A stretch of DNA of 41,344 nt. Origin: Oscillospiraceae bacterium. GTDB lineage: Bacteria; Bacillota; Clostridia; UBA1381; UBA9506. This document shows positions 1 to 41,344 of the stretch, in pieces. Location: positions 1-41,344 of the forward strand of contig SVJO01000011.1 in NCBI GenBank assembly GCA_015068935.1, given 5' to 3'. The position numbers were made by a program, and so were the translations under genes. The notes beneath the pieces were generated by a model. The model did no database searches and had not been told where the DNA came from. It worked only from the letters and a program-made list of their open reading frames with translations. How positions within the stretch are numbered: the stretch's first letter is position 1; every line of letters starts with the position of its first letter.

Positions 1-72
1 CAGAGATTTTTCAATAGCATCAATAAAGCATCAAAAGGCATAAGGTTCAAAAGACCGAGTGCTATAAACGCC

Positions 73-591
73 TCAACGGTGGGAACAATTTGGACAGTCC
101 TTTTTATATGACATTGTCTCCAAAACCTCTGCCGTATCTGCGCTTGTAACAAGTCCTGCGTGTCCGTGCCGAAACAAAAGTGTATGAGTTGATTTTGTAA
201 CTAAAATATCACCTGTTTTAAGCGGAGGAAACTTAAGCGAAACAGTTTTTCCGTTTTTATCTTTTAGCACTTCCTTCTTTGTTACAGGAAAAAACATATA
301 TCTGCAGTCTACACTGAATCTTGAAAAATTCTGCTTTTGAAATTCTAAAAGCTCTTCTACTCCACTGTCTTTACTTAAAATATCACAAACAGCACTTTTT
401 GAAAGCCCTGTCTGCTCTTTTAAAATTATGTATTCGCTTTTAGTTATTCCGCCAGAGATTATTTCCTCAATATTTAATTTTTCCCCTTCTTTAAAATAAT
501 AGTCTCCATATTCTGATAAAAAAAGAACGGCAGATATTATAAATATAACCGAAACTGCGATTAAAATTATCTTCTTAAACCTTGTTTTCAT
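73..591 (-). CDS. Membrane-anchored permuted papain-like (NlpC/P60/YiiX-type) protein, possibly frameshifted
   Basis: The 172-residue product starts at an ATG preceded by AAGGGTG; a TTG-led extension upstream to 648 has no better site. Residues 7-27 form one hydrophobic segment after a basic start, so it is a signal anchor or signal peptide. The segment GDILVTK followed about ten residues later by RHGHAGLV resembles the entry to permuted papain-like hydrolases, where the His precedes the catalytic Cys. The frame stops about 35 residues after that His, before any expected Cys motif. In the next frame the DNA stays open from the A5 run (T5 at 101-105 on the given strand) to the window edge, so the gene may carry a frameshift or continue outside. 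The general fold assignment is moderate; substrate is unknown. It is divergent from the spoVAC pair. Confidence 0.55.
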   Translation of the reverse strand: MKTRFKKIILIAVSVIFIISAVLFLSEYGDYYFKEGEKLNIEEIISGGITKSEYIILKEQTGLSKSAVCDILSKDSGVEELLEFQKQNFSRFSVDCRYMFFPVTKKEVLKDKNGKTVSLKFPPLKTGDILVTKSTHTLLFRHGHAGLVTSADTAEVLETMSYKKDCPNCSHR

Positions 592-693
592 CTTTTCACC
601 CTTTCTTCTGCTTATTATCTCATATTTTTGAAGAAAAAACAAATACAAGTATATTTTATTAAAAAAAACTTAAAATAATATCGAGGTGATTAT

Positions 694-846
694 ATGAAAC
701 CTGGTACTTTAAAATATATTACAATAACGTTTGTTGCGTTTATTTTTCTTGTGATAGCCTTGGGATTTATTTCAGCAGACAGAAAAACAGATGAAAAAAA
801 GGCTGTTTTTTTAAAAAATATTACTGTGAGGAAATTTTATGAATAA
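694..846 (+). CDS. Small single-pass membrane protein upstream of spoVAC
   Basis: This 50-codon frame has a good ribosome binding site (GAGGTGA, 6 bases before ATG) and overlaps the start of spoVAC by 8 bases, which indicates translational coupling. Residues about 8-27 are hydrophobic (a single membrane helix) and the rest is short, charged and Lys/Arg/Glu-rich. I do not recognise the family. Co-transcription with spoVAC suggests a role in the forespore or spore membrane, but this is inference from position only. I found no confident promoter in the 100 bases between it and the divergent gene; a partial sigma-G-like -35 (GTATA at 649) has poor spacing to an AATAATA further on. Confidence 0.6.
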   Translation: MKPGTLKYITITFVAFIFLVIALGFISADRKTDEKKAVFLKNITVRKFYE

Positions 847-1285
847 CATGACAAATAATGAATATAAAAAATATGTAGACAAAAAAACACCTAACTCAAC
901 TATAATAAAAGACGTTTTCTTTGCATTTGTTATAGGCGGAATTATCTGCATAATAGGACAGCTCATCTCAGACGGATACACAAAAACAGGGCTTTCAAAA
1001 GAGCTTTCAGCTATTGCTACATCAATAACACTTATACTGCTTAGCTGTATTTTAACAGGGTTTGGTATCTATGACAGAATTGCAAAATATGCAGGTGCGG
1101 GAACAATAGTGCCTATAACAGGGTTTGCAAACTCCGTCGTTTCTCCCGCTATGGAATTTAAAAGCGAAGGTCTTGTTTTAGGACTTGCTGCAAAAATGTT
1201 TGTCATCGCAGGACCTGTTCTCGTTTATGGTATTGGCGCATCAGTCCTGGCAGGACTATATTATTATATTATCTCCATTTTTTAA
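839..1285 (+). CDS. spoVAC: Stage V sporulation protein AC, SpoVAC
   Basis: 148 residues, the family's usual length. SpoVAC is an inner-membrane subunit of the SpoVA channel that moves dipicolinic acid and calcium into the forespore and out at germination; B. subtilis SpoVAC itself is reported to be mechanosensitive. Visible hallmarks are the blocks GFGIYDRI, AGAGTIVPITGFANS and EFKSEGLVLGL, which match the B. subtilis protein closely, and four hydrophobic segments. The start at 839 overlaps the small gene before it and follows GTGAGG; an ATG three codons in is an alternative. Unusually, spoVAD and spoVAE do not follow: the gene meets the smc operon terminator tail to tail. Confidence 0.95.
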   Translation: MNNMTNNEYKKYVDKKTPNSTIIKDVFFAFVIGGIICIIGQLISDGYTKTGLSKELSAIATSITLILLSCILTGFGIYDRIAKYAGAGTIVPITGFANSVVSPAMEFKSEGLVLGLAAKMFVIAGPVLVYGIGASVLAGLYYYIISIF

Positions 1286-1315
1286 AAAAGAGCTGTGGCG
1301 TTTGCCGCAGCTCTT
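1282..1315 (-). terminator. Intrinsic terminator of the plsX-smc operon, possibly two-way
   Basis: A 12-bp stem (AAGAGCTGTGGC with GCCGCAGCTCTT, one G-U pair) closes a GTTT loop at 1288-1315. On the minus strand it is followed by a run of six U, so it ends leftward transcription after smc. The plus-strand tail is poor in U, so it is a weaker terminator for spoVAC. Confidence 0.8.
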
Positions 1316-1370
1316 CTAAGTTAGTGTTAAAAGATTTTATTAAACGATTACAATTAGATACATTCTTATT

Positions 1371-4300
1371 TTAGGTTATCTCACCGAGATTAAGTCTGAG
1401 TAGCTTTGAAACGCCTTTTTCCTGCATTGTTATACCATATATCGTATCGGCACATTCCATCGTACCGCGTCTGTGAGTTATCAGTATAAACTGTGTATTT
1501 TTGCTGTAATTTTTTATATAATCTGCAAATCTGTACACATTAGCCTCATCAAGCGCCGCCTCAATCTCATCAAGGAAACAAAACGGTGTCGGTCTTATTT
1601 TAATGATTGCAAAAAGCAGTGCAATCGCTGAAAGCGCACGTTCGCCACCTGAGAGCAGAGAAAGACTCTGCAGTTTTTTACCGGGAGGCTGAACATTTAT
1701 ATTTATTGGAGATTCGAGCACGTTTGTTGGGTCCCCTAAGGAAAGCTCGCCCGTTCCCCCTCCGAAAAGCTCAGTAAAGGTCGTCTTAAAATGCTTGCTG
1801 ATTTTTTCAAACTCCGTTTTAAAACGTGTTTCCATCTCCTTAATCATTTCTGCAATTATGCCGTTTAAGTCCTTTTTAGCCTCCTGTAAATCGTTGCGCT
1901 GACCTGATAAAAATTCATATCTTTTGCTGACTGCATCATATTCTTCTATTGCATCAACATTTATATTTCCAAGGGCGCGTATCTTGGACTTTAGCTCTGC
2001 TATAGCCTTGTTTACAGCCGCCGCACCGCCTAAGTCTTTTTTATACTTCTCGCTTTCAGAATAAGTAATTTCATACTCGTCCCAAAGCCTGTCTAACGCT
2101 GAGTCCGTCTCGGCTTCAAGTTTTTCTCTTTTAGCCTCCAGTCTTCCGCACTCCTCTGTTAAGGCATAGACCTTGTCTCTTGATTCTTTTGACATCTCCT
2201 GAACAGCTTTTGAATTTTGCTCGTGCTCAAGTTTAATTTTTATGCATTCATTTATTTCATCATTTATTTTCTTTGAAACAAGCGATGAGTTTTGCAGTTC
2301 ATCTTCTCTTTTGGCAATTTCATCAGTGAGCTGACTGTTTTTCTTTTCAATGTCGCCTATTTCAGCTTTTCTCAGCTCAATATTATTTTTTGTCTGCGAT
2401 ATTTCAAGCTCTGTTCCTGATTTTTTTTCGTCAAGCACAGTAATATCTTTTAAAAGCGATGATTTTTCCATTGTTTTTTCGACAATACTGTCAGAAATAA
2501 TCTCTTTTCTGAAAATCGCATCGCTTATCTCTTGTTCTATGCCCTCCAGCTTATTTCTTATTTCAGCAATTTCAGTTTCTTCCCCTTTGATTGCCTCTTT
2601 AGTTTTCTCCTTATCAGCTTCGTAGGCTTTTATTTCTTCTTTTATATTAACTGCATCTTCCTTCAATTTTTCAATTACATTTGAATAATCGGAAAGGACT
2701 GTTTTATTGTGTTCAATATCGTGCATTATGCCGACAAGGAGAGCCTTCTTGTCAGATAAAACCGCATCCAGCTCTTCTTCTTCCTCTGCAAGCTCCCTTT
2801 CTATAGCGGCAAGATTTAAAGCCTCTTCATTTAAATCTCTTAAATTTTTCTCCGTCTTTTCAATCTCTTCTTTAAGGCGGGCAATTTCCTGCTCTCTTCC
2901 TAAGATATTTGAGTTCTGGCTTATATAACCGCCCGACATTGTGCCTCCCGCATTTAAAACCTCGCCTGATAAGGTGACAATCTTAAACGCGTTTTTAAAT
3001 TTTCTCGAAATACTGATTGCATCATCAATATTTTTAGCAACAACACATCTTCCCAGGAGATTTTCTGCAATCTGAGAAAATTTCCCGTCGCACTCAACAA
3101 GGCTTGACGCAATAGCTAAAAACCCCTTTTCGTTTTCGACCTTACTGTATTCAAACTTACGGCTTTTAATTGCGGAAACAGGCATAAATGTTGCTCTTCC
3201 TATTTTTGCGCGTTTTAAATATTCAATCGCACATTTAGCATCATTTTCATCTTCAACTGCAATGTTTAAAGCTGCACTTCCCAAAGCCGCCTCAATTGCT
3301 GTTACATATTTTGGGCTGACGTTAAAGATTTTAGAAATGGGCCCGAATATTTTTGCTTTTTCAAGCTCTCCGTCACTTTTCGCCTTCATTATAAGACGCA
3401 CACTTTTAGGATATCCGCTGTAATTCTGCTCCATATCCTCAAGCATCCTATATCGCGTTTTCTTCTGCATCAAAAGAGCAGATGCCTCTTCGCACTCCCT
3501 CTTTTTATCCTGTGCACTTTTTGAAATTTCACGCAGTTTAGTGTTTATTTCAGTTGATTTTTCTTCACATACAGAAGTTTCCTGACGTTTTTCGTCGCGC
3601 TCTCTTATAAGAGCATCCAGCCTGTCTTGTGCGCCTGAAAGCTCTGTTTGTTTCTTATCTGTATCAATATAAATGTCTTCAAGTTTTCGTTCTGAATTTG
3701 ATATCATCAGCTCAAAATTTGAAAGTTTTATTTTATGGTCGGAAATGACAGACATTTTTTCCATGATTTTACTCTGCATTTCTTCTGCCCTAGCTGTTTT
3801 AAGAGAATTGTCAACATCTGTGTCGCGCTCTTTTGTGAGTTTTTCTATTTCCTCATCAATTGCGATGATTTCCGCCTTTAACCTTTCCTTTTCTTCTTCA
3901 AATGAGCAGATATCTCCCCTGAATGTTTCAATACGGGAAAGCGACTCTTCTATCTCGGCATTTATACGGCTTGAAAGTGTGTTATTGCTGTCAATCGTGT
4001 TTTGCATGACACCTGCTTCGCTTTTTAAAATACCATTATTTATCTCAAGCTCTCTTAACTGTCTCTGGAAGTCGGCAATTTTCTCATCATATTCTTTAAA
4101 TACGGCATAGACCTTTTCCTGTTCAGCATCAAAGCCCTCTATTTCCTCCTTGATTTTTGAGAGATGCTCTGTCACAATGCCTATATCTTCTGTTGTCTTT
4201 TTCACAACCTCTTTGTTTTTCTCTACAGTATTTATCGCCGCATTAACCTCATACACCTTTAATTCTTCTTTAAATTCAAGGTATTTCTTAGCTTTTTTTG

Positions 4301-4925
4301 ACTGCTTTTCTAATGGCTCTATCTGAGTTTCAAGCTCAGCTATGATGTCTGAAAGCCTTAAAATATTATCTTCTGTATGGCTTAGCTTTCTCTCTGCCTC
4401 ATCTTTTTTATATCTGTACTTTGATATACCTGCTGCTTCTTCAAACAGAATTCTTCTGTCCTCTGATTTAGAAGAAAGTATTTCTTCAACCTTACCCTGA
4501 CCTATTATCGAATAACCGTCTCTTCCGACACCTGTGTCCATAAATATTTCATGAATATCCCTGAGTCTGCATGTTGCTCCGTTTATCATATACTGACTCT
4601 CGCCCGATGCATACACTTTTCTTGAAATCACAAGTTCTTTAAAGTCCGAATTAAAAATTTTGCTTTCGTTATTAAGTGTTAAAACGACCTCGGCAAAACC
4701 CATCCTGCTTCTTTTTTCTGAGCCGCCGAAGATGACGTCCTCCATTTTTGCTCCTCTTAAGGATTTTGCGCTTTGCTCTCCTAAAACCCATCTTACAGCA
4801 TCTGAGATGTTGCTTTTGCCGCTTCCGTTAGGTCCTACAATTGTAGTTATACCGCCGTCAAATTTAAGCTCAATTTTATCTGCAAAGGATTTAAATCCTT
4901 CAGCTTTCAGACTTTTTATATGCAC
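1371..4925 (-). CDS. smc: Chromosome partition/condensation protein SMC
   Basis: 1184 residues, the normal SMC length. With ScpA and ScpB it forms the SMC ring that compacts and segregates the nucleoid. Order: N-terminal ATPase lobe with Walker A GPNGSGKS at 31-38, long coiled coil, hinge at roughly 500-660 (begins near SGYPKSVRLI, glycine-rich MSGGYIS near its end), returning coiled coil, and C-terminal lobe with the signature LSGGERALSA and Walker B FLDEIEAALDE. The start is GTG with GGGGGTGA five bases before it. It is the last gene of the plsX-acpP-rnc-radical SAM operon, 18 bases after the preceding stop. The rnc-smc linkage is usual in Bacillota, though ftsY does not follow here. Confidence 0.98.
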   Translation of the reverse strand: MHIKSLKAEGFKSFADKIELKFDGGITTIVGPNGSGKSNISDAVRWVLGEQSAKSLRGAKMEDVIFGGSEKRSRMGFAEVVLTLNNESKIFNSDFKELVISRKVYASGESQYMINGATCRLRDIHEIFMDTGVGRDGYSIIGQGKVEEILSSKSEDRRILFEEAAGISKYRYKKDEAERKLSHTEDNILRLSDIIAELETQIEPLEKQSKKAKKYLEFKEELKVYEVNAAINTVEKNKEVVKKTTEDIGIVTEHLSKIKEEIEGFDAEQEKVYAVFKEYDEKIADFQRQLRELEINNGILKSEAGVMQNTIDSNNTLSSRINAEIEESLSRIETFRGDICSFEEEKERLKAEIIAIDEEIEKLTKERDTDVDNSLKTARAEEMQSKIMEKMSVISDHKIKLSNFELMISNSERKLEDIYIDTDKKQTELSGAQDRLDALIRERDEKRQETSVCEEKSTEINTKLREISKSAQDKKRECEEASALLMQKKTRYRMLEDMEQNYSGYPKSVRLIMKAKSDGELEKAKIFGPISKIFNVSPKYVTAIEAALGSAALNIAVEDENDAKCAIEYLKRAKIGRATFMPVSAIKSRKFEYSKVENEKGFLAIASSLVECDGKFSQIAENLLGRCVVAKNIDDAISISRKFKNAFKIVTLSGEVLNAGGTMSGGYISQNSNILGREQEIARLKEEIEKTEKNLRDLNEEALNLAAIERELAEEEEELDAVLSDKKALLVGIMHDIEHNKTVLSDYSNVIEKLKEDAVNIKEEIKAYEADKEKTKEAIKGEETEIAEIRNKLEGIEQEISDAIFRKEIISDSIVEKTMEKSSLLKDITVLDEKKSGTELEISQTKNNIELRKAEIGDIEKKNSQLTDEIAKREDELQNSSLVSKKINDEINECIKIKLEHEQNSKAVQEMSKESRDKVYALTEECGRLEAKREKLEAETDSALDRLWDEYEITYSESEKYKKDLGGAAAVNKAIAELKSKIRALGNINVDAIEEYDAVSKRYEFLSGQRNDLQEAKKDLNGIIAEMIKEMETRFKTEFEKISKHFKTTFTELFGGGTGELSLGDPTNVLESPININVQPPGKKLQSLSLLSGGERALSAIALLFAIIKIRPTPFCFLDEIEAALDEANVYRFADYIKNYSKNTQFILITHRRGTMECADTIYGITMQEKGVSKLLRLNLGEIT

Positions 4926-4943
4926 TTTTTCACCCCCTATATC

Positions 4944-5951
4944 TTATTCTAAAACAAAGCTGCCGTATGGCACGTTCTCTCTTTGCAGTATTTCAATTTT
5001 TTCTATATTTTCCGATTCATTCAGTCTTGTGACATTTTTTTTCAAATGTCCTTTTGCAGTAGAAATATATCTTGGATTAACATAAATCCTTATCTGTGTT
5101 TTACCGCTTTTTTCTATCTCGCGGCATACTCTGTTATAAAACTTCTCGCCTTCAGCAAGCTCTCCTATTGATTGGTGAAACGGGCCTGCTACAACATCGC
5201 TTTCATCATTTATATTATCTGTCCCTAAAAGACCTACACGCAAAACAGTAATCCCTGCCTTTTCAAACATTTCCAATAGCTCAGCGCAAAGGCTCACTGT
5301 TTCCTCAAGTGTCATCGGATTGTATCTGCCCGAATTGTAGAGCTTTTCAAGTTTTGTATCTTTTATTGTGAGAGTCGGATAAATTCTCACACAAGACGGT
5401 TTTAATTCAATTATCTTTTTTGCTGTGTATATTGCACCTTCCCTGTCGTCTGAAAAAAGCCCCGTCATCATCTGCAGACCAAGCTCAAAACCAAATTTCT
5501 TAATAAGACGCGCAGCATTTTCTGACTGTGCTGCGCTGTGGCCTCTGTCATTTGCCGAAAGAACACTGTCAATCATACTCTGAACACCAAGCTCAATCGT
5601 CCTTACTCCGTATTTTTTCAGCATAACAAGTATTTCTTCGTTTATGTAGTCAGGACGTGTCGAAATCCTTACTGAGTCAACCTGACCGCTTTTAACATAG
5701 TGCGACGCGGTCTCTAAAAGCTCTCTCTGTTCATTTATGTCAATCCCCGTAAAGCTCCCGCCGAAAAAGGCTATCTGGACATCTCCTGAGTTTTTATCAA
5801 TCGTTGACAAATGCCTCTCTATTATCTCTTTGGCACGGCGAGCTGTCATAGGCTCAGACTGACCTGTAATTTTTCTTTGATTGCAGAAAGAACAGTCATT
5901 GGGGCAACCTTTATGCGGAACGAAAATCGGTATGTTTACATGCTTTTTCAT
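4944..5951 (-). CDS. Elp3-like radical SAM protein lacking the acetyltransferase domain
   Basis: 335 residues. The N-terminus carries a radical SAM cluster motif Cys-x3-Cys-x2-Cys at C16, C20 and C23, followed by FFGGSFTGID and RISTRPDYI, as in the Elp3 / coproporphyrinogen oxidase-like radical SAM group. It should bind a [4Fe-4S] cluster and S-adenosylmethionine. True Elp3 proteins have a C-terminal GNAT acetyltransferase domain; this one ends without it, so tRNA wobble-uridine modification cannot be assumed. ATG overlaps the stop of rnc by four bases, so the two are translationally coupled. Proteins of this type between rnc and smc are a recurring clostridial arrangement; the substrate is unknown to me. 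Confidence 0.85.
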   Translation of the reverse strand: MKKHVNIPIFVPHKGCPNDCSFCNQRKITGQSEPMTARRAKEIIERHLSTIDKNSGDVQIAFFGGSFTGIDINEQRELLETASHYVKSGQVDSVRISTRPDYINEEILVMLKKYGVRTIELGVQSMIDSVLSANDRGHSAAQSENAARLIKKFGFELGLQMMTGLFSDDREGAIYTAKKIIELKPSCVRIYPTLTIKDTKLEKLYNSGRYNPMTLEETVSLCAELLEMFEKAGITVLRVGLLGTDNINDESDVVAGPFHQSIGELAEGEKFYNRVCREIEKSGKTQIRIYVNPRYISTAKGHLKKNVTRLNESENIEKIEILQRENVPYGSFVLE

Positions 5952-6640
5952 TTTTCTCTGCTAAACCTTTCAAGCGCGCTTTTTGCAGCATTTTGTTCAG
6001 CATTTTTTTTGCTTGAGCCTTCTCCTGAGCCATATACTTTTCCGCCTATCAGCACCTCAACGGTGAAAACTTTTTTATGGTCAGGACCTGACTGTCCTGT
6101 TAAAGCATAATTTATATCCGTTTCGCCCGATGCCTGTACCGTCTCCTGCAACATGGTTTTATAGTCTTTAAAGCTCTTTCCGCTTACAGAGAGCTGTATT
6201 GTATCGTAAAGCTGAGATAAAAGCCATTCTCTTGCCCTATCTAAACCTGAGTCTAAATATATCGCGGCAATTAATGCTTCAAATGCATCGGCAAGAATTG
6301 AAGGTCTCGTTCTTCCCCCTGTCATTTCCTCGCCCTTTCCAAGCATGATAAAGTTTCCGAGCTCGATATTTTGTGCACAAAGAAAAAGCGACCTCTCGCA
6401 CACTATCTGCGCTCTTGCTTTTGTCAGCTCGCCTTCGGGAAGATTTTTGTAATTTTCAAAAAGATATCTGCTTGTGACAAGACTCAGCACAGAATCCCCT
6501 AAAAATTCGAGACGTTCATTACAAACTGAATTTTTACGTTTCTCATTTGCATATGAGCTATGAGTAAGCGCCGTCTCCAAAAGCCTGATATTTAAAAATT
6601 TATATCCGATAATTTCCTCAAACTCTTTTATTTTATTCAT
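5948..6640 (-). CDS. rnc: Ribonuclease III
   Basis: 230 residues. Cleaves double-stranded RNA in rRNA precursors and mRNAs. The N-terminal catalytic domain shows the signature NERLEFLGDSVLS at about 41-53, and ILADAFEALIAAIY with the second acidic metal-binding group. The C-terminal third (about 160-228) is a double-stranded RNA-binding domain ending in SSKKNAEQNAAKSALE. The start ATG follows AGAGGG by nine bases. It overlaps the next gene by four bases. A strong hairpin lies just upstream in the message and could be a processing site (see findings). Confidence 0.97.
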   Translation of the reverse strand: MNKIKEFEEIIGYKFLNIRLLETALTHSSYANEKRKNSVCNERLEFLGDSVLSLVTSRYLFENYKNLPEGELTKARAQIVCERSLFLCAQNIELGNFIMLGKGEEMTGGRTRPSILADAFEALIAAIYLDSGLDRAREWLLSQLYDTIQLSVSGKSFKDYKTMLQETVQASGETDINYALTGQSGPDHKKVFTVEVLIGGKVYGSGEGSSKKNAEQNAAKSALERFSREK

Positions 6641-6664
6641 AGGCTTGTCCCTCTTTTTAAATGA

Positions 6665-6693
6665 TTTAAGGCTGCGCAGGGCACAGCCTTAAA
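6665..6693 (-). promoter_or_regulatory. Hairpin between acpP and rnc (possible attenuator or RNase III site)
   Basis: A 13-bp stem (TTTAAGGCTGTGC with GCGCAGCCTTAAA in message sense, one G-U pair) closes a 3-base CCU loop. It lies between the acpP stop and the rnc start, about 25 bases before the rnc ATG. No U run follows, so it is not a classical terminator. It could trim or stabilise the acpP message or be cut by RNase III. Confidence 0.6.
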
Positions 6694-6700
6694 CTAAATT

Positions 6701-6928
6701 TTAAAGTAATTCCTTAAGGAAAGAAACTGCATCTGATACAGTTTTTATATTTTCTATCTCATCGTCAGGCATTTCAATGTCAAACTCTTCTTCCAAAGCC
6801 ATAACAAGCTCAACCAAATCAAGAGAGTCTGCACCGAGGTCATCTGTAAAAGATGTCTCCATTGTAATACTTTCAGCATTTACTCCGAGCTGCTGTGAAA
6901 TAATCTCTTTAATTCTTTCAAATTCCAT
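6701..6928 (-). CDS. acpP: Acyl carrier protein
   Basis: 75 residues, acidic, typical ACP. Carries growing acyl chains in type II fatty acid synthesis. The phosphopantetheine site is S35 in GADSLDLVE. The start is the ATG five codons inside the longest frame because GGAGG lies within those codons, correctly spaced. It follows plsX after 19 bases, matching the common plsX-acpP pairing, here without fabD/fabG between them. Confidence 0.97.
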
Positions 6929-6947
6929 AAAATATACCTCCAAAAAT

Positions 6948-7961
6948 TTACTCTTCTATTTTTTCGTCAGCAGAAGAATTAAGAAATTCTCTGATTTTAT
7001 CATTTACATTAGTTTGTGAAAAAAGCATTGCGCTTTTAATTGCATTATGTATTGATTTTGCGTCTGAGTTGCCGTGAGCCTTAATCACGGGTCCATTCAC
7101 ACCCAAAAGCGGCGCACCGCCGTATTCAGATGCATCCATTGATTTTTTAACTTCTTTGAGCCCAGGCTTTAAGATGGCTGCTGCTATTTTTGTTACTATA
7201 CTTTTATAGAAAACATCCTTTAGCATATCAAAAAGAGTTATAGCAACACCTTCAATAAGCTTTATAACAACATTCCCCGAAAAACCGTCACATACTAAAA
7301 CATCTGCTTTTCCCGAAGGAACTTCTCTTGCTTCAATATTGCCTGTAAAGTTAATTCCCTTTTCAGCTTTTAAGAGTGCATAAGTCTCTTTTGCGAGCGA
7401 GTTTCCCTTTTTTTCTTCAACACCAATATTTAAAAGACCGACCTTAGGTGATTTTACACCGAAAACATTTTCACTGTAAATCGAACCCATATGCGCAAAC
7501 TGAACGAGATACTCAGGCTTGCAGTCAGAATTAGCGCCTGAATCAACTATAACAGTCATTCCGTTTTTATTTGGCATACATGCACCCAATGCAGGCCTCT
7601 TTATGCCCTCAATTCTTCCGAGCACCATGAAAGCTGCAGTGAGATATGCCCCTGTATTTCCCGCAGAAACAACGGCATCTGCCTCGCCTTCTTTTACAAG
7701 GTTTAATGCAACCACCATTGAAGAATCTTTTTTTCTTCTTACAGAAAGTGTTGCGCTGTCATCATTTTGGACAACCTCTGATGCATGCTTTACAGTTATT
7801 TTCTCTTTAGAATATTCCTCGTTTTCAAGAATTGATGCGATAGTCTGTTCATCTCCTACCAAAACAACATCGCAATCAAATTTATTTACCGCCATAACGG
7901 CGCCTTTTACTATTTCGCAGGGAGCATTATCTCCGCCGAAAGCGTCAACAGCAATTCTCAT
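6948..7961 (-). CDS. plsX: Phosphate acyltransferase PlsX
   Basis: 337 residues. Converts acyl-ACP and phosphate to acyl-phosphate and holo-ACP, the first committed step of phospholipid synthesis with PlsY, at the membrane surface. Family features: [14 protein letters not shown] at the start, the glycine-rich VSAGNTGA block, and [12 protein letters not shown]. The ATG at 7961 is chosen over an in-frame GTG two codons upstream because GGGGG is eight bases before the ATG and only two before the GTG. First gene of the plsX-acpP-rnc-radical SAM-smc operon; rpmF, often adjacent upstream, is absent and uvrC lies there instead. Confidence 0.97.
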
Positions 7962-7988
7962 CTTCACATCCCCCTTATTATTATCTAA

Positions 7989-8017
7989 AGTATATTATAA
8001 AACAGGAAAAATATCAA
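7989..8017 (-). promoter_or_regulatory. Sigma-A-type promoter of plsX operon
   Basis: On the minus strand TTGATA, 17 bases, TATACT. The -35 overlaps the last codons of uvrC. It is positioned to start the plsX-smc message about 20-30 bases before the plsX start. Confidence 0.75.
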
Positions 8018-9879
8018 GTTGTTTTATTAAAAAAATTAAAAATATTTATTGCGGCGCGTTTAGTTATGCCCTTGACTGCCATGAGCTCATCAATTTCTGC
8101 ATTTTTTATTGCGGACATTGTTTTAAAATGCTTCATAACCTTTATTGCCGTGGCCTTTCCCACACCGTCAATCTCAAGTAAAGCAAGAGATGCCATTTTC
8201 TTTTTGCGAAGCTCATTATGATATTTTACTGCAAATCTGTGGACCTCGTCCTGAATTCTTGTTATCATGAAAAAAACCTGCGAGGTGTTCTTCATGATAA
8301 CCTCTTCACCATTTGACGAAACTAAGCCTTTTGTTCTGTGCCTGTCATCTTTGACCATGCCGAAAACGGGAACAAAAATATCAAGCATTTCCAAAAGCTC
8401 ACATACTGTGCTGACATGACCTTTTCCGCCGTCTAAAAGTATGCAATCAGGCATCGGAAGGAATTTAGCTTTTCCCTCCTCCAGCTTATTTTCAGCTATT
8501 AAAAGCTCCTCTTCTTTAGCATTTTTAAATCTTCTGTAAATCACTTCTGCCATGCTTTTATAATCGTCTGCACCCTGTACAGTTTCAATTTTGAATTTCC
8601 TGTATGCACTCTTTAACGGTTTTCCGTCATGAAACACTACCATAGAGCCGACATTTTCGCTCCCTGAGGTGTTTGAAATGTCATATGCCTCAATTCTTCT
8701 TGCAAGCCTTTTAAGCCCTAACTCCTGACTGAAATCAATAACTGTTTTATCAACGTTTCTGTCTGCCTTTGCCTTTTTTAAAAGATAATTAACGGCAGAC
8801 TGATGCGCATTTTTTACAGCCATCTGAGTTAAGCTGACCTTTTCTCCCCGTTTGGGGCATTTGACTACAGTTTTCCTTCCCGTCTTAACAGTCAGCCACT
8901 CGGAAATCAGACTGTATTCACTGCTGTCAACACTAATGTATATGTTTTTTGGAATATCAGATGTATCGCCGTAGAACTGTTTAACAAAATCAGCTGCTAT
9001 CTGTTCTTCCATATCTCCTTCTGTTCTGTCGATGACGCAATTATGCCGTCCGATTAAAATCCCCCTTCGCACAAAGAAAACCTCTGCAAAGGTTTTATTA
9101 TTATATTGGTAAAAGCCGATAACATCCTCATCTTCCTGACTTTTTGAGATAATCTTCTGTTTTTCTTCAAGCTGTTTTATGCTTTTAATTTTATCTCTTA
9201 AGAGGGCGGCACGCTCAAATTCCATATCATTTGATGCTTGCTGCATTTCATCAGTCAATCTATTAAGGAGCTCACTGTGATTTCCCTCAAGGAAGGAACA
9301 GGCATCTTTAAAGAGTTTTCTGTATTCCTCTTTTGTCATATTATTTACACACGGTGCAACGCACTGGTTGATATGAGCATTGAGACATGTCCTTTTTCTG
9401 CCCATATCAGCGGGAAGTTTTATGTTGCAGGTCGGAATTTTCACGAGCTTTTTTACCATGTCAATCGTCTGTCTGACAGAAAAAGAATTTGTATATGGAC
9501 CGAAGTACTTTGCCCCGTCTTTTACCAGTCTTCTCGTAAACTCAAGCCTTGGATATTCCTCGCTGAGTGTCACTTTAATATACGGAAAATTCTTATCGTC
9601 TTTTAGCAGAATATTATAATACGGTTTGTATTTTTTTATGAGGTTACACTCTAAAATAAGCGCTTCGATTTCGCTGTCTGTAATTATATATTCAAAGGAG
9701 TGTATATTAGATACCATAGCACGAACCTTTGATGTATGCGAGGCTGTGTTCTGGAAATACTGGCGGACTCTGTTTTTTAAAATTTTCGCTTTACCGACAT
9801 ATATTACCTTACCGTCCTTGTTTTTCATAATGTAAACACCAGGCTCTTCGGGAAGATTATTTAAAAATTTTTTATCCAA
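8014..9879 (-). CDS. uvrC: Excinuclease ABC subunit C
   Basis: 621 residues. Makes both incisions in nucleotide excision repair with UvrA and UvrB. Order: GIY-YIG nuclease at about 10-90 (PGVYIMKN, KVIYVGKA), a Cys-containing region (TCNIK, TCLNAHINQCVAPC), UVR motif that contacts UvrB at about 200-235, RNase H-like second nuclease (around ILLDGGKGH), and C-terminal tandem helix-hairpin-helix (LLEIDGVGKATA, AVKGITKRAA). The TTG start is favoured because GAGGTGA sits six bases before it; a GTG three codons earlier, lying inside that GAGGTGA, is an alternative with AGGA seven bases before it. It follows the ptsH terminator. Confidence 0.96.
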   Translation of the reverse strand: MDKKFLNNLPEEPGVYIMKNKDGKVIYVGKAKILKNRVRQYFQNTASHTSKVRAMVSNIHSFEYIITDSEIEALILECNLIKKYKPYYNILLKDDKNFPYIKVTLSEEYPRLEFTRRLVKDGAKYFGPYTNSFSVRQTIDMVKKLVKIPTCNIKLPADMGRKRTCLNAHINQCVAPCVNNMTKEEYRKLFKDACSFLEGNHSELLNRLTDEMQQASNDMEFERAALLRDKIKSIKQLEEKQKIISKSQEDEDVIGFYQYNNKTFAEVFFVRRGILIGRHNCVIDRTEGDMEEQIAADFVKQFYGDTSDIPKNIYISVDSSEYSLISEWLTVKTGRKTVVKCPKRGEKVSLTQMAVKNAHQSAVNYLLKKAKADRNVDKTVIDFSQELGLKRLARRIEAYDISNTSGSENVGSMVVFHDGKPLKSAYRKFKIETVQGADDYKSMAEVIYRRFKNAKEEELLIAENKLEEGKAKFLPMPDCILLDGGKGHVSTVCELLEMLDIFVPVFGMVKDDRHRTKGLVSSNGEEVIMKNTSQVFFMITRIQDEVHRFAVKYHNELRKKKMASLALLEIDGVGKATAIKVMKHFKTMSAIKNAEIDELMAVKGITKRAAINIFNFFNKTT

Positions 9880-9915
9880 AACACTCACCTCTTTTTCCTG
9901 TATCAGTCTGAAACG

Positions 9916-9941
9916 AAAAAGGCGCCGACTAATCGACGCCT
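9916..9941 (-). terminator. Terminator after ptsH
   Basis: On the minus strand an 8-bp stem (AGGCGTCG with CGGCGCCT, one G-U pair) with a 6-base loop is followed by five U. It separates ptsH from uvrC. Confidence 0.8.
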
Positions 9942-9953
9942 CAAAAATACATA

Positions 9954-10217
9954 TTATTCAGCAGAGTTTGAACCTACAAGCAGTGTAAGCGCCTCCAAAG
10001 CCTCCTGTTCATCGGGGCCGTCAGCTATAATAGTAATCTCCGTACCCTTTGTTATTCCTAAAGAAAGGACACCGAGCAAACTTTTGGCATTTACTTTTCT
10101 GTTGTTCTTTTCAACCCAGATACTGCATTTAAATTCACTTGATTTCTGTATGAAAAATGTTGCAGGTCTGGCATGGAGACCAACCTGATTATTTACTTGT
10201 ATGTTCCTCGATACCAT
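9954..10217 (-). CDS. ptsH: Phosphocarrier protein HPr
   Basis: 87 residues. HPr passes phosphate from enzyme I to sugar-specific PTS permeases and, when phosphorylated on serine, serves catabolite repression. Both sites are at the canonical positions: H15 in GLHARPA and S46 in NAKSLLGVLSLG. The His at 15 argues against the regulatory paralogue Crh, which lacks it. Starts at ATG with AAGGAGCGG upstream. It has its own promoter and terminator, so is monocistronic; ptsI is not adjacent. C31 lies in an unusual FKCSIWV stretch. Confidence 0.95.
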   Translation of the reverse strand: MVSRNIQVNNQVGLHARPATFFIQKSSEFKCSIWVEKNNRKVNAKSLLGVLSLGITKGTEITIIADGPDEQEALEALTLLVGSNSAE

Positions 10218-10265
10218 TTAATACCGCTCCTTTTAAGCTAATGACGAAATAAAGTATTTTACAAT

Positions 10266-10294
10266 AGAATACTAAATATTTTGTTTTTTGTCAA
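10266..10294 (-). promoter_or_regulatory. Sigma-A-type promoter of ptsH
   Basis: On the minus strand TTGACA, 17 bases, TATTCT, about 50 bases before the ptsH start. The -35 is a perfect consensus. Confidence 0.8.
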
Positions 10295-10335
10295 TAGTAA
10301 AAACAACAAATTTTTTACCTTAGTTTAAAATTATT

Positions 10336-11727
10336 TTAAAATGCGAGCTTTTCATCAAGATAAGCCTCAAGCTCGTCTATATTCAATGTAATTTGTTCCA
10401 TTGTGTCTCTGTCTCTTACTGTTACTGTATTATTTTCTTCGCTGTCAAAATCGTATGTAATACACATTGGCGTTCCTATCTCGTCCTGTCTTCTGTATCT
10501 TTTGCCGATGCTTCCTGCATCATCAAATTCGCACATATATTTTTTAGATAGTCTCGCATAGAGCTCGCTTGCCTTTTCAGAGAGCTTTTTAGAAAGCGGT
10601 AAAACAGCAACCTTTATAGGTGCTAAAGCAGGATGGAATCTCATGACAACTCTTGTGTCACCCTCGCCTATTTGCTCTTCATCATATGCTTCCGTTAGGA
10701 ATGCAAGTGTAACCCTGTCAGCGCCAAGCGACGGTTCAATACAATACGGAATATATTTTTCGTATGTAACAGGGTCCATATATTCAAAGTTTTCACCGCT
10801 GTGCAAAGCATGCTGTTTTAAGTCAAAATCTGTTCTGTCTGCAATTCCCCAAAGCTCTCCCCAACCGAACGGGAACATGAATTCAATGTCCGTTGTTGCA
10901 TTTGAATAATGGGAAAGCTCTTCTTTTTCGTGGTCTCTTAATTTAATATTTTCTTCCTTTATGCCAAGAGACAAAAGCCAGTCTTTGCAGAAATCCTTCC
11001 AATATGAGAACCATTTCAGGTCCTCGCCAGGAGCACAGAAAAATTCAAGCTCCATCTGCTCAAACTCACGTGTTCTGAATGTGAAGTTACCCGGTGTAAT
11101 CTCGTTTCTGAAAGATTTTCCGACCTGACCTATGCCGAACGGAACCTTCTTTCTTGATGTTCTCTGAACATTTTTGAAATTAACAAAAATACCCTGTGCT
11201 GTTTCAGGTCTTAAGAAAATTTCAGATGAACTGTCTTCTGTTACACCCTGGAAGGTTTTAAACATAAGATTGAATTTTCTTATATCAGTAAAGTTTTTCT
11301 TGCCGCATTTTGGGCAAACAATTCCGTTTTCAGCTATAAACTCAACCATTTTTTCGTTGCTCCAGCCGTCAACTGCTGCTGCCTCGCCTTTTTCTATCAA
11401 ATAGTCCTCAATAAGCTTATCTGCTCTGTAACGAGCTTTACATTCCTTACAGTCCATAAGAGGGTCTGAAAATCCGCCGACATGGCCTGATGCAACCCAA
11501 GTCTTTGGATTCATAAGGATTGCGGCATCAAGACCTACATTGTAGGGCGATTCCTGAATAAATTTTTTCCACCATGCACGTTTAACATTATTTTTAAGCT
11601 CAACACCAAGCGGACCGTAATCCCATGTGTTTGCAAGACCTCCGTAGATTTCCGAACCTGAATAAACAAAGCCTCTGCCTTTACACAAAGCAACTAACTT
11701 ATCCATTGTCTTTTCACTGTTTAACAT
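10336..11727 (-). CDS. glyS: Glycyl-tRNA synthetase, single-chain dimeric type
   Basis: 463 residues. Class II synthetase of the α2 type found in eukaryotes, archaea and many Gram-positive bacteria rather than the α2β2 glyQ/glyS type. Visible: [18 protein letters not shown] near the start, two Cys-x2-Cys pairs (CKEC and CPKCGKKN) suited to zinc, motif 2 [15 protein letters not shown], and a C-terminal anticodon-binding domain (from about 365; [10 protein letters not shown]). The ATG at 11727 is used because GGAGGTACAT lies just before it; sixteen further in-frame codons upstream have no site and are not conserved family sequence. It lies 56 bases after ireB and is probably cotranscribed with it. 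Confidence 0.97.
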
Positions 11728-11783
11728 ATGTACCTCCAAAATGTTTTTCATATTCTGCAGAGCATTCGAGCACAAAATACTCC

Positions 11784-12032
11784 CTATTTTCCGACATAAT
11801 TTTTAACAAGGACCTCTAAGAGCTCGTCTCTTTCAACCTTTCTTATAAGTGCCCTTGCGTTGTTATGGCTTGTTATATAAGTCGGGTCGCCCGAAAGAAT
11901 GTATCCCACCATCTGATTTACGGGGTTATACCCTTTTTCTTCCAAAGCGGCATAAACTGTTGTTATGATATTTTTAATATAATCATCTGAACCCAGTCCG
12001 AATTGAAATTTTTGTGTCTCATTTAAATTCAT
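11784..12032 (-). CDS. ireB: IreB family regulatory phosphoprotein
   Basis: 82 residues (DUF965/YrzL family). IreB was described in Enterococcus as a small substrate of the Ser/Thr kinase IreK and phosphatase IreP that affects cephalosporin tolerance. The conserved core [20 protein letters not shown] and the following [19 protein letters not shown] (here [11 protein letters not shown]) are plain. A Thr near the N-terminus (T6) is a candidate phosphorylation site by family analogy. Start ATG follows GGCGG. In many Bacillota this gene sits with alaS and ruvX; here it heads a unit with glyS and has its own strong promoter. Confidence 0.95.
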
Positions 12033-12074
12033 TTTTACCGCCGCCTTTTATAAATTTTATGGTCTATTCTATAT

Positions 12075-12103
12075 ATTATACAATATTTTACTATCTTATG
12101 CAA
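12075..12103 (-). promoter_or_regulatory. Sigma-A-type promoter of ireB-glyS
   Basis: On the minus strand TTGCAT, 17 bases, TATAAT, about 40 bases before ireB. A short inverted repeat (TTATGC and GCATAA, 12096-12111) overlaps the -35 and may be a minor regulatory or terminator element. Confidence 0.8.
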
Positions 12104-12149
12104 TAGCATAAAATGAAAAAATTACAGTATTTTTTGATATTTTCTAAAA

Positions 12150-13514
12150 TTATCTGTATATTTTCCTGTTTTTGTCAAAGGTATGCACTATTACGTTTAA
12201 AAGCTCATCATTTGTTTTTGTTCTGACAAGACTGCTTATCAGCTGTTCTGTCACTTCCTGTACTGACTGAGATGACGATATTTCCCGTCTTATAGTCCAC
12301 ATAGCCTCAAGCTCTTTTTGCGTCTGGAGAAGTTCTTCTTTTCTCGTTCCCGATTTATTTATGTCAATGGCAGGGAAAATCCTTTTTTCCTGAAGTTTTC
12401 TGTCAAGGTGGAGCTCCATATTGCCCGTTCCCTTAAACTCTTCAAAAATAACCTCGTCCATTCTGCTGCCCGTATCTACAAGCGCTGTTGCTAAAATTGT
12501 GAGACTTCCTCCGTTTTCAATATTCCTCGCTGCTCCGAAGAATTTTTTTGGTTTATGCAGAGCACCCGGGTCAAGACCGCCTGAAAGCGTTCTTCCCGAC
12601 GGCATAACAGTAAGGTTATATGCCCTTGCAAGACGTGTTATTGAATCTAAAAGAACTATTACATCTTTTTTCTGCTCAACCAGTCTTTGTGCCCTTTCAA
12701 GCACAATTTCCGCAACCTTTGTATGATGCTCAGGGAGCTGGTCAAATGTAGAGTATACAACGTCTCCTTTTATTGAACGTTTCATGTCGGTTACTTCCTC
12801 AGGTCTTTCGTCAATAAGAAGGACAATCAAAACAGCCTCGGGATAATTTTTTTCGATGCTGTTTGCTATATTTTTAAGCAGAGTTGTTTTTCCTGCTTTT
12901 GGAGGTGCAACAATTATTCCTCTCTGACCTTTTCCTACAGGGGCAATCAAGTCAAGAAGTCTCATGGCATAATCTTGCTGACATGTTTCCATTTTCAGTC
13001 GTTCATCGGGGAAAATCGGCGTAAGATATTCAAACGGCCTTCTTCTTATTGCCTTATCGGGAGTGTCATCATTGACGCGCTGAACATATATAAGCGCAGG
13101 AAATTTCTCCCCGTCTTTGGGGCTTCTCCCTATCCCCGTTATTTTATCGCCGGTTTTGAGATTAAAACGTCTTATCTGTGTCGGAGAAACATAGACATCT
13201 CTGGGCGTCGAGAGATAATTTTCGCCGCGCAAAAATCCGTAGCCGTCTGCTAAAACCTCTAAAACACCCGAGACAATATTATCATCTCCCTGCAAATGCA
13301 GACCTGGGGACGACTCGCTTTTTTCTGTCTTTTCACCGCTGCTTTTCTCTTCCTGAGAAATCTCTTTAGCCTCTTTTTCGGTTTCTTTAGCATTTTCCTT
13401 TGCCTTTAAGACAAGCTCAATTATCTCATCTTTTTTCAGTCTGCTCAGATTTTTAATTCCGTATTCTTTCGCTATATTCTTGATTTCATCAATTTTCATA
13501 GCTTTTAAATCCAT
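12150..13514 (-). CDS. rho: Transcription termination factor Rho
   Basis: 454 residues. Hexameric RNA helicase that ends transcription of untranslated RNA. Order: N-terminal helical Rho-N domain (about 1-40), a short charged Glu/Lys-rich linker (about 42-70), cold-shock-like RNA-binding domain ([11 protein letters not shown] near 87-97; [11 protein letters not shown]), then RecA-like ATPase with Walker A PPKAGKTT at about 204-211, Walker [12 protein letters not shown], and the Q-loop/R-loop region. The ATG at 13514 follows GGAGGTTAAC; four earlier in-frame codons include that site. It lies 77 bases after the HTH-ATPase-STAS-like gene on the same strand with no clear terminator between. Confidence 0.98.
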
Positions 13515-13591
13515 GTTAACCTCCAAAAAATATTATGGTGAAATCTTTACTGATTAAAACTTTTTTAAGATAAAAAACTTATTGCAATTTA

Positions 13592-14614
13592 TCAGTCCTG
13601 CCTGGTATTTATGACATGATTATACATTTTTGTTACATCTTCATTCATATTAACGGGAGTAATTTTGATATTTGGTTTCTGATTTTTAAACAAAACAAAA
13701 ATCTGGTGTGCAAAACCTTGTCCCATCCATGCAATACCGCTGAAATCAAGCACAATCTCTTCGAATTTATCAAGACTGTTTAATACTCTCTTTGCCTGAG
13801 ACCTCGAAACAGGCGATGCATCAAAAATATTTTTTAACGGTATTGTTGTTTTTGTAAAACCGCCATAAGCATCAGAGTATTTATCAAATACCTCCTTACT
13901 CTTTTTGTGTGTGTAATTTGAAAGTTTCATAACAACAAACGTGCCGCCTTCAGATGCTTTAAAAACATTAATTATATTGCTTGTGTCAAATTTATCAATG
14001 GCAAAAATTTTATCACTTGAAAAAATAGCAAAATCATCCATCAGTCTTGAAGTGAAGAAAATACCCTCCCCTGAATGATTTTCTTTATCTGTTGTAAGTT
14101 TGCCCTTAAAAAGCTCGCATATGGCATCATCTAATGATGCCAAACTAAAATGCTTTTTTATTTTTTCAAAAATTCCAACTCCGTCATCACTTATAAAAAC
14201 CATTGTTTTGAGATAATCTTTTTTAACTGAAATAAAAAGTTTTTTCGAATCAGAATGGTCAATGACATTATTTACCATTTCGCTAAAAGCATATTCCCAG
14301 ATTTCTTTCACATTTTGGGGCAAATCCTCTATATGCTCTTTAAGAGTTTTATTATATATTTGTGTCTCATTTTTGATTTCATTTTTACTCTTTAAAAAAA
14401 TGTAATCAAAGGAATTATCAACTAATTCGTATATTCCTCGTTTTTGTCTTCTTATAATGTTTTCTTCAACCAACTGGTTAATATAGGTATGCACTGTATT
14501 TCGGTTAACATTAAAAGCTTCAGAAACAATTTTAGATGGGTTTTCAACTCTTTGTTCTATCTTCTCGAGAAGATACAGTATTATACTTCTCTTTTTTTCA
14601 CTACTAAACCTCAT
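13592..14614 (-). CDS. Fusion regulator: HTH + GHKL ATPase + STAS-like (DUF4325) domain
   Basis: 340 residues. Residues 1-68 form a winged-helix DNA-binding region (FNVNRNTVHTYINQLVEENII). Residues about 95-235 are a GHKL/HATPase fold with N box SEMVNNVIDHS at 111-121, G1 DDGVGI at 143-148 and G2 HSGEGIF at 180-186. Residues about 250-335 are a STAS-like domain with VLDFSGIAWMGQGFAHQIF. The phosphoacceptor serine of anti-sigma antagonists such as SpoIIAA is not obvious there (GQGFA at that place), fitting DUF4325 rather than a classical anti-sigma antagonist. ATG chosen by GAGGTG spacing over a GTG two codons earlier. Its strong promoter and repeated upstream sites suggest tight, maybe self, control. 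Target genes are unknown. Domain calls are firm; function is inference. Confidence 0.85.
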   Translation of the reverse strand: MRFSSEKKRSIILYLLEKIEQRVENPSKIVSEAFNVNRNTVHTYINQLVEENIIRRQKRGIYELVDNSFDYIFLKSKNEIKNETQIYNKTLKEHIEDLPQNVKEIWEYAFSEMVNNVIDHSDSKKLFISVKKDYLKTMVFISDDGVGIFEKIKKHFSLASLDDAICELFKGKLTTDKENHSGEGIFFTSRLMDDFAIFSSDKIFAIDKFDTSNIINVFKASEGGTFVVMKLSNYTHKKSKEVFDKYSDAYGGFTKTTIPLKNIFDASPVSRSQAKRVLNSLDKFEEIVLDFSGIAWMGQGFAHQIFVLFKNQKPNIKITPVNMNEDVTKMYNHVINTRQD

Positions 14615-14647
14615 ACTCACACCTCTATCTCCGTCTATTGTATGTAT

Positions 14648-14676
14648 ATTTTATAATACAATTCATAAAAAGTCAA
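14648..14676 (-). promoter_or_regulatory. Sigma-A-type promoter of the HTH-ATPase-STAS-like gene
   Basis: On the minus strand TTGACT, 17 bases, TAAAAT, about 35 bases before the start codon. The upstream repeat copies abut the -35 box. Confidence 0.78.
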
Positions 14677-14679
14677 GAC

Positions 14680-14737
14680 TTATTCGTTTTAAATCAAAAG
14701 TTATTCGTTATAAATTTTTTTAAAGCGAATAACTTTT
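14680..14737 (-). promoter_or_regulatory. Operator-like repeats: three copies of a 15-base site
   Basis: TTATTCGTTTTAAAT at 14680-14694 and TTATTCGTTATAAAT at 14701-14715 are direct repeats starting 21 bases apart (two helical turns). A third copy lies inverted at 14718-14732. The second and third form a perfect 12-bp inverted repeat (AAAAGTTATTCG at 14696-14707 and its complement at 14726-14737). They lie just upstream of the -35 box of the regulator gene and just past the addA stop. A weak addA terminator role is possible, but there is no good U run. Confidence 0.6.
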
Positions 14738-14746
14738 TATATAGCC

Positions 14747-17700
14747 TCAAAGCTCAACTGATTTATTTTTATCAAACAGGTACAGTATTTTTTTATTAAC
14801 TTGTTTTTTATAAATCATCTCTGCCGCGCGGGCATATAAATCAAGCTGAATTTTGTATTTTGAGATTATTTCAGACTCATTTTTTACCTTGTCTGTTTTA
14901 TAATCAATTATGTAAATACCGCCCCTATAAAACACAACACAGTCAATTATTCCCTGAAGCATCACCTGTTCCTCTCCCGAATAATCCTTTATAACCTCGT
15001 CTGCACCGATATTTATGGCAAACATAACCTCTTTTTCAATCTTTTCAGCTTTTTTAATTAGTGCTCCCGCTTCAGATTCAAAGAACAGAGCGATTTTCTC
15101 TGCATCAATGCTTTTTGCCTCTGCCTCGCTTAATACTCCGTCTTTTGAAAGCTCTAAAACTTCATTTTTTATATCTTCTATGCTTCTGACAGCTTTAAAA
15201 TCAAGCATTTCCATTACAGTATGAAAAGCTGTTCCTATGTCTTTGGCGCTTAAAGAGCCATCGTTTTCTTCCCTTTTGCTTTCATACAGATAAACGCATT
15301 GCTGTTCTTCATTTTCATATACCTTTCTTTTAAGCTCGGTTACACTTATTTTACTTGGAACGAATATATCGTTTTTATAAGGATATTCCCACTTGACGTT
15401 ATTTAAAATCTTTGAAATATCAATTTTTTCTTCATTTATTGGTTTTTCTTCCTCTGAAAACTCGTCAATCAATTCCTCGGCAGATTTATAAATATTAATT
15501 TTCCATCTGCTTTTATCTTCAATTACGCTCACAAATTCGTCTGTTCTTGCCCTTAAAGGCGCTCCGTCAGGATGATTAATTAGAGCTGCAACAAACCACT
15601 CAAGATAGCTCGCCGCCTCTTCTGCCTTAAACCTTTCAATCTTTTTTGAGTCGCTTGCAAGTATTGCATATTTATTTACATAGCTTTCAATACCGCGTGA
15701 TGCCGCCCCTATTATAATGAGCCTTTCTTTTGCTCTTGTTAAGGCAACATATAAAATACGCATTTCCTCGGAAATCAGCTCTAATTCTTTTTTTATGCTC
15801 ACGGCTGTTCTTATTCCGTTTGGATATGTAATTCCCCTTTGTAAATCTACAAATTTAGGACCATAACCTGTCTCGGGGTGAAACAGTACACTTTTTCTCA
15901 GGTCGCGTTTATCAAACTGTTTGCCTGTATTACACAAAAGCACAACGGGAAACTCCAAGCCCTTGCTTTTATGTATGCTCATTATTCTTACGACATCATG
16001 CTCCTCGCCCATATCGCGCGATGCTTCAAATCTGCCGCCGCCTCCTGAGTATTCATCAATAAAGTTAATAAATCCGTAAAGCCCCTTGACTCCCGTCTTT
16101 TCATATTCTCCAGCTCTCAAATAGAGCGTACGCAAATTTCTCTGTTTCATTTCTCCGCCGGAGAGAGCAAGCTGGCAGTCATAAAAGCCTGTCTGCATGT
16201 ATATATGCCATATAAGCTCGCTTACAGATAAGAAGTCTGACTGTTTCCTGAAACCGCTAAGCTCATCTAAAAATGCCTTCGTCTTTTTTGCTGTCGCATC
16301 ACTATCCTCTGCTTTTATTCGCATAGCCTCAAAAAACGTCACTTTTCTTTTTTTGACTCTGATTTTGGCGAGGTCATTTGTCGTAAATCGGTATATGTCA
16401 GACCTTAATACACACATAAGCGGAATATCCTGATGAGGATTGTCAATAATCCTCAAATATGACATAATTGTTTCAATTTCTATGCTGTCAAGCAGTGAGC
16501 CGCTCTTATCTGAATAGCATGGTATTCCTGCCTCTTTAAGAATTGACGCAAACACCGACGCCCTGTCTTTGGGGGAGCGTAATAAAATACATATATCCTT
16601 ATATGTAATTTTCCTTAATCCGTCTTTTCCTTTTACCATTGTATTGTTTTTAAAAAGCTCGGAAATTTTCTTTGCAGCAAGACTTGCCTCTGCCGTAATA
16701 CTTTCAATTGTATCTCCGTCTTCTGCACTGTTTATCTCTTTTGTATCAATAATATTAAGCTCAGCAGAAAGCGAATCATCTTCAGTATAGTCAGCGCCGA
16801 AATAGAGCTTTTCCTCATCACCATACTCAATTTCGCCCACACTGTCAGACATTATTCTTTCAAATATGAAGTTGATTGCGTCTAAAATATGGCTCCTTGA
16901 CCTGAAGTTTTTGCTGAGAATAATTTTTCTGTTTTTAGCGCCTTCTGTGTCATCAAACATTTCCTTTTTCTGCTTGAATAAAATCGGGTCAGTATTTCTG
17001 AATCTGTAGATGCTCTGCTTTAGGTCGCCTACCATAAAGAGATTATTCTCCCTTTTTATAGCCTCAAAAATTGCCTCCTGAAGTCTGCTGATATCCTGAT
17101 ATTCATCAATAAGAATTTCGTGATATTTATTTTTTACTGACTCTGCAAGAGGTGTCGCCTGACCGTCTTTAAAAGCTAAAAGTTTATATGCTCTATGCTC
17201 CAAATCATTAAAATTCAGTATATTTTTCTTTTCCTTTTTTTCATCAAATCGCTCTGCAAATCTTTGCACAGTTCTAGAGAGGGCGCGCATCATAGGATAC
17301 ATTTTTTTGGCAACATCGCTTTGTTCATCGCTTTCGAGATTAAAAATGTTTTTGACCATCGACTGAAAATTTCCCTTTGCCTTATCCCTTATATCCTTAA
17401 TCAATTCCCTGTAGACAGGGTTTGTGCCCTTGGGCTTGGGCGCAAAAGTATTAAATATAACTCTGTCTGCCATTTCCCTCAGACCTGAATATGTATTAAT
17501 CTTAAGCAAGGCTTCAAACTGCGCTTTCTCATCTGACAGAAACTTTTTAAGCACCTCTCCGCCTTCGTCTTCATTTGCTTTTTTTATACAAAAATCATAT
17601 TCATACAAAATTTTTTCCAGCTTGCTTTTAAAGTATGAAACAATAATCTCTGCCCAGTCCGTTTCATCAAACGAAACGTCACCGCTTAAATTTAACTTCT

Positions 17701-18295
17701 CAGCAGAAGTTTCAAGCCACCCAAACGGGTCAGGAAGACTCATGCAAAAGGAATATATTGAATCAATGAGCTCATAGATTTCATCATCATTTTTTACTTT
17801 TGAATAGCACATGGTAAACTGGGCAAAGGCATCATAAAACTCATCATCTTCATACATTTCGTCCACTACCTCGCAAAGCGCCTGTGCTCTTAAAAGCTCG
17901 TTTTCAGTTGTGTCAGCTATACGAAAAGAAGGGTCAACCTCTGCTAAATTGAAGTTTGTTCTTATAAGCTCATTACAAAACGAATGGATTGTCGTTATGC
18001 TCGCCTTCTGCGCCAAAATAAGCTGGCGCGCAAGGTTTTGGGAGTTGGGATTTTTCTTTAGTTTTTCTGTGAGTGCATCTAAAATACGCTCGCGCATTTC
18101 GCTTGCCGCAGACTTTGTAAACGTCAGAACGAGAAGGGAATCTGCATCTACAGGATTTTGCTCATCTGTCACCATTTTTATTATGCGCTCAACCAAAACA
18201 GCAGTCTTACCGCTTCCTGCAGCTGCCGCCAAAAGCAGATTTGAGCCTTTTGTATTTATAGCTTTTATCTGGGCATCCGTCCACTGTCTTTCCAT
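14747..18295 (-). CDS. addA: ATP-dependent helicase/nuclease subunit A (AddA)
   Basis: 1182 residues, usual length. AddAB processes double-strand breaks for RecA loading. The N-terminal UvrD-like helicase has Walker A AAAGSGKT at about 24-31, VLTFTKSAASEMRER, DEYQDIS as Walker B, LKQSIYRFR, and MSIHKSKGLEFP. The C-terminal RecB-type nuclease has GIIDCVVF and IIDYKTDK, with the catalytic Asp and Lys. ATG follows AAGGAGGGA. addB, normally directly upstream in the same operon, is not there: the upstream neighbour is the divergent rsmG. It seems to have its own promoter. Confidence 0.96.
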   Translation of the reverse strand: MERQWTDAQIKAINTKGSNLLLAAAAGSGKTAVLVERIIKMVTDEQNPVDADSLLVLTFTKSAASEMRERILDALTEKLKKNPNSQNLARQLILAQKASITTIHSFCNELIRTNFNLAEVDPSFRIADTTENELLRAQALCEVVDEMYEDDEFYDAFAQFTMCYSKVKNDDEIYELIDSIYSFCMSLPDPFGWLETSAEKLNLSGDVSFDETDWAEIIVSYFKSKLEKILYEYDFCIKKANEDEGGEVLKKFLSDEKAQFEALLKINTYSGLREMADRVIFNTFAPKPKGTNPVYRELIKDIRDKAKGNFQSMVKNIFNLESDEQSDVAKKMYPMMRALSRTVQRFAERFDEKKEKKNILNFNDLEHRAYKLLAFKDGQATPLAESVKNKYHEILIDEYQDISRLQEAIFEAIKRENNLFMVGDLKQSIYRFRNTDPILFKQKKEMFDDTEGAKNRKIILSKNFRSRSHILDAINFIFERIMSDSVGEIEYGDEEKLYFGADYTEDDSLSAELNIIDTKEINSAEDGDTIESITAEASLAAKKISELFKNNTMVKGKDGLRKITYKDICILLRSPKDRASVFASILKEAGIPCYSDKSGSLLDSIEIETIMSYLRIIDNPHQDIPLMCVLRSDIYRFTTNDLAKIRVKKRKVTFFEAMRIKAEDSDATAKKTKAFLDELSGFRKQSDFLSVSELIWHIYMQTGFYDCQLALSGGEMKQRNLRTLYLRAGEYEKTGVKGLYGFINFIDEYSGGGGRFEASRDMGEEHDVVRIMSIHKSKGLEFPVVLLCNTGKQFDKRDLRKSVLFHPETGYGPKFVDLQRGITYPNGIRTAVSIKKELELISEEMRILYVALTRAKERLIIIGAASRGIESYVNKYAILASDSKKIERFKAEEAASYLEWFVAALINHPDGAPLRARTDEFVSVIEDKSRWKINIYKSAEELIDEFSEEEKPINEEKIDISKILNNVKWEYPYKNDIFVPSKISVTELKRKVYENEEQQCVYLYESKREENDGSLSAKDIGTAFHTVMEMLDFKAVRSIEDIKNEVLELSKDGVLSEAEAKSIDAEKIALFFESEAGALIKKAEKIEKEVMFAINIGADEVIKDYSGEEQVMLQGIIDCVVFYRGGIYIIDYKTDKVKNESEIISKYKIQLDLYARAAEMIYKKQVNKKILYLFDKNKSVEL

Positions 18296-18325
18296 AGAAT
18301 CCCTCCTTAAAAATTTCTATGTAAA

Positions 18326-18334
18326 ATTATAACA
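18326..18334 (-). promoter_or_regulatory. Extended -10 promoter of addA
   Basis: On the minus strand TGTTATAAT (extended -10) about 30 bases before the addA start. The matching -35 (TTTCAT at 17 bases) is weak. Confidence 0.5.
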
Positions 18335-18371
18335 CATTTTTCCGCCAAATGAAACATTTTTTACGCACTTA

Positions 18372-18400
18372 TTGAAAAATTTTATATATTTTGGTATAAT
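18372..18400 (+). promoter_or_regulatory. Sigma-A-type promoter of rsmG
   Basis: TTGAAA, 17 bases, TATAAT preceded by TGG (extended -10), about 34 bases before the rsmG start. Divergent from the addA promoter. Confidence 0.85.
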
Positions 18401-18433
18401 TATCTCCGTAATACAAATTAACAGGAGAAATAT

Positions 18434-19135
18434 ATGAAAAATTACTTGAAAGAATGTCTCTTAAAAATGAATATAGAGATAACGGAAGAAAGACTCGCAA
18501 AGTTCATAAAATACAGCGAGCTTTTGCTTGACTGGAACACAAAAATAAATTTAACAGCCATAACAGAGCCTCACGAAATCGTTAAAAAGCATTTCTGCGA
18601 CAGTCTCTCCTCACTTCCTTTGATTAAGCAAAATGCTAATGTTGCAGATATAGGAACAGGCGCAGGCTTTCCGGGAATTCCCCTTGCGATAGTGCGAGAC
18701 GATATCACTGTTCTTTTAGTTGACTCATTAAATAAGCGGATAAGGTTTTTAGAGGAAGTGATATATGAGCTCTCGCTTACCAATGTAAAAGCAGTTCACC
18801 TGCGCGCAGAAGAAGGCGCTAAGGGGACTATTCGCGACTCATTTGATGTTGTTACGGCGCGCGCCGTCGCACCTTTAAACGTTTTATGTGAGTATTGTCT
18901 TCCCTATGTTAAACCGGGCGGATTGTTTCTTGCATATAAGGGCGAAAAAGCTAAAGAAGAATTAGATGCTGCGCAAAATGCCATAGAAAAGCTATGCGCA
19001 GAGGCAAAGGATATATTTAAATGCTTTATTCCTGACTCTTCAATGTCGCACAACATAATTCCTGTTTTAAAAAAGTGCAACACTCCGAAGGTTTATCCGA
19101 GGGCATCTGCTAAAATTTCAAAGTCCCCGTTGTAA
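18434..19135 (+). CDS. rsmG: 16S rRNA (guanine527-N7)-methyltransferase RsmG (GidB)
   Basis: 233 residues. Methylates G527 of 16S rRNA in the small subunit using S-adenosylmethionine. SAM-binding motif VADIGTGAGFPGIPLAIV at about 74-91, preceded by NLTAITEPHEIVKKHF(C)DSL, both family hallmarks, and VTARAVAPL as the later motif. Start ATG follows ACAGGAGA. It is not with mnmG (gidA) or parA/parB here, so is detached from the usual origin-proximal cluster. No strong terminator follows; a weak AT-rich hairpin (GATATTT with AAATATC near 19151-19173) is possible. Confidence 0.96.
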   Translation: MKNYLKECLLKMNIEITEERLAKFIKYSELLLDWNTKINLTAITEPHEIVKKHFCDSLSSLPLIKQNANVADIGTGAGFPGIPLAIVRDDITVLLVDSLNKRIRFLEEVIYELSLTNVKAVHLRAEEGAKGTIRDSFDVVTARAVAPLNVLCEYCLPYVKPGGLFLAYKGEKAKEELDAAQNAIEKLCAEAKDIFKCFIPDSSMSHNIIPVLKKCNTPKVYPRASAKISKSPL

Positions 19136-19191
19136 TATAAAATTTTTACCGATATTTATTTTAAAAAAATATCATTTATTATATAAATTCC

Positions 19192-19220
19192 TTGCTTTTT
19201 TTGACAATTTGGATTATAAT
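19192..19220 (+). promoter_or_regulatory. Sigma-A-type promoter of acn-idh-rex
   Basis: TTGCTT, 17 bases, TATAAT, ending 44 bases before the acn ATG. A consensus TTGACA at 19201 overlaps the spacer but has only TAGTTT-like sequence at the right distance. Confidence 0.7.
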
Positions 19221-19264
19221 AATAGTTTAGAAAGATTTTGAAAATTTTTGGCAGGAGGAAGAAA

Positions 19265-21193
19265 ATGGGTTTAAATTTAGCACAAAAAATAATTAAAGAA
19301 CATCTGGTGAGCGGTGACATGACTGCAGGAAGCGAAATTTCCATCAGAATTGACCAGACACTCACTCAGGATTCAACAGGCACAATGGCATATCTTCAGT
19401 TCGAGGCTATGGGTATAGACAGAGTTAAAACAAAAAAATCTGTTGCATATATAGACCACAATACTATTCAGTCAGGCTTTGAAAACGCTGATGACCATAA
19501 ATACATACAGACTGTTACAAAAAAACACGGTATCTATTTTTCAAGACCGGGTAACGGCATCTGCCATCAGGTGCACTTAGAGCGTTTCGGTGTTCCCGGC
19601 ATGACTCTTTTAGGCTCTGACAGCCATACCCCCACAGGCGGAGGCCTTGGCATGCTTGCAATCGGTGCAGGCGGCTTAGACGTTGCTGTTGCAATGGGCG
19701 GCGGTGCGTACTATCTCATGATGCCTAAGGTTTTAAGAGTAAACTTAACAGGTAAGCTCAATGAATGGGTTGCAGCTAAAGATATTATACTTGAAGTTTT
19801 AAGAAAATTAAGTGTTAAGGGCGGCGTAGGAAAAGTTATTGAATACGCAGGCGAGGGAGTTAAAACTCTCACCGTTCCCGAACGTGCCACAATCACAAAC
19901 ATGGGTGCTGAGCTCGGTGCAACAACATCAATTTTCCCGAGTGACGAAGTGACAAAAGAATTTTTAAAGGCTCAGGGAAGAGAAAATGACTTTAAACCGC
20001 TCACCCCTGACAGTGATGCAATTTATGACGAGGAAATCACTATTGATTTAGATAAACTTGTTCCGCTTGCTGCTAAACCTCACAGCCCCGACAATGTTGA
20101 AGAGGTTTCTAAAATCGGTAAAATTAAGGTTGACCAGGTTGCAATCGGAAGCTGCACAAACTCATCATATCTTGACATGATGAAGGTTGCTAAAATCCTT
20201 AAAGGAAAAACTGTTGCTCCCGATGTGAGCTTAGTTATAGCTCCCGGCTCAAAGCAGGTTTTAACTATGCTTGCCCAAAACGGAGCGCTTTCTGATATGG
20301 TAGCGGCAGGTGCAAGAATTTTAGAGTCTGCGTGCGGTCCGTGTATCGGTATGGGACAGTCCCCGAAAACTGATGCTGTATCACTGAGAACATTTAACAG
20401 AAACTTTGAAGGAAGAAGCGGAACAGTTTCAGCTCAGGTTTATTTGGTAAGTCCTGAGGTTGCCGCTGCATCTGCTATAACAGGTGTTTTAACAGACCCG
20501 CGTGAGCTTGGCGAGGCTCCCAAAATCAGCCAGCCTTCAGAATTTTTGGCAAACGATAACATGGTTTCAGCTCCTGCTGAAGAAGGAAATGACGTTGAGG
20601 TTGTAAGAGGACCTAACATAAAGCCGTTCCCTGTTAACACAGCTCTTAAAGAAAAGGTGGAAGGAAAAGTTTTAATTAAGGTTGAAGACAATATCACAAC
20701 AGACCACATTATGCCTTCAAATGCTAAACTTCTTCCGTTCAGGTCAAATGTGCCGTACCTTTCGGAGTTCTGCTTAACACCGTGCGACCCTGATTTCCCC
20801 AAGCGTGCTAAAGAAAACGGCGGCGGATATATTGTAGGCGGCTCTAACTATGGTCAGGGCTCAAGCCGTGAGCATGCAGCTCTTGCTCCACTGTATCTGG
20901 GCATCAAAGCAGTTTTTGCAAAATCATTTGCCAGAATTCACATGGCAAACCTTGTTAACTCAGGAATTCTTCCGCTCGTATTTAAGGTAGAAGCTGATTA
21001 TGACGGCATATCAGAAACTGACGAGCTTGTAATAGAAAATGCTATTTCACAGATTAAAGCAGGTAATGAAATAACTGTAAAAAATATAACAAAAGGCACA
21101 GAGTTTGTGACAATTTTAAACGTGTCCGACAGACAAAAGGAAATGCTCTATGCAGGCGGACTCATTAACTACACTAAAAATTCAAACAAATAA
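19265..21193 (+). CDS. acn: Aconitate hydratase, Aquifex-type
   Basis: 642 residues, shorter than AcnA (about 900) and of the aconitase/isopropylmalate dehydratase superfamily with both large and swivel domains fused. Interconverts citrate and isocitrate through cis-aconitate. Three cluster cysteines: IGSCTNS and ACGPCIGMGQS. GSDSHTPTGGG near residue 120 and the swivel motif GGSNYGQGSSREHAA near 530 are active-site segments. The ATG at 19265 is preceded by AGGAGGAAGAAA; nine earlier codons have no site and cover that signal. Followed after 19 bases by isocitrate dehydrogenase, so it feeds the oxidative arm that makes 2-oxoglutarate for glutamate. Confidence 0.96.
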   Translation: MGLNLAQKIIKEHLVSGDMTAGSEISIRIDQTLTQDSTGTMAYLQFEAMGIDRVKTKKSVAYIDHNTIQSGFENADDHKYIQTVTKKHGIYFSRPGNGICHQVHLERFGVPGMTLLGSDSHTPTGGGLGMLAIGAGGLDVAVAMGGGAYYLMMPKVLRVNLTGKLNEWVAAKDIILEVLRKLSVKGGVGKVIEYAGEGVKTLTVPERATITNMGAELGATTSIFPSDEVTKEFLKAQGRENDFKPLTPDSDAIYDEEITIDLDKLVPLAAKPHSPDNVEEVSKIGKIKVDQVAIGSCTNSSYLDMMKVAKILKGKTVAPDVSLVIAPGSKQVLTMLAQNGALSDMVAAGARILESACGPCIGMGQSPKTDAVSLRTFNRNFEGRSGTVSAQVYLVSPEVAAASAITGVLTDPRELGEAPKISQPSEFLANDNMVSAPAEEGNDVEVVRGPNIKPFPVNTALKEKVEGKVLIKVEDNITTDHIMPSNAKLLPFRSNVPYLSEFCLTPCDPDFPKRAKENGGGYIVGGSNYGQGSSREHAALAPLYLGIKAVFAKSFARIHMANLVNSGILPLVFKVEADYDGISETDELVIENAISQIKAGNEITVKNITKGTEFVTILNVSDRQKEMLYAGGLINYTKNSNK

Positions 21194-21212
21194 ACATACG
21201 GAGGAATTACAT

Positions 21213-22364
21213 ATGACAAATTTGGCCTTAGAGCAGTTTGCAAAGGTAATTGAAAAACAGCTCAATAGAATTGAACAGATGAAATCAGAAAAGGAATTTT
21301 TAGATTATTCAAAGCTCGATAAAATAATTATCGGTGTTTGCGGCGGCGACGGAATCGGTCCTGCAATCACAAAAGCAGCTCATGGAATACTTGAGTTTTT
21401 GCTCTGTGATGATGTTAAAGCAGGCAAGGTAGAATTTAAGGTTATCGACGGACTCACCATTGAAAACAGAGTAAAAGCAAACAAGGCTATCCCTGATGAT
21501 GTATTGGAAGAACTCAAGGCTTGCCATGTTATATTAAAAGGACCTACAACTACTCCGCGTGCAGGAGACCCATGGCCGAACATTGAAAGTGCAAACGTTG
21601 CTATGAGAAAAGAACTTGACCTGTTTGCAAATGTCCGTCCCGTTAAGGTTCCCGAAAAAGGAATTGACTGGACCTTCTTCAGAGAAAATACAGAAGGCGG
21701 ATATGCTGTAGGCTCAATGGGCGTCAATGTAAATGATGACCTTGCTATCGACTTTACGATTACAACTCAGGAAGGCTCAGAAAGAATTGCACGTGCCGCT
21801 TTTGATTATGCTAAGAAAAACGGAAAAACAAAAGTCACAGCTGTTACTAAAGCAAATGTTATCAAAACAACTGACGGCAAGTTCTTAAATGCATGCAAAA
21901 AGGTTGCTGCAGATTATCCCGAAATCGACTTTGATGACTGGTACATTGACATCATGACAGCAAAACTGATTGACGAAAAGAGAAGAACAGGCTTTCAGGT
22001 TGTTGTTCTCCCCAACCTCTACGGCGATATTATCACTGATGAGGCTGCAGAATTCCAGGGCGGTGTAGGAACAGCAGGAAGCTCAAACCTCGGAAAGCGC
22101 TATGCTATGTTTGAGGCTATTCACGGCTCAGCCCCGAGAATGGTAGCAGAGGGCAGAGATAAATATGCAGACCCCTGCTCTATCATAAGAGCATCAGTTA
22201 TGCTTTTAAATCACATTGGATATTCAGACAAGGCTCAAAAACTCGAAAGAGCGCTTGATATATGTATGTATGAAGAGAAAAAATTAGTAATCACAGGCAG
22301 AGATACAGGTGCAACAAGCGAAGAGTTTGCTGAATATGTAATGGAAACAATTAAGAATCTGTAG
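21213..22364 (+). CDS. icd: Isocitrate dehydrogenase (isocitrate/isopropylmalate dehydrogenase family)
   Basis: 383 residues. Isocitrate to 2-oxoglutarate; cofactor NAD or NADP cannot be settled by eye. Features: GVCGGDGIGPAITKAA, TTTPRAGDPWPN and ANVRPVK (substrate arginines), ENTEGGYAVGS, and NLYGDIITDEAAEFQGGVGTAGSSN (metal aspartates). Context with aconitase makes isocitrate the likely substrate rather than isopropylmalate. The start ATG has CGGAGGAATTACAT before it. Rex begins 9 bases after its stop, suggesting one message acn-icd-rex. Confidence 0.9.
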   Translation: MTNLALEQFAKVIEKQLNRIEQMKSEKEFLDYSKLDKIIIGVCGGDGIGPAITKAAHGILEFLLCDDVKAGKVEFKVIDGLTIENRVKANKAIPDDVLEELKACHVILKGPTTTPRAGDPWPNIESANVAMRKELDLFANVRPVKVPEKGIDWTFFRENTEGGYAVGSMGVNVNDDLAIDFTITTQEGSERIARAAFDYAKKNGKTKVTAVTKANVIKTTDGKFLNACKKVAADYPEIDFDDWYIDIMTAKLIDEKRRTGFQVVVLPNLYGDIITDEAAEFQGGVGTAGSSNLGKRYAMFEAIHGSAPRMVAEGRDKYADPCSIIRASVMLLNHIGYSDKAQKLERALDICMYEEKKLVITGRDTGATSEEFAEYVMETIKNL

Positions 22365-22372
22365 GTGTTGTT

Positions 22373-23023
22373 ATGGCATACGAAAAAAAAGATGTGCCTA
22401 TAATAGTTGTCAAGAGACTGCCGAGATATTACAGATATTTAAGCGACCTCCTAAATCAGGGAGTAACAAGAATTTCATCGAGTGCGCTCAGCAAAAAAAT
22501 GGGTGTGACTGCATCGCAAATCCGTCAGGATTTCAATTATTTCGGAGGCTTTGGCCAGCAAGGCTACGGATACAGTGTAGAACGTCTCCGCGATGAAATT
22601 GCAGATATTTTAGGGCTTAAAAACGGCTATAAAACGATAATTATAGGCGCAGGAAACTTAGGTCATGCTCTTGCAAATCATACAAACTTCAAAAAAAGAG
22701 GGTTTACCTTAATCGGTATATTTGATAACAACCCCGATTTAATAGGAAAAACCATTGCAGAAATTGAAGTTATGGATATAAAAAAATTAGAAAGCTTTAT
22801 GAAAAGTGAAAAGCCTGATATTGCTATACTTTCGCTTCCTAAATCGGCGGTGCGCGATGTTGCCATGGAGGTTTACCGTCTTGGCATAAAGGGTATATGG
22901 AATTTTTCATACTGGGACCCTGATATTTCTATTGATGTACCGCTTGAAAACGTCCATTTAAGTGACAGCTTAATGACGCTTTCATATAATATTGCAAAAA
23001 AAGAGGAACGAGCGGATAAATAG
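22373..23023 (+). CDS. rex: Redox-sensing transcriptional repressor Rex
   Basis: 216 residues. Rex represses fermentation and redox genes and is released from DNA by NADH. N-terminal winged helix at 1-80 with SSSALSKKMGVTASQIRQDF and the typical NYFGGFGQQGYGY; Rossmann domain with IIIGAGNLGHAL (GAGNLG at 92-97); C-terminal swapped helix ending YNIAKK. It is the third gene of the aconitase operon. I found no clear Rex palindrome (TTGTTAA with TTAACAA) in the acn promoter region. Confidence 0.97.
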   Translation: MAYEKKDVPIIVVKRLPRYYRYLSDLLNQGVTRISSSALSKKMGVTASQIRQDFNYFGGFGQQGYGYSVERLRDEIADILGLKNGYKTIIIGAGNLGHALANHTNFKKRGFTLIGIFDNNPDLIGKTIAEIEVMDIKKLESFMKSEKPDIAILSLPKSAVRDVAMEVYRLGIKGIWNFSYWDPDISIDVPLENVHLSDSLMTLSYNIAKKEERADK

Positions 23024-23026
23024 CTA

Positions 23027-23053
23027 AAATCTTGCAGGAATATTGTAAGATTT
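23027..23053 (+). terminator. Weak hairpin after rex
   Basis: A 10-bp stem (AAATCTTGCA with TGTAAGATTT, one G-U pair) with a 7-base loop directly follows the rex stop. The downstream run (AAGTCTTATAATAA) is not U-rich, so it is a weak terminator at best. Confidence 0.35.
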
Positions 23054-23120
23054 AAGTCTTATAATAAACACTTTATTAGCTTTTTCAAGGCAAAAATCAG
23101 CTCTCTTGCCGCGGATTTTT

Positions 23121-23129
23121 TGCTATAAT
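23121..23129 (+). promoter_or_regulatory. Extended -10 promoter of ccdA
   Basis: TGCTATAAT ends 38 bases before the ccdA ATG. No good -35 lies at 17 bases, as is usual for extended -10 promoters. Confidence 0.5.
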
Positions 23130-23167
23130 CAGGTTATGGGGGTAAATTTATAAAAGGAGTTATGTTT

Positions 23168-23833
23168 ATGGAATATATTGTAACTTTTTTAGAAGGGATT
23201 ATCTCCTTTATTTCTCCATGTATGCTTCCGATGCTCCCTGTTTATGTTTCACTTTTTGCGGGAGAAAATAACTCAAGAAAAACCAGCATTTTAAATGCTG
23301 TAAGTTTCATTTCAGGTTTTTCTCTTGTATTTGTCCTTTTAGGGCTTTTTGCAGGATTTTTGGGTTCTTTTATATCAAAGTACCGCATCGCACTTAATAT
23401 AATATGCGGTGCGGCGGTTATATTGTTTGGGCTTAGCTACCTTGATGTAATTCATATACCTTTTTTTAAAGGACATCACAAGGCAGGAAAAATTACAGGA
23501 GCTTTCTCGTCATTTATATTCGGTGTAATTTTCTCCATAAGCCACACTCCCTGCATAGGCGCATTTTTAGGCTCAGCCTTAGCGCTTGCTGCACAATCAA
23601 GCGGTGTTTTAAAGGGTGTTTCTCTCCTTTTGTCATATTCGCTTGGTATGGGAATTCCGTTTTTGGTTTCAGCACTACTGATAAATAAGCTCTCAAACGT
23701 GCTCAAGGCAGTCACTAAACATTATAAAATTATCAATAAAGTATGTGGCTTGTTTTTAATCATTGTAGGACTTGCAATGATGACAGGACTTCTCCATCAG
23801 CTGATACATATTTTCTGCGGATGCTCTCATTAA
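23168..23833 (+). CDS. ccdA: CcdA-type thiol-disulfide transporter of the membrane
   Basis: 221 residues, six hydrophobic segments. CcdA and the DsbD membrane domain move electrons from cytoplasmic thioredoxin across the membrane through a Cys pair. Those are C18 in ISPCMLPMLP and C129 in SHTPCIGAFLG. The start at 23168 is used because AAGGAG is eight bases before it and only two before the ATG two codons earlier. It lies just ahead of an FTR-like gene and thioredoxin, so it can export their electrons outside. The tail ends FCGCSH, a potential metal or redox site. Cytochrome c genes are not seen, so envelope disulfide reduction (including spore formation) is more likely than cytochrome maturation. 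Confidence 0.92.
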   Translation: MEYIVTFLEGIISFISPCMLPMLPVYVSLFAGENNSRKTSILNAVSFISGFSLVFVLLGLFAGFLGSFISKYRIALNIICGAAVILFGLSYLDVIHIPFFKGHHKAGKITGAFSSFIFGVIFSISHTPCIGAFLGSALALAAQSSGVLKGVSLLLSYSLGMGIPFLVSALLINKLSNVLKAVTKHYKIINKVCGLFLIIVGLAMMTGLLHQLIHIFCGCSH

Positions 23834-23861
23834 TTGTAAATAACTTTTGTTCAGATAGGAT

Positions 23862-23890
23862 TTTTCAGTTTGCACGGAAATAAGTATAAT
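23862..23890 (+). promoter_or_regulatory. Possible promoter of ftr-trxA
   Basis: TATAAT at 23885 with TTTTCA 17 bases before it, ending 28 bases before the FTR-like start. The -35 matches consensus at four of six bases. Confidence 0.5.
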
Positions 23891-23918
23891 ACATAAATAT
23901 TTTTTCAGGAGAATAAAA

Positions 23919-24116
23919 ATGAAAATAACATTAAACCCCAACGAAGAGATTGTTAAAATGATTAAAGATGGTCTCATAGAAAGAGGCGGCTATTGTCCGT
24001 GCCGCAGAGAAAAGAAAGAAGAATACAAATGCATGTGCGAAGAATTCAAGGCTCAGGTTGCCGACCCTGAATTTGAAGGATACTGCCACTGCATGCTCTA
24101 CTATAAATCAAAATAG
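23919..24116 (+). CDS. Small ferredoxin:thioredoxin reductase catalytic-domain protein
   Basis: 65 residues with six cysteines in three pairs: C26-P-C28, C38-M-C40, C56-H-C58, the last in GYCHCMLY. This matches the CPC/CPC/CHCM pattern of the catalytic (beta) subunit of ferredoxin:thioredoxin reductase. By family analogy C26, C38, C40 and C56 would ligate a [4Fe-4S] cluster and C28/C58 form the redox disulfide. Plant and cyanobacterial proteins are roughly twice as long and need a variable subunit; none is seen. Start ATG has CAGGAGAATAAAA before it. trxA follows after 16 bases, a strong hint that it reduces this thioredoxin. Confidence 0.85.
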   Translation: MKITLNPNEEIVKMIKDGLIERGGYCPCRREKKEEYKCMCEEFKAQVADPEFEGYCHCMLYYKSK

Positions 24117-24132
24117 GATAAGGAGAGTTAAA

Positions 24133-24444
24133 ATGAGCGAACTTATAATTACAAAAGAAAATTTTGAAGAAGAAGTATTAAATTCAGATATACCCGTTTT
24201 ATTAGATTTCTGGGCAAGCTGGTGCGGTCCGTGCCGAATGCTCTCTCCTATCATTTCTGAGATTTCCGAAGAATATGAGGGGAAAATTAAGGTCGGAAAA
24301 GTAAACATTGATGACGAACAGGAACTCTCTATGGATTTTAATATCGTGAGCATACCGACAGTAATTTATTTTAAAGACGGAAAAGTTCAAGAAACCCTGG
24401 TTGGCTACAGAGAAAAAGAAGAATTTACAGCATTGTTTGAATAA
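24133..24444 (+). CDS. trxA: Thioredoxin
   Basis: 103 residues. Dithiol carrier with WCGPC at 30-34 and cis-Pro in SIPTVIYF near 75, typical fold order. ATG at 24133 follows AAGGAG; a longer frame to 24058 runs through the FTR-like gene and is not real. As second gene of the FTR-like pair it probably receives electrons from ferredoxin rather than from NADPH via TrxB. CcdA upstream may relay its electrons across the membrane. Confidence 0.96.
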   Translation: MSELIITKENFEEEVLNSDIPVLLDFWASWCGPCRMLSPIISEISEEYEGKIKVGKVNIDDEQELSMDFNIVSIPTVIYFKDGKVQETLVGYREKEEFTALFE

Positions 24445-24458
24445 TTCAGGAATAATTT

Positions 24459-24467
24459 TGGTATAAT
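24459..24467 (+). promoter_or_regulatory. Extended -10 promoter likely for pgi
   Basis: TGGTATAAT, with TTGAAT 19 bases before the -10 box; a second TGGTATTAT lies at 24518-24526. The two could give alternative starts within the 130-base leader of pgi. Confidence 0.5.
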
Positions 24468-24574
24468 TTATATTGATTTAATGTAATATTTGAAATAAAA
24501 AAAGCATAAGATTAAACTGGTATTATTTCAATACGCGACTGATTCTCTCATGTAAAACATCACAGGAGGCTAAA

Positions 24575-25909
24575 ATGAAAAAGCTCACGGTAGATTACAG
24601 TAAAACATTTATAAATTTAGATGAAAAAGAAATTCTTTCCATGCAGGAAGAGATAAACTTATGCCACGATGCACTGCACGGAAAAACAGGCGAAGGCGCT
24701 TTTTTTACTGGTTGGCTCAACCTTCCCAACGAATATGACAAAGCTGAAATGGAAAGAGTTAAGAAAGCCGCTAAAAAAATACAGGAAAACTCTGAGGTTT
24801 TGGTTGTCATAGGAATAGGCGGCTCATATTTAGGTGCTAAAGCTGCCATTGATATACTTTCAGAGTCCTTTTTAAACGACAGAAAAGGCATGCCTGAAAT
24901 TATCTTTGCGGGCAATTCTATCAGCTCAACATATTTAAATAAAGTGTATAACTACGTTAAAGATAAGGATTTTTCCGTTAATGTAATTTCAAAATCAGGC
25001 ACAACAACAGAGCCTGCTATAGCTTTCCGTCTATTTAAAGAGCTTTTAGAGGAAAAATACGGAAAAAATGGTGCTAAGGACAGAATTTTTGCAACAACTG
25101 ATAAAAGCCGCGGCGCACTGAAGGCTATGGCAGAAAAAGAAGGCTATGAAACATTTATTATTCCTGACGATGTAGGCGGCAGATATTCAGTTCTCACGCC
25201 TGTAGGAATGCTTCCTATCGCTGTTTGCGGAGTTGACATTGATGAAATCATGGAAGGTGCCAAAGCTGCTTTTAATGATTACTTGCGCCCCGATTTAAAA
25301 AGCAACGACTGTTATAAATATGCAGCCTGCAGAAATGCACTTTACAGAAAAGGTAAAACAACAGAGATTATGGTAAACTACGAGCCTTCCTTTATGTTCT
25401 TTGCAGAATGGTGGAAACAGCTCTATGGCGAAAGTGAAGGAAAAGGAAAAAAGGGTTTATTCCCTGCCTCTGCTCTGTTTTCGACAGACCTCCATTCGAT
25501 AGGACAGTACATTCAGGACGGACTCAGAATCATGTTTGAAACTGTTATAAATATTGATTTATCCGAGGCTGATATGTCTATTAAAGAGGACGCAGATAAC
25601 CTAGACAACTTAAATTATCTTGCAGGAAAAAGCATTGACTATATAAATAAAAAAGCCTTTTGGGGAGCAGTTTTAGCGCATAATGACGGCGGTGTTCCTG
25701 CCATTATTATAAATGTCCCCCAAGTTTCTCCGTACTATTTCGGATATATGGTTTATTTCTTTGAAAAGGCCTGCGCAATCAGCGGTTATATGCTAGGTGT
25801 CAATCCGTTTGACCAGCCCGGTGTTGAGGCATATAAAAATAATATGTTTGCCCTTTTAGGTAAACCGGGCTATGAAAACGAAAAAGAAATTCTCAAAAAA
25901 AGACTTTAA
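24575..25909 (+). CDS. pgi: Glucose-6-phosphate isomerase
   Basis: 444 residues, the compact bacterial form. Interconverts glucose-6-phosphate and fructose-6-phosphate in glycolysis, in the cytoplasm. SIS domain with [14 protein letters not shown] and [15 protein letters not shown] signature [13 protein letters not shown] near 206, and the helix after [15 protein letters not shown]. The start ATG follows CAGGAGGCTAAA. It is flanked by its own promoter candidates and a terminator, so is probably a single-gene unit. Confidence 0.97.
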
Positions 25910-25914
25910 TGTTT

Positions 25915-25952
25915 AACGGGTCAGGATATTTTCTCTTGACCTGTTTTCTTTT
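25915..25952 (+). terminator. Terminator of pgi
   Basis: A 9-bp stem (AACGGGTCA with TGACCTGTT, one G-U pair) and a 13-base loop are followed by TTCTTTT, directly after the pgi stop. Confidence 0.7.
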
Positions 25953-25963
25953 GTAAAAAACAC

Positions 25964-25992
25964 TTGACTTCATTGTGATTTGATGTTAAAAT
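25964..25992 (+). promoter_or_regulatory. Strong sigma-A-type promoter before the four-helix-bundle gene / tRNA-Leu
   Basis: TTGACT, 17 bases, TAAAAT preceded by TGT. It could drive the four-helix-bundle gene and the tRNA-Leu behind it; no separate promoter for the tRNA is visible. Confidence 0.75.
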
Positions 25993-26028
25993 AATACTTG
26001 TTAATTAAATTCACACCTTGTGTGAAGG

Positions 26029-26444
26029 AATTGAAAATTGACAATTGAAAGTTGAAAGTGAGTAAATAAATGGAAAATGTTATTGAAATTAAGAGTTTTA
26101 ACTTTGCTGTTCGTATTGTCAATTTATATAAGTATTTAACAGATAAAAAGAAAGAATATGTTCTTTCCAAACAGTTGCTTCGCAGCGGCACAAGCATTGG
26201 TGCTAATGTTGCAGAGGCTGAGCAAGCACAAAGTAAACCCGATTTTGTTTCAAAAATGAATATTGCACTAAAAGAAACATCAGAAACAAAGTATTGGATT
26301 AAACTTTTAAAGGCAACTGAATTTCTTTCCGAAAAAGAAAGCAATTCACTTTTAGCTGATTGTGTTGAATTGGAAAAGTTGTTAGTAAGTATTATTAAAT
26401 CTTCAAAACAATAATTTTCAATTTTCCATTTTCAACTTTCAATT
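26029..26444. repeat. AT-rich inverted repeats flanking the four-helix-bundle gene
   Basis: Left: AATTGAAAATTG at 26029-26040 and AATTGAAAGTTGAAA at 26043-26057. Right: AATTTTCAATT at 26413-26423 and TTTCAACTTTCAATT at 26430-26444. The 15-base parts are perfect inverted copies; the 11-base parts also match in inverted sense. A separate perfect small hairpin (TTCACAC CTT GTGTGAA) lies at 26010-26026. Such TTGAAA-rich flanks are a recurring companion of these genes in other bacteria and suggest a mobile or inserted unit. Confidence 0.6.
26070..26414 (+). CDS. Four-helix-bundle protein (23S rRNA intervening-sequence / S23 family)
   Basis: 114 residues predicted all-helical. Matches the family first seen as proteins encoded in intervening sequences of 23S rRNA genes: LSKQLLRSGTSIGANVAEA is the hallmark, followed by KMNIALKETSETKYWIKLL and a C-terminal helix. 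Related Avd proteins serve diversity-generating retroelements, but no template or reverse transcriptase is here. Ribosome binding site is poor (GTGAG eight or more bases before ATG). Lodged between a strong promoter and tRNA-Leu and flanked by inverted repeats. Molecular function unknown. Confidence 0.85.
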   Translation: MENVIEIKSFNFAVRIVNLYKYLTDKKKEYVLSKQLLRSGTSIGANVAEAEQAQSKPDFVSKMNIALKETSETKYWIKLLKATEFLSEKESNSLLADCVELEKLLVSIIKSSKQ

Positions 26445-26452
26445 TTATATTT

Positions 26453-26536
26453 GCGCCTGTGGCGGAATTGGCAGACGCGCTAGACTTAGGATCTAGTGTC
26501 CCCGACGTGAAGGTTCAAGTCCTTTCAGGCGCACCA
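26453..26536 (+). tRNA. tRNA-Leu (anticodon UAG)
   Basis: 84 bases including encoded CCA. Acceptor GCGCCTG pairs with CAGGCGC; anticodon stem CTAGA/TCTAG holds loop CTTAGGA with TAG; a long variable arm marks it as class II; the T arm contains GGTTCAAGTCC. A terminator follows directly. Confidence 0.95.
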
Positions 26537-26541
26537 AAAAA

Positions 26542-26576
26542 AGAGCAAGCTACATACTGCTTGCTCTGATTTTTTT
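26542..26576 (+). terminator. Terminator after tRNA-Leu
   Basis: A perfect 9-bp stem (AGAGCAAGC with GCTTGCTCT) and 8-base loop, then GATTTTTTT. It begins 5 bases after the CCA end. Confidence 0.85.
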
Positions 26577-26598
26577 AAATATTTAAAGGGGGTTTAAT

Positions 26599-27474
26599 AT
26601 GAAAATTTCAGAACTTATTACAAACGGAAAACTACACCTTTCCTTTGAAGTTTTCCCTCCCAAATCAGAGACAAGTTTTGAAAATGTAAAGCATGCTACT
26701 GAGGAAATCGCAAAACTTACTCCGTCATTTATGAGTGTTACATACGGAGCAGGCGGCGGCACAAGTAAATATACTTTGGATATTGCCCGCAACATAAAAA
26801 AAATCTATGGCGTGCCTACCCTTGCCCATCTGACATGCGTTTCATCAACTAAAGAAACTGTTAAAAGAAAAATTCAGGAAATAAAAGACGCGGGAATACA
26901 AAATGTTATGGCTCTGCGCGGTGATATCCCATCGGAGCTTGAAAATTCTGACCGCAGCAATTGGGATTATAAAAATGCTATTGAGCTTGTCAGGGAGCTT
27001 AAAGAATACGACAAAGACTTCTGCATCGGCGGAGCATGCTATCCTGAAATTCACCCTGAGAGCACCAATCAAAAAGAGGATATTAAATATTTAAAGGAAA
27101 AAGTCGACGCAGGCTGTGATTTTCTTACAACACAGATGTTTTTTGACAATAACCTGCTTTATAATTTCTTATATAAAATTCGCGAGGCAGGAATTACAGT
27201 TCCTGTCATTCCGGGCATAATGCCTATAACAAATGCAAATCAGGTTGAACGTGCGATTAAACTTTCAGGCTCATTCATGCCGCAGAGATTTAAAAGTCTT
27301 GTAGATAAATTCTCCACATCGCCTCTTAAAATGAAGCAGGCAGGAATAGCCTATGCAACGGACCAGATTATAGACCTGTATGCTAACGGTATTACAAATG
27401 TTCATGTGTACTCTATGAATAAGCCCGATGTTGCAGAGAAGATAAAATCTAATCTTTCTGATATAATTGAATAA
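26599..27474 (+). CDS. metF: 5,10-methylenetetrahydrofolate reductase
   Basis: 291 residues. Reduces methylene-THF to methyl-THF for methionine synthesis (or runs as part of the acetyl-CoA pathway in acetogens). TIM-barrel MTHFR features: SFEVFPPKSE with the catalytic Glu near residue 18, SVTYGAGGG, AHLTCVSST, ALRGDIP, DFLTTQMFFD, and PVIPGIMPI. Start ATG has AAAGGGGG before it. It follows the tRNA terminator with only about 20 bases between, so readthrough or a promoter I cannot see must drive it. The acs or metH genes are not next to it. Confidence 0.96.
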   Translation: MKISELITNGKLHLSFEVFPPKSETSFENVKHATEEIAKLTPSFMSVTYGAGGGTSKYTLDIARNIKKIYGVPTLAHLTCVSSTKETVKRKIQEIKDAGIQNVMALRGDIPSELENSDRSNWDYKNAIELVRELKEYDKDFCIGGACYPEIHPESTNQKEDIKYLKEKVDAGCDFLTTQMFFDNNLLYNFLYKIREAGITVPVIPGIMPITNANQVERAIKLSGSFMPQRFKSLVDKFSTSPLKMKQAGIAYATDQIIDLYANGITNVHVYSMNKPDVAEKIKSNLSDIIE

Positions 27475-27485
27475 AATAAAATGGG

Positions 27486-27523
27486 GCTGTAGCAAAATGA
27501 TTTCATTTTGCTACAGCTTTTTT
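27486..27523 (+). terminator. Terminator of metF
   Basis: A perfect 14-bp stem (GCTGTAGCAAAATG and complement) with ATTT loop, then a six-U run (T at 27518-27523). Confidence 0.9.
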
Positions 27524-27527
27524 ACAC

Positions 27528-27556
27528 AAAAAAGACCGCCTTTTCAGGCGGTCTTT
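27528..27556 (-). terminator. Terminator of rplJ-rplL, two-way
   Basis: A perfect 10-bp stem (AAAGACCGCC with GGCGGTCTTT), 6-base loop. On the minus strand it is followed by U6, so it ends the leftward ribosomal operon; on the plus strand it backs up the metF terminator. Confidence 0.85.
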
Positions 27557-27600
27557 CTTATAAAAAATCTACGTTTTTTGTAAAGCTTTTTATAGGTGAA

Positions 27601-27984
27601 TTATTTTAAAGTAACCTTAGCTCCAACTTCTTCTAACTTAGCTTTGATAGCTTCAGCATCTTCTTTAGAAGCGCCTTCTTTTAATACTTTCGGAGCACCG
27701 TCAACAGCGTCTTTTGCTTCTTTAAGACCAAGACCTGTGATTTCTCTTACAACTTTGATAACCTTAATCTTTTCAGCACCAGCATCTGTAAGCTCAACGT
27801 CAAATTCTGTCTTCTCTTCTGCAGCAGCAGCAGCGCCAGCAGCAGCAGGAGCAGCAGCAGCTACAGCAACGGGAGCAGCAGCTGATACGCCGAATTCTTC
27901 TTCCATAGCCTTAACGAGCTCTGAAAGTTCTAATACTGTTAATTCTTTTACTAAATCTAATATTTTCTGTGCATTCTCTGTCAT
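27601..27984 (-). CDS. rplL: Ribosomal protein bL12 (L7/L12)
   Basis: 127 residues. Stalk protein that recruits translation GTPases. N-terminal dimerisation helix pair ([26 protein letters not shown]), an alanine-rich hinge at about 38-60, and the conserved C-terminal domain ([23 protein letters not shown]). The ATG at 27984 is used because GGAGGAA lies in the five preceding in-frame codons. It is the second gene after rplJ, 90 bases downstream. rpoB does not follow. Confidence 0.97.
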
Positions 27985-28074
27985 TTTAAATTCCTCCAAT
28001 AAATTTAATTATAAATTATTTTTTTAAAGTATTTCCGCACTTTTTTAGCATGTGTGCAGTTTCATGCTTTAAAA

Positions 28075-28614
28075 TTATTCGCCTGCAGCAGCTTTCTTTT
28101 CAGCATATGCATTAAGCACACGCGCGAGTCCTGAAACGTTTCCGTTTAAGACATTTACGAAGCCCTGGAGCGGCGAAGACATAGAACCGAGCAACTTTGC
28201 AACCAAAACCTCTTTTGACGGAAGCTCTGCTAAAGCTTTAATTTCATCAATTGAAAGCACTTTACCTTCTACAAAACCGCCTTTGATTTCAAGTTTGTCG
28301 TTCTTTTTAGCAAACTCTACCAAAACCTTAGCAGGAGTAACAGCATCATCAAAGCTAAGAGCTAAAGCTGTAGGTCCGTTTAAGATTGGGTCAAATTCAC
28401 CAAAGCCAACCTCATTTGATGCAAATCTTGTGAGTGTGTTTTTAACAACTGAATATTCAACACCTGCTTCTCTGAGCTTTCTTCTGAGCTGAGTGTCCTC
28501 CTCAACTGTAAGACCACGGTAGTCAACTAAAACACCTGCAACAGCACTCTGTAATTTTTCAATGAGTTCAGCTACCTGCTGTTTTTTCTGTTCAAGAATT
28601 TTTTCACTTGGCAT
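28075..28614 (-). CDS. rplJ: Ribosomal protein uL10
   Basis: 179 residues. Base of the L12 stalk on 23S rRNA. LVDYRGLTVEEDTQLRRKLREAG near 29-51 and VVKNTLTRFA are typical; the C-terminal helix that binds L12 dimers follows at 150-175. ATG follows GAGGTGA. The mRNA has a long leader carrying an L10-binding motif and a hairpin with U run, so the gene is probably under autogenous control. rplA and rplK, which usually come just before it, are not here; rplA is about 12 kb away. Confidence 0.97.
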   Translation of the reverse strand: MPSEKILEQKKQQVAELIEKLQSAVAGVLVDYRGLTVEEDTQLRRKLREAGVEYSVVKNTLTRFASNEVGFGEFDPILNGPTALALSFDDAVTPAKVLVEFAKKNDKLEIKGGFVEGKVLSIDEIKALAELPSKEVLVAKLLGSMSSPLQGFVNVLNGNVSGLARVLNAYAEKKAAAGE

Positions 28615-28634
28615 TAATTTTTCACCTCGCTATA

Positions 28635-28670
28635 CAAAAAAGCTTTTCTCCGCACACGAAGAAAAGCTTT
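28635..28670 (-). terminator. Attenuator terminator in the rplJ leader
   Basis: On the minus strand a 13-bp stem (AAAGCTTTTCTTC with GGAGAAAAGCTTT, one G-U pair), 6-base loop, then a U run, just before the rplJ ribosome site. Placed to respond to L10 binding upstream. Confidence 0.75.
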
Positions 28671-28704
28671 AAAAAACATATAAAAATATAATTTCTATAA
28701 AACT

Positions 28705-28772
28705 TTTTCCTCGGCTGGCGCTTATTAGCTTTAAGTCCAAAGGACACCTGCTGTCTGCGGAACTATTTAACT
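28705..28772 (-). ncRNA. Ribosomal protein L10 leader
   Basis: In message sense the block CCGCAGACAGCAGGTG and the later CCAGCCGAGG match the conserved pieces of the L10 leader, with a paired GUCC/GGAC segment between. L10(L12)4 binds this RNA in other Bacillota and represses its own operon. Confidence 0.85.
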
Positions 28773-28779
28773 ACAGTAA

Positions 28780-28808
28780 AGTATAACACTTATATTTTTG
28801 TTTGTCAA
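28780..28808 (-). promoter_or_regulatory. Sigma-A-type promoter of rplJ-rplL
   Basis: On the minus strand TTGACA, 17 bases, TATACT, about 165 bases before rplJ, just upstream of the leader. Confidence 0.9.
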
Positions 28809-28842
28809 GCATTTTTTTCAAATTTCTTAGTATTTTTTTAAA

Positions 28843-30570
28843 TTACTCGGCAAACTGCACCTCGCACAGCTTTTTATACAATCCGTCTTTTTGGATTAAC
28901 TCTTCATGTGTTCCCACCTCTGCAATTTCACCTTCTCTTAGCACAACAATTTTATCAGCATTTCTTACAGTTGAAAGTCTGTGCGCTATTATGATTGTTG
29001 TCCTGTTTTCTATCACTGAATCTATTGCATCTTGTATGAGCTTTTCTGTGTGTGTATCAACTGATGCCGTAGCCTCGTCTAAAATTAATATCGGAGAATT
29101 TCTTAAAACTGCGCGCGCAATAGAAAGACGTTGCTTCTGCCCGCCTGAGAGCCTCATTCCCCTCTCTCCTATAAGTGTTTGATAGCCTTCCTCTGTTTCA
29201 ATTATAAAATCGTGCGCATTTGCAATTTTAGCGGCATTTATTATATCATCTAACGTTGCGCCGCAAGAACCATATGCAATATTTTCTGCAATTGTTCCGT
29301 TAAACAGAAATACATCCTGAAGCACAGCGCTTATGTTATTGCGCAGGGATTTCTGCGTTATCTTTTTTATGTCATGGCCGTCAATTGTTATTTTACCGCA
29401 ATCGCAATCATAAAATCTTGCAATCAAACTTATAAAAGTTGTTTTGCCGACACCTGTAGGTCCGACGAGAGCTAATGTCTCGCCAGGATTTACGGAAACT
29501 GAGATGTTTTTTAAAACAGGTGCATTTTCTCTGTAGCCAAATGAAACATTTTGAAATTCTATTGCGCCCTCTGCACTTTTTATATCGTATGCATCAGGTG
29601 CATCAAAAACATCAGGTTCTGTGTCCTCAAGCTCGAAAACACGTTCTGCAGCCGCCAGAGAATTCTGCAGGTCCTCGTTTAGTCTTCCAAGAGTCGTTAT
29701 CGGCTGATACAGCTTTGAAAGATACAAGATAAACCCCACAATGTCTGCACTGTTCATTGAGCCGTCTAAGACAAATAATGCACCTGCCGCAATAACAAGC
29801 ACCGAACCGATGTCGTTTAAAAGACCGATGAAGGGATGATATATTGCCCCTTTTGTAAGCGCATTCATTATCATATTTGCGTGTTCGTGCGAAACCTTAT
29901 CTACTCTTTCTGCCTCTTTTTCCTGACAGTTAAAAAGCTGAATTTCCTTCATCCCAGAAATATCGTCTTGCAGGACTGCACTGAGCTCTGCAACCTTTTT
30001 GTGTGATGTCTTAAAGATTGGTCTTACTTTCGTTGCATAAAACCACACAGCTACACCAATCAGCGGCATTAAAGATATAGAGATGAGCGCCATCTTCCAG
30101 TTTATCAGAATAAGTATTACGGCTACAGAAATAAACATACAAATATTTACAAACAGGTCAGGAACCGCGTGTGCTAAAAGTGTCTCAAGCGCCGCAGTAT
30201 CGCTTGTTATTCTGCTCATAAGCTGACCTGTCTGCTTATCATGATAAAACTTCATAGAAAGGCTTTCAAGTTTTTTAAACATTTTCGTCCGCAAATCAGC
30301 TATAAAATGCCATGCCCCATAATGAAGAAAATAGCTTTTCATAAATGTAAACACAGCCTGCAAAATATAAATTATAAGGAGGCTCAAGGCAAGCCGCCCC
30401 GACTCATGTTTTATAATCTCTTTATCGCCGTCAATGAGGCTGATAAATTCCCTTAAAACCTGAGGAGCATACAGTTGCGCCGCAGTCAGCCCTATAAGAC
30501 CTATTGAGCCTAATATAATATGCAACCTGTATTTTTTTGCATCTTTTAAAAGTCTTATTAATGGCTTCAA
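28843..30570 (-). CDS. ABC transporter, fused permease and ATPase (type I exporter)
   Basis: 575 residues: about six membrane helices in 1-310 followed by a nucleotide-binding domain. Walker A GPTGVGKTT near 370, signature LSGGQKQRLSIAR, Walker B ILILDEATASVD, and a His switch IIAHRLSTVRNADK. This is a half-transporter that must dimerise, in the MsbA/LmrA/MdlB group; substrate unknown (lipid, peptide or drug). Start is TTG with GGGGG before it (AAGGGGGATTATTTTG). It follows ftsH on the same strand after a hairpin poor in U; no promoter is seen between, so readthrough from ftsH is possible. Confidence 0.93.
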   Translation of the reverse strand: MKPLIRLLKDAKKYRLHIILGSIGLIGLTAAQLYAPQVLREFISLIDGDKEIIKHESGRLALSLLIIYILQAVFTFMKSYFLHYGAWHFIADLRTKMFKKLESLSMKFYHDKQTGQLMSRITSDTAALETLLAHAVPDLFVNICMFISVAVILILINWKMALISISLMPLIGVAVWFYATKVRPIFKTSHKKVAELSAVLQDDISGMKEIQLFNCQEKEAERVDKVSHEHANMIMNALTKGAIYHPFIGLLNDIGSVLVIAAGALFVLDGSMNSADIVGFILYLSKLYQPITTLGRLNEDLQNSLAAAERVFELEDTEPDVFDAPDAYDIKSAEGAIEFQNVSFGYRENAPVLKNISVSVNPGETLALVGPTGVGKTTFISLIARFYDCDCGKITIDGHDIKKITQKSLRNNISAVLQDVFLFNGTIAENIAYGSCGATLDDIINAAKIANAHDFIIETEEGYQTLIGERGMRLSGGQKQRLSIARAVLRNSPILILDEATASVDTHTEKLIQDAIDSVIENRTTIIIAHRLSTVRNADKIVVLREGEIAEVGTHEELIQKDGLYKKLCEVQFAE

Positions 30571-30594
30571 AATAATCCCCCTTTTTTAACTGAC

Positions 30595-30629
30595 AAAGCA
30601 GTCCCAAAATATACTTTTGAGACTGCTTT
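30595..30629 (-). terminator. Hairpin directly after ftsH
   Basis: A 15-bp stem with one G-U pair (AAAGCAGTCTCAAAA with TTTTGGGACTGCTTT in message sense) and a 5-base loop begins four bases after the ftsH stop. Only UUU plus GUCAGUU follows on the minus strand, so termination is probably partial. Confidence 0.55.
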
Positions 30630-30633
30630 AAAA

Positions 30634-32565
30634 CTACTCACTGTCTGTTTTAATTTCATCATTCTCAGATGGAACCGCATTTTCAGTTTCGTCTGTTACG
30701 TCAACGTTTTCTTCCGTTTTTTCTGACTCTGTCAAAGATATTCCGTTATATACCTTTTCAAATTCTTCACCTGAGAGTTTTTCTCTCTCAAGCAAAGCAT
30801 TCGCTACAGCATGGAGCTTATCAATATTTTCTGTAATAAGCTTTTCGCACTCAGAATATGCATTATTAACTATTTTCATTACCTCATTATCAATATCTGC
30901 CGCAACCTGCTCACTGTAATCACGGCTTGTACTGTAGCTTCTGCCCAGGAAAACCTCGTCGTTATCTGAGCCGAATGTCATCGGTCCTAAAGAGTCGCTC
31001 ATGCCGTATTTCATAACCATATCACGCGCAAGTTTAGTCACGCGCTGAATATCGTTTGACGCACCTGTACTTATATCGTTTAAAATAAGTTTTTCAGCTG
31101 TTCTGCCTCCTAAGAGACTTATTATCTGGTCAAGCATATATTTTTTAGAAATGTAGTCATTATCCTCATCAGGAAGAGAGAGTGTGTATCCGCCTGCTCT
31201 GCCTCTGGGAATAATAGAAACCTCATGAACATCATCGCAATTTTCAAGCAATTTATGGAGAATAGCATGACCTGCCTCATGATATGCAACAAGGCGTTTT
31301 TTCTTGTCAGAAATAACTCTTGATTTCTTTTCAGGTCCTGCCATAACCTTAATTATTGAATTTTCTATTTCTTCCATACCGATTTTTGACTTTTTCAGTT
31401 TAGCAGAAAGAATTGCCGCCTCATTCATGAGATTTTCAAGGTCAGCTCCTGTAAAACCAGATGTGCCCTTTGCAACAACCGACAAATCAACACTATCATC
31501 AAGCGGCTTTCCTCTTGAATGAACCTTTAAAATTTCTTCTCTGCCCTTTTTATCGGGATAATCTACAACAACCTGTCTGTCAAATCTGCCGGGTCTGAGA
31601 AGAGCCGGGTCTAATATATCAGGTCTGTTTGTTGCCGCTATAATAATGATACCTTCGTTCACACCGAAACCGTCCATCTCAACAAGAAGCTGATTGAGTG
31701 TCTGCTCTCTTTCATCATGTCCGCCGCCGAGACCTGCGCCTCTGTGACGTCCGACTGCATCAATTTCATCTATAAAAATTATACTGGGTGAATTTTTCTT
31801 CGCCTGTTCAAATAAATCTCTTACTCGTGATGCACCTACACCTACGAACATTTCAACAAAATCAGAACCGCTTATGCTGAAAAACGGAACCTTTGCCTCT
31901 CCTGCAACAGCTTTGGCAAGCAAAGTTTTACCTGTTCCCGGAGGGCCCACCAAAAGCACGCCTTTTGGAATTCTTGCTCCAAGCGCCACAAACTTTGAAG
32001 AATCTCGCAGAAAATCAACAATCTCCGCAAGCTCCTCTTTTTCCTCATCTGCGCCTGCAACATCTTTAAATGTCACGCGCGGAGCATTGGCAGGCGATGT
32101 TTTTGCATTGCTTTTGCCAAATGACATTACCTTTCCGCCGCCCTGACCCTGACGCATAAACATAAACCAGAAAAATACAAACACACCGACTGTCAGCAAA
32201 GTCGGAAGGAGTGACAGCCACCATGGCATAGACTGGGGCGCAGGTGTAACCAGTTTTAAGCTCCCGTCTTCCATCTGCTGACGCATTTCTTCTCCCGCAT
32301 CCTGATAAAGAATTGCGATTGATGCAATATCTACCATTCTTTTATTGGAGCCCGGCTGAATCTCCTCTTCGTCTCTTAAGGTAGCAACAGCTGTAGTCTG
32401 GTCTATAACAAGCTGCGAAACATTTCCGCTTTTTATTTCTCTTACAAGGTCGGAATATACCATGCTCTTTATTCCGGGCTCATAATTCATGAGTCCGAAC
32501 ATCATTAGGATTACAATGAAAAGCACAATATAAAATCCAATGCCCCCAAAATATTTTTTCTTCAA
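30634..32565 (-). CDS. ftsH: ATP-dependent zinc metalloprotease FtsH
   Basis: 643 residues. Membrane-bound AAA+ protease for misfolded membrane proteins and regulators. Two membrane segments (about 9-26 and 115-137) flank an outer domain; Walker A GPPGTGKT at 207-214, Walker B IIFIDEID, the SRH arginines ([12 protein letters not shown]), and the zinc site HEAGH near 430. The C-terminus is acidic (about 600-643). Start is TTG with GAGGTGA before it. Follows hpt after about 100 bases in the conserved tilS-hpt-ftsH order. Confidence 0.97.
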
Positions 32566-32667
32566 AAAAATTCACCTCAATTTTATTTTCTGAACAATTT
32601 GGCTATTAGTTTATCACAAGTTGCCGTTAAAAACAACCTAAAGCGGCAAAAGTTCAATCTATGTTAA

Positions 32668-33222
32668 TTATTTTGTATATACAGACTCTTTTAACACTCC
32701 TATGTATGGGAGCTGACGATATTTTTCATCATAATCAAGTCCATAGCCAACAACAAATTTATCTTCTATTTTAAAGCCGAGAAAATCTGCTTCTATATCC
32801 TTTACACGCCTGTCGGGTTTATCTAAAAGAGTGCATATTTTTACGTCTTTAGGGCTTCTTTCACTAAAAATCTTTTTAAGCGAATACAAAGTATTTCCCG
32901 AATCTAAAATGTCTTCTACCACAAGAACATTTTTTCCCTTTATGTCCACAACCAAATCCTTGAGAATTTTAATTTCTCCCGTGCTGACTGTCGATGCGCC
33001 ATAGCTTGAAACACACATGAAGTCAAACTTTACGGGGAAAGAAAGTCTTTTAATCAAATCCCAGTAAAAAGGCACGCTTCCTTTTAAAATACAGACAGCA
33101 ATAACCTCTTCATCCTTATAATATGCGTTTAGTTCGTCTGCTATTTCTTTTATTCTGTTTTCAATCTCCTGTTCATTTACCAGAATATATTCTATGTCCT
33201 CTTTTGCTTGTTTTAATAGCAT
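32668..33222 (-). CDS. hpt: Hypoxanthine-guanine phosphoribosyltransferase
   Basis: 184 residues. Salvages hypoxanthine and guanine with PRPP. PRPP motif VLVVEDILDSGNTL near 95-108, and YGLDYDEKYRQLPYIG at the C-terminus. ATG at 33222 is used since GGGGGAAG is just before it, inside tilS; only one base lies between the tilS stop and this start, so the genes are tightly coupled. In B. subtilis Hpt and TilS interact and control ftsH expression, which this order fits. Confidence 0.96.
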   Translation of the reverse strand: MLLKQAKEDIEYILVNEQEIENRIKEIADELNAYYKDEEVIAVCILKGSVPFYWDLIKRLSFPVKFDFMCVSSYGASTVSTGEIKILKDLVVDIKGKNVLVVEDILDSGNTLYSLKKIFSERSPKDVKICTLLDKPDRRVKDIEADFLGFKIEDKFVVGYGLDYDEKYRQLPYIGVLKESVYTK

Positions 33223-33223
33223 A

Positions 33224-34594
33224 TTATCTTCCCCCATCTGATATTTCTATTTTTAGTAAATTTAAAGTATTACACCCTGCTTTATAATTTTCACTTTCTC
33301 TCATTGTTCCTATGCAAAATATTTCATCATCAGCTAAAAATATAGGTATTTCGTCGCGAACGAAAAAAGGAACTTTTTTGTCTATAAAAAAATCTTTGAG
33401 CTTTTTTCTCCCTTTCATTCCCGACGGAATGAAAACGTCTTTATCTTTTCTGCTTCTTACAATTATTTTTTTCCCAAAAAGTTTATCTAAGTCAACATAA
33501 ATTGCATTTTTATTTTTTTCTTTCTTTTGGGCTTTTGTAAATGTGATTGTTTTATCACACTCTTTAATATAAATTTTTTCAAAATTATTTATTTCAGTGC
33601 AAAACGGTTTATCTTGAGTTTTTGTCACAAAATAAAGCCTGTCATACATTGCGCATACATAAACATCTTTTGAAAACTGCACTCTGCCCGTGCCCGATTT
33701 TGCAATTTCACAAATTTCGCTGATAATCTTTGATGTTATCTGCTTTTTTAATTCAGTTTTTGAAAGTGCATATGCTATCGTTTTTGATATTATAAAATCT
33801 TTCTCTTTTTTAAGCTCAGAAAGCTCAATTTCCATATAATTTTTTTTATATTTTATAAGGCGCTCAGTTTTTTTACGCACCTCGCAATCTAAAAAGTCAG
33901 CCGCCTGTCTGTAAATACTGATATTTGAAGAAAGAGTTTCTGTAAAATTCGGGTTATACTCCTTCTTTATTTCAGGAATTAAATTAAGTCTTATTTTATT
34001 GCGGAAATAAATAGCCTCCCCGTTTGTCTTATCGGTGACAAAATCCTGTTCTGTCTCACAGAGAAAAGCCTCAATTTCCTGCCTTGATGTGTCTAAAAGA
34101 GGTCTTATAACATTTCCGTTTACGTAAGGTATTCCGCATAGCCCGTCTATTCCCGTTCCTCTTATGAAACGCATCAGGACTGTTTCTGTATTGTCATTTA
34201 AATTATGGGCAGTCGCAATTTTTGAGATTGAGTTTTCCCTGCATATTCTGTCAAAAAAATTATATCTTAAAATTCTGCCCGCCTCTTCTGTTGTGAGAAA
34301 ATTTTCCTCTGCATATTTTATGACATCAGCTTTTTCCAGATAAAAATGCACACCGAGCTTTCTGCACAGCTGTCTTGCAAACTGTGCGTCTCTGTCTGCA
34401 TCAGTACCCCTTATCATGTGATTTAAGTGCGCGGCGCAGATGCGGAGATTATATTTTTGCCTCAGCTCACACAATAGCTTAAGCAGGCAAACAGAATCAG
34501 CACCGCCTGAAAGTGCCACCAAAACACTGTCGCCTAATGAAATCATGCCGTGTTTTTCTATTGTTTTACAAATTTTTTTTAGCATTTGAGACAT
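33224..34594 (-). CDS. tilS: tRNA(Ile)-lysidine synthetase
   Basis: 456 residues. Converts C34 of the tRNA-Ile CAU anticodon to lysidine with ATP. PP-loop SGGADS at 29-34, HLNHMIRG near 57, and TAHNLNDNTETVLMR, then a middle helical domain and a C-terminal domain (VRSRKDKDVFIPSGMKGRKKLKDF is the usual end pattern). Start ATG follows AGGCGGTTTAA. Starts 9 bases after dnaB ends. Confidence 0.96.
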   Translation of the reverse strand: MSQMLKKICKTIEKHGMISLGDSVLVALSGGADSVCLLKLLCELRQKYNLRICAAHLNHMIRGTDADRDAQFARQLCRKLGVHFYLEKADVIKYAEENFLTTEEAGRILRYNFFDRICRENSISKIATAHNLNDNTETVLMRFIRGTGIDGLCGIPYVNGNVIRPLLDTSRQEIEAFLCETEQDFVTDKTNGEAIYFRNKIRLNLIPEIKKEYNPNFTETLSSNISIYRQAADFLDCEVRKKTERLIKYKKNYMEIELSELKKEKDFIISKTIAYALSKTELKKQITSKIISEICEIAKSGTGRVQFSKDVYVCAMYDRLYFVTKTQDKPFCTEINNFEKIYIKECDKTITFTKAQKKEKNKNAIYVDLDKLFGKKIIVRSRKDKDVFIPSGMKGRKKLKDFFIDKKVPFFVRDEIPIFLADDEIFCIGTMRESENYKAGCNTLNLLKIEISDGGR

Positions 34595-34603
34595 TTAAAC
34601 CGC

Positions 34604-35938
34604 CTACTCATTATGTACTTTATCGATGTTCATAAACCTTGTAAACTGTCCGTTCCAGCCCATCTGGATTACACCTGTTTCGCCCTGTCTGTGCTTTGCG
34701 ATTATACAGTCAGCCACGTTCTTATTTTCCGTTTCAGGATTATACATATCCTCTCTGTCAAGAAATATTACAACATCGGCATCCTGCTCTATTGAGCCTG
34801 ATTCACGAAGGTCAGAGAGCATCGGTTTGCGGTCTGCTCTTTTTTCAACAGCACGCGAAAGCTGGGAAAGAGCTACAATCGGAATATCAAGCTCTATTGC
34901 AAGTTTCTTTAAAGAACGGGAAATTGCTGCAATTTCTTTTTCACGGCTTTCTGATTTAGGCCCCTGCATCAGCTGAAGGTAGTCAATTACAACAAGCCCG
35001 AGATTTTTTTCTATTTTAAGCCGTCTGCACTTAGCACGGATATCGCTGAGTGAGACTTCGGTTGAATCGTTTATATATATCGGTGCATTGCCAAGCTCAT
35101 TTAATGACACAGCTATTTTATCCCAATCGCTGTCGGTAAGCTCCCCTGACCTTAAATGGTCGCTGTCAATTAACATATGGGAACTCATTATTCTTGAAAT
35201 AAGCTGAGAAGATGACATTTCAAGACTGAATATTGCAACTGTGACATTTTCCTTTACTGCGGCATTGACCGCAATATTGAGCGCAAAACTCGTCTTGCCG
35301 ACACCAGGTCTTGCCGCTATCATAACAAGCGAAGATTTCTGCAAACCGAAAAGTTTTCTGTCAAGACCGTCAATACCTGTTGTCACACCTGTAATTCTGC
35401 CTTTGTTTTCATAGAGGTTAACTAAGTCCTCATGCGCCTTTATAAGCACATCTTTAATATGCACAATGCCTTTTGTTGACTGGTTGTCAAGCAAATCAAA
35501 AATTCTTCTGCTTGCCTCCTCTGATGCCGATTCAGACTCTGCACCTGGAGCATAGCTTAAATCAAGTATCTCAGATGATGCCCTTATTAAATTTCTCAGT
35601 ACTGTCTTATCCTTTACAATATCAATATATTGCTTTAAATTGGCAGTTGTAGGAAGTGTAGTTGCAAGGTATGCCAGATATTCTATGCCTCCTACAGCAT
35701 CGAGCTTGTCCTCTGCTCTGAGCTCCTCTGATACTGTGATAATATCAATAGGCTCATCTCTGTCAAAAAGCCTTTGCTGTGCCATAAATATATTTTTATT
35801 TGCTTCTATATAGAAATCATCAGCTGTTATTGATTCAAAGACAGATATTGCGCTGTCTTTATCCACAAGCATTGCGCCGACTATTGACTGCTCAGCTTCT
35901 TTATTATGAGGTGTAACACGCACTAAAGTATCTTCCAT
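34604..35938 (-). CDS. dnaB: Replicative DNA helicase DnaB
   Basis: 444 residues. Hexameric fork helicase. N-terminal domain (PHNKEAEQSIVGAML near 10), linker helix, RecA-like domain with ARPGVGKTSFAL Walker A near 205, Walker B LVVIDYLQLMQG, and SDLRESGSIEQDADVV with the arginine finger region. ATG at 35938 is chosen by AAGGAG before it; sixteen codons upstream run into rplI. In B. subtilis this is the dnaC locus and also sits with rplI and yybT. Confidence 0.97.
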   Translation of the reverse strand: MEDTLVRVTPHNKEAEQSIVGAMLVDKDSAISVFESITADDFYIEANKNIFMAQQRLFDRDEPIDIITVSEELRAEDKLDAVGGIEYLAYLATTLPTTANLKQYIDIVKDKTVLRNLIRASSEILDLSYAPGAESESASEEASRRIFDLLDNQSTKGIVHIKDVLIKAHEDLVNLYENKGRITGVTTGIDGLDRKLFGLQKSSLVMIAARPGVGKTSFALNIAVNAAVKENVTVAIFSLEMSSSQLISRIMSSHMLIDSDHLRSGELTDSDWDKIAVSLNELGNAPIYINDSTEVSLSDIRAKCRRLKIEKNLGLVVIDYLQLMQGPKSESREKEIAAISRSLKKLAIELDIPIVALSQLSRAVEKRADRKPMLSDLRESGSIEQDADVVIFLDREDMYNPETENKNVADCIIAKHRQGETGVIQMGWNGQFTRFMNIDKVHNE

Positions 35939-35963
35939 ATAGGAATTCTCCTTTATATAAGTT

Positions 35964-36413
35964 TTACTTGCCTTCGCCCACCACAACCTTTAAGGTTGCA
36001 GCTACATCAGGATAAATCTTTATTTTTACATTGGTTGTTCCGAGCATTTTTATTCCATCAGGGAGCTGAATTTTTTTCTTATCAATATCTATATGATGTT
36101 CTTCTTTAAGTTTTTCTGCTACGTCTTTAGCTGTAATTGAACCGAAAAGTCTTCCGCCTGCGCCTGCCTTTGCCACAAATGTTACAGAAACTCCCTCAAT
36201 TTTTTCAGCAAGCTCTTTTGCATGCTTTAGCTCCTGACTTTTATGAAAAGCCGCAGCGCTTTTTTTGCCTTCCATATCGTTTATTGCAGTTTTATCTGCT
36301 AAAACAGCAAGTCCCTTTGGTATAAGATAGTTTTTTGCATATCCGTCAGATGCATTAATAAGCTCGCCTTTTTTTCCATGTCCTTTTACATCTGCCTTTA
36401 AAATTACCTTCAT
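35964..36413 (-). CDS. rplI: Ribosomal protein bL9
   Basis: 149 residues. 50S protein that binds domain V of 23S rRNA. N-terminal fold MKVILKADVKGHGKKGE followed by DGYAKNYLIPKGLA, a long central helix, and the C-terminal domain (GRLFGSITAKDVAEKL). Lies between gdpP (15 bases before) and dnaB (25 bases after), the standard clostridial order. Confidence 0.97.
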   Translation of the reverse strand: MKVILKADVKGHGKKGELINASDGYAKNYLIPKGLAVLADKTAINDMEGKKSAAAFHKSQELKHAKELAEKIEGVSVTFVAKAGAGGRLFGSITAKDVAEKLKEEHHIDIDKKKIQLPDGIKMLGTTNVKIKIYPDVAATLKVVVGEGK

Positions 36414-36428
36414 GTCTTAGCCTCCGTA

Positions 36429-38432
36429 TTAATTTGATGTTTCGTTGTAATAATCTTCTATTGCCTCTTTGAGTTTATCAAGTGTTTCATCAAGCGTTGT
36501 ATTTTCAAGCTGCGCTCCTGCAATGGTCAAATGACCGCCGCCGCCGAGTTTTTCTAAAATAACCTGAACATTAATACCGCCGAGCGAACGTCCGCTAATC
36601 ACTGTTCCTCTTTCGCTTCGGCACAGAACAAACGATGCTGTAATTCCTCTGATATTTAACATTTCATCTGCCGCCTGAGCTGCAAGTGTAGTAATGTCAG
36701 AGTCAAGCTCAACATACGTTCCTATTGCAATACAGTCTTTAATTATCTCGGCATCTTTAATTATTGCCGATTTTTTGACATACGAAGAGAAATCCTGCTG
36801 GAACATTGTTTTTATCGCCACAGTGTCAACGCCCTGCTTTCTTAGAAATGACGCTGCTTCAAATGTTCTTACACCTGTTTTGAACGTAAAGTTTTTTGTA
36901 TCTAAAATCATTCCTGCATATAAGCACTCTGCCTCAAGTTTTGTGAGCTCTTTTTTATCTTTTGAATATTGCAGAATTTCTGTTATCATTTCACAAGTTG
37001 ACGATGAATACGGCTCGTGGTAAACCAAAACAGTACTATTTACAAATTCTGCCGCTCTTCTGTGATGGTCAATAACTACTATCTGGCTTGTTTTTGTAAG
37101 AATCTGCTGGTTTTCAACAAGCGAAGGCTTATGCGTATCTACAATAATCAAAAGTGTATTTTCTGTCACTTTAGAGAGCGCCTGTTGATTGTTTATGAAA
37201 ACGCCTGAATATTCATCAACATTTTCAAGGCGCGAGAGCATTGCCGAAACCGTCTGGTTATATGTTTCAAGAATTATGTTTATGGGCTTATTGTGAAGTC
37301 TTGCCATTCGGTATATGCCAAATGCCGCGCCGACGCAGTCAATATCTGCATTTTTATGTCCCATAACTACAATGTTTTCAGCAGAATCCATAAGTCCTGA
37401 AAGCGCAACACTTACTACTCTTGCTTTAACCTTTGTGCTTCTTTCATATTCCTTTGTTGCCCCGCCGTAATAGCTGAAATGCTCGTTATCCTTTATAACA
37501 ACCTGGTCTCCGCCTCTTCCCAGTGCCATATTTATAGCATTTTTGGCAAACTCGTCATTTTCATAAATATTTGCGCCGTTTACACCGATTCCGATGCTTA
37601 TTGTTACAGGAACGGCATTACCTTCCTGAATTGCCCTGACTCTATTTAATATATCAAATTTGTTTTTTATAAAATCATCAAGTTTTTTATGCTCGAAAAT
37701 TATACAATATTTATCTCTTTCATACTTAATCAAAACGCCGCCGCTCTCATTTGCCCAGTCGTTTATAACCTTGTAAATCTGAGCCTGAACCTGCGGTATT
37801 TCAGCATTTTTTGTTGTCTCCATGATTTCGTCATAATTATCTACAAAGAGCATGCATTCGAAAGTTTTCTCCTGCATATATTTTTTCTGCATCTTAATAA
37901 AATCAGTCGTTTCGTAAAAATAGAGAACAACAACAGCATTTTTATCAGAATCGCTTCTCTCTATTGTTTTACTTCCCGCTATTTTAAAATACCTTCCTTC
38001 GTATGATACATCTTCTAAAATACTCTTTTTTGAGCCTTCCCAGAAATCAGACTCTTTAAGACTATCTATCAGCTCTTTTATATTTTCGTTGATTAAACTG
38101 TTTTTATTAAAAATCTGTTTGAACTCATTATTGTACCATTTAATATCGCCGCCGATATCTGCAACAACCGTTGGAAGAGGAAAATTTATAAGCGAGCTTC
38201 TCGTTGCCTCGCCTACGTTTAGCGTCATCTTTTCAAACATTTCATACAGTCGTTTTTCCGTACGGCTTCTTGATATTAAATTTAAAATAAACAAAAATGC
38301 TGCAACACTTATCTCTATAATACCAAAAATATAATACTTACAAAGTATTGCCGCTATTCCCAGTATAAATATTGTAAGAATGAAATATCCGCCGCTGTAG
38401 TAATATGCGGGCAGTTTCTTATTCATTTCCAT
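36429..38432 (-). CDS. gdpP: c-di-AMP phosphodiesterase GdpP
   Basis: 667 residues. Hydrolyses the signal c-di-AMP, which controls potassium and osmotic balance and cell wall stress. Two membrane helices at about 16-54, a PAS domain (about 75-165), a degenerate GGDEF domain (about 175-310; GRGGDQVV in place of GGDEF), and DHH/DHHA1 domains with MGHKNADIDCVGA (metal Asp), VDTHKPS, VIDHHRR, and GGGGH near 630. Start ATG follows GGGAGGATAAAA. Overlaps the previous gene by 14 bases. Heme or nucleotide may bind the PAS as in B. subtilis; not visible here. Confidence 0.95.
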   Translation of the reverse strand: MEMNKKLPAYYYSGGYFILTIFILGIAAILCKYYIFGIIEISVAAFLFILNLISRSRTEKRLYEMFEKMTLNVGEATRSSLINFPLPTVVADIGGDIKWYNNEFKQIFNKNSLINENIKELIDSLKESDFWEGSKKSILEDVSYEGRYFKIAGSKTIERSDSDKNAVVVLYFYETTDFIKMQKKYMQEKTFECMLFVDNYDEIMETTKNAEIPQVQAQIYKVINDWANESGGVLIKYERDKYCIIFEHKKLDDFIKNKFDILNRVRAIQEGNAVPVTISIGIGVNGANIYENDEFAKNAINMALGRGGDQVVIKDNEHFSYYGGATKEYERSTKVKARVVSVALSGLMDSAENIVVMGHKNADIDCVGAAFGIYRMARLHNKPINIILETYNQTVSAMLSRLENVDEYSGVFINNQQALSKVTENTLLIIVDTHKPSLVENQQILTKTSQIVVIDHHRRAAEFVNSTVLVYHEPYSSSTCEMITEILQYSKDKKELTKLEAECLYAGMILDTKNFTFKTGVRTFEAASFLRKQGVDTVAIKTMFQQDFSSYVKKSAIIKDAEIIKDCIAIGTYVELDSDITTLAAQAADEMLNIRGITASFVLCRSERGTVISGRSLGGINVQVILEKLGGGGHLTIAGAQLENTTLDETLDKLKEAIEDYYNETSN

Positions 38433-39396
38433 TTTTATCCTCCCTGAAAGCTTTTCTTTTTCTGAAATTAATTAAACTGTCAAAAAATCCGACTCCTGCA
38501 ACAATTATTGCAGGAAGTGCAAAAAACATTGTAATAAGCGGTATTACAACAATAATCATTATCGCTCTGTGCGTCTTGTTTTTGCCCTTATGCCTCATTG
38601 AAAAATCTATGTAACTTAGTCCGCATATGAAAAATACAAACCCCATTATCACAACAAGATTTAAAAGTGCATCACAAATTAATACATTTTGCGAAATAGA
38701 AAGAGCTATGCATATAACTATAAAAAGCACGCCAATAGTCCGCTCTGCACGAAGCATTGAAAACGATTCAATCTTTGCATTTTTATTAAATTTTGGGAGC
38801 ATCACTCTGTATATATAGCTTTGAATAAGCCCTAATACTCCTGCCGAGCAAATTAAAACAGACGGCATAAATTTAATAGTCATTCCCATAATACTGTTTA
38901 TTATCTCGTCAGCCTTTTGGGTAATCTCAGGCAACCCTGCATATTGCATTTCAAGCACCTCAGTATAGACTGCCCTCATCTCTCCTATAAGCATATCAAA
39001 AGGGATTTCACGTCCAAGCGCAAAAAATCCGATTAGCATATTGGCAAGATAGATTAATGAACTCATAAGCACCGTGGCAGAAACGCTCATTGAAAGGTTA
39101 GACGAAAGCCCCAGTCCAATCCCTATTAAAACTAAAATCACACCTGCAGTCAAACCAGCAAGCGCACCATACGCACCGCCTGAAAATCCGTGAAAAGCCG
39201 CAAGCAGAGCAACACACAAAGCTGACTGAAGCGCGACATAAATATAGTGATGCTTTGTCACAGAAATACCGATTAAAGCACCTACCATAATACCTGCCAG
39301 GAAATGTATAACTCCTCCCGTTGTGCAATATATAAGGCTGAGCAGGGCTACAGCTAAAATGCTTAAAAAATATGATTTTTTATGATTAATATTCAA
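38419..39396 (-). CDS. yybS: YybS family membrane protein (DUF2232)
   Basis: 325 residues with about eight hydrophobic segments across nearly its full length. YybS/DUF2232 proteins sit directly before gdpP-rplI-dnaB in many Bacillota; their role is not known to me, though a link to c-di-AMP or membrane metabolism is often suggested by the context. Start is TTG with GAGGAG before it. Overlaps gdpP by 14 bases. It is the first gene of the operon down to ftsH. Confidence 0.88.
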   Translation of the reverse strand: MNINHKKSYFLSILAVALLSLIYCTTGGVIHFLAGIMVGALIGISVTKHHYIYVALQSALCVALLAAFHGFSGGAYGALAGLTAGVILVLIGIGLGLSSNLSMSVSATVLMSSLIYLANMLIGFFALGREIPFDMLIGEMRAVYTEVLEMQYAGLPEITQKADEIINSIMGMTIKFMPSVLICSAGVLGLIQSYIYRVMLPKFNKNAKIESFSMLRAERTIGVLFIVICIALSISQNVLICDALLNLVVIMGFVFFICGLSYIDFSMRHKGKNKTHRAIMIIVVIPLITMFFALPAIIVAGVGFFDSLINFRKRKAFREDKNGNE

Positions 39397-39436
39397 AATT
39401 ATTCTCCTCGCAGTATAAAGTTATATACGTCTTTTC

Positions 39437-39465
39437 ATTGTAACACAAAACAGAAATTATTGCAA
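39437..39465 (-). promoter_or_regulatory. Sigma-A-type promoter of yybS-gdpP-rplI-dnaB operon
   Basis: On the minus strand TTGCAA, 17 bases, TACAAT, about 40 bases before yybS. Confidence 0.8.
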
Positions 39466-39521
39466 GGTTTTTACTATAATATCTTTAGTTTTTCGCTTCT
39501 TTATATTTTTTTCTGATTTGA

Positions 39522-39550
39522 TTGATATTATTTTGAATTTATAGTATAAT
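39522..39550 (+). promoter_or_regulatory. Sigma-A-type promoter of trmB
   Basis: TTGATA, 17 bases, TATAAT, ending 37 bases before the trmB start. Divergent from the yybS promoter. Confidence 0.85.
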
Positions 39551-39587
39551 AGACTCTGCCCTATAGACAAAAAGGAGAAACTTATAT

Positions 39588-40229
39588 ATGAGAATGAGAA
39601 AAAAGAAACATCTGCACGAAAGACTGAGCCATTGCTCCAGCTTGATTATTGATGATATTTTCAAATACTCAGGAGATATTAAGAGCATTTTCCCTGATGA
39701 TTTGCCTCTTCATTTAGAGATTGGCTGCGGTAAAGGGAAATTCATCTGCGAAACAGCAAAAAAGAATAAGGATATAAACTTTATTGCGGTTGAAAAGAAT
39801 TTAAACGTGCTCGTGCTGGCGGCTGAAAAGATAAAAAATGAGGGACTGTCAAATGTCAGATTTATAGCAGGAGATGTTAATCTTTTAAGGGATTATGAAA
39901 CCAAGACAAAATGCGATATTATATACATAAATTTCTGTGACCCGTGGCATAAAAACAGCTACAGAAAAAGACGTCTTACGCACGAAAATCATTTAAAGCT
40001 GTGGGAAAAATTATTAAAACAAAACGGTGAAATTCATTTTAAAACAGATAATAAAAAACTTTTTGAATTTTCACTTAATTCCTTTTCGGATTACGATATG
40101 AAATTGAAAAATATTACGTTTGACCTTCACAACTCAGACTTTAGCGGAAATATCATGACTGAATACGAACAGCTCTTTTCAAGCCAGGGCGAGCCTATTT
40201 ACAGGTGCGAGGCAATCATGAGAAACTAG
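39588..40229 (+). CDS. trmB: tRNA (guanine46-N7)-methyltransferase TrmB
   Basis: 213 residues. Methylates G46 in tRNA with S-adenosylmethionine. Starts MRMRKKKHL; SAM motif LEIGCGKGKFI near 43-53, NFCDPWHKNSYRKRRLTH in place of the common DPWPK...KRRL, and HFKTDN. Start ATG follows AAGGAG by 9 bases. It has its own promoter and a two-way hairpin downstream; no partner gene. Confidence 0.95.
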   Translation: MRMRKKKHLHERLSHCSSLIIDDIFKYSGDIKSIFPDDLPLHLEIGCGKGKFICETAKKNKDINFIAVEKNLNVLVLAAEKIKNEGLSNVRFIAGDVNLLRDYETKTKCDIIYINFCDPWHKNSYRKRRLTHENHLKLWEKLLKQNGEIHFKTDNKKLFEFSLNSFSDYDMKLKNITFDLHNSDFSGNIMTEYEQLFSSQGEPIYRCEAIMRN

Positions 40230-40420
40230 TCTTTTTAGCTCGCTTCCAATGATTGCTAGTGCAAAAAGTATGTAGAACATGCGCGGTTTATAAGATTTAA
40301 GGTATAGCTTTTCAAAATTAAAAAAGCACAGACAATGAGCAGGGCTCTAGGGACAGTTATCTGCATGAGGATTGGAATTTGCCGTACAAATTACCTGTTT
40401 GTTATGCTATAAGACAAAAA

Positions 40421-40469
40421 CTACCCGAAGAAGAGAATATATAAACTCTTTTTCGGGTAGTGATTTTTT
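40421..40469. terminator. Two-way terminator between trmB and rplA
   Basis: A 15-bp stem (CTACCCGAAGAAGAG with CTCTTTTTCGGGTAG, one G-U pair) and 10-base loop. On the plus strand TGATTTTTT follows; on the minus strand TTTTTGTC follows. Suited to both trmB and leftward rplA transcripts. Confidence 0.75.
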
Positions 40470-40472
40470 ATA

Positions 40473-40642
40473 GTGATATTCTGTGCTATACGCACAGAGT
40501 GATATTTCCCTTTAGGGAAGTGATATTGAAACCTTACGGTTTCAGCCATATTTTATTCGCAAAAACTGCCGAAGGCAATAACACTTGTCGTAAGACAAAT
40601 ATCACTGTGAAGCAATATTACTCGCCGCAGGCGAATAAAACT
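40473..40642. repeat. Array of small hairpins joined by an 8-base GTGATATT motif
   Basis: GTGATATT at 40473, 40499 and 40520 precedes short hairpins CTGTGC-GCACAG (40481-40497), TTCCC-GGGAA (40506-40519) and GAAACC-GGTTTC (40528-40543). After a degenerate GCCATATT (40545) the motif appears inverted: AATAACAC (40577), AATATCAC (40598), AATATTAC (40614), each after or before a hairpin: TGCC-GGCA (40567-40577), TTGTC-GACAA (40585-40598), TCGCC-GGCGA (40622-40634). The stems differ in sequence while the linkers agree, so structure rather than sequence seems kept. The two blocks face each other. Confidence 0.75.
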
Positions 40643-40671
40643 GCCCAAGTATCCTTAAGGACACTTGGGCA
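40642..40671. other. Long hairpin at the end of the array
   Basis: TGCCCAAGT with ACTTGGGCA plus an inner TCC/GGA pair across a TTAA loop. On the minus strand GTTTTATT follows, so it may help end rplA transcription. Confidence 0.55.
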
Positions 40672-40700
40672 ACGTCTGTGCTTTTTATATGCTAAAATAA

Positions 40701-41344
40701 TTATTCAGCTTTAGCAGGATTAATTTTTACACCGGGGCCCATTGTTGATGCAACAGTGAGGCTTCTGATGTACTGTCCCTTTGCAGCAGCAGGTTTAGCT
40801 TTAATAATAGCGCCGAGTAATGCTTTGAAGTTTTCTGAAAGCTTCTCAACACCGAATGAAACTTTACCAACTGAGCAATGGATAATATTTGTTTTATCAA
40901 GACGGTATTCAACCTTACCTGATTTGATTTCAGCAACAGCCTTTGTAACATCAGCTGTTACTGTGCCAGATTTTGGACTCGGCATTAATCCCTTAGGACC
41001 TAAAACCTTACCTAAACGGCCTACAACACCCATCATGTCAGGTGTAGCAACAACTACGTCATAATCAAACCAACCGTCGTTCTGAATTCTTGGAATAAGC
41101 TCCTCGCCGCCTACAAAGTCAGCACCTGCTGCCTCTGCCTCAGCAACTTTGTCGCCTTTAGCAAAAACCAAAACTCTTGCAACCTTACCTGTTCCGTGCG
41201 GAAGTACAATAGCACCACGAACCTGCTGGTCTGCATGTCTTGAGTCAACACCAAGTTTAACATGAACTTCAACAGTTTCATCAAACTTAGCTTTTGATGT
41301 TTTGATAACTAAATCTAATGCTTCGTTAACATCATATAAGTTAT
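40701..41344 (-). CDS. rplA: Ribosomal protein uL1, 5' end outside the window
   Basis: 214 codons visible of an expected 230 or so; the start lies beyond the right edge, as the frame stays open to 41344. uL1 binds 23S rRNA at the L1 stalk and releases deacylated tRNA. Family blocks: [63 protein letters not shown]-like [14 protein letters not shown], and the end [12 protein letters not shown]. The Met near 41171 is internal, not the start. rplK is expected just upstream outside the window, whereas rplJ-rplL does not follow. Confidence 0.96.

Follow-up and report, generated by a model that had tools for sequence, protein, structure and literature searches.

A facing array of small hairpins with a constant linker in a gut Clostridia genome: a probable solo copy of a small mobile element, one half of which is catalogued as Gut-1

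What is the run of small hairpins, unrelated in stem sequence and joined by a constant linker, that lies between two convergent genes of an Oscillospiraceae bacterium? We analyzed the window, by which we mean the whole stretch of 41,344 nucleotides (GenBank assembly GCA_015068935.1, contig SVJO01000011.1). An earlier note made from the sequence alone had described linker-joined hairpins in two facing blocks. It had proposed a structured RNA, a protein-binding scaffold or an element growing by hairpin duplication. The described arrangement is real: positions 40472-40670 hold seven small hairpins in two facing blocks (three and four) with AGTGATATT or near-copies between them, plus an end hairpin, H0 (Table 1). 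The exact copies of GTGATATT were found where the note had placed them (40473, 40499 and 40520 on the plus strand, 40598 on the minus strand). The stems of the seven hairpins are unrelated, and the separators are either AGTGATATT or the degenerate forms AGCCATATT, AATAACACT, AATATTACT and AATAAAACT. A chance origin was rejected on two grounds. GTGATATT occurs 8 times in the whole window against a chance expectation of 1.35, half of these within 133 bases of array, and the fold of the array stretch lies far beyond that of shuffled sequences (z = -7.2 as DNA, -7.4 as RNA). The outermost linker and an arm of H1 are complementary to the centre, so that an alternative long-range stem is possible. 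As for the borders, the end given earlier (40642) is the exact end of the last linker, and the unit continues into H0 (40643-40670).

Table 1. Parts of the array at the window site and matches to the Rfam Gut-1 model.
Feature	Positions	Strand	Remarks
Whole element	40472..40670	-	Solo array without partner gene; minus-strand order H0, half A (H1-H4), centre, half B (H5-H7)
Rfam Gut-1 match, half A	40573..40643	-	49.6 bits, cut-off 50
Rfam Gut-1 match, half B	40458..40531	+	33.9 bits, cut-off 50
H0	40643..40670	.	28-base end hairpin GCCCAAGTATCCTTAAGGACACTTGGGC; adjoins last linker; similar-length H0 at other copies, moves with them
Linker A1	40634..40642	-	AGTTTTATT on minus; pairing with centre possible; helix 1: one double-change pair, six invariant
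H1	40623..40633	.	CGCC-GCA-GGCG; GNA loop on plus
Linker A2	40614..40622	-	Degenerate (AATATTACT on plus)
H2	40607..40613	.	GTGAAGC; variant of 7-base mini-hairpin GCGAAGC
Linker A3	40598..40606	-	AGTGATATT; exact on minus
H3	40586..40597	.	TGTC-GTAA-GACA; GNNA loop on plus
Linker A4	40577..40585	-	Variant (AGTGTTATT on minus); covaries with B1 across family
H4	40568..40576	.	GCC-GAA-GGC; GNA loop on plus
Centre	40553..40567	-	Complementary to A1 linker and H1 arm
Linker B1	40544..40552	+	Degenerate (AGCCATATT)
H5	40528..40543	.	GAAACC-TTAC-GGTTTC
Linker B2	40519..40527	+	AGTGATATT; exact
H6	40507..40518	.	TCCC-TTTA-GGGA
Linker B3	40498..40506	+	AGTGATATT; exact
H7	40481..40497	.	CTGTGC-TATAC-GCACAG
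Linker B4	40472..40480	+	AGTGATATT; exact; half B outer end

Rfam already lists one of the two halves as Gut-1 (RF01706), a presumed noncoding RNA reported from human gut samples only (Weinberg 2010, PMC2864571). The entry reads "sRNA", function unknown. Two Gut-1 matches face each other at the window array, both below the 50-bit cut-off and the one in half A just short of it; other copies in the window's genome pass the cut-off with 61.1 and 54.4 bits. The earlier note had missed this name, as well as H0, the family of partner genes and the sister families, whose linkers differ (described below).

The unit is dispersed and mobile. The window's genome holds about seven copies, and Gut-1 matches were found in 25 of the 61 genomes searched (the window's own and relatives), often as plus/minus pairs. 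In public genomes, a pattern of three linkers recurs in at least 115 stretches, and nearly all of the matches listed are in Clostridia metagenome-assembled genomes (MAGs), many of them from ruminant guts. Many dispersed copies and gut Clostridia as hosts, both raised in the earlier note, are thus supported. Among the matches listed, the pattern also occurs outside Clostridia, in Planktothricoides and Methanosarcina (L132, L152). Carriage by phages was rejected because just 7 of 2.9 million viral contigs contain the pattern. For two genomes from different host families (G020 and G031), 199 bp including H0 are 98.0% identical while the flanks score at background, and another pair of copies (L060 and L123) shows 99.4% identity over 154 bp. 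At an orthologous tRNA-groEL locus, one genome (G016) carries the array and another (G013) is empty, with a different terminator only; this is the one such site seen. Among the 123 elements with enough flanking sequence, 39 start 33-81 nt after a tRNA gene on the same strand, 35 of them at 33-46 nt. The preceding tRNA genes are of 17 types, and the spacing is about one H0 length. We conclude that many Clostridia carry dispersed copies of a unit of about 200 bp, that it has moved recently and that it is often found directly 3' of tRNA genes. A search for target-site duplications, the mark of a MITE, gave nothing consistent and mostly none at all, with one copied H0 (L202); the two cases with the highest scores came from wrapped coordinates and were artefacts. 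The motif CATCTAAACCATTCGGCTCTTCCA, perhaps a remnant of a tRNA 3' end, recurs just before terminator-like hairpins at five loci (L182, L173, L009, L225 and L419).

The window array itself sits between the convergent genes trmB (39588-40229) and rplA (40701-41344, minus strand), with terminator-like hairpins on both sides. We rejected a simple empty site at this flank: in nearly all relatives read, the L10 leader directly follows rplA, so the window locus is rearranged rather than simply empty. Within the window, about 12 kb separate the L10 leader (28627-28778, minus strand) from rplA. A block of housekeeping genes, with ftsH, HGPRTase, tilS, dnaB and L9, lies between them, and the array is at the rplA side.

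Sister arrays share the same plan but have other linkers, GTGAAATA and GATGAAAT. Fuller copies extend beyond half B with a promoter-like sequence and, after it, a gene of the four-helix-bundle/S23 family (PF05635). The closest solved structure to the partner protein by sequence is 2RLD, and comparison with nuclease families gave no match. The S23 protein is a toroidal homopentamer of four-helix bundles, and its family has been described as without known function (PMC4990558). Class-wide, PF05635 genes occur in 76 of 245 genomes. For 52 of the 125 genes with enough upstream sequence, the upstream region contains an inverted array that scores above all 125 dinucleotide shuffles, compared with 1 of 256 control tiles from rplA loci at the same threshold. 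Because an array score of 14 was reached by 2 of 100 tiles taken from the window outside the array, single weak calls are unsafe; despite this, the difference between the partner-gene upstreams and the control tiles is large. PF05635 proteins of the KVWQKA type showed no clear hairpin array.

In the window's genome, the only same-clade partner gene kept is truncated: at another copy (L282, G000:C27), the array is followed by the start of the gene (MADSVLRDKTKQFAKDIVFL), which is cut by a deletion. No same-clade PF05635 gene adjoins the window copy. The window does contain a four-helix-bundle gene (PF05635; 26070-26414, plus strand), but it is of another type: AT-rich inverted words flank it, and it has no hairpin array. 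This gene ends 39 bases before a tRNA-Leu (26453-26536).

Each clade of the partner protein goes with a linker word of its own. When the 13 linker groups are mapped onto a tree of 50 partner proteins, 13 changes are required (minimum 12, shuffled mean 35.1), and the same linker types recur across many host families. Linkage alone could produce this match. Because all linkers within one array are uniform, we infer a common binder, and the match between linker word and protein clade favors the protein-binding scaffold among the options raised earlier, with the binding itself putative.

Base pairing in the array is conserved. In an alignment of 34 homologues, 94.4% of the pair cells hold standard pairs, and double changes occur in 26 of the 36 pairs, a number reached by none of 500 shuffles; the covariation score is 0.446, compared with 0.134 for shuffled alignments. 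These compensatory changes support across the family what had been proposed from the one locus, namely that pairing is kept and stem sequence is not. The suggestion that the array grows by hairpin duplication was not borne out, since most homologues keep a fixed plan of four plus three hairpins. A further pairing, of linker A4 with linker B1, comes from fold prediction and shows seven double changes (columns 70-78 and 108-116 of alignment A1); it is an alternative to the pairing of linker A1 with the centre.

We took a census of 601 hairpins belonging to nine linker types, each written as the strand opposite its linker. In 500 of them the loop is closed by C-G. Triloops number 298, of which 187 have the form GNA; of the 238 tetraloops, 156 fit GNNA, and 66 of these are GNYA (not GNRA). 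By definition, an extraordinarily stable DNA mini-hairpin has a GNA or GNNA loop and two or more G-C pairs (PMC4686876), and the array loops fall into these same classes. The stems contain 2734 Watson-Crick, 25 G-T and 8 A-C pairs. G-T pairs thus make up 0.9% in the arrays; the tRNA stems at these loci have 6.8% (p = 4e-27). The stem parser tolerates few mismatches, which lowers both G-T and A-C and makes 0.9% a somewhat low estimate, but this limit cannot alone favor either strand. The low wobble argues against selection at the RNA level, and selection appears to act on the DNA structure instead. The near absence of wobble pairs and the DNA-type loops together weaken the earlier option of a structured RNA. 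Individual copies may be transcribed, with a function at the RNA level.

Building on the observed mobility, architecture, gene association and linker-clade match, we consider it fairly probable that the window array is a solo copy of a small mobile element family whose partner protein binds the linkers, with a putative single-stranded DNA (ssDNA) hairpin intermediate. In single-stranded DNA folded into mini-hairpins, a pentamer-type protein would bind the intervening linkers of its own clade; once bound, it would mark or protect the intermediate, which a host or trans-acting enzyme would then insert. This would make the window copy a passive derivative, because its genome keeps just a truncated same-clade partner gene. 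Against this reading, the searches identified no enzyme for strand transfer: the window's genome gave neither a Y1 transposase nor a reverse transcriptase match, and the partner protein resembles no nuclease family. Linker binding is suggested by sequence patterns, and the single-stranded hairpin form is probable on statistical support. A more tentative proposal, to which we give not quite an even chance, is that the family forms a mobile element class of its own: a pentameric four-helix-bundle protein of S23/Avd type would read the linker of its clade between the DNA mini-hairpins and would drive movement via ssDNA without a classical transposase, Gut-1 being half an element. The family is apparently undescribed apart from the half known as Gut-1: we found no description in the open-licence literature, subscription journals lying outside the search. 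If the reading is correct, an Rfam RNA family would be recast as DNA, and a widespread protein family stated to be without known function (PMC4990558) would gain a role. The one linker word per clade would also offer a natural experiment on how such proteins read nucleic acid.

Gut-1 could instead be a structured noncoding RNA, produced by read-through from flanking genes and serving as a 3'-end or trans RNA, its dispersal incidental. The Rfam match, the strong RNA fold and covariation, and an H0 that is often terminator-like would fit such an RNA. We nevertheless consider it unlikely, given the G-T share far below that of tRNA stems and 7-base hairpins of two base pairs, such as GCGAAGC, that are weak as RNA and strong as DNA (PMC4686876). 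The GNYA loops, the facing halves, the solo copies at unrelated loci and a linker that varies with the protein clade also count against it. Less likely still is a REP/BIME-like repeat whose ssDNA hairpins are cut by a Y1 transposase (RAYT or IS200/IS605), with the four-helix-bundle gene as a passenger. The facing units and DNA-type loops do resemble REP pairs, and Y1 (PF01797) matches occur in seven of eight genomes tested. However, most of these matches are weak, no Y1 gene was seen next to an array at the loci that were read, the window's own genome (91% complete) is the single one of the eight without a match, and the clade-specific linkers would be left unexplained. Mobilization by a reverse transcriptase was rejected as a general rule because PF00078 had no match in 9 of 12 genomes tested, most of them with arrays; the window's genome gave none.

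It is improbable that the array is the operator of an autoregulating four-helix-bundle gene and that solo arrays are relics of lost genes. The array does lie just upstream of the promoter and gene, and the truncated gene described above is one known relic, but many solo arrays have no gene remnant in the flanks shown, and the tRNA targeting and H0 better fit a moving unit. The least probable explanation is a bidirectional terminator or RNA-end stabilizer kept by the host between convergent genes. It agrees with the position between trmB and rplA and the terminator-like hairpins on both sides, but this position is not conserved (the L10 leader follows rplA in nearly all relatives read) and the constancy of the linker would have no explanation.

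The proposed mobile element consists of H0 and facing halves of four and three hairpins with a common linker, all of which the window copy has, and it can be compared with several known systems. Like the intervening sequences of Coxiella 23S rRNA (PMC4990558), it is a small selfish element with a PF05635 four-helix-bundle gene; here, however, the hairpin arrays lie behind tRNA and other genes outside 23S rRNA, the window array being between trmB and rplA. Avd of diversity-generating retroelements belongs to the same broad protein family (NF033474, E = 6e-4, far below its cut-off), but unlike in those retroelements, a reverse transcriptase match is missing from most genomes tested. CRISPR arrays have repeats in one orientation and unique non-palindromic spacers; here the spacers are hairpins and the repeats face each other. 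The earlier note, too, had set this small element apart from CRISPR. REP/BIME repeats are dispersed facing hairpin repeats with structure at the DNA level, and RAYT, their partner, is a Y1 transposase. The array element is likewise dispersed and facing, with DNA-level structure, but its linker is constant while the hairpins vary, its partner is a four-helix bundle, and the window's genome lacks a Y1 match. As for Gut-1 itself, half A has the Gut-1 structure, and the array family shows the conserved pairing with compensatory changes expected of it. The differences are that Gut-1 would here be a single half within a mobile element of DNA type whose halves face each other, and that its copies, listed for the human gut only, occur in MAGs from many ruminant guts.
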